Source: Flavobacteriales bacterium (lineage in GTDB: Bacteria; Bacteroidota; Bacteroidia; Flavobacteriales_D; UBA2798). From it: 32,847 nt of DNA. The translations under genes and the position numbers were made by a program. The notes under the pieces were generated by a model. The model worked only from the letters and a program-made list of their open reading frames with translations. It searched no databases and was not told where the DNA came from. Below, piece after piece: positions 1 to 32,847 of the stretch. The stretch spans positions 1-32,847 of the forward strand of contig JAIBBF010000030.1 in assembly GCA_019694795.1 (NCBI GenBank), written 5' to 3'. Position 1 is the stretch's first letter; each line of letters begins with the position of its first letter.

Positions 1-3000
1 GATGCATGTGTTTCAGGTTGTGTTATCAGTGAAAACTATTCTAACTGGTACATCATCAATGTAACCACTGCAGGTACTTTCGGATTAACCATCGATCCTA
101 ATCCAAATGCAGCCGACTACGACTTCGCATTATACGGTCCTGTAGTTGGCGGATGTTCCGGATTAGGTGCTCCGATTCGTTGTTCGTATGCAGCGAATAC
201 AGGCAATACGGGAATGGGAAATGGTGCTGTTGATAATAGCGAAGATGTAACCGGTGATGGTTGGGTTTCCACTGCTTCACTATCGGTTGGTACTTATTAT
301 TTAATGATTAACCAATGGGATGATTATCCAAGTGCATCGTTCCAAATGGACTTTACCGGTTCTGCCGTTGTGGGATTACCTGTTCCTACGGTTGGATACA
401 CTCCGGTTACTTGTCCAAATTCAACCTTACAATTAAGCGGTCCAACAGTGGCGGGTGCTACTTATAGCTGGACTGGTCCCGGCGGTTGGACATCTACCTT
501 AGAAGATCCTACGCGTTCTCCGGTTGTTGCAGGTGTATATTCTTTAACTTATACCGTTAACGGATGTACAAGTACTGCAGGAACAGTTACTGTTACTATT
601 CCACCGGATGTTACTGCTCCTACTATTTCTTGTCCATCGAACTACACAGCCAATACCGCAGCTGGTACTTGTGCCGCAACCGTAAACACATCAAACCCTG
701 TTACCAGCGACAACTGTTTAGTTTCAACTTTAACATGGGCATTAAGTGGTGCAACAACAGGTAACTCTGCTGCTACCGGAATTAACAACCTCGGAAGTCA
801 CTCATTCAACACTGGTGTTACCACTGTAACCTATACCGTAACGGATGGGTCTGGAAATACCAATACCTGTTCATTCACGGTTACTGTTACCGACAATATT
901 GCTCCAACAATTACTTGTCCATCTAACATAACAACGAATACAGGTGCCGGAGTTTGTACTGCTTCCGTAACCACTACCAACCCAACCACAGCAGATAATT
1001 GTGGCGTTACACTTTTAACCTGGGCCATGACTGGAGCTACTACTGGTAACTCTGCGGCAACAGGAATTAATAATTTAGGCACGCAAACATTTAACCTTGG
1101 TGTTACCACTGTTACTTATACGGTTAGAGATGCTGCTGGAAACACTACTACCTGCTCCTTTACTGTTACAGTTAGTGATAATATTGCTCCAACCATTACT
1201 TGTCCTTCCAACATCACAGCAAACGTTGGTGCAGGAACTTGTAATGCTTCGGTGGTTACTCCCAACCCAACCACAGGTGATAACTGTACAGTGACCACAT
1301 TAACCTGGGCGCTCACAGGTGCGACCACTGGTAACTCTGCTGCTACCGGAATTAATAATTTAGGCACCCACACATTTAATACGGGTGTAACTACTGTTAC
1401 CTATACCGTAAAAGATGCTGCAGGAAATACAACCACTTGCACATTCACAGTAACGGTAACAGATAATATTGCTCCAACTATCACTTGTCCATCAAACATC
1501 ACCGCCAATACCGGCGCTGGTGTATGTACGGCTTCGGTTGCAACACCGAATCCTACTACAGGCGACAACTGTGCTGTGACTACGCTAACATGGACCATGT
1601 CTGGTGCTACCACAGGAAGTTCTGCTGCTACGGGAATTAATAATCTCGGAACACAAACATTTAATCCCGGCGTTACAACTGTTACCTATACTGTAAAAGA
1701 TGCTGCAGGAAATACAACTACCTGTTCCTTTACAGTTACTGTAAGTGATAATATTGCTCCAACCATTACTTGTCCTTCCAACATCACCGCCAATACAGGT
1801 GTGGGTGCATGTACTGCTTCTGTTGCTACTCCTAATCCAACCACCGGCGATAATTGCGCGGTGACAACCTTAACATGGGTTATGACTGGTGCTACAACCG
1901 GTAACTCAGCAGCAACAGGAATAAATAATTTAGGAACGCAAACATTTAATCCTGGTGTTACAACCATTACTTACACCGTAAAAGATGCTGCAGGTAATAC
2001 AACTACTTGTACGTTCACGGTTACAGTAAGCGATAATATTGCTCCAACTATTACTTGTCCTTCCAACATCACCACAACTGCTGCAGCTGGAGTTTGTACT
2101 GCTTCGGTAGCAACACCAAATCCAACAACTGGCGACAATTGTTCTGTAGGTACGTTAACATGGGCTATGACAGGAGCAACCACTGGTAGCTCTGCTGCAA
2201 CAGGAATAAATTTCCTCGGCACTCAAACATTTAACGTAGGTGTTACCACTGTAACCTACACTGTAAAAGATGCTGCAAACAATACCACCACTTGCTCATT
2301 TACGGTAACCGTTACCGACAATCAACTTCCTGTAATTTCCGGTTGTCCTTCCAACCAAAGTGTAACTGCAAATGCTTCTTGTCAGTTTACCATGACAGAT
2401 TACACTTCTTCAATTACTGCAACTGATAACTGCGCTATTGCATCAACGGTTCAAAGTCCTGCCGCCGGAACATTGGTATCGGGTACACAAACTGTAACCA
2501 TTACGGTTACCGATGTAAATGGAAATGCAGCAACTTGTTCATTCCAGGTTGTTGTTGCAGATAACACTCCTCCAACCATTGTTACCTGCGCTTCGAATAC
2601 AACAGGAACTACCAATGCAAGTTGTCAATATGTTCTTCCTGATTATTCTTCGTCCATTACCGTAACGGATAACTGTTCTTCCGGTGGTAACATCACCATT
2701 ACTCAATCGCCTGCTGCGGGAACTGCAGTTGGTTTGGGTACTACGGTTGTTACATTAACCGCTTCGGATGCCAATGGAAATAATGTTAGCTGTACTTTCA
2801 ATGTTGTTGTATCGGATAACGTTGCACCAACCATTACATGTCCTGCTAACCAAACTATCGTTGCGGACAATGCATGTTCAGGAACTTTACTCGATTATAC
2901 GAGCATGGCTACCGTGAGCGACAATTGCGCAGGAATAGTAAACGTTACTCAATCCCCTGCTGCCGGAACCGTATTAAACGGAAGCGGAACATCTCAAGTT

Positions 3001-4335
3001 GTTACACTTACTGCAACGGATGCGGTAGGTAATGTTTCTACCTGTACATTCACTGTTACATTAATTGATACCACAGATCCTGTATTTGTTGCATGTCCTT
3101 CTAACCAGAATGAAGCACCTGATGCAAACTGTCAGTTTACCTTAACCGACTACACCTCGTTAAGCACCGTTTCTGATAACTGTACGGGAGCCGGTTCCAT
3201 CACCATTACCCAATCACCTGCTGCAGGAACGGTTATCACAGGTACTACCACCATCACATTAACAGCAACGGATGCATCCGGTAACTCTACCACTTGCACC
3301 TTCCAGGTGATTTTAACCGATACCACGCCTCCAACAGTATTGAATTGTCCTACAACAACCAATGTTGACGCCAACGGAAGTTGCGCTTATACAATTCCTG
3401 ATTTTACATCAACATTGAACGTAACCGATAACTGCGGAAGTGGATCTATCACTACAGTGCAAAGTCCGGTTGCAGGAACCGTAGTTAATGCGGGAACAAC
3501 AACTGTTACTATTACTGTTAGCGATGCAAATGGAAATAGTACTACATGTTCGTTTGATGTGGTGGTTGCAGATACCACAGCTCCAAGCATCACCTGTGGT
3601 GCAAACATTACTACATGTAATCCGGTAGTAACATTTAGCACTCCGGTTGCAACTGACGATTGTGGTGCGGCTACAGTAACCCAAACCGATGTTACAGGAT
3701 TAAGTTCCGGTTCTACATTCCCTATTGGTACTACTACCCTTCAGTTCACCGCTACAGATGGGGCAGGAAATACTTCGGTATGTAGTTTTGATGTTACCGT
3801 AGAAGCGGCTCCTTCTCCTGCTGTTGCAAGTGGCGATGTGGCATTATGTGATACTGTTTCCAGTGTTACTTTAACAGCAACCAATCCAAGCAATGGAACA
3901 GGTACATGGAGTATTTTATCAGGCAGCGGTTCACTTTCAAATCCTGGTTCATCCACAACCACATTAGATGGAATTACAGTTGGAACTACTACTGTAATCT
4001 GGACCGTTTCTAATGGAACTTGTGCTCCGAATGCAGATACTGTTCTGGTGGTAATGACCACTTGTTTCGAAATCATTATTCCTACAGCATTTACACCGGA
4101 TGGTGACGGTACCAATGATGTTTGGGAAATTCCATTCCTCAACCAATATCATCCGGAATGTAAAGTTCAGGTGTTTAACCGTTGGGGTGGAAAATTATTT
4201 GAATCGACCGGTTATGCCACTCCTTGGGATGGAACGTTCCATGGTGATAAAATGTCAATTGGTTCCTACTATTTCGTGATTGATTTCAATGACGGAAGTG
4301 ATCCGGTGAAAGGAACATTAACCATTATTCGTTAA
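1..4335 (+). CDS. HYR-repeat surface protein with T9SS type B (gliding-motility-type) C-terminal sorting domain, 5' partial
   Basis: The frame is open from base 1, so the N-terminus and signal peptide lie outside the window; 1444 codons are visible. After about 200 residues that include a Cys-rich domain and an Ig/PKD-like segment come twelve HYR-type beta-sandwich repeats: six of exactly 95 residues (codons from 613 to 2322), then six of about 76-85 residues (2323 to about 3804). Each carries a CPSN-type start, an internal DNC and a closing C[ST]F-V-V strand. The last ~90 residues hold IPTAFTPDGDGTNDVW, NRWGG and a terminal TIIR, typical of the type B sorting domain (CHU_C/TIGR04131-like). 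Such proteins are exported by T9SS and displayed or released at the cell surface, often as adhesins; that role is inferred. The PorP/SprF-like gene follows with TAATG stop/start contact. The repeat region is Thr/Ser/Asn-rich and almost free of Lys, unlike its neighbours. Confidence 0.95.
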   Translation, partial: DACVSGCVISENYSNWYIINVTTAGTFGLTIDPNPNAADYDFALYGPVVGGCSGLGAPIRCSYAANTGNTGMGNGAVDNSEDVTGDGWVSTASLSVGTYYLMINQWDDYPSASFQMDFTGSAVVGLPVPTVGYTPVTCPNSTLQLSGPTVAGATYSWTGPGGWTSTLEDPTRSPVVAGVYSLTYTVNGCTSTAGTVTVTIPPDVTAPTISCPSNYTANTAAGTCAATVNTSNPVTSDNCLVSTLTWALSGATTGNSAATGINNLGSHSFNTGVTTVTYTVTDGSGNTNTCSFTVTVTDNIAPTITCPSNITTNTGAGVCTASVTTTNPTTADNCGVTLLTWAMTGATTGNSAATGINNLGTQTFNLGVTTVTYTVRDAAGNTTTCSFTVTVSDNIAPTITCPSNITANVGAGTCNASVVTPNPTTGDNCTVTTLTWALTGATTGNSAATGINNLGTHTFNTGVTTVTYTVKDAAGNTTTCTFTVTVTDNIAPTITCPSNITANTGAGVCTASVATPNPTTGDNCAVTTLTWTMSGATTGSSAATGINNLGTQTFNPGVTTVTYTVKDAAGNTTTCSFTVTVSDNIAPTITCPSNITANTGVGACTASVATPNPTTGDNCAVTTLTWVMTGATTGNSAATGINNLGTQTFNPGVTTITYTVKDAAGNTTTCTFTVTVSDNIAPTITCPSNITTTAAAGVCTASVATPNPTTGDNCSVGTLTWAMTGATTGSSAATGINFLGTQTFNVGVTTVTYTVKDAANNTTTCSFTVTVTDNQLPVISGCPSNQSVTANASCQFTMTDYTSSITATDNCAIASTVQSPAAGTLVSGTQTVTITVTDVNGNAATCSFQVVVADNTPPTIVTCASNTTGTTNASCQYVLPDYSSSITVTDNCSSGGNITITQSPAAGTAVGLGTTVVTLTASDANGNNVSCTFNVVVSDNVAPTITCPANQTIVADNACSGTLLDYTSMATVSDNCAGIVNVTQSPAAGTVLNGSGTSQVVTLTATDAVGNVSTCTFTVTLIDTTDPVFVACPSNQNEAPDANCQFTLTDYTSLSTVSDNCTGAGSITITQSPAAGTVITGTTTITLTATDASGNSTTCTFQVILTDTTPPTVLNCPTTTNVDANGSCAYTIPDFTSTLNVTDNCGSGSITTVQSPVAGTVVNAGTTTVTITVSDANGNSTTCSFDVVVADTTAPSITCGANITTCNPVVTFSTPVATDDCGAATVTQTDVTGLSSGSTFPIGTTTLQFTATDGAGNTSVCSFDVTVEAAPSPAVASGDVALCDTVSSVTLTATNPSNGTGTWSILSGSGSLSNPGSSTTTLDGITVGTTTVIWTVSNGTCAPNADTVLVVMTTCFEIIIPTAFTPDGDGTNDVWEIPFLNQYHPECKVQVFNRWGGKLFESTGYATPWDGTFHGDKMSIGSYYFVIDFNDGSDPVKGTLTIIR
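613..2322 (+). repeat. Six tandem 285-bp coding repeats (class A HYR units)
   Basis: Unit starts fall at 613, 898, 1183, 1468, 1753 and 2038, and the next class begins at 2323, so the period is exactly 285 bp (95 codons) with no indels. Units share IAPTITCPSNIT at the start and GATTGNSAATGIN in the middle. They differ largely at third codon positions, which suggests protein-level constraint on old duplications rather than very recent expansion. Confidence 0.95.
2323..3804 (+). repeat. Six divergent HYR units of about 228-255 bp (class B)
   Basis: Unit starts are near 2323, 2566, 2821, 3073, 3325 and 3577, with spacings of 243, 255, 252, 252 and 252 bp. Five contain a TVSDNC-like turn and a QSPAAGT-like strand; the last is shorter and diverged. 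They lack the GATTGNSAATG insert of the upstream units, so the protein holds two independently amplified repeat families. Confidence 0.85.
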
Positions 4336-4355
4336 TGATTAAAAAGAAACGTAGT

Positions 4356-5324
4356 ATGAAAAAGTCAATCATAATAGTAGCGCTGTCGGTAGTATCTGTA
4401 TCTGCATTTTCGCAGCAGACACAACAGCTTAGTCAGTATTTATTAAATCCATACCTCGTTAATCCAGCAGCTGCAGGTTTAACAGATTTTGTTGATTTAA
4501 ACTTAAGTTTCCGTCAACAATGGGTTGGATTCGATAATGCTCCGCAAACCATTTATCTGAGTGGTAATTCCGTAGTGGGCGATATTTCTGGCACGCCGAA
4601 ATATTCAGCTTCACTGCGTACGAGTCAACGCGTTGCTCCTAAGAATACCGGAATACGTACCGGAAAAATGCGTCATGCAGTAGGAGGAAATTTAATGTCG
4701 GATAAATACGGTCCGTTTAAACGCAACATGGCTAATGCTTCCTACGCATTCCATTTACCCGTTGCTAAAGGAATGAATTTAGCATTTGGTGTTGGCGTTG
4801 GATTGAGTAATCTGGTATTCGATCAGAATAAAGTTTCATTGCTAGATCCGAATGATGCAACCTATTCCACCTTCCTTGGAAACTCCACCAAACGAAATTT
4901 GTTGGATTTGAATACGGGTGTGTATTTATACACTGAACAATTTCAGGTGGGGTATTCGAACGGACAAGTAATGCAAAACAAACTTTACTTCGGAGATCCT
5001 ACGGCTTCCCGTTTGGTAATGCACCATTATTTCATGGCGGCCTATCGTTTTGATATCAACGACAAATTATCCATTACACCAAATCTCTTAGCAAAGTACA
5101 TGCATCCTGCACCGGTAGCCTTGGATATTAACTGCAAAGTAGATTATAACAATATGTTTTTTGGAGGTATTTCTTATCGCCATAAAGATGCTGTTGTAGG
5201 TATGCTGGGTATGTTCTGGAACAACATTAAGTTCGGATACAGTTTTGATTATACTATTTCTTCATTGAGAAAACAGAATTCCGGCGGACATGAAGTTGTG
5301 GTTGGATACAGGATTAAATTATAA
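4356..5324 (+). CDS. PorP/SprF family type IX secretion system membrane protein
   Basis: 322 residues starting MKKSIIIVALSVVSVSAFSQ, a clean signal peptide. An in-frame ATG at 4335 overlaps the upstream stop (TAATG) and would add seven Lys/Arg-rich residues; it could be used through translational coupling, but 4356 gives the more typical signal peptide. The mature start QQLSQYLLNPYLVNPAAAG, then FRQQWVGFDNAPQT and the conserved NPA..G and RQQW patterns, are hallmarks of the PorP/SprF family. These are outer-membrane beta-barrels that work with specific type B T9SS cargo, as known for the SprB/SprF pair in Flavobacterium. Its place directly behind a type B cargo gene supports pairing with that protein. 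The C-terminus (HEVVVGYRIKL) ends in alternating hydrophobic residues, as expected for a barrel strand. Confidence 0.93.
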   Translation: MKKSIIIVALSVVSVSAFSQQTQQLSQYLLNPYLVNPAAAGLTDFVDLNLSFRQQWVGFDNAPQTIYLSGNSVVGDISGTPKYSASLRTSQRVAPKNTGIRTGKMRHAVGGNLMSDKYGPFKRNMANASYAFHLPVAKGMNLAFGVGVGLSNLVFDQNKVSLLDPNDATYSTFLGNSTKRNLLDLNTGVYLYTEQFQVGYSNGQVMQNKLYFGDPTASRLVMHHYFMAAYRFDINDKLSITPNLLAKYMHPAPVALDINCKVDYNNMFFGGISYRHKDAVVGMLGMFWNNIKFGYSFDYTISSLRKQNSGGHEVVVGYRIKL

Positions 5325-5325
5325 T

Positions 5326-6639
5326 ATGAATAGAAAAATTTTTATTGCTGCTGCCGGAATATTATTCCCTTATTATTCCATTGCACAACAATCTGAATTA
5401 ATCTGGAGCACACCCGAGAAATTACCATCGACGATTAATTCACCCGGTGAAGAAGCTTTAATTGTTTTTTCAAGAGATAGCTCTACACTTTATTTTCTTC
5501 GTCAACACGAACAAAATGTTGGCGGCATCAACGATCAGGATATTTGGTATGCTCAACGTGGTGCAGACGGACAATACAGTGAAGCCAAAAACCTGAAGGC
5601 ATTAAACAATAAAGATTTTAATGCTGTAGTGGGTGTTTCGCTGGACGGTAAAACATTATACCTCTACAATGCCTATGTAAAGAAGAAGAATCAGCTTGAC
5701 CGTGGTATTGCTATTTCAAAAAAGAAATCGAACGGTTCTTATTCTGAGCCTGTAAAATTGGAAATACCCGGATTTAAATTAACCGGAGAACATTTTGGAT
5801 TTTATGTTAATCCGCAGGAAACTGTTATTCTCATTTCGTTTGAAGGTCCGAATTCCTTAGGACAAGAAGATTTATATGTGAGTTTAAAACAACCCGATGG
5901 TTCTTGGGGTACTCCTATTCATTTAGGAAATTCTGTTAACTCAAAAGGCTTTGAAATCTCTCCTTTTTTATCAGAAGATGGATATTCATTGTTTTTCTCT
6001 TCGGATGGAATGGGTGGCGAAGGGGATGCTGATATTTTTGTTTCGTTCCGCATGGATGAAACCTGGAGGAATTGGTCGAAACCGCAGAATCTGGGAAATA
6101 AAGTCAACTCTCCAGCCTTTGATGCCTATTTTATTTTGAGTGCGAACGATGCCTATTTTGCATCCAATCGCGAAGGTGGAGCTTCTGATATTTATCACGT
6201 AAGACCATTACTTCCGGAACCAGAACCGGAGCCGGAACCAGAGCCGGTGGTGGAAGTAAAAAAAGATACCACACCTGTAAAACCTATTGTAGCTGAACGT
6301 CCGATTGAATTCAAAATTTATTTTGCAACCAATTCATCCTGGTTAGAAAAACAAGCCATCGTTGCTATTGATGATGCCATTGAAAAAATGAAAGCGGATC
6401 CGAGTATTAAATGCGACATTAGTTCATATGCCGATAAGCGTGCTGATGAAACATATAATATCTGGCTTACCGAACGCAGAGCGAAACGTGTAAGAGATTA
6501 CATGGTGTTGCGCGGAATTGATCAGGAGCGCATCAATTGTTATTGGCACGGTAAAAAAAATCCGGTAATCGATTGTAGTGATTGTTCCGAAGAAGACTAC
6601 CGGCTATCGCGCCGAACGGTTATTACTTTCAGAAAATAA
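5326..6639 (+). CDS. OmpA-family protein with PD40/WD40-like propeller
   Basis: 437 residues. The start at 5326 sits one base after the PorP/SprF stop and gives the signal peptide MNRKIFIAAAGILFPYYSIA; the ATG at 5290 lies inside the previous gene and is unlikely. Residues about 25-290 contain PD40-type propeller blades (SLDGKTLYLY, SEDGYSLFFSSDGMGG, DAYFASNREGGASDIY). A Pro-Glu linker spans about 297-308. Residues about 325-437 are an OmpA-type peptidoglycan-binding domain (IYFATNSSWL, SSYADKRADE, TERRAKRVRDYM). The layout resembles periplasmic T9SS-associated proteins of the PorE kind, although a Cys anchor is not obvious. Gene order cargo, PorP/SprF, OmpA suggests one operon building an outer-membrane attachment for the surface protein. 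It ends at a strong terminator. Confidence 0.9.
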   Translation: MNRKIFIAAAGILFPYYSIAQQSELIWSTPEKLPSTINSPGEEALIVFSRDSSTLYFLRQHEQNVGGINDQDIWYAQRGADGQYSEAKNLKALNNKDFNAVVGVSLDGKTLYLYNAYVKKKNQLDRGIAISKKKSNGSYSEPVKLEIPGFKLTGEHFGFYVNPQETVILISFEGPNSLGQEDLYVSLKQPDGSWGTPIHLGNSVNSKGFEISPFLSEDGYSLFFSSDGMGGEGDADIFVSFRMDETWRNWSKPQNLGNKVNSPAFDAYFILSANDAYFASNREGGASDIYHVRPLLPEPEPEPEPEPVVEVKKDTTPVKPIVAERPIEFKIYFATNSSWLEKQAIVAIDDAIEKMKADPSIKCDISSYADKRADETYNIWLTERRAKRVRDYMVLRGIDQERINCYWHGKKNPVIDCSDCSEEDYRLSRRTVITFRK

Positions 6640-6647
6640 TGAAAACA

Positions 6648-6675
6648 AAAAAGGCTCCTCTTCAGGAGCCTTTTT
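6648..6675. terminator. Bidirectional intrinsic terminator between convergent genes
   Basis: Perfect stem with GGCTCCT pairing AGGAGCC around a CTTC loop, flanked by an A-run on the left and a T-run on the right. It lies between the OmpA gene end (6639) and the protease gene end (6691), so it can serve both strands. Confidence 0.93.
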
Positions 6676-6690
6676 CTTATTATCCATTTC

Positions 6691-8391
6691 TTATTGAAGA
6701 ATGATTTTCTTGGAAGACTTCTTATTTCCTGAAATTAATTCAACAAAGTAAATTCCTTTTGCTTCATTCGAAAGATCAATGTTGTGATTGCTTTTTCCGT
6801 ATGCAATTTTTTCTGAACGAACCAATTGTCCGAATGCATTATACACATTAACCGTAATGGACTGCTCCATTAAATTTGTTAAGGTGATATTGATGATGCC
6901 ATTGGTTGGATTCGGATACATTTCGAAAATATTATCGAGCGATGTTTCAGGAACCGAAACACTGCAAGGAGAGTATGCTCCATCCAACGTTAAAACACCA
7001 CTGTTGGTTGGATCTAACCATGGTTTTAACTGACGATTAGCCGCTGTTCCGTTGGAGGTCCAGTGATACGACATTTTACCATAATAATCCGGCGCAGTTA
7101 AACTTGTACCTGTACCACAACCATTCGCTGTGCAACAAGATGCTCCACCTGTAAGTGTACCCACGATTAATCCGTTGCTACCACGGAACAATGGCGAACC
7201 TGAAGAACCACCTTCTGTAACACCATTTCCATTGGCAGTTGCTGCCCACGAAAATCTCCAGTGTGTTCCATTGGGTGCTCCACTACCCCATTTCGTAGAA
7301 ATAGCTGTAGCCGTAAACGTAGAAATCTTTTTAACGTCACCCGCAGGGTGATGAATACCTACACCGCCGGCAGGTGCAGTTGTATTTGCATCCCAACCAT
7401 TAAAATAAGGATAAACCGATGATGCAATATTTGCATTTAATTCTACAAACATAAAATCAGATCCGGTTGCTCCGCCCTGGTCGTTGGACCATGCACGAAT
7501 GGCACATCCGGTTTGCGACACATTTGCACCAACCGTTCCTGAACCACAACCCGATTTTTGATAGTTGTAGCGGAATACGTATTGATTAAATTCAGTGGTG
7601 GTCGACATTACACCGGCCGCATCATCCCAACCGCAGTGGAATGCAGTAAGAATATATGGCGTACAGTCTTGTTGTGTGTTGTTAATAATGGAACCACTGC
7701 AAAATCCGGTAGCACCATTCGTCTTCACTAAAATACGCACTACACCATCGCGTTGACGGGTCCAGTTAGCACCTTCGGAACAATTCACATCCACTTCGCA
7801 AGGATCTGATGCCCGAACTTCTGCAGGCATTTCTATTCCACGGAAAAAATAACTCAATTCATTCATGCGGATACGCCCTTGTCCTTTTACGGCTAATGGC
7901 TCGTAGTATTCCATTACCATTACTTCGCCGGGAACATACCATGTAGCAAATTCGCCAGTTTCATTATTGTTCATACTGGTAAACGCTCCCTGAACAGAAG
8001 TTTTTGCTTCGTCGTAAACATGCAAACGTGCTCCATCAGGAATAAAAAACTCATCGAAATAAGGTGCAAGTCCCATGGCTTCGCTCGATGTAATTCGAAT
8101 TCTCCACAAGCGATCTCCACCGGGAAGGATGGTCCAGGTTCCTGAATTCTTCAATGAAATATTGCAGGGAATAAGAATTCCGCTCTTTTCTAATTGTCCG
8201 TCCTTACCATTATTCATTGTAGCCGTTATTGCAGCTTCAGTTGGTTTAGTAATGGAGAGGGATTGAAAATAAGTATCCAGCTCATTGTTTATAGCGATAC
8301 TTGAATAAGGTTTTAATTCTTGCTGTTCCTGAGCATGAGCAAATGAAAGGCCCAACGAAAAGGCAGCAACCAAGAGTAGAGATTTTTTCAT
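6691..8391 (-). CDS. Secreted trypsin-like serine endopeptidase with T9SS type A sorting domain
   Basis: 566 residues, signal peptide MKKSLLLVAAFSLGLSFAHA. A pro-region covers about 21-195. The S1-type peptidase domain covers about 200-465, with a readable triad: His252 in TAFHCGW, Asp312 in GSDFMFVEL and Ser397 in GGSSGSPL. Several Cys (198, 204, 231, 243, 253, 282, 296) could form disulfides, as in lysyl endopeptidase-type enzymes, which this resembles; the cleavage preference cannot be read. The last ~75 residues (MYPNPTNGIINI, NAFGQLV, GIYFVEL, KKIILQ) are a type A T9SS sorting domain, removed during export. It probably digests extracellular protein. It is a single gene, convergent with the T9SS module at 1-6639. 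Confidence 0.93.
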   Translation of the reverse strand: MKKSLLLVAAFSLGLSFAHAQEQQELKPYSSIAINNELDTYFQSLSITKPTEAAITATMNNGKDGQLEKSGILIPCNISLKNSGTWTILPGGDRLWRIRITSSEAMGLAPYFDEFFIPDGARLHVYDEAKTSVQGAFTSMNNNETGEFATWYVPGEVMVMEYYEPLAVKGQGRIRMNELSYFFRGIEMPAEVRASDPCEVDVNCSEGANWTRQRDGVVRILVKTNGATGFCSGSIINNTQQDCTPYILTAFHCGWDDAAGVMSTTTEFNQYVFRYNYQKSGCGSGTVGANVSQTGCAIRAWSNDQGGATGSDFMFVELNANIASSVYPYFNGWDANTTAPAGGVGIHHPAGDVKKISTFTATAISTKWGSGAPNGTHWRFSWAATANGNGVTEGGSSGSPLFRGSNGLIVGTLTGGASCCTANGCGTGTSLTAPDYYGKMSYHWTSNGTAANRQLKPWLDPTNSGVLTLDGAYSPCSVSVPETSLDNIFEMYPNPTNGIINITLTNLMEQSITVNVYNAFGQLVRSEKIAYGKSNHNIDLSNEAKGIYFVELISGNKKSSKKIILQ

Positions 8392-8416
8392 GCAAGAGAT
8401 GATTAATGGTTCTGCC

Positions 8417-8424
8417 TAAAGATA
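8417..8424 (-). promoter_or_regulatory. Possible -7 box of the secreted protease gene
   Basis: TATCTTTA on the minus strand differs from TAnnTTTG only at the last base and ends 25 nt before the ATG at 8391. No clear TTTG was seen at -33. Confidence 0.35.
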
Positions 8425-8531
8425 ACGAATAGAAAATTGGTTTCCATATTCGATTTAGGAAATGGTAATTAAGCGTCAAATTACTGAAATGCAAATATTT
8501 ACACGGTTAATTCAATTATTTCAATTTAAAA

Positions 8532-8564
8532 TTTGGATATTAATTCGACAAAGGGATATATTTG
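8532..8564 (+). promoter_or_regulatory. Bacteroidota-type promoter of the leader-peptide locus
   Basis: TTTG at 8532-8535 and TATATTTG at 8557-8564 are separated by 21 bp, matching the known -33 TTTG / -7 TAnnTTTG consensus. The -7 box ends only 4 nt before the ATG at 8569, so the transcript should begin at or just before that codon. Confidence 0.8.
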
Positions 8565-8568
8565 CGCC

Positions 8569-8637
8569 ATGAAGTGGAACAACTTTCATATGATTTATAT
8601 GCCGGCAGTGATGTGTCATTGTCGTGCTATAGCATAA
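8569..8637 (+). CDS. Putative Met/Cys/His-rich leader peptide 1 (22 aa)
   Basis: Mini-ORF that opens at the predicted transcript start and ends with TAA. The 22-residue product has 4 Met, 2 Cys and 2 His, with the core MPAVMCHC at residues 11-18. It lacks a signal peptide or domain. The stop is followed after 46 nt by an intrinsic terminator, and GGGAG just after the stop (8639-8643) can pair with CTCCC of the terminator's left arm. Promoter, short ORF rich in particular residues and terminator is the layout of an attenuator leader, here suggesting a response to methionine or cysteine supply. A small metal-binding peptide is the alternative. The core resembles that of the next mini-ORF. Confidence 0.6.
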   Translation: MKWNNFHMIYMPAVMCHCRAIA

Positions 8638-8683
8638 TGGGAGTTATTCAGTTTATTTAGAAAAAAACAACAAACATAAATTG

Positions 8684-8715
8684 AAGTCCTCCCCAACCGG
8701 GAGGACTTTTTTTTT
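8684..8715 (+). terminator. Intrinsic terminator 1 (attenuator candidate)
   Basis: Perfect 10-bp stem: AAGTCCTCCC (8684-8693) with GGGAGGACTT (8699-8708), 5-nt loop CAACC, then further T residues to 8715. It lies between the two leader-like mini-ORFs and has no A-run on its left, so it acts on + transcripts. Confidence 0.92.
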
Positions 8716-8723
8716 GATTAATA

Positions 8724-8852
8724 ATGATGAAAAATTACAGTGGATATCCAATGAATGTACGATGCAATATGCATCCAGTAATGCCATGCACTTGTATTAT
8801 GTTCCCCATGTGGCATTGTACCCTTCATAACCGGAAAATCCCCTTAAGATAG
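8724..8852 (+). CDS. Putative Met/Cys/His-rich leader peptide 2 (42 aa)
   Basis: Begins with ATGATG 8 nt after terminator 1 and ends with TAG at 8850-8852. The 42-residue product has 7 Met, 4 Cys and 3 His, packed between residues 10 and 35, with the core MHPVMPCTC at 16-24, similar to MPAVMCHC of peptide 1. No separate -7 box is visible, so it probably depends on read-through of terminator 1. The last codons (CGG AAA ATC CCC) carry a sequence complementary to the left arm of terminator 2, placed so that a ribosome reaching the stop would mask it and one stalled at the last Met/Cys codons (Met29, Cys32) would leave it free. This fits leader-peptide attenuation by sulfur amino acid supply. Confidence 0.6.
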   Translation: MMKNYSGYPMNVRCNMHPVMPCTCIMFPMWHCTLHNRKIPLR

Positions 8853-8884
8853 TTTTAGCAACAAGCAGAATCGAGGGCTTTTCC
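8833..8884 (+). promoter_or_regulatory. Competing antiterminator helix for terminator 2
   Basis: GGAAAATCCC at 8833-8842, inside the end of leader ORF 2, pairs with GGGCTTTTCC at 8875-8884 with a single T/C mismatch. The second segment is the complete left arm of terminator 2, so the two helices exclude each other. Cys32 of the leader (8817-8819) lies 13 nt before the first segment, and the stop codon lies 8-10 nt after it. Confidence 0.6.
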
Positions 8885-8909
8885 AAAACAGGAGAAGCCC
8901 TTTTTTTTT
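8875..8909 (+). terminator. Intrinsic terminator 2 (attenuator candidate)
   Basis: GGGCTTTTCC (8875-8884) pairs with GGAGAAGCCC (8891-8900), one T-G wobble, loop AAAACA, followed by nine T residues. It stands after leader ORF 2 and 20 nt before the 46-codon ORF. No matching A-run on the left, so it serves the + strand. Confidence 0.92.
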
Positions 8910-8929
8910 AACCATAAAAACAAAAAATC

Positions 8930-9070
8930 ATGCAGCTTACAGAAACACAACGTCAATTGTTCCTTGCCATTTCAGTTCGACTTGCCAATGCCAACCAGGA
9001 ATTAAAAGTGGAGAAAATACAGAAGAAAAGTGGTGCAGAAAAAAAGAAAAAGTTACCGCTTAGCGTGTAA
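8930..9070 (+). CDS. Small basic protein of unknown function (46 aa)
   Basis: The ORF begins after an A-rich stretch downstream of terminator 2 and ends with TAA at 9068-9070, overlapping the 3' end of smpB (minus strand) by 11 bp. The product starts [15 protein letters not shown], looks helical, and has eight Lys in its second half (QKK, EKKKK). It contains one Met and no Cys. I recognise no family. It is the only gene-like sequence that read-through of the two upstream terminators could express, so it is the candidate target of the attenuators. It may also be a chance ORF. Confidence 0.4.
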
Positions 9071-9518
9071 TCTTTTTTGCACGGTCCATCTCACGTTTGG
9101 CGTCCTTCAGTTTAAGGTCGTCGCGTTTATCGTATAATTTCTTTCCGGTTGCCAATGCAATTTTCAATTTGGCCAATCCTTTTTCATTGATAAAAAGTTC
9201 AAGCGGAATAAGCGTTGTCCCTTTCACTTTCAGCTCCCGGATAATTTTGGCAAGCTCGTTTCGGTTGAGCAATAATTTGCGGTCGCGATTTGGAACATGG
9301 TTATTATAACTTCCGGGTTCATATTCGGCAATATGCATTCCTTTAATGAACAATTCGCCATTATGAATAAAACAATAGCCTTCGTTGATGCTGGCTTTAC
9401 TTTCGCGAATGGATTTTATTTCTGTACCGGTTAACACCATTCCGCATACATACACATCATTCAAATGATATTCGAAGGAAGCTTTTTTATTGCGGATGCT
9501 GATGTTGGTTTTAGACAT
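9060..9518 (-). CDS. smpB: SsrA-binding protein SmpB
   Basis: 152 residues, usual length for SmpB. The OB-fold body shows the conserved [30 protein letters not shown] and [14 protein letters not shown] segments and ends in the basic tail [14 protein letters not shown]. With tmRNA it rescues ribosomes stalled on truncated mRNAs and tags the nascent chain; the tmRNA gene is not in this window. The start at 9518 is fixed by a -7 box ending 4 nt upstream. The 3' end overlaps a small convergent ORF by 11 bp, so read-through transcripts could be antisense to smpB. Confidence 0.97.
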
Positions 9519-9522
9519 AGCA

Positions 9523-9530
9523 CAAAGATA
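9523..9530 (-). promoter_or_regulatory. -7 box of smpB, leaderless type
   Basis: TATCTTTG on the minus strand, a perfect TAnnTTTG, ends 4 nt before the smpB ATG. No clear TTTG at -33. The transcript should have almost no 5' leader. Confidence 0.6.
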
Positions 9531-9552
9531 GCTAAAAGTAGCTTGCGGACAT

Positions 9553-10380
9553 TTAACCTAATGCCACATCGAGAATCATCATCACCAGGAATCCTCCAAT
9601 AAATCCAAGCGTAGCCACATCTGTATATTTATCGCGCTGGGTTTCGGGAATTACTTCTTCCACCACTACATAAATCATAGCTCCAGCAGCAAATGCCAAT
9701 GCAAAAGGTAAAATTGGTTCCATATAAATAACGGCAATTGCTCCTACTACACCTGCAATGGGTTCAACGATGGCGGAAAGCTGACCATAAAAAAAACTTT
9801 TCCTTCTGCTGACGCCTTGTCGACGCAACGGCATCGCCACCGCAATTCCTTCCGGGAAATTTTGAATTCCGATACCAATTGCCAAAGCAATAGCAGCAGA
9901 AAAAGCAGCTGGATCCATTCCATTTGCTGCAGCGCCAAACAGCACACCCACAGCTAATCCTTCCGGAATATTATGCAATGTAATGGCCAACACCAACAAG
10001 GTAGTGCGATGCCATTGCGTTTTCATTCCTTCCGATTCTTCTTCGTTGTAATTAATGTGCAAGTGAGGCAGCCATTTATCGAGACCAAACAAAAACAAAG
10101 CCCCCAATAAAAACCCAACCGCCGCCGGCATCCATGGTGCAGAAGGATATAAATTTTCCGACCATTCGATACTCGGATTTAAGAGCGACCAAAAACTTGC
10201 AGCCACCATTACACCTCCGGTGAAACCTAACATGGCATCCAATAATCCGCGATGCATGGTTTTAAAAAAGAAAACCAGTGCAGCACCTGCGGCAGTAACC
10301 AGCCAGGTAAAAGTGGTTGCAATTAATGCCGACCATACCGGTCCAATACTGATAAAATATGCTTCCAATCCGTCTTTCAT
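9553..10380 (-). CDS. ZIP family divalent metal transporter (GufA/ZupT-like)
   Basis: 275 residues with about eight hydrophobic segments. The two metal-site helices read [11 protein letters not shown] and [14 protein letters not shown], the ZIP signature in TM4 and TM5. The loop before TM4 is short and acidic (NYNEEESEG) rather than His-rich. ZIP proteins carry Zn, Mn or Fe into the cytoplasm; the metal is not decided by the sequence. The gene starts 4 nt after the stop of the DtxR/MntR-type regulator, so both are one operon, and manganese or iron uptake under that regulator is the likeliest role. Confidence 0.92.
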
Positions 10381-10384
10381 TACT

Positions 10385-11050
10385 TTATTTTTTTCTGACC
10401 AACATATTTCTGGTTACGACATTCGACAGGGTCAATTGTTTTTTATCCTTCAACTCAATACGAACCGACCGGTCGAATTCAAACATTTCTAATAATTTAA
10501 ATTGTGTACCCAGCACCAGATTGTTCTGGTCGAGATAAATGAGAAAAGCAGAGCTCGTATCTGAAACTCCCGTTACAATTAAGCGATCTCCAACCTGGGC
10601 ATCTGATAATAAAAAGGATTCCGAACGTGAAGCAAATTTTCCGTTTTTATCGGGAATGGGATCCCCATGTGGATCGAAGCGGGGATGATTTAAAAATGCA
10701 TCAAGCGAATCGATGAGTTTTATACTTTGAATGTGCTCCAGCTGTTCCGCAATTTCATGCACTTCGTCCCAACCAAATTTTAATTTCTCCACCAAAAAAA
10801 CTTCCCACAAACGATGTTTACGAATGGTATCGACCGCAATTTTTTTCCCCTCCTTCGTTAAGCCTACCCCCTGGTACTTTTCGTAGTTGACCAGTTTTTT
10901 ATCGGACAACTTTTTAATCATGTCCGTAACCGACGAAGCCTTGGTATTTAATTTCTCGGCAATTGAATTGGTATTCACTCCCAAACCCTTTCCATCCCAC
11001 AAGCCATAAATCGCCTTCAGGTAATTTTCTTCTGTAAAGCTCAATTTCAT
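10385..11050 (-). CDS. mntR: DtxR/MntR family metal-dependent transcriptional regulator
   Basis: 221 residues. Residues 1-65 are the winged helix-turn-helix (FTEENYLKAIYGL, NTNSIAEKLNTKASSVTDMI, GVGLTKEGK). Residues 70-145 are the dimerisation and metal-binding domain with HRLWEVFLVEKL, WDEVHEIAEQLEHI and NHPRFDPHGDPIP. About 150-220 form an SH3/FeoA-like domain. The family represses metal importers when bound to Mn(II) or Fe(II). It is co-transcribed with the ZIP gene and divergent from a TonB-dependent receptor, and a palindrome in the shared upstream region is a plausible site. The -7 box ends 4 nt before the ATG. The symbol is used for the family; iron (IdeR/DtxR-like) sensing is possible. 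Confidence 0.9.
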   Translation of the reverse strand: MKLSFTEENYLKAIYGLWDGKGLGVNTNSIAEKLNTKASSVTDMIKKLSDKKLVNYEKYQGVGLTKEGKKIAVDTIRKHRLWEVFLVEKLKFGWDEVHEIAEQLEHIQSIKLIDSLDAFLNHPRFDPHGDPIPDKNGKFASRSESFLLSDAQVGDRLIVTGVSDTSSAFLIYLDQNNLVLGTQFKLLEMFEFDRSVRIELKDKKQLTLSNVVTRNMLVRKK

Positions 11051-11054
11051 GAAC

Positions 11055-11062
11055 CAAAGATA
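11055..11062 (-). promoter_or_regulatory. -7 box of the mntR-ZIP operon, leaderless type
   Basis: TATCTTTG on the minus strand ends 4 nt before the regulator ATG. A TTTG at 11081-11078 lies only 15 bp upstream, shorter than the usual 17-23. The operator palindrome at 11089-11104 sits just upstream, near -36 to -51. Confidence 0.6.
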
Positions 11063-11088
11063 AATATTTTATTATATCAAAATAAATT

Positions 11089-11104
11089 TTTAGACTTGTC
11101 TAAA
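11089..11104. promoter_or_regulatory. Palindromic operator candidate for the DtxR/MntR-type regulator
   Basis: TTTAGACTTGTCTAAA: perfect 7-bp arms around a TT centre. It lies in the 79-bp divergent region between the metal regulator and the TonB-dependent receptor, overlapping the likely -7 region of the receptor promoter. Size and TTTAG..CTAAA arms agree with known DtxR/MntR-family sites, which makes repression of both sides by metal-bound regulator likely. Confidence 0.7.
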
Positions 11105-11108
11105 TTTT
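11101..11108 (+). promoter_or_regulatory. Possible -7 box of the TonB-dependent receptor gene
   Basis: TAAATTTT differs from TAnnTTTG at the last base and ends 21 nt before the ATG at 11130. Its first four bases overlap the operator palindrome, which would let a bound repressor block it. Confidence 0.35.
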
Positions 11109-11119
11109 ATATGTCATTT

Positions 11120-11139
11120 ATCTAAAACAATGTTTAGAT
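11120..11139. promoter_or_regulatory. Second inverted repeat with related half-sites across the receptor start codon
   Basis: ATCTAAA (11120-11126) and TTTAGAT (11133-11139) are perfect inverted arms with a 6-bp spacer that contains the ATG. The half-sites match those of the upstream palindrome (GTCTAAA/TTTAGAC) except at the outermost base, but face the other way. It may be an auxiliary binding site or chance in AT-rich DNA. Confidence 0.35.
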
Positions 11140-13364
11140 TACTATTAATAATCAAGCTATTACTCCTTTCGATCACAACAGGATGGACGAGAAATATCGA
11201 AATTTCAATTCTGGAGGAAGGCAGCCGGCAAGCGATTCCCTATGCCAATGTGTTGATTGTAAACCATGGTAAAGGAAGTATCAGCAATGCGAATGGGTTG
11301 GTAAAAATGGAAGTTCCATCGGATTCTTTCGTACTCCGCATTTCGGCTCTTGGTTATTCAACCAAAGAAATCACCTATGAAAAAGGGAATGAAAATATTC
11401 GTGATTCGGTTTTTCTCTCCATCGAATTTTCGGAACTGGACGAAGTGGTCATCAGTGGTACACTGGAAGAAAGAACCATTATGAAATCTCCTATACCGAT
11501 AGAAGTGTACCATATTGGTTTTTTACGTAAAAATCCATCGCCTTCATTGTTTGAATCGCTACAAAACATCAATGGTGTTCGTCCACAAATCAACTGCTCG
11601 GTCTGCAACACCGGCGATATCCACATTAACGGAATGGAAGGTCCCTACACTATGATCTTGATCGACGGTATGCCAATGGTTTCCGGATTGGGAAGTATCT
11701 ACGGATTGAGCGGTATTCCTTCGGCACTGATTCAACGCATAGAAATTGTAAAGGGTCCAGCCTCCACCTTATATGGATCGGAAGCGGTGGGTGGATTAAT
11801 TAATGTAATTACTCAAAGTCCCTTACAAGCCCCGCGATTGGTAATTGAAAGTTACGCCAGTTCATGGTTGGAAAAAAACCTTGATGCAGGATTAAGTTTT
11901 AAAGCAGGAAAGCAGAATTCCTTATTGGGAATTAATTATTTCCATTATGGAAATCCGGTTGACAATAACGGAGATGGTTTTACGGATTTAACTTTGCAAC
12001 ACCGCATTTCAGTTTTTAATAAATGGAATTTTGCCAGAAAAAATTCGAAGGAATTTTCACTGGCTGCCCGTTATGTTTATGAAGACCGATGGGGTGGTCA
12101 AATGAACTGGAGCAGTGATTTTAGAGGTGGCGACAGTATTTATGGCGAATCGATTTACACGGGCAGGTTTGAATTTTTTGGTAAATACGATATTCCATTG
12201 AGAAAAATGGAATCGGCCATTCAATTTTCATTTTCCGATCATCGCCAGAATTCTGCCTATGGAAATAATTTGTTCAATGCTTCGCAGGACATTTCCTTTC
12301 TGCAATACCGCATCATTGGGAATAAGGGTCCACACCAATTCACAAGCGGTGCTGCATTGCGAACCACCTGGTACAACGACAATACATTTTTAACTCAATC
12401 TGAAACCGGTGCGGATAGTCTTCACCTGGTGAACTTACCGGGTATTTTTTTACAGGATGAAATTAAAATCAATGCATCAAACCGGGTGTTAGTGGGAAGC
12501 AGAATTGATCATCACCCGCAGCACGGGTGGATTTATTCGCCGCGTTTAAATTACCAATGGGGAAAGGATGAAAAACAAACCTTAAGGGCCGGAATTGGAA
12601 ATGGCTTTAGGGTGGTTAATTTATTTACGGAAGAACATGCGGCCATGACGGGATCGAGGAGTATTATTATTCCCGAAAAATTACTGCCGGAAAAATCATG
12701 GAATGCACAAGTGAACTACCGGCGCAATTTTTTTCTGACGAACTGGAACGGAAGTATGGAGAGCACTGTTTTTTACACCTTGTTCTCTAATAAAATTATG
12801 CCTGATTATTTTAGTGTTCCCGATGCCATTGTATTCTCCAATTTAAAAGGCACTGCCGTTTCGAGAGGTGTAGGGATAAATAGTGACTGGAATTTTAAAA
12901 ACCGTTTAAAAATCAGTCTCGGGGCAACTTTTATGGATGTATTTCGTATAGAGGACGGCGAAAAAAAGCAGCAGGTGCTAACAGAACACTTTTCAGGCGT
13001 ATTCAGTATTAGTTATTCCTTTTTAAAATGGGGAATTAATCTCGATTATTCCGGATCGATATATGGCCCGATGGACCTTCCGCTTCAGGAGCATGATTTC
13101 CGCGCTCCACAATCGCCCTGGTACAGTATTCAGAATATTAAAATCAGCAAGACCATCAAAGGGAAATGGTCGGTATTCGCCGGTGTAAAAAACCTGTTGA
13201 ATTTTGTACCTCCCGCCTACTCGATTATGCGTCCGTTCGACCCTTTTGACCAACAAGTTTCGGATCCTGTGCAAAATCCATTTGGATATCGTTTTGATAC
13301 TAGCTATGTTTATTCCTCCTTTCAAGGCATAAGAACCTATTTTGGCATGAGGTATCAGTTATGA
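11130..13364 (+). CDS. TonB-dependent receptor, probably for metal chelate uptake
   Basis: 744 residues. Signal peptide about 1-20, then a carboxypeptidase-regulatory-like domain at about 22-105 (GSRQAIPYANVLI, GYSTKEITY), a plug at about 115-235 (TMILIDGMPMVSGLGSIYGL, IEIVKGPASTLYGSEAVGG, INVITQSP) and a 22-stranded-type barrel to the C-terminus. The plug carries a CxxC pair, Cys156-Ser-Val-Cys159. These receptors import ferric or other metal chelates, haem or vitamin B12 across the outer membrane with TonB-ExbBD energy. The shared control region with the DtxR/MntR-type regulator and ZIP transporter suggests a metal ligand. The next gene, a thioredoxin-like protein, overlaps by 4 bp. Confidence 0.93.
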   Translation: MFRLLLIIKLLLLSITTGWTRNIEISILEEGSRQAIPYANVLIVNHGKGSISNANGLVKMEVPSDSFVLRISALGYSTKEITYEKGNENIRDSVFLSIEFSELDEVVISGTLEERTIMKSPIPIEVYHIGFLRKNPSPSLFESLQNINGVRPQINCSVCNTGDIHINGMEGPYTMILIDGMPMVSGLGSIYGLSGIPSALIQRIEIVKGPASTLYGSEAVGGLINVITQSPLQAPRLVIESYASSWLEKNLDAGLSFKAGKQNSLLGINYFHYGNPVDNNGDGFTDLTLQHRISVFNKWNFARKNSKEFSLAARYVYEDRWGGQMNWSSDFRGGDSIYGESIYTGRFEFFGKYDIPLRKMESAIQFSFSDHRQNSAYGNNLFNASQDISFLQYRIIGNKGPHQFTSGAALRTTWYNDNTFLTQSETGADSLHLVNLPGIFLQDEIKINASNRVLVGSRIDHHPQHGWIYSPRLNYQWGKDEKQTLRAGIGNGFRVVNLFTEEHAAMTGSRSIIIPEKLLPEKSWNAQVNYRRNFFLTNWNGSMESTVFYTLFSNKIMPDYFSVPDAIVFSNLKGTAVSRGVGINSDWNFKNRLKISLGATFMDVFRIEDGEKKQQVLTEHFSGVFSISYSFLKWGINLDYSGSIYGPMDLPLQEHDFRAPQSPWYSIQNIKISKTIKGKWSVFAGVKNLLNFVPPAYSIMRPFDPFDQQVSDPVQNPFGYRFDTSYVYSSFQGIRTYFGMRYQL

Positions 13365-13870
13365 TGTGGCTGCATAAACGAAATAAAATTGTTTTGTTCA
13401 CCCTGGTGATGTGCTGTTTATTGCTCAATACTTCCTTATTCGCTCAAAAAACAAAAACAAAACCTCAAATCAATTGGCTTACCTGGGAACAGCTTGCTGA
13501 CTCGATGAAGGTGAAACCAAAACCGATTTTTATTGATATTTATACCAGTTGGTGCGGTCCGTGCAAAATGATGGACAAAAAAACATTTCCGAATAAGTAT
13601 GTCATTCGCGCCATGAATGAAAATTATTACGCCGTTAAACTGGATGCAGAAACCAGAGATACCATTGTGTTTCGCGGAAAAAAATACGGGTGGAAAGAAG
13701 TGCGCGACGGTAAAGGAGCCAATTCACTGGCAATAGAAATCGGCTGGGAATCGAATACCTTAAGTTATCCTACACTTGTCATTCTAGACAAAGCCTACCA
13801 AATGGTTTATCGTTATCCATCCTTTCTATATGCAATGATGCTGGAGGAAGTACTGGTGCAGTTTAAATGA
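13361..13870 (+). CDS. Thioredoxin-fold protein with WCGPC motif, secreted
   Basis: 169 residues. The start ATGATG overlaps the receptor stop by 4 bp, implying translational coupling. Residues about 8-29 form a signal peptide or anchor (KIVLFTLVMCCLLLNTSLFA), so the protein works in the periplasm. The thioredoxin active site is Trp64-Cys-Gly-Pro-Cys68, in FIDIYTSWCGPCKMMDKKTF, and the cis-Pro region is SYPTLVILD. The length and DUF255/thioredoxin_7-like pattern point to a disulfide reductase or isomerase. Being coupled to a receptor with a CxxC in its plug, it may keep those cysteines reduced or help assembly; this is inference. No strong terminator follows; only a 5-bp stem (TTCCG/CGGAA) was seen before the next, convergent gene. 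Confidence 0.88.
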   Translation: MMWLHKRNKIVLFTLVMCCLLLNTSLFAQKTKTKPQINWLTWEQLADSMKVKPKPIFIDIYTSWCGPCKMMDKKTFPNKYVIRAMNENYYAVKLDAETRDTIVFRGKKYGWKEVRDGKGANSLAIEIGWESNTLSYPTLVILDKAYQMVYRYPSFLYAMMLEEVLVQFK

Positions 13871-13902
13871 TTTTATTATCCTTCCGCCCGGAAAGAACAA
13901 TG

Positions 13903-16900
13903 CTATTTTATTTTAATGGCACAAACCAAAATATCATCGATCTGTTCTAAATCGCCTCTCCAGTTTTCGATGGTGGTTTTGAATTTATGTTGTTGTTCTG
14001 AAAGCGAAAGATGATGGATTGATTTTATCAATTCTTTCATGCGTGAATACTTAAATTTCTTACCACCGGCTTTTCCGCTTGGAAGATTTTCCCCGCCAAA
14101 CTGATCAGCATAGCCATCGGTAAAGAGGTAAATAATATCACCGCTTTGTACGTTGATTACGGTGGACTGAAATCCGGTAACTTCACCATAATGCATTCCC
14201 ACGGGCATTTTATCGGGAACAAACTCCAATAATTCTCCATTGCGCATTATCCAAACCGGATTATTAGCCATAGCGACTTTAATCGTTTTTCTACTTTCCG
14301 ATAAGGAAATCATTACCGCATCCATTCCATCTCTGGTTTCGAATCGCCCATCGGCATTTAATGCATGAATAATTTCCGCACGAACGAAATCAAATATTTT
14401 AGCGGGATCAGAAATCTTTTTCTCACGAACAGCTTCATTGATGAATGCAATATTCAGCAGACTCATAAATGCACCGGGAACGCCATGTCCGGTACAATCC
14501 GCCACACAAAACAACATTTCCTGTTCAGCCCCATTTTGATTCACGCCTGCCCAATAAAAATCACCACTCACCACTTCTCTCGGCTGGTAATAAATAAAAT
14601 AATCGTCGAGTTTCTCCTTTAATAATTCCTCCGAAGCAAATAAGGCACCTTGTATGCGTTTTGCATAGGTCATAGAATCCAGAATCTCTTTATTCTTCTC
14701 GGCAAGCATGGCATTTTTAACCGACAATTCAGAAGTCCGTTCTTTAACCTGCAATTCAAGTTTTCGCTGATTTTCGCGTAAGGTTCTGGTCCGGTTCCAA
14801 ATGAAAAACCAAATGATAAAGGCCACAATTAATAACACCGTAATTCTAAACCACCAGGTCATGTAATACGGCGGTAAAATGCTAAATGAAAATTTAGTTA
14901 TGTCCGACCAGGTTTTTCCATCGATGCTGGCCTGAACCTTAAATACATAATCTCCAGCTTCGAGATTGGTGTAGGTTTGCTGATCATCACTTGTTGTGTG
15001 AAACTCTTCTTCTATTCCATTTTTCTCCAACGAAAACCGGTACTGAACATTCTCCTGTTCACTGGGAAAAAATGATCGGTATTGTATGGTGATGATGCGT
15101 TCATTAAAAGTAAAAATGGGATTTTGGGGAACCAAAAACTCCAAATCGATTCCGTCGGTTTTAATCGTTTTCTGATTTTCCCAATCGTAATTCTGATAAA
15201 ACAATTGAATGCCATTAATTTTTGGTGCAGGTAATTTAATCTGTGCCTGAATTTTTGCAGGAGAGAAACGGGTGAGACCTTTTGAAGTTCCTAACCAAAC
15301 CTGATCATCTCCCTCCACACAAATTGCGGCAGGAGCTACATCATTACCAATGAATCCCGAATTAAAACCGTAGGTGTTTTCAATCGACAACTGATTTTTT
15401 TCTATGCGTACTTTTTGAAATCCTTTTTCCGTTCCTAAATACCAGCTATCACCCGATTTTTCAATGGCCCAAACCACAGAGGTGACTAATCCATCTTGTG
15501 CCGACCAGGTTTTAAATGTGCTGCCATTAAATTCTGTAAATCCACCATAAGAAGCGAGATAAACCTTTCCCTGATCAAAGGCGATGTCCCAAATGATATC
15601 CTGTGGTAATCCCTCTTTTCGGGTATAATTTTTAAACTGATGATTTTCCAACACCGATAATCCGGCGAGTGTTCCGCAATAGATTTTACCATCGGGTGCC
15701 ACTCCAACGGAATAGATTTTATCGGATAACAATCCTTCTGCTTCCGTGAAATGTTCAAATTTATCATTCGAAAACAAATACAATCCCGAAAAAGTTCCGA
15801 TTACAATTTTACCATCCGGACCTTCATCGATCGACCAAACCGTTTTTGCTGTAAATCCATCCTTCTCCGAAAAATGCTGAAGATTTCCATTGGCATAACG
15901 ATAGAGTCCATCGCGAAATGCTCCTATCCAAATTGCACCGCTTTTGTCCTTATGCAATGCAAAAATTAATTCTGCCTTTAGTTTGTCATTAAAAGTTTCG
16001 CGGCGAATTTCATTTTTTTCTGTATTGAGAATGTAGAGTCCTCCACCACGTGTACCTAGCCATAATTCACCATTTATTTTTTTCACCTCCATGATGTAAG
16101 GAGTGCTGATACCATCGTATGCACTATAATGCAAAAATTGAGGTGCAGAAAGAAATTGGAGTCCACCACCATCCGTACAGATCCAAATTTTTCCAAATGA
16201 ATCTTTATACAATTGCCAAACCCGTTCGCTTCTTAATCCATTTTCGGAATGGTAATGATAGTGTTGGTTTCCATCCAAAATATAAATCCCGCTACCCCAG
16301 GTGGAAATCCATATTTGTCCCCCATTTCCCAAAACCAGATCATTGAAGGATTCGGAAGCGGGAGGACGAATAAACAAGGTGTTAACTGAACCCTGAATAT
16401 CGATTTTTATACAGAGTGAATCATTAATTGCGATGATTTGTCCCGCCCCATCCCGTGCCATTTTTTTTACGGAAATGGTAAATTGATTTAATGATTTAAA
16501 ATCGGAAGTCGCGTGATGGATGCCTGATTTTGCTGCAATAAAAAATCCGCCCTTGCCATCCGCTTCAATATCGAAAATGGTTTCAATCTGTAGATCGGTA
16601 GTTACTTTTTTGATCTCCCCATTCTCTTCTTTGTACAATCCACCAGTAGCGCCAATGAACAATTGATGGTCGATCTCCTTAACAAAATAGATTTTTTCCG
16701 TTGAAGAAGAATCCAGTGTAATAATGCGAATGGTTTTATTGTTTTCAATTACACAAAAAGGAATTCCGGAACCGCCATACCAAACTCTGCCTTTGGAATC
16801 GGCAAAAATCATGGTGCTTGAATTGGCCGGCAAATTTTCTTCTTCACTGAGTGAACGAATTTCTTTTCCATCGAAACAAAAAATCCCACTTCCATCCGTT

Positions 16901-17133
16901 GCACACCAGATGCGTCCAAATGGATCTTCACTCATGCCCATGATGTACGAAGAGGGTAATCCCTGCTCCACATCCATAAAGCGCATTCCAAATTTAGAGC
17001 TGGCCTCATAACGCGAAGGAAGCGCCGGAGATTTTCGGAATGCTTTTGCCACAATAATCGAATCCTTCAACCCGAATACAGGTTGAAACGAAACGATAAC
17101 GAAAAGCAAGGCAAGCAAGCGCTTTATTGGCAT
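13903..17133 (-). CDS. Membrane sensor: two-component-type propeller, Y_Y_Y domain and PP2C/SpoIIE phosphatase
   Basis: 1076 residues from 17133. The upstream ATG at 17166 is rejected because a near-consensus -7 box (TATATTTA) ends 4 nt before 17133, and MPIKRLLALLFVIVSFQPVF is a good signal peptide. About 45-620 are Reg_prop propeller blades (GLPSSYIMGMSEDPFGRIW and similar GxIWxxT turns). About 690-755 is a Y_Y_Y-like Ig domain (QYRSFFPSE, YTNLEAGDYVFKVQAS). A TM helix lies at 760-780, a coiled coil at 785-830. The phosphatase domain (about 835-1076) keeps VSGDFYW (Asp858), CVADCTGHGVPGAFMS (Asp879), LFTDGYADQFGG and IDDILV (Asp1066/1067). The protein probably reads a periplasmic signal and dephosphorylates a cytoplasmic, anti-sigma-antagonist-like target; none is encoded nearby. 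Confidence 0.92.
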   Translation of the reverse strand: MPIKRLLALLFVIVSFQPVFGLKDSIIVAKAFRKSPALPSRYEASSKFGMRFMDVEQGLPSSYIMGMSEDPFGRIWCATDGSGIFCFDGKEIRSLSEEENLPANSSTMIFADSKGRVWYGGSGIPFCVIENNKTIRIITLDSSSTEKIYFVKEIDHQLFIGATGGLYKEENGEIKKVTTDLQIETIFDIEADGKGGFFIAAKSGIHHATSDFKSLNQFTISVKKMARDGAGQIIAINDSLCIKIDIQGSVNTLFIRPPASESFNDLVLGNGGQIWISTWGSGIYILDGNQHYHYHSENGLRSERVWQLYKDSFGKIWICTDGGGLQFLSAPQFLHYSAYDGISTPYIMEVKKINGELWLGTRGGGLYILNTEKNEIRRETFNDKLKAELIFALHKDKSGAIWIGAFRDGLYRYANGNLQHFSEKDGFTAKTVWSIDEGPDGKIVIGTFSGLYLFSNDKFEHFTEAEGLLSDKIYSVGVAPDGKIYCGTLAGLSVLENHQFKNYTRKEGLPQDIIWDIAFDQGKVYLASYGGFTEFNGSTFKTWSAQDGLVTSVVWAIEKSGDSWYLGTEKGFQKVRIEKNQLSIENTYGFNSGFIGNDVAPAAICVEGDDQVWLGTSKGLTRFSPAKIQAQIKLPAPKINGIQLFYQNYDWENQKTIKTDGIDLEFLVPQNPIFTFNERIITIQYRSFFPSEQENVQYRFSLEKNGIEEEFHTTSDDQQTYTNLEAGDYVFKVQASIDGKTWSDITKFSFSILPPYYMTWWFRITVLLIVAFIIWFFIWNRTRTLRENQRKLELQVKERTSELSVKNAMLAEKNKEILDSMTYAKRIQGALFASEELLKEKLDDYFIYYQPREVVSGDFYWAGVNQNGAEQEMLFCVADCTGHGVPGAFMSLLNIAFINEAVREKKISDPAKIFDFVRAEIIHALNADGRFETRDGMDAVMISLSESRKTIKVAMANNPVWIMRNGELLEFVPDKMPVGMHYGEVTGFQSTVINVQSGDIIYLFTDGYADQFGGENLPSGKAGGKKFKYSRMKELIKSIHHLSLSEQQHKFKTTIENWRGDLEQIDDILVCAIKIK

Positions 17134-17137
17134 AGAG

Positions 17138-17145
17138 TAAATATA
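17138..17145 (-). promoter_or_regulatory. -7 box of the sensor-phosphatase gene
   Basis: TATATTTA on the minus strand, one base off TAnnTTTG, ends 4 nt before the ATG at 17133. It supports this start over the ATG at 17166. Confidence 0.45.
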
Positions 17146-17194
17146 ATGGAAAAGGCAATGATGCAACCAGAAAATTTCATGAAGAATGTTGGAT

Positions 17195-18067
17195 TCAAGC
17201 CTTGCGCACTCTAATCATTCGCTCCTTACCCTGAAAATCATTGATGATAACGCTTTCTGACCATTTTTGGTTATGAAATAACTGCAGTGTTTCAGTCCCT
17301 AAATGTTCATTGATTTCCAGCCATAACTGTCCTTTTTCTTTCATCCACCCGGCAGCTTTATTTTCAATTATTTTATAAAACAACAAGGCGTCGTTATCGG
17401 AAACAAAAAGCGCCTCAGCCGGTTCGAAATTCAGCACATTGGGATGCATACTTTCTTTTTCCGCAATGGCGATGTAAGGGGGGTTGCTGACTATCACATC
17501 AAAATAATTATCCGGAAATTGGGTCGATGCTGCGAGAATATCACCCTGGTGAAAATGGACGTTGGATAAAAGTTGTTGTTGATTTTTTTGAGCAATCTGC
17601 AGAGCTTTTTCCGAAATATCGATAGCATGAACTTCGGAATCCGGTAATAGACGTTGCAGACTAATAGCTATGCATCCTGATCCGGTGCCGATATCCAGAA
17701 TTTTGATATTCTCCCTGGATGCGTTTTCAGCAATGATGTGGTGCACCAATTCTTCCGTTTCGGGACGAGGAATTAAAACGCCTTCTTCCACAAAAAAATC
17801 AAACCCTGCAAAGGGCGCTTTTCCGAGAATGTATTGGAGCGGACGATGCCTGATTAAATCCTTTAACGCATAATGAAACTTTAAAAGTTCAGATTCAGAT
17901 AAGCGCAAGGAATGATCCAGAATCACTTCCGATCGTTTTTTATTCAGGTATTCGTCACAAAGAATAAAAAACATGGAATCCGTTTCAGAAACACCATAAT
18001 CAGGGTCCAGAAGCGCATGAAAACGAGCTCTGAGTGTAGATAAATGGTTGTCGGAAGGCAATTGCAT
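17195..18067 (-). CDS. prmC: Peptide chain release factor N5-glutamine methyltransferase (PrmC/HemK)
   Basis: 290 residues. An N-terminal helical domain (about 1-95) is followed by a class I methyltransferase domain. The SAM site reads ILDIGTGSGCIAISL, and the catalytic NPPY motif is in VIVSNPPYIA; HAIDIS is the acidic loop and GVLIPRPETEELV the typical linker motif of PrmC. It methylates the Gln of the GGQ motif in RF1 and RF2. The start at 18067 is supported by a perfect -7 box (TAGTTTTG) ending 4 nt upstream. It is divergent from ribD across 57 bp. Confidence 0.96.
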   Translation of the reverse strand: MQLPSDNHLSTLRARFHALLDPDYGVSETDSMFFILCDEYLNKKRSEVILDHSLRLSESELLKFHYALKDLIRHRPLQYILGKAPFAGFDFFVEEGVLIPRPETEELVHHIIAENASRENIKILDIGTGSGCIAISLQRLLPDSEVHAIDISEKALQIAQKNQQQLLSNVHFHQGDILAASTQFPDNYFDVIVSNPPYIAIAEKESMHPNVLNFEPAEALFVSDNDALLFYKIIENKAAGWMKEKGQLWLEINEHLGTETLQLFHNQKWSESVIINDFQGKERMIRVRKA

Positions 18068-18071
18068 GAAG

Positions 18072-18079
18072 CAAAACTA
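18072..18079 (-). promoter_or_regulatory. -7 box of prmC, leaderless type
   Basis: TAGTTTTG on the minus strand ends 4 nt before the prmC ATG. The -7 box of ribD lies only 32 bp away on the other strand, so the two promoters overlap back to back. Confidence 0.55.
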
Positions 18080-18111
18080 ACCAAAAAGAAAGTCGGTGAA
18101 AAATTAGTTTG

Positions 18112-18119
18112 TAGATTTG
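18112..18119 (+). promoter_or_regulatory. -7 box of the ribD operon, leaderless type
   Basis: TAGATTTG ends 5 nt before the ATG at 18125. It decides the ribD start, because the in-frame ATG at 18044 lies upstream of this promoter and inside prmC. No clear -33 TTTG. Confidence 0.6.
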
Positions 18120-18124
18120 GAGCT

Positions 18125-19162
18125 ATGAACAAGCATGAGCACTATATGCAAAGGGCTTTGGAGTTGGCGCAATCGGGCTTAGGACTGGTTGAACCAAATC
18201 CCATGGTCGGTTGCGTAATTGTTTGCGATGACAAAATTATCGGTGAAGGATTTCATCATGAATTTGGTGGTCCGCATGCTGAAGTTGTAGCTATCCGTTC
18301 AGTAAAAAACCAGGAACTGCTACAGCGATCAACCCTCTACGTTACTTTGGAACCTTGTTCACATCATGGCAAAACGCCTCCTTGTTCGGATCTCATCATT
18401 GAAAAGGGAATTCCGCATGTAGTGATAGCCAACAGCGATCCATTTGAAAAAGTAAACGGCAGTGGAATTGAAAAACTCCGGGCTGCAGGTATTGAGGTTG
18501 AAGTGGGTGTTTTAGCGCAGGAAGGAAAAAAACTGAACAAGCGCTTTTTTACTTTTCATCAGAAAAAACGTCCCTACATCATTCTTAAATGGGCGCAAAG
18601 TGCAGATGGGTATATTGATAAAACGCGTGATGAAAAAAATAATCGTGCTACAAAAATATCCGGACAACAATCGCAGGTTTTAGTGCACCAATGGCGAACC
18701 CAGGAACAAGCGATTCTGGTGGGGAAAAACACGGCCTTGCTGGATAATCCCTACTTAACCGCAAGATTATATTCGGGGCGACAACCCAAACGTTTTGTTT
18801 TCGATCCACATCTTGAACTTTCTTCGAACCTGCATGTATTTGGTGAAGAAGCAGCAACCTATATTTTAAATTATCAGAAAAAGGACGATCTCAATCATTT
18901 GTATTACCGGGTTATTGAAAAGGATAATGTGCTTGAATCGTTGATGAATATTTTTTATGAAGAACAAATTCTATCGGTGCTAATAGAAGGAGGAACCTAT
19001 ACGTTGCAGCATTTTATTGACGCGGGTTTATGGGATGAAGCACGTGTATTTACCTCTCCCCTGTTCATTGGTGAAGGAATAAAATCGCCACAACTTTCCC
19101 GCACGGCGAATGAGCATTACAGCATCGGCGAAGATCATCTCACCATCATCTATAACGTATAG
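18125..19162 (+). CDS. ribD: Bifunctional riboflavin biosynthesis deaminase/reductase RibD
   Basis: 345 residues from 18125. The N-terminal cytidine-deaminase-like domain (about 1-145) has the zinc site HAEVVAI and LEPCSHHGKTPPCSDLII, plus EPNPMVGCVIV. The C-terminal reductase domain (about 147-345) shows RPYIILKWAQSADGYID, the VGKNTALLDNP region and VLIEGG near the end. It performs the second and third steps of riboflavin synthesis: deamination of the diaminopyrimidine, then NADPH reduction of the ribose. An extension to 18044 would overlap prmC and is rejected. The DMT transporter begins one base after the stop, so the two are co-transcribed. Confidence 0.96.
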   Translation: MNKHEHYMQRALELAQSGLGLVEPNPMVGCVIVCDDKIIGEGFHHEFGGPHAEVVAIRSVKNQELLQRSTLYVTLEPCSHHGKTPPCSDLIIEKGIPHVVIANSDPFEKVNGSGIEKLRAAGIEVEVGVLAQEGKKLNKRFFTFHQKKRPYIILKWAQSADGYIDKTRDEKNNRATKISGQQSQVLVHQWRTQEQAILVGKNTALLDNPYLTARLYSGRQPKRFVFDPHLELSSNLHVFGEEAATYILNYQKKDDLNHLYYRVIEKDNVLESLMNIFYEEQILSVLIEGGTYTLQHFIDAGLWDEARVFTSPLFIGEGIKSPQLSRTANEHYSIGEDHLTIIYNV

Positions 19163-19163
19163 T

Positions 19164-20030
19164 ATGATTTACCTTGCATTGAGTATTTTATTCTCTACTT
19201 CACTTTTGGTGATCTTCAAGTTTTTCGAAAAACACGGCATCAACAATACGGTTGGTATTATTGTCAATTACATCACCGCTGCCAGTACTGGTTTCATCAT
19301 GAGTGGAAAAGCGCCGGATATTTCGCTGATAGCAGGAAGTGAATGGTCGCCCTTTGCCATGTTGATCGGAACTATTTTTGTGAGTTTGTTTTTCACCATT
19401 GCCATCAGCGCGCAAAAAAACGGAATGGCTATTACCTCCGTTGCCAATAAAATGTCGCTGGTAATTCCCACCATCGCTGCGGTGTTTTTATACCAGGAAT
19501 CTTTGCAGTTTTTAACGATTGTTGGAATTGTTCTCGCATTAACCGGTGTTGTATTTACGGCATTGAAATCCGACCAAAACAATCACCTCAACCGCAGTGC
19601 GTTTCTTTTTCCTGCTATTATATTTTTAGGTAGCGGAATATCGGATACGTTGTTAAAGTATGTCCAGTTCTATTATCTCCACAATGTAACCGTTGAATAT
19701 TTTTCTGCTGTTTTATTTGCAACGGCAGGTTCGGCTGGAATCATCATTTTTATTTTTATGCAATTCAAAAAGCGTCAGAAAATCCGTATCAAGGATATTC
19801 TTGGAGGAATTGCATTAGGTATCCCCAACTATTTTTCAATCCACTATTTGTTTTTGGCACTGGATCAAAAAGGAATTAATTCATCTACACTAATTCCCAT
19901 CAACAATATCGGAATCGTTGTTGCTTCTGCTTTGGTGGGACTCCTCTTCTTTTCGGAGAAATACAGTATGTTGAATAAAATCGGACTTTTGTTAAGTGTC
20001 CTTGCCATTGTTCTTATTGCATTGGTATAA
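19164..20030 (+). CDS. DMT/EamA-family membrane transporter
   Basis: 288 residues from 19164 (MIYLALSILFSTSLLVIFKF); the ATG at 19110 lies inside ribD. About ten hydrophobic helices in two halves, as in the EamA/DMT superfamily; GMAITSVANKMSLVIPTIAAV and INSSTLIPINNIGIVVASAL occupy equivalent places near the ends of the two halves. The superfamily holds exporters and importers of small metabolites and the sequence does not tell the substrate. Contact with ribD makes a riboflavin- or nucleotide-related substrate possible, but this is weak. The next gene starts 5 nt after the stop. Confidence 0.85.
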   Translation: MIYLALSILFSTSLLVIFKFFEKHGINNTVGIIVNYITAASTGFIMSGKAPDISLIAGSEWSPFAMLIGTIFVSLFFTIAISAQKNGMAITSVANKMSLVIPTIAAVFLYQESLQFLTIVGIVLALTGVVFTALKSDQNNHLNRSAFLFPAIIFLGSGISDTLLKYVQFYYLHNVTVEYFSAVLFATAGSAGIIIFIFMQFKKRQKIRIKDILGGIALGIPNYFSIHYLFLALDQKGINSSTLIPINNIGIVVASALVGLLFFSEKYSMLNKIGLLLSVLAIVLIALV

Positions 20031-20035
20031 CAACA

Positions 20036-20653
20036 ATGGATCCGCTTTTTACATATCATTCCATTTCTGAACCTGCAGAAGGTTTGTATAAAGAAAAAGG
20101 ATCTCGTTTTATAGCCTATGCCTTTCCCGTAAACAACGAGGAAAAAATAAAAGAGTATCTGCAACAATTAAGAAAAAAACATTTTGATGCGCGTCACCAT
20201 TGCTACGCTTTCCGACTCGGAGCCGATGGAAAACATTACCGTGCCAACGACGATCAGGAACCTGCCGGAAGTGCGGGAAAGCCGATTCATGGTCAACTTC
20301 TCTCGTTTAATGTCACCAATATCCTTCTTGTGGTGGTCCGTTATTTTGGCGGCACAAAACTTGGCGTAGGAGGATTGATTCAGGCCTACAAAGCCGCAGC
20401 TGAAGATTGTCTGAACCATGCATCGATAAATGAATACCCCATTGAAAAATCCATTCATTGTGAATTTCCCTATGAAAAATACAATGAAGTGATGAAGCAT
20501 TTAAGGGATTGTCAGTTTCGTGATCATACACAACGTATCGACGAACAATGTGTACTTGAAGGAACAATTCCACTCAAAAACGAATCGAGTCTGATTCAAA
20601 AATTTGAACGATTATCCGGATTAACCTATCGTATTGAAGAATACCAGCCATGA
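20036..20653 (+). CDS. IMPACT/YigZ family protein
   Basis: 205 residues. The N-terminal UPF0029 domain has KEKGSRFIAYAFPV, DARHHCYAFRLG, DDQEPAGSAGKPI and the family hallmark VVRYFGGTKLGVGGLIQAYK. A smaller ferredoxin-like C-terminal domain covers about 130-205. Relatives bind nucleic acid or act in translation stress (IMPACT in eukaryotes); the bacterial function is not settled. The stop overlaps the next start by 4 bp (ATGA), so expression is coupled to the peptidase gene. Confidence 0.93.
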   Translation: MDPLFTYHSISEPAEGLYKEKGSRFIAYAFPVNNEEKIKEYLQQLRKKHFDARHHCYAFRLGADGKHYRANDDQEPAGSAGKPIHGQLLSFNVTNILLVVVRYFGGTKLGVGGLIQAYKAAAEDCLNHASINEYPIEKSIHCEFPYEKYNEVMKHLRDCQFRDHTQRIDEQCVLEGTIPLKNESSLIQKFERLSGLTYRIEEYQP

Positions 20654-21582
20654 AAAATTTAGACCTGCTTAAGAAACTTTGTTCCATTCACGCACCCTCG
20701 GGTGATGAAGGTGATTTAACTAAGTTCATTTTGAATTACGTTAAGAAGAACAGTAAAAACTGGAAACAAAAACCTACCGTTTACAGTGGAGAAGAATTTC
20801 ATGATACGATCATTCTTGTTTTCGGAAAACCCAAAACCGCCATCTACGCGCATCTCGATTCCATCGGATATACCGTTGGATACGAACGGGATTTAATTCG
20901 TATTGGAGGACCTAAACCCAGTGATGGTGATATACTGGTGGGAAGAGATTCCAAAGGAAAAATTGAATGTGAATTGATGTTGATCGACCATGAAGACGGA
21001 TCGCGCTCGCTGGAATATTTATATAAACGTCCGATTGAGCGTGGCACTTCCCTCACATTTAAACCGAATTGGAGAGAAACAAAAGAGTATGTGCAATGCT
21101 GCTATATGGATAACCGACTTGGGGTGTGGACCGCTCTGCAAGTGGCCGAGAGTTTAGAAAATGGAGCCATTGTTTTTTCCACCTACGAAGAACACGGCGG
21201 TAACAGTGTTGGATTTTTAGCGCGTTTTCTATTGGAGAAATACAAGATCAGGCAATCGTTAATTGCAGATATCAGTTGGATTACCCACGGCATCAAAGCC
21301 GGTAAGGGTCCCGTTATTTCCATGCGCGACGGCAGTATTCCACGTCAAAGTTATGTTCGAAAGATTATTGAGCTGGCGAAAAAAAGTAAAGTTCCTTTCC
21401 AATTGGAAGTAGAAAGCGCAGGAGGAAGCGACGGTACTTCCATACAGCGAAGTGATGTATTGGTGGACTGGTGTTTTATTGGTGCAGCAGAAACTGATGT
21501 GCACACGCCGAATGAGAAAGTACACAAGAAAGATATCCAATCGATGGTGGATCTCTATAAGTACCTCATGAAAAAAATCTGA
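20650..21582 (+). CDS. M42/M20-like metallopeptidase (aminopeptidase type)
   Basis: 310 residues. The order of motifs fits the dinuclear Zn aminopeptidases: CSIHAPSGDEGDL at the N-terminus, YAHLDSIG (first metal His and Asp), YMDNRLGVWTAL (bridging Asp), FSTYEEHGGNSVG (catalytic Glu and metal Glu), LIADIS (metal Asp) and AAETDVHTPNEKVHKKDI (final metal His). It is a little shorter than typical M42 enzymes (about 340-360). It probably trims peptides in the cytoplasm as there is no signal peptide. It is the last gene of the ribD operon. Its stop codon lies inside a terminator hairpin. Confidence 0.85.
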   Translation: MKNLDLLKKLCSIHAPSGDEGDLTKFILNYVKKNSKNWKQKPTVYSGEEFHDTIILVFGKPKTAIYAHLDSIGYTVGYERDLIRIGGPKPSDGDILVGRDSKGKIECELMLIDHEDGSRSLEYLYKRPIERGTSLTFKPNWRETKEYVQCCYMDNRLGVWTALQVAESLENGAIVFSTYEEHGGNSVGFLARFLLEKYKIRQSLIADISWITHGIKAGKGPVISMRDGSIPRQSYVRKIIELAKKSKVPFQLEVESAGGSDGTSIQRSDVLVDWCFIGAAETDVHTPNEKVHKKDIQSMVDLYKYLMKKI

Positions 21583-21606
21583 CCCGAAGGAATTCTCCGG
21601 GTCAGA
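21571..21606 (-). terminator. Terminator overlapping the end of the peptidase gene
   Basis: TCTGACCCG (21578-21586) pairs perfectly with CGGGTCAGA (21598-21606), loop 11 nt. The A-run at 21571-21577 becomes a U-run after the hairpin in minus transcripts, so it ends the FKBP transcript. On the + strand only a weak TTTT follows. The stem includes the TGA stop of the peptidase gene at 21580-21582. Confidence 0.85.
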
Positions 21607-21626
21607 CAATTTTAAAAACAAAATGA

Positions 21627-22070
21627 TTATTCTTCTACCGGACCGAGAATCTCAACCAGACGAATATCGAAGGTGAGGTCTTTACCAGCCAATGGGTGAT
21701 TCGCATCTACAAGAATGGTATCTGCATCAACTTCACGAACCACAACGATGAATTGTTGTCCATCGGGTGTTTCAGAAACCAATTCCATTCCCACTTCAGG
21801 CTGCATATCTTCCGGCAAATGTTCGCGCGGAACACGTTGCATCATTTCTTCCATCACTGGACCATAAGCTTCATCTGAAGGAATGGTAACGTTTACTATA
21901 TCATTTACAACCATACCAACCACTGCATTTTCGAAACCGGGAATCAACATTCCGCTTCCGATAGCGAATTCGAGTGGTTCTGCATTTTCTGAAGAATCGA
22001 ACACTGTTCCATCCGACAATTTTCCGGTGTAATGCACACGCACTACATCATTTAATTTTGCTTGCGACAT
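21627..22070 (-). CDS. SlyD-type FKBP peptidyl-prolyl isomerase
   Basis: 147 residues. The FKBP part is split around an insert-in-flap domain, as in SlyD: VVRVHYTGKLSDGTVFDSS, IPGFENAVVGM and SDEAYGPV, then the IF domain, and finally DANHPLAGKDLTFDIRLVEI, a SlyD signature. It speeds cis-trans isomerisation at proline and acts as a chaperone in the cytoplasm. The His/Cys-rich metal-binding tail of Escherichia coli SlyD is absent. A perfect -7 box 90 bp upstream gives this gene an unusually long leader for the window (about 85 nt). Confidence 0.95.
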   Translation of the reverse strand: MSQAKLNDVVRVHYTGKLSDGTVFDSSENAEPLEFAIGSGMLIPGFENAVVGMVVNDIVNVTIPSDEAYGPVMEEMMQRVPREHLPEDMQPEVGMELVSETPDGQQFIVVVREVDADTILVDANHPLAGKDLTFDIRLVEILGPVEE

Positions 22071-22159
22071 ATTTTTTTAATTTTTAATTATTGGGTCCGG
22101 AAAAAAAATCTGAAACAAGACCCGTAGGAATGGAATAGAGACTAATTCTGAACTCGGTA

Positions 22160-22167
22160 CAAATTTA
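22160..22167 (-). promoter_or_regulatory. -7 box of the FKBP gene, long leader
   Basis: TAAATTTG on the minus strand, perfect match, 89 nt before the ATG at 22070. The leader contains GGGTC/GACCC inverted arms separated by a T-rich loop; no riboswitch family was recognised. Confidence 0.55.
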
Positions 22168-22225
22168 CTTTATATTCCCCAATAATGAAAACCTTCATTT
22201 TCGCGTTACAAGAGTGAGATTTACC

Positions 22226-22233
22226 TACTTTTA
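22226..22233 (+). promoter_or_regulatory. -7 box of the LOG-family gene
   Basis: TACTTTTA is one base off TAnnTTTG and ends 5 nt before the ATG at 22239. It fits the leaderless pattern seen at other genes here. Confidence 0.4.
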
Positions 22234-22238
22234 CCATT

Positions 22239-22964
22239 ATGATAAACAACAACCAGGAATTAAACTTCCTCGAAGGTCCGAGGTCGAGATGGAAAGAATT
22301 AGGATTTGCCTTGCGTGTATTTTGGGAATTTATCCGTGGATTTCGTGCATTGCACTTTAGTGGACCCTGCGTAACTATTTTCGGATCAGCGCGATTTAAA
22401 GAAGGACATCCATCCTATGAATTAACCCGGGAGGTGGCCGGAAAAATGGCCGGACTCGGATTTACGGTGTTAACAGGCGGGGGTCCCGGCATTATGGAAG
22501 CGGCCAATCGGGGTGCTAAAGAAAACGGCGGAAAAAGTGTTGGTTGTAATATTGAACTACCATTTGAGCAACATCCGAATCCATATTTAGACCGGTGGGT
22601 AACCATGCGTTACTTTTTTGTGCGTAAGGTTTTGCTTACCAAATATTCATACGCATTTGTGGTGATGCCCGGAGGATTTGGTACACTGGATGAATTCTTT
22701 GAAGCCCTCACCCTGGTGCAAACGAAAAAATTAAAACCATTTCCCATTGTAATCATGGGGAAAGATTACCACAAACATTTGCTGGAACATGTCGATCTGA
22801 TGATAAAGCACGGAACGATTTCTTCCGACGATCTCAATTATTTTTGCGTTACCGATTCAGTGGAAGAAGCGGTCCGTCATATTGAGGAACATTCCATTAT
22901 TAAGTTTGATCTGAAGAACAAAAAATCTCCACGACCAAATCCGATTTTGGGTGAACGAAAATAA
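22239..22964 (+). CDS. LOG family protein (TIGR00730-type, lysine decarboxylase-like Rossmann fold)
   Basis: 241 residues. Signature motifs: VTIFGSARFKEGHP at the N-terminal nucleotide-binding strand, LTGGGPGIMEAANRGA and VVMPGGFGTLDEFFEAL. The PGGxGTxxE motif defines the family that includes cytokinin-activating phosphoribohydrolases (nucleoside monophosphate N-glycosidases); many bacterial members act on purine or pyrimidine nucleotides. A ~50-residue N-terminal extension (LEGPRSRWKELGFALRVFWE) is typical of the longer branch. Single gene; it ends 2 bp from the convergent lipoprotein gene and no clear terminator was seen between them. Confidence 0.93.
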   Translation: MINNNQELNFLEGPRSRWKELGFALRVFWEFIRGFRALHFSGPCVTIFGSARFKEGHPSYELTREVAGKMAGLGFTVLTGGGPGIMEAANRGAKENGGKSVGCNIELPFEQHPNPYLDRWVTMRYFFVRKVLLTKYSYAFVVMPGGFGTLDEFFEALTLVQTKKLKPFPIVIMGKDYHKHLLEHVDLMIKHGTISSDDLNYFCVTDSVEEAVRHIEEHSIIKFDLKNKKSPRPNPILGERK

Positions 22965-22966
22965 TT

Positions 22967-23419
22967 TTAGTTACAACCTCCGGAAGGTGCCTCAGAATAA
23001 TCGAATGTAAGATTCGTGCATTCAACAAATCCTTCTTGTCCACCCTTTACCTTTTTAAAATCGACCCCGGGTTGATAGTAAAACACATCACCTGGTGCAA
23101 GCGATTTTATTTCTGCGCCTGCTTTTGCGTAAATGGTATTTGTTCCACCGCGTGAAATCAGCTTGGCTCCCGATTCGAGAAATATGATACTGTTTCCTCC
23201 ATTTTCTTTCAACTTGGCACCACTGCAAACCCATAATACATTTCTGCCTTTATTGGCCGTCATATTATGATCTACAACAATAGCAACAGAAGGAATTTTA
23301 TACACACAAGGTGATACTTCAATGGTGCCGGTAAATGGAGTTTGAGAAGGAACAAACTTATTGCAGGCACTTGCAAAAAGCACCATCAGCATAAAGTAAA
23401 ATCCACCTCTGCTTTTCAT
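22967..23419 (-). CDS. Small lipoprotein with 17-residue solenoid-like repeats
   Basis: 150 residues. The start MKSRGGFYFMLMVLFASAC is a lipoprotein signal with Cys19 as lipid anchor (ASAC is a loose lipobox). The middle holds consecutive 17-residue units beginning SGAKLKENGGN, SGAKLISRGGTN and AGAEIKSLAPG, with a diverged unit before them (NKGRNVLWV). The G-A-x-[IL] spacing suggests a small beta-solenoid, similar in style to DUF3060-type proteins. Cys near 38, 69, 133 and 149 could form disulfides. The gene follows the E1 dehydrogenase stop by 2 bp and is in its operon, yet a link between an envelope lipoprotein and a dehydrogenase is not evident. No function assigned. Confidence 0.75.
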   Translation of the reverse strand: MKSRGGFYFMLMVLFASACNKFVPSQTPFTGTIEVSPCVYKIPSVAIVVDHNMTANKGRNVLWVCSGAKLKENGGNSIIFLESGAKLISRGGTNTIYAKAGAEIKSLAPGDVFYYQPGVDFKKVKGGQEGFVECTNLTFDYSEAPSGGCN

Positions 23420-23421
23420 CC

Positions 23422-25419
23422 TTAGTAATTAATCAGGTTCTGAAGTTTAGAACGGAAACGGTCTTTCGGTAAAAAATTATTTTCCAGCGGAACTGCAAAC
23501 GGAACCGGTGTATCTAATGATCCAACACGAACAACGGGTGCATCCAGCACATCAAAACAATTTTCTGCAATTAATGCAGCAATTTCTCCGGCAATTCCAC
23601 CTGTTTGACAATCCTCCTGCAACACCAGCACTTTTCCTGTTTTGCGAACGGAGTTATAAATGGTTTCTGTATCCAGCGGAAGTAAAGTCCTTAAATTGAT
23701 AATATCTGCATCAATCCCTAATTCTTTCGCGGTTTCCATGGCCCAATGAACTCCCATTCCATAGGTAACTATCGTTACATCATTTCCTTCTTCCACCACC
23801 GATGCTTTTCCGATTTCGAGTGTGAAATAATCTTCGCACACTTCTTCGGAAATACTTCTGTATAGTGCTTTATGTTCAAAGAAAATTACAGGATTCGGAT
23901 CTTCGAATGCGGCTAATAATAATCCTTTCGCTTCATTGGGAAACGCAGGGTAAACAACTTTTAATCCGGGTGTATGAAAAAACCAGGCTTCATTACTCTG
24001 CGAGTGGAAAGGTCCGGCTCCAACACCGGCTCCTGTTGGCATGCGCACCACCACATCGGCGTTTTGTCCCCAGCGATAATGAATTTTTGCAAGGTTATTT
24101 ACGATCTGATTAAATCCACATGTAACGAAATCGGCAAATTGCATTTCGCTCATGGCTTTATGTCCGTTAATGGATAATCCCAATGCAGAACCAACAATGG
24201 CCGATTCGCATAAAGGTGTATTACGTACACGCCCTTTTCCGAATTTATCTACAAATCCTTCGGTCACTTTAAACACACCTCCATATTCAGCGATGTCTTG
24301 TCCCATTAAAACAAGATTCTCATGTTTTTCCATGGCTTGTTTTAATCCCTCACTTATGGCATCGATAAATCGTTTCTCCGATTTTTTATTGCTGGCCGGA
24401 GTTGGCACGAATTGAAATGGTGCATACACATCATTCATTTCGCGTTCGGTATCTACCGTAATAGTCGGTGCTGCAAATGCAATTTCTAATTCGTCGGCAA
24501 TTTGTTTTTTAATTTCAATGCGCGTTTTTTCTGCATCCTGTACCGATAAAATTCCTTCTGAAATCAACCAGTTTTCGTAATTATCTACCGGATCTTTTAC
24601 CGACCACTTATCCTGAATTCCTTCCGGATAGTATTTTGTACCCGAAGCTTCTTCATGACCACGCATTCTAAAGGTGAGGCACTCCAGCATTACGGGACGA
24701 GGATTTTTGCGGATGTCTTCTGCTATGCGTCGTGTTGTATCGTACACTTCGAGCAGATTGTTTCCGTCAACCTGAATTCCTTCTATGCCATAACCGATCG
24801 CTTTATCGATAAATTGTTTACAACGGAATTGTTCGTTGGATGGAGTGGATAATCCCCATTGATTATTTTCAATTACAAAAATCACCGGCAAATCCCATAC
24901 GGCAGCTACGTTTAAGCTTTCATGAAAATCACCTTCAGAAGCTCCTCCATCACCGGTGTAAACCAATGTGCATTTTTCTTCTTTGCGAAGTTTATGCCCG
25001 AGCGCAATTCCATCTGCAATTCCTAATTGCGGACCCAAATGCGATATCATTCCAACCACTTTATGTTCTTTGGATCCAAAATGGAACGAGCGGTCTCTTC
25101 CCTTGGTAAAGCCCATTTCTTTTCCCTGAAACTGCGCAAACAAACGATGCAAAGGCAAATCCCTTGCAGTAAATACACCCAGATTGCGGTGCATGGGTAA
25201 AATATATTCTTCCTTGCTAATCGCTTTGGCTGTTCCAACCGAAATTCCTTCCTGACCGAAACCGGAAAACCATTTCGAAATTCTTCCCTGACGAAGCAGG
25301 ATGAGCATTTTTTCTTCAATCAATCGGGGCAGTAATACCGAACGGTATAAATCCAAAAGTGTTTCGTTGGAGTACCCTTTGCGGTCGAACTGAAGAACCG
25401 GTTTTACAGTGGCTGACAT
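23422..25419 (-). CDS. Fused alpha/beta E1 component of a 2-oxoacid dehydrogenase (thiamine diphosphate dependent)
   Basis: 665 residues, a single chain joining E1 alpha and E1 beta. Residues about 1-320 are the alpha part, with the ThDP motif GDGGASEGDFHESLN through ENNQWGLSTP, and FRMRGHEEASGTKYYPEG. A linker near 335-350 leads to the beta part (about 350-665): ENLVLMGQDIAEYGGVFKVT, the CESAIVGSALGLSINGHKA segment, VVRMPTGAGVGAGPFHSQS and LQEDCQTGGIAGEIAA. It decarboxylates a 2-oxoacid and passes the acyl group to an E2 lipoyl protein; the sequence resembles branched-chain 2-oxoisovalerate E1 more than pyruvate E1, but substrate is not certain. E2 and E3 are not in the window. Confidence 0.93.
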   Translation of the reverse strand: MSATVKPVLQFDRKGYSNETLLDLYRSVLLPRLIEEKMLILLRQGRISKWFSGFGQEGISVGTAKAISKEEYILPMHRNLGVFTARDLPLHRLFAQFQGKEMGFTKGRDRSFHFGSKEHKVVGMISHLGPQLGIADGIALGHKLRKEEKCTLVYTGDGGASEGDFHESLNVAAVWDLPVIFVIENNQWGLSTPSNEQFRCKQFIDKAIGYGIEGIQVDGNNLLEVYDTTRRIAEDIRKNPRPVMLECLTFRMRGHEEASGTKYYPEGIQDKWSVKDPVDNYENWLISEGILSVQDAEKTRIEIKKQIADELEIAFAAPTITVDTEREMNDVYAPFQFVPTPASNKKSEKRFIDAISEGLKQAMEKHENLVLMGQDIAEYGGVFKVTEGFVDKFGKGRVRNTPLCESAIVGSALGLSINGHKAMSEMQFADFVTCGFNQIVNNLAKIHYRWGQNADVVVRMPTGAGVGAGPFHSQSNEAWFFHTPGLKVVYPAFPNEAKGLLLAAFEDPNPVIFFEHKALYRSISEEVCEDYFTLEIGKASVVEEGNDVTIVTYGMGVHWAMETAKELGIDADIINLRTLLPLDTETIYNSVRKTGKVLVLQEDCQTGGIAGEIAALIAENCFDVLDAPVVRVGSLDTPVPFAVPLENNFLPKDRFRSKLQNLINY

Positions 25420-25434
25420 ATTCAGAATTTTTCA

Positions 25435-25442
25435 CAAATTTA
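25435..25442 (-). promoter_or_regulatory. -7 box of the E1 dehydrogenase operon
   Basis: TAAATTTG on the minus strand, perfect match to TAnnTTTG, 15 nt before the ATG at 25419. The leader is therefore about 13 nt. Confidence 0.6.
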
Positions 25443-25510
25443 GTCGAATGATGCCTCCCTTTACACATTTCCTCTTTTTTTCTGTTTGGTTTAAGTTTCC
25501 CATTCTTTGA

Positions 25511-25518
25511 TTATTTTG
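25511..25518 (+). promoter_or_regulatory. Weak -7 box of the porin-like gene
   Basis: TTATTTTG matches TAnnTTTG except at the second base and ends 7 nt before the ATG at 25526. Confidence 0.3.
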
Positions 25519-25525
25519 GCGCCCT

Positions 25526-26677
25526 ATGAAGTCATTATTCCTCTTCCTCCTTCTCTTATCACCTATGGTGATGTTTGGTCAAAAGGACAGCCTTAAAAAG
25601 CACGATAAGGATCTTTCGTTTACGGGAACCCGGATCAATCCTTATTCGGTTGAATATGATACTTCAGGAAAGATAAAACTGTCGGCCTATATCGACACCT
25701 ACTACGCGTTTTATTCCGACACGGTGGGTTCGGGTGGATTCCAAAAATTCCCAACCACTGCACCGCGCTCTGATCAATTCGGATTAAATATTGCCCAGGT
25801 TTCGGCCCGTTATCAGTCGGATCGTTTTCGGGGTATTGCCACGTTATTCTGGGGCGATTGTCCCCAAAGTGCCTGGTCGCCCCTTTTGAATCTCATTCAG
25901 GAAGCCAATCTGGGTTTCAGAATTGCAAAAGGCTTATGGTTCGATGCCGGTTTTTTTCGTACGCATATCGGACTGGAGTCGATACAGCCAAGGGAGAACG
26001 TCACCATGAGCTTTGCCACCACCACTTATTTCGAGCCTTATTACATGGCAGGAGCTAAACTGACCTATGAGCTTAGTCCAACGCTCGTGGTCCAATTAAA
26101 TGCATTTAACGGTTTCAATGCTTTTGCCGAAACCAATTCCAATAAAGCTGTAGGTGTTTCTGCGGCATGGACACCCGGCGAGCATTTTAATTTATCCTTT
26201 TCATCGCTGGCATCGGATGAGTCGGCCGATGATTATCCTCTGCCACAAATGCGCCTTTACAACAATTTATACATGGTTTATAAAACCAATCGCTTCACTC
26301 TCGGTGTAGAAGGTAATTTCGGATTGCAGCAAAACACCAAACTCAGCGATTCTTCTGCTACTGCCATGATGTATAGCACGCTTATCGCTGCGAAATACAG
26401 AGTAACAACCCACTGGGGAGTTTATTCCCGTTTTGAATTTTTCGATGATCCCGACGAAATTTTAACGGGTCCCGTGTATAACGATAATCATCAATTGGCG
26501 GGAATGAAACTCATCGGATTTACAGCAGGTACCGAATACAAACCCATACCCAACTCCTACCTACGAATCGAATCGCGTGTATTGCAGGCACCGAGTGATG
26601 AAAAAATATTTTACTACAACGCGCAAAGCAGCAATATTCGCTGGGAGGTAATTTGTGGATTAGGATTTTGGTTTTAA
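25526..26677 (+). CDS. Outer-membrane beta-barrel, putative porin (BBP2/OmpL-like)
   Basis: 383 residues, signal peptide MKSLFLFLLLLSPMVMFG. The mature part is rich in alternating Tyr/Phe strands (LSAYIDTYYAFYSD, FGLNIAQVSARYQ, LWFDAGFFRTHIGLES, YFEPYYMAGAKLTYEL) and ends in GLGFWF, a terminal aromatic suited to the BAM machinery. The AYIDTYYAF start and the GFFRTHIGLES strand fit the BBP2-type porin family of Bacteroidota. It presumably lets small solutes pass the outer membrane; substrate unknown. The lipoprotein gene follows 9 bp later, likely co-transcribed. It is divergent from the E1 gene. Confidence 0.85.
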   Translation: MKSLFLFLLLLSPMVMFGQKDSLKKHDKDLSFTGTRINPYSVEYDTSGKIKLSAYIDTYYAFYSDTVGSGGFQKFPTTAPRSDQFGLNIAQVSARYQSDRFRGIATLFWGDCPQSAWSPLLNLIQEANLGFRIAKGLWFDAGFFRTHIGLESIQPRENVTMSFATTTYFEPYYMAGAKLTYELSPTLVVQLNAFNGFNAFAETNSNKAVGVSAAWTPGEHFNLSFSSLASDESADDYPLPQMRLYNNLYMVYKTNRFTLGVEGNFGLQQNTKLSDSSATAMMYSTLIAAKYRVTTHWGVYSRFEFFDDPDEILTGPVYNDNHQLAGMKLIGFTAGTEYKPIPNSYLRIESRVLQAPSDEKIFYYNAQSSNIRWEVICGLGFWF

Positions 26678-26686
26678 AATGAACGT

Positions 26687-27265
26687 ATGAAAAAAAATTG
26701 GATCGCTATTTCTGCTTTAGTTCTTGCAGCATGTTCAGGTGAAACGGAAAAAGCATCGTCTAAGCAGAATTTAGCTTTTGAAGAGTACATCAGCGCATAT
26801 CGTCCTTCCTCCATACAGGATATGAGTTATTGCTCCAACAGCATCTCCCAAGCGGTAAAAGGGAAACGGATGATTGAAACTACAGACAGTGCTTTATTTC
26901 CATTTCTTCCGGAAATTCTAATTGAAAATGGTGGATTTATGGATAAGGTTTATACAGATTCTTCAAGCGGATTAATGCTATGTACCGCTTTATTGAATGC
27001 CGACTTTTTTGGTCCGGTTTACCTCCTTTATTCCGGCGAAGGGAAATTGCTCGATCATTTTGTAGGATTCAATACACCGGGTACCGATGAAGGATGGCAA
27101 TCGGTGGAATGTGTAACAGCGAATACGAATGGAGATTTGATCTTTAAAGATGCAACGACATCCTGGTCGCCCGAAGATTCTGCCGCTACGGTGAAAACAG
27201 AGATCACAGAAATGAACATGCAACCTTTTCGGCACAAATCATTCAAAAGCGAAAAGCTTCAATAA
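26687..27265 (+). CDS. Lipoprotein of unknown function
   Basis: 192 residues starting MKKNWIAISALVLAACSGE, with a good lipobox (LAAC, Cys16). The mature protein has no family I recognise. FEEYISAYRPSSIQDMSYCS near the N-terminus is followed by a mixed alpha/beta stretch with FGPVYLLYSGEGKLLDHFVG and by a Glu/Thr-rich end. It sits directly behind the porin-like gene and before a strong terminator, so it may be an envelope partner of that protein; this is inference. Confidence 0.8.
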   Translation: MKKNWIAISALVLAACSGETEKASSKQNLAFEEYISAYRPSSIQDMSYCSNSISQAVKGKRMIETTDSALFPFLPEILIENGGFMDKVYTDSSSGLMLCTALLNADFFGPVYLLYSGEGKLLDHFVGFNTPGTDEGWQSVECVTANTNGDLIFKDATTSWSPEDSAATVKTEITEMNMQPFRHKSFKSEKLQ

Positions 27266-27293
27266 GTATCAACTGATTTTTTCGAATAGAAAT

Positions 27294-27326
27294 AAAAAAG
27301 GCCTCATCAACGATGAGGCCTTTTTT
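27294..27326. terminator. Strong bidirectional terminator
   Basis: Fifteen-bp stem: A-run plus GGCCTCATC (27300-27308) with GATGAGGCC (27312-27320) plus T-run, loop AAC. It lies between the convergent lipoprotein (27265) and TPR gene (27344) ends. Confidence 0.95.
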
Positions 27327-27343
27327 AAAAGCATCTTAGAAGA

Positions 27344-29062
27344 TTATTTTACAATCGCCTGGAAGCTAGCTTCGTTAGCGAACTTAAGGAATTCACGATC
27401 TTTTCCTGCTTTGGTTTTCAGTGAGCCATCTTTCTGGATTGCAGAAGTAAGGTTGCTGGTAACCTGAGCAAGGTTGTTTGCACGTGCAGCAATTACTGCG
27501 CGGAGGTAGAAAGTAAGCGCAGCTTCTTTTTCTGCAGATGCATCTAAAGTAGATGAAGCTTCATTTCCGTTACCGTTTAACACTTGAGCAAGCGCAAGGT
27601 TAAAGGTTTTGAAAGAACTCATTTGGCTAACAGCTTCTCCGTATTTACCTTTTTGGATATTGATGATACCCATGTTGTAAGATACTTCCGGACCAGCACC
27701 TGAAGCTTCAGAAAGAAGTTTTTCAGCTTTAGCACGATCACCTTTCTGACGAGCACAAGCAGCCAGGTTATTTTTAACGATTGGCTCAGAAGAAGCTAAT
27801 GAAGCAGCTTTTTCGAATTCAGCTTGAGCGTCGTTGATTTTACCTTGCATAAAGAGGATAGCTCCGGTGTTGTTGAAACCTCTCCAGTCTTGTGGGTAGA
27901 TACGGCTAACTTCACGGAAAATGCGAAGTTTTTCGTTCATGTCGTTAGTCAATGTAGAAGCAAACAACAATTCTTCAACAGTTAAAGAATCTGGTTTGGT
28001 TTTGCTCCACTCAGTTAATTCCTGGTCAGTTTTTCCGTTAAGGTCGTAGTTCAACGTTACTGCAGAACGACGAAGTTTAGGAAGAACTTTTTTCTCAAGT
28101 TCCTGATAAGTTTTCGCCATGTTGCGGATTTCCTGCTCACGTTTGTTAACGTCAGAGTACATTCCAAGAACGCGAACGATTAATTCTTTATCAGCAATAT
28201 CCGTTTTGTCTAACTCAGATTTGAAACCATCCCAGTCTTCACCTTTACCTTGAAGATTGTAGAACGATGATTTTGCATCTTGTCCTTTTTCCCATTTCAA
28301 TTTTTTCGCTTCTTTAGCAATCGCCTCAGCTGCAGTGCGAGCACGGTCGTTAGCTAAATTGTCGTTGATTGCAATTTCACCTTCAGGTGATGCATATGCA
28401 GGAATAGTGATGTTTTTAATGTCGATGCGTGGATTTGCAATGGCTGATTTTAACCAGTTCATGAAATCTACATAGTCTTTGTCTTTCAACTCAGAACCTT
28501 TTACTTCGTGACGACCTTTATCGTAGTTGATTACCATCTCAGCAGTGTGAGAAGTAACGCGTACAAATTTGTCTTTACCGAAGATTACTTTATCGTCGCT
28601 CATTACTAATAATGGAGTGATGATGGTACCATCAGCAATTTTATCTGTAGTAATAAGTGCTTTTTCTTTGGTTCCTTTTTTAGGAAGGATCTTTACTTTG
28701 ATCTCAGCCACTTCCATGTTTGGAGTGTAAGGAACTTTAGAAGTATAAGAGAATGAACCACCTTCTTTAGGGATCACTTTACCGTTACCCGCTGCTTTAG
28801 GCCCCTGGAAAATTTCAGTTTTGAAAGCTTTCTCCTGACCATCAGATCCGATGATAACCGGAGTTACTTCTACTACTGCTTTTTTGTGCAGACCTTTTTC
28901 AACGAATTTACCGTTGATGTTAAGGGTTACAGTGTCGCCGTGCATTTCCACGGGATTCGGGTTTACCTTGTACTCGATGTCTTTTACAAGTGTACACCCC
29001 TGGATAAACATTGCGCCAGAGAAAGCTGCAAGTGATAATCCGATGAGTTGGTTCTTTTTCAT
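27344..29062 (-). CDS. OmpA-like/TPR outer-membrane lipoprotein
   Basis: 572 residues. The lipoprotein signal MKKNQLIGLSLAAFSGAMFI leads to QGC with Cys23. About 24-180 are two Ig-like strand-rich segments (YKVNPNPVEMHGDTVTLNI). About 185-300 is an OmpA-like fold with IPAYASPEGE and NDNLANDRARTAAEAIA, the pattern of the peptidoglycan-binding helix. About 365-570 are TPR units (IYPQDWRGFNNTGAILFMQG, DAQAEFEKAA, EPIVKNNLAACARQKG). It is probably an abundant periplasmic envelope protein, perhaps a scaffold linking peptidoglycan and outer membrane. Frequent GCT/AAA/GAA-type codons hint at strong expression. Its own promoter lies in the 106-bp gap before the kinase gene. Confidence 0.85.
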   Translation of the reverse strand: MKKNQLIGLSLAAFSGAMFIQGCTLVKDIEYKVNPNPVEMHGDTVTLNINGKFVEKGLHKKAVVEVTPVIIGSDGQEKAFKTEIFQGPKAAGNGKVIPKEGGSFSYTSKVPYTPNMEVAEIKVKILPKKGTKEKALITTDKIADGTIITPLLVMSDDKVIFGKDKFVRVTSHTAEMVINYDKGRHEVKGSELKDKDYVDFMNWLKSAIANPRIDIKNITIPAYASPEGEIAINDNLANDRARTAAEAIAKEAKKLKWEKGQDAKSSFYNLQGKGEDWDGFKSELDKTDIADKELIVRVLGMYSDVNKREQEIRNMAKTYQELEKKVLPKLRRSAVTLNYDLNGKTDQELTEWSKTKPDSLTVEELLFASTLTNDMNEKLRIFREVSRIYPQDWRGFNNTGAILFMQGKINDAQAEFEKAASLASSEPIVKNNLAACARQKGDRAKAEKLLSEASGAGPEVSYNMGIINIQKGKYGEAVSQMSSFKTFNLALAQVLNGNGNEASSTLDASAEKEAALTFYLRAVIAARANNLAQVTSNLTSAIQKDGSLKTKAGKDREFLKFANEASFQAIVK

Positions 29063-29086
29063 TTACGATGCTTTTTTATTCGGGTG

Positions 29087-29094
29087 CAATATTA
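29087..29094 (-). promoter_or_regulatory. Likely -7 box of the OmpA-like/TPR lipoprotein gene
   Basis: TAATATTG on the minus strand differs from TAnnTTTG at one base and ends 24 nt before the ATG at 29062. Confidence 0.4.
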
Positions 29095-29168
29095 ACGGAT
29101 TATTTTAAAAATAAAAAACCAAGATTTCAAGAATGTAATCCTGCTATTTTATCGATAAAGTAATTGAT

Positions 29169-29804
29169 TTATAGCGAAATACGGGTAATTCCTACTGGAT
29201 ATTCCTGATTAATTGTTTCAGAAATCCGAAATAAATCCTCCTTTTTAGTAGCGAAATCCAGCTCTCCGTAGTCCAATAATAAGATCCGAAGTCCCTGTAA
29301 AGTAGCAAGATGCTCCAGATAAACCTGCTGGATTCCCTGTAAATATTCTTCTTTTATACATTGTTCATAAATCCTTCCTCTTTTTTCGATGTGTGATTTC
29401 AATTTGGAGGTGGGAACGATTAAAAAGACGATTAAATCGGGCTTGGGAAGTGTTTTAAACATGATGTCGTACAGGCGACGGAACAGACTGAATTCGTTTT
29501 CATCGAGGTTATTACGGGCGAAAATCAGTGATTTTTCGAGGTAGTAGTCGGAAACCACCGTGCTGCCAAAGAGGTCCGGACCATTCATTTCTTCACTGAG
29601 CTGGCGGTAACGCTCGGCCAGGAAGTACATTTCCAACGGAAAGGCGTGCCGTCGGGGATCTTCATAAAATAAAGGAAGAAAAGGGTTGTCCTCGAATTGC
29701 TCCAGAATGAGTTGGGTCGACCACAACTCGCTGAGTCGCCGCGCCAGGGTTGTTTTCCCTGCACCGATATTTCCTTCGATGGCAATAAAACGATGGATAC
29801 TCAT
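29169..29804 (-). CDS. Deoxynucleoside kinase (deoxyadenosine/deoxycytidine kinase type)
   Basis: 211 residues. The P-loop is GNIGAGKTTLA at residues 11-21, right after RFIAIE. FEDNPFLPLFYEDP, EMYFLAERYRQL and VVSDYYLEKSLIFARNNL follow, matching the dNK family, in which the Glu near 35 and the ERY motif bind the sugar and the base. KRGRIYEQCIKEEYLQGI is the LID region. It phosphorylates deoxynucleosides for salvage. Its ATG overlaps the folK stop by 4 bp, so it is translated after folK in the same mRNA. Confidence 0.93.
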   Translation of the reverse strand: MSIHRFIAIEGNIGAGKTTLARRLSELWSTQLILEQFEDNPFLPLFYEDPRRHAFPLEMYFLAERYRQLSEEMNGPDLFGSTVVSDYYLEKSLIFARNNLDENEFSLFRRLYDIMFKTLPKPDLIVFLIVPTSKLKSHIEKRGRIYEQCIKEEYLQGIQQVYLEHLATLQGLRILLLDYGELDFATKKEDLFRISETINQEYPVGITRISL

Positions 29805-30301
29805 TCGGGGAAATTCAAAGGATGTAACAATTTAACAATGGAAGTATCCTCACATATATGCAAGGCATCAATCACCGTGGAACCGTCGGGGAATTGCCAA
29901 TCGGCAGCTATTTCACTGAGTGGTAAAAGGGCAAATTTTCTTAATGTTAACCGTGGATGCGGCAATAGCAAGCGCGGATGGTCGAACGAAATCCCCTCCC
30001 CTAACAGCAAATCAATATCGATGCTCCGGTCGGAATATCCGGGTTGATCCCTGCGTTTTCGTCCCAATTCACGTTCAATTTCCAAGGCACAATCGAGTAA
30101 TTCCAGCGGCGATAGTTCTGTTTCCAGCACAACGGCCATGTTCAGAAAATCATTCGAATCGAAACCCCAGGAGGGCGACTGGTAGAGTTGGGATTGCGTT
30201 TGAATGGTCCCTGCTTTTCCTTGTAATAAGGACAAGGCGCGGACAAAGGTCCCCCTAACATCTCCTGAATTTCCCCCAAGCAGCAAAGCAAAACGCATCA
30301 T
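29801..30301 (-). CDS. folK: 2-amino-4-hydroxy-6-hydroxymethyldihydropteridine diphosphokinase FolK
   Basis: 166 residues from 30301 (MMRFALLLGGNSGDVRGTF); 30298 is equally possible. The longer reading from 30343 is rejected because a perfect -7 box ends 5 nt before 30301. Conserved features: LLLGGNSGD at the N-terminus, SPSWGFDSNDFLNMAV, LGRKRRDQPGYSDRSIDIDL (HPPK signature with the two Asp that bind Mg) and HPRLTLRKFALLPL. It transfers pyrophosphate from ATP to the pterin in folate synthesis. Operon with the deoxynucleoside kinase; both serve DNA precursor supply. Divergent from sppA. Confidence 0.95.
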   Translation of the reverse strand: MMRFALLLGGNSGDVRGTFVRALSLLQGKAGTIQTQSQLYQSPSWGFDSNDFLNMAVVLETELSPLELLDCALEIERELGRKRRDQPGYSDRSIDIDLLLGEGISFDHPRLLLPHPRLTLRKFALLPLSEIAADWQFPDGSTVIDALHICEDTSIVKLLHPLNFPE

Positions 30302-30306
30302 GGGTG

Positions 30307-30314
30307 CAAATGTA
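30307..30314 (-). promoter_or_regulatory. -7 box of the folK operon, leaderless type
   Basis: TACATTTG on the minus strand, a perfect match, ends 5 nt before the ATG at 30301. Confidence 0.6.
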
Positions 30315-30359
30315 ACTTTCCCTTCAACACGTCCAGCAGCCATTGGTGTAAAAGCCCTT

Positions 30360-30374
30360 CATCACCGGGTGATG
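30360..30374. promoter_or_regulatory. Perfect palindrome upstream of sppA, operator candidate
   Basis: CATCACCGGGTGATG: 7-bp arms around one G. It ends 6 bp before the sppA -7 box, roughly -31 to -17, where a bound protein would block RNA polymerase. No T-run follows, so it is not a terminator. The cognate regulator is unknown. Confidence 0.4.
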
Positions 30375-30380
30375 CTCAAC

Positions 30381-30388
30381 TATTTTTG
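30381..30388 (+). promoter_or_regulatory. -7 box of sppA
   Basis: TATTTTTG, perfect TAnnTTTG, 19 nt before the ATG at 30408. The short leader is about 17 nt. Confidence 0.55.
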
Positions 30389-30407
30389 ACCTAGAAATTA
30401 TCTACCC

Positions 30408-32240
30408 ATGAAAGAATTTTTTAAAATGATGGCTGCCTCTGCAGTCGGACACCTCATCACCGGTATTCTGGTGGCCTTTTTATTTGCCGTATTTCTGGTT
30501 TCGCAGTTCATGAGTGCATTTGAAGGACTGGAAGACAAGAATAAAGTGGAAGTAAAAGAAAACTCGGTATTACATATTAAGCTGGACAATCCCATCAGCG
30601 ACCAGGCAACGAATCCGGATTTCAACTTCGGATTTGGCGGATTCAGTTCTGAAAAAGTGAGCGGATTAAATGTGATGCACAAATGCCTTCAGCGCGCTGC
30701 CAAGGATGAAATGATTAAAGGAATTTTCCTTGATATTTCTGCGGTAAGTGGTGGAATGGCCAGTGTAGAAGAATTGCGCAATATGCTGCTTGAATTCAAA
30801 AAAAGCGGAAAATTCATCATTGCCTATTCTGAAATTTATACGCATAAATCGTACTACCTCGCTACCGTAGCCGATCAGATTTTGCTTTATCCCCAAGGTA
30901 TAGCACAACACACCGGTTTAACTGCAGAAATCATGTTTATGAAAGGCATGATAGATAAACTCGATCTGGATTTAGCCATCATTCGCGGAAGCAACAATAA
31001 ATTTAAAAGCGCTGTAGAGCCATTTATGTATGAAAAAATGAGCGATGCCAACCGAGAGCAAACCACTAAATACCTGAATGCATTATGGGGACATATGATG
31101 CAGGGTATTTCCGAACAACGGAAAATCTCTATTGAACAATTGAATTTACTCGCCGATTCATTGGTGTTACAAACGGCCGATGCAGCAAAAGAACATCACT
31201 TTGTGGACCAAATTGCCTACCGCGATGAAGCCTATGCTTTACTGAAACAAAAAGTGGGCATTGAAGAAAAAGAAGAATTAAATCTTGTTGCCATTTCCGA
31301 TTACAACAAAGACAAAAGGCTGAATAAAATCAAAAAAGAAGAGGAATTGGCCAATCAGGACAAATCACAAATTGCAGTGATTTATGCCGTGGGCGATATT
31401 ATTGATGGTAAAGGCGATAAAAACTCTATCGGTTCGGTTACTCTTTCTGAAGAAATCAGGAAAGTCCGTTTGGACACCACTGTAAAAGCCATCGTTCTCC
31501 GTGTTAATTCACCCGGTGGAAGTGCTTTGGCTTCGGATGTGATCTGGAGAGAAGTGGTTCTTGCTAAAAAAGCCAAACCTTTTATTGTATCGATGGGTGA
31601 TGTTGCCGCTTCGGGTGGATATTACATCAGCTGTGCTGCGGATAAAATTTACGCTCAACCGAACACGATTACCGGTTCTATAGGTGTATTCGGAATTTTG
31701 CCAAACACCGAGCGCATGCTGAAAGAAAACATTGGAATTACCTACGATCGCGTTAGAACCAATACCCATTCGGATCTAGGATCGATTTCTCGTCCCCTCG
31801 ACGATTTCGAATATAAAATCATTCAAAAAGGGGTGGACGATATTTATTTTGACTTCACCTCGAAGGTGGCTGAAGGTCGCAAACACAAGAACCTGACCCG
31901 CGAAATGGTGGACTCCATCGGCCAGGGAAGAGTGTGGGCCGGAACAGATGCCCTTAAGATAGGTCTGGTGGACGAACTGGGAGGCCTGGATGCGGCCATA
32001 AATGAAGCTGCCAAACGCGCCAAACTGTCAGAAAATCAATATTATGTCGCTGAATATCCGAAAGTTAAGCCTCCGTTTGAGGAGTTGATGGAAAGTTTAA
32101 AAAATGAATCAAAAATTGAAATTATTAGCCAAAATTTTGGCCTAAGCCCCGAAATGATGTTGTATCTTTACAACGTCAAAAAGATTCTCAGGACGAAGGG
32201 TATTGTTGCTATGCTTCCGTATCATTTCGACATCCACTGA
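30408..32240 (+). CDS. sppA: Signal peptide peptidase SppA, 67-kDa type
   Basis: 610 residues, the long two-domain form. A membrane anchor lies at about 13-33 (VGHLITGILVAFLFAVFLVS). The N-terminal repeat (about 50-300) supplies the catalytic Lys200 in NNKFKSAVEPF; the C-terminal repeat (about 320-530) supplies the Ser402 nucleophile in GDVAASGGYYISCAADKIYA, with VNSPGGSALASDVIW upstream and ITGSIGVFG downstream. It degrades leftover signal peptides and other membrane peptides in the periplasmic face of the inner membrane. The gene has its own promoter with a palindrome nearby and its own terminator. Confidence 0.96.
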   Translation: MKEFFKMMAASAVGHLITGILVAFLFAVFLVSQFMSAFEGLEDKNKVEVKENSVLHIKLDNPISDQATNPDFNFGFGGFSSEKVSGLNVMHKCLQRAAKDEMIKGIFLDISAVSGGMASVEELRNMLLEFKKSGKFIIAYSEIYTHKSYYLATVADQILLYPQGIAQHTGLTAEIMFMKGMIDKLDLDLAIIRGSNNKFKSAVEPFMYEKMSDANREQTTKYLNALWGHMMQGISEQRKISIEQLNLLADSLVLQTADAAKEHHFVDQIAYRDEAYALLKQKVGIEEKEELNLVAISDYNKDKRLNKIKKEEELANQDKSQIAVIYAVGDIIDGKGDKNSIGSVTLSEEIRKVRLDTTVKAIVLRVNSPGGSALASDVIWREVVLAKKAKPFIVSMGDVAASGGYYISCAADKIYAQPNTITGSIGVFGILPNTERMLKENIGITYDRVRTNTHSDLGSISRPLDDFEYKIIQKGVDDIYFDFTSKVAEGRKHKNLTREMVDSIGQGRVWAGTDALKIGLVDELGGLDAAINEAAKRAKLSENQYYVAEYPKVKPPFEELMESLKNESKIEIISQNFGLSPEMMLYLYNVKKILRTKGIVAMLPYHFDIH

Positions 32241-32276
32241 ACCACTGCCATGATGTTTAGAGGAACTTCCTGAAAT

Positions 32277-32309
32277 AAAACCCCGATTGTCTTAGCAGTC
32301 GGGGTTTTT
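32277..32309 (+). terminator. Intrinsic terminator after sppA
   Basis: AAACCCCGA (32278-32286) pairs with TCGGGGTTT (32299-32307), loop 12 nt, then T residues. It lies 36 bp after the sppA stop. Confidence 0.9.
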
Positions 32310-32393
32310 CTTTTATAAATGACGAATGAAATTGGTCTAGATAAAATCCTATTTCATTTTTTTAAATCAGTATTTTCACGAAAAACAGATTAC

Positions 32394-32801
32394 ATGTATT
32401 CGCACCGTATTCAACTTCGCGTTCGTTATGGAGAAACAGACCGTATGGGTTATTGTTATTATGGAAACTATGCCGAATACTATGAAGTGGGTCGTGTTGA
32501 AACCTTGAGAAGTCTTGGTTTCAGCTATAAAAAACTGGAAGACGAAGGGGTGTTATTACCGGTTTTGGAATTCACTATTAAATATTTTAAGCCGGCTTAT
32601 TATGATGATGAGCTTCAGCTGGTGACTCAAATTGATGAAATGCAGGGAGCACGGATTCGTTTTAGTTATAAAATGTACAATAATCAGGAGCAATTATTGA
32701 ATGAGGGTCAAACCACTCTTGTTTTCGTTTCTTCTAAAAACGGCAGACCAACTTCTCCCCCGGCCGACCTGGTGGAAGCATTGAAGACTTATCTTCATTG
32801 A
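32394..32801 (+). CDS. Hot-dog acyl-CoA thioesterase (YbgC/4-hydroxybenzoyl-CoA type)
   Basis: 135 residues from 32394 (MYSHRIQLRVRYGETDRMGY), the usual length and start of the family. An in-frame ATG at 32319 would add 25 residues not seen in relatives and would begin right after the sppA terminator. RYGETDRMGYCYYGNYAEYY contains the catalytic Asp and the Tyr/Asn strand of the YbgC type, followed by VGRVETLRSLG and FTIKYFKPAYYDDEL. It hydrolyses acyl-CoA thioesters in the cytoplasm; substrate unknown. TATTTTCA (32371-32378) is a possible -7 box. Confidence 0.9.
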   Translation: MYSHRIQLRVRYGETDRMGYCYYGNYAEYYEVGRVETLRSLGFSYKKLEDEGVLLPVLEFTIKYFKPAYYDDELQLVTQIDEMQGARIRFSYKMYNNQEQLLNEGQTTLVFVSSKNGRPTSPPADLVEALKTYLH

Positions 32802-32847
32802 GCTTTTTTAACATTTCGGCATGTAATTTGGAAGCAACTCTTTTGTT
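32802..32847. other. Window end, undecided
   Basis: 46 bases after the thioesterase stop. On the minus strand two frames are open: one ends at a TAA at 32810-32808, the other runs antisense into the thioesterase gene. A convergent gene may end here, but too little is visible. Confidence 0.3.

Follow-up and report, generated by a model that had tools for sequence, protein, structure and literature searches.

Positions 8532-8909 of the analyzed DNA very probably represent two ribosome-mediated attenuators in series that once served a sulfite-reductase operon (ORF3, the sulfite reductase gene sir, cobA and siroheme synthase), of which only ORF3 is left. The DNA, referred to as the window, comprises 32,847 nt of a Flavobacteriales bacterium (GCA_019694795.1, contig JAIBBF010000030.1, positions 1-32,847, forward strand). 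An earlier note on the same DNA had proposed two serial attenuators sensing the supply of methionine and cysteine. Comparison supports this proposal: G001, a genome of the same genus, carries a tandem array directly 5' of sulfite reductase, cobA and siroheme synthase, and leaders of this type are associated with sulfite reductase throughout the Bacteroidia.

The array runs on the + strand from a promoter through a 22-codon ORF1, terminator 1 and a 42-codon ORF2 to terminator 2. Re-reading of the sequence placed all of these elements, and the Met, Cys and His counts of the two ORFs, as the earlier note had given them. The promoter (8532-8564), of the Bacteroidota sigma-A type as judged from sequence, consists of TTTG (8532-8535), a 21-nt spacer and TATATTTG (8557-8564). 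The last element fits TAnnTTTG, the -7 box of flavobacterial sigma-A promoters, which PMC9723704 places at -12 to -5; on that basis the predicted +1 is 8569, the A of the ORF1 ATG, and the ORF1 mRNA is predicted to be leaderless. ORF1 (8569-8637, stop codon at 8635-8637) encodes MKWNNFHMIYMPAVMCHCRAIA, 22 residues with 4 Met, 2 Cys and 2 His, and would supply the control codons of module 1. Its counterpart in module 2, ORF2 (8724-8852), encodes MMKNYSGYPMNVRCNMHPVMPCTCIMFPMWHCTLHNRKIPLR, 42 residues with 7 Met, 4 Cys and 3 His. Terminator 1 occupies 8683-8709 (8683-8715 with its T run) and terminator 2 occupies 8873-8902 (8873-8909 with its T run), at 45 and 20 nt from the respective stop codons. 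Downstream lie ORF3 (46 aa, 8930-9070, +) and smpB (9060-9518, -), which is convergent with the array and whose 3' end ORF3 overlaps. When 433 kb of the window genome were scanned strictly for promoter-to-terminator units, the matches were this module, one tRNA gene and one structurally ordinary stretch.

Folding showed that module 1 starts at its first base with an 88-nt hairpin over ORF1 (8569-8656, regions 1:2, dG -29.8), followed by a 26-nt linker and the terminator. The hairpin folds far better on the + strand (z -4.65 vs -2.8). Module 2 has the same layout and is more weakly folded, with a hairpin over ORF2 at 8739-8842 (z -2.8). In 433 kb of the genome there are 348 intergenic ORFs that start with ATG and have 18-60 codons; ORF1 has the highest Met+Cys+His fraction of them all, and ORF2 comes next. 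The near-palindromic nature of the hairpin makes the antisense ORFs at these positions rich in His and Met as well, and composition within one genome is therefore weak evidence by itself. The core supposedly shared by the two peptides (MPAVMCHC and MHPVMPCTC) scored like composition-matched shuffles (p 0.48), and no significant DNA similarity between the modules (p 0.65) backs the suggested duplication. The initial reading, based on the fold and the antisense composition, was of two non-coding hairpin RNAs with terminators, the Met/Cys/His richness being a by-product of the palindrome in which ATG pairs with CAT. The very strong, strand-specific fold of module 1, the Met/His-rich antisense ORFs and the likeness of the two peptides in composition only are all consistent with it. 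This reading was dropped after the G001 comparison and the survey of sulfite-reductase loci.

Peptide searches in relatives gave no homologue of either peptide. A DNA search for the array in 60 relatives returned just short AT-rich and terminator matches, and a covariance model built from one sequence found only terminators. Being so short and divergent, the peptides were out of reach of such searches, and it was ORF3 that provided the lead. The region adjoining smpB in G001 lacks the array. An ORF3 homologue (E 5e-7, 53%; L208 1501-1641) is located on the same contig as smpB, and directly 5' of it lie a TAGATTTG promoter, MKNTNLFTIMMPAMMHCCWYRIA, a terminator, MKTMKQIMMYCFCCCPMRNMMWHHAHVHRKVLCPDRMRC and a further terminator. 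The array is thus conserved within the genus. In the G001 copy the ATG falls one base past the predicted start, the distances from stop codon to terminator are 45 and 23 nt vs 45 and 20 in the window, and the module 1 leader is strongly folded too (z -4.2). ORF1 aligns with its G001 counterpart, ORF1' (p 0.001); the alignment of ORF2 is not significant (p 0.22).

ORF3 is followed in G001 by sulfite reductase (704 aa), cobA and siroheme synthase, beyond which lies smpB in convergent orientation. Gene names in G001 were assigned from sequence, that of sulfite reductase also by its NIR_SIR domain. ORF3 is the first gene of this operon in G001 and its sole remaining gene in the window genome. The first 20 codons of ORF3 differ between the two genomes with dS 0.68 and dN 0.11 (uncorrected) and have been under purifying selection in this pair. 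The N-terminus reads MQLTE(T/S)QRQLFLAIS(V/L)RL; the small conserved protein was found in this genus only in the searches made.

The observation that no sulfur-metabolism gene follows the array holds for the window, but in G001 the array precedes a sulfite-reductase operon. The window genome, which is 99.9% complete, contains no candidate for the G001 sulfite reductase and no NIR_SIR domain. No sulfur gene stands behind the array because sulfite reductase is absent from the genome, and the array would accordingly be a remnant left after loss of the operon. As no contig break separates the array, ORF3 and smpB, the simplest account is that sir, cobA and siroheme synthase were lost from the window lineage by a deletion in the interval from ORF3 to smpB. 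That G001 gained the operon instead is a possible alternative; it would need an array and an ORF3 that existed beforehand without a target. Other sulfur assimilation genes, cysC-cysD-cysN (L329 5765-8548) and a cysH-like gene (L330 6526-7179), named from sequence and PAPS_reduct matches, are retained in the window genome, in surroundings that match those in G001.

Upstream sequences of sulfite reductase were surveyed at 41 Flavobacteriales loci, G001 included, and 60 loci of other Bacteroidia, using a strict filter for Met/Cys-rich leader ORFs that end shortly before a terminator. At least one such leader with its terminator was present at 48 of the 101 loci (24/41 in Flavobacteriales and 24/60 in other Bacteroidia), while 53 had none by this filter. 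Modules numbered 60 in total, including the two of the window. Applied to the opposite strand, the filter accepted one out of 29 terminators at the Flavobacteriales loci and none out of 40 at the others (1/69), and in the window genome itself, sampled as stretches totaling 400 kb, it found no other Met/Cys leader with a terminator (0/96 terminators). The Cys+Met fraction of the leaders is 0.285 in frame vs 0.02-0.12 in the other five frames, an enrichment that is partly built in since the filter chose Met/Cys content and terminator nearness, so that a fair comparison is with the opposite strands and with the window genome itself. Both Cys codons occur in the family leaders. The Met/Cys clusters do not differ among G608, G674 and G567 apart from one synonymous TGT/TGC swap, while other codons vary.

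These results bear on the two readings in which ORF1 and ORF2 are not control-codon leaders. Richness in Met and Cys confined to one frame 5' of sulfite reductase, retention of the clusters while other codons change, and the alignment of ORF1 with its G001 counterpart all argue against non-coding hairpin RNAs, which are now improbable. Metal-sensing or metal-binding peptides were suggested by the composition, Met, Cys and His being copper and zinc ligands, and by a ZIP transporter and a DtxR-type regulator nearby (9553-11050). Nevertheless, the family leaders are poor in His (0.023) and rich in Cys (0.146) and Met (0.140), they precede sulfite reductase, and the genes of the transporter and the regulator lie on the opposite strand; a role in metal handling is very unlikely. 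The metal gene group as a whole covers 9553-13364, with the ZIP transporter and the DtxR-type regulator on the - strand and a divergent TonB-dependent receptor with a carboxypeptidase-like domain on the + strand.

Attenuation by ribosomes calls for a further structure that competes with the terminator. When the 5' half of the module 1 hairpin was left out, to mimic a ribosome sitting on the Met/Cys codons, its 3' half paired with the linker and the 5' arm of the terminator (z -3.6). The resulting antiterminator (regions 2:3, 8639-8693), in which 8639-8654 pairs with about 8673-8693, excludes in folding both the 88-nt hairpin and terminator 1 (regions 3:4). The energy gained by pairing the terminator 5' arm upstream was compared with dinucleotide shuffles. 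Over the last 70 nt upstream, module 1 gave p 0.005 and module 2, with a possible antiterminator at 8833-8885 (8833-8846 with 8872-8884) that is weak here, p 0.28. When the complete hairpin was kept in the calculation, the terminator arm paired no better than in shuffles, which is expected if 1:2 competes and is not independent support. The distance from the last Cys codon to region 2 is 16 nt in module 1 and 13 nt in module 2, a spacing that resembles the E. coli trp leader. Across 58 non-redundant modules the median p was 0.04, with 30 below 0.05 and a Fisher combined value of 1.4e-24, which overstates independence because some modules are mutually related; the safer reading is the contrast with 69 terminators of these loci that lie outside the modules (median p 0.51, Fisher 0.09; rank-sum 2.5e-8). 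Searches for a SAM or other sulfur riboswitch or a T-box gave no Rfam match at gathering score in the window, just weak and mostly terminator-driven ones. For 6S RNA (6S-Flavo, RF01685), no match exceeded the cut-off in 20 relatives, and the array was not among the matches.

According to the attenuator model, RNA polymerase would start at 8569 and translation of ORF1 would begin immediately at its leaderless AUG. A shortage of Met- or Cys-tRNA would make the ribosome stall on the Met/Cys cluster; region 2 (8639-8654), left free, would then capture the 5' arm of terminator 1, and the polymerase would read on. With a good supply, the ribosome would reach the stop codon at 8635-8637 and cover region 2, allowing terminator 1 to form. 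Were ORF1 left untranslated, the long 1:2 hairpin would hold region 2 and termination would result as well. ORF2 and terminator 2 would then repeat the test, and an AND-type behavior is expected in which both terminators have to be passed.

Tandem arrays were found in 11 genomes besides the window, ten scored by script (G001, G012, G164, G608, G674, G567, G475, G448, G420 and G432) and one, G300, by eye. Neither the window nor the ten script-scored arrays have a TAnnTTTG box between terminator 1 and ORF2. Module 2 thus lacks a recognizable promoter of its own, and the polymerase must apparently pass terminator 1 to reach terminator 2. Six arrays, the window included (G000, G001, G608, G674, G567 and G420), have similar stop-to-terminator spacings, 41-47 nt for module 1 and 19-23 nt for module 2. 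Other arrays are spaced differently, for example by 22 and 31 nt in G012. Where a box was found, the first ATG is mostly 0-14 nt past the predicted start.

Whether the window copy still works is a separate matter from what it is. That the array, once functional, has no target and is now decaying is compatible with its identity as an attenuator, and this has a considerable chance of being true, if somewhat short of even. The absence of sir from the genome favors decay, as do the divergence of ORF2, its lack of the CC runs typical of the family and the weak antiterminator of module 2; the poor alignment of ORF2 with G001 and the missing CC runs in particular suggest that the window copy may be decaying. 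On the other hand, the copy retains an intact promoter as well as an intact ORF and terminator in each module, the module 1 antiterminator ranks with the better ones in the survey, and ORF3 has been under purifying selection in the pair with G001, so that the copy may still be active. It is rather unlikely, though conceivable, that the double attenuator has been retained and now gates some other output by Met/Cys supply, such as ORF3, a readthrough RNA antisense to the ribosome-rescue gene smpB, or trans-acting leader RNAs. The window copy would offer a natural example of a regulator that has survived the loss of its operon.

The assignment as serial attenuators agrees with the features by which ribosome-mediated attenuation is recognized. 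Short leader ORFs rich in control codons of the pathway are present (ORF1, ORF2 and the 60 modules, with controls), intrinsic terminators follow them shortly (45 and 20 nt), and an antiterminator exclusive with the terminator is predicted (p 0.005 for module 1, about 1e-24 for the family). Genes making the sensed amino acid stand under the array in G001 and not in the window genome. Because the target is gone here and present in G001, the array is classed by descent and mechanism rather than by its present target. By the sequence features tested, it falls within ribosome-mediated attenuation, of which the tandem form appears to be a new variant. No report of Met or Cys leader peptides in Bacteroidota, of Met/Cys leaders on their sulfite-reductase operons or of the tandem form was found in the open-access literature searched.

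The array resembles the trp, his and leu attenuators in its leader ORFs with control codons, competing 1:2, 2:3 and 3:4 hairpins and intrinsic terminators. It differs from them in having two attenuators in series, mixed Met and Cys codons and a start codon located at the RNA 5' end or close to it and, in the window, in standing without its operon. Mycobacterial polycysteine ORFs are leaderless. The array shares with them a short, leaderless ORF with Cys codons 5' of sulfur assimilation genes; the mycobacterial cys operons have single leader peptides with Cys runs, no intrinsic terminator was found there (PMC1262725), and they belong to the Actinobacteria. The uORFC-8-2 motif 5' of cysS in Rhodobacterales combines a Cys-codon leader ORF with an intrinsic terminator and has been proposed to act by ribosome-mediated attenuation (PMC8632094), but it is a single module with Cys codons only, a cysS target and a different phylum. 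In Salmonella mgtCBR, two short ORFs likewise act on two attenuators in one leader, mgtM and mgtP answering different signals, ATP and proline (PMC3641672), whereas both leaders of the array carry Met and Cys codons. Leader-peptide attenuation 5' of amino-acid operons in F. psychrophilum is mentioned in general terms in PMC9723704. The array offers a test of why two attenuators with the same kind of control codons would be placed in series, be it for a tighter off state, a steeper response or separate readings of Met and Cys.

Two gene arrangements were noted at the surveyed loci. In three genomes, G012, G616 and G552, the leader region is separated from sulfite reductase by a co-directional tRNA-Cys(gca) gene (L241 291-364, L266 186-257 and L283 378-450, all on the - strand); a gene placed there would put the sensed tRNA under the same control. 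In the Flavobacteriales genus g31, a gene for an Rrf2-like regulator, recognized by eye from sequence, is found directly 5' of a single Met/Cys leader (L246 5687-6142, L236 5960-6415 and L223 1796-2251).
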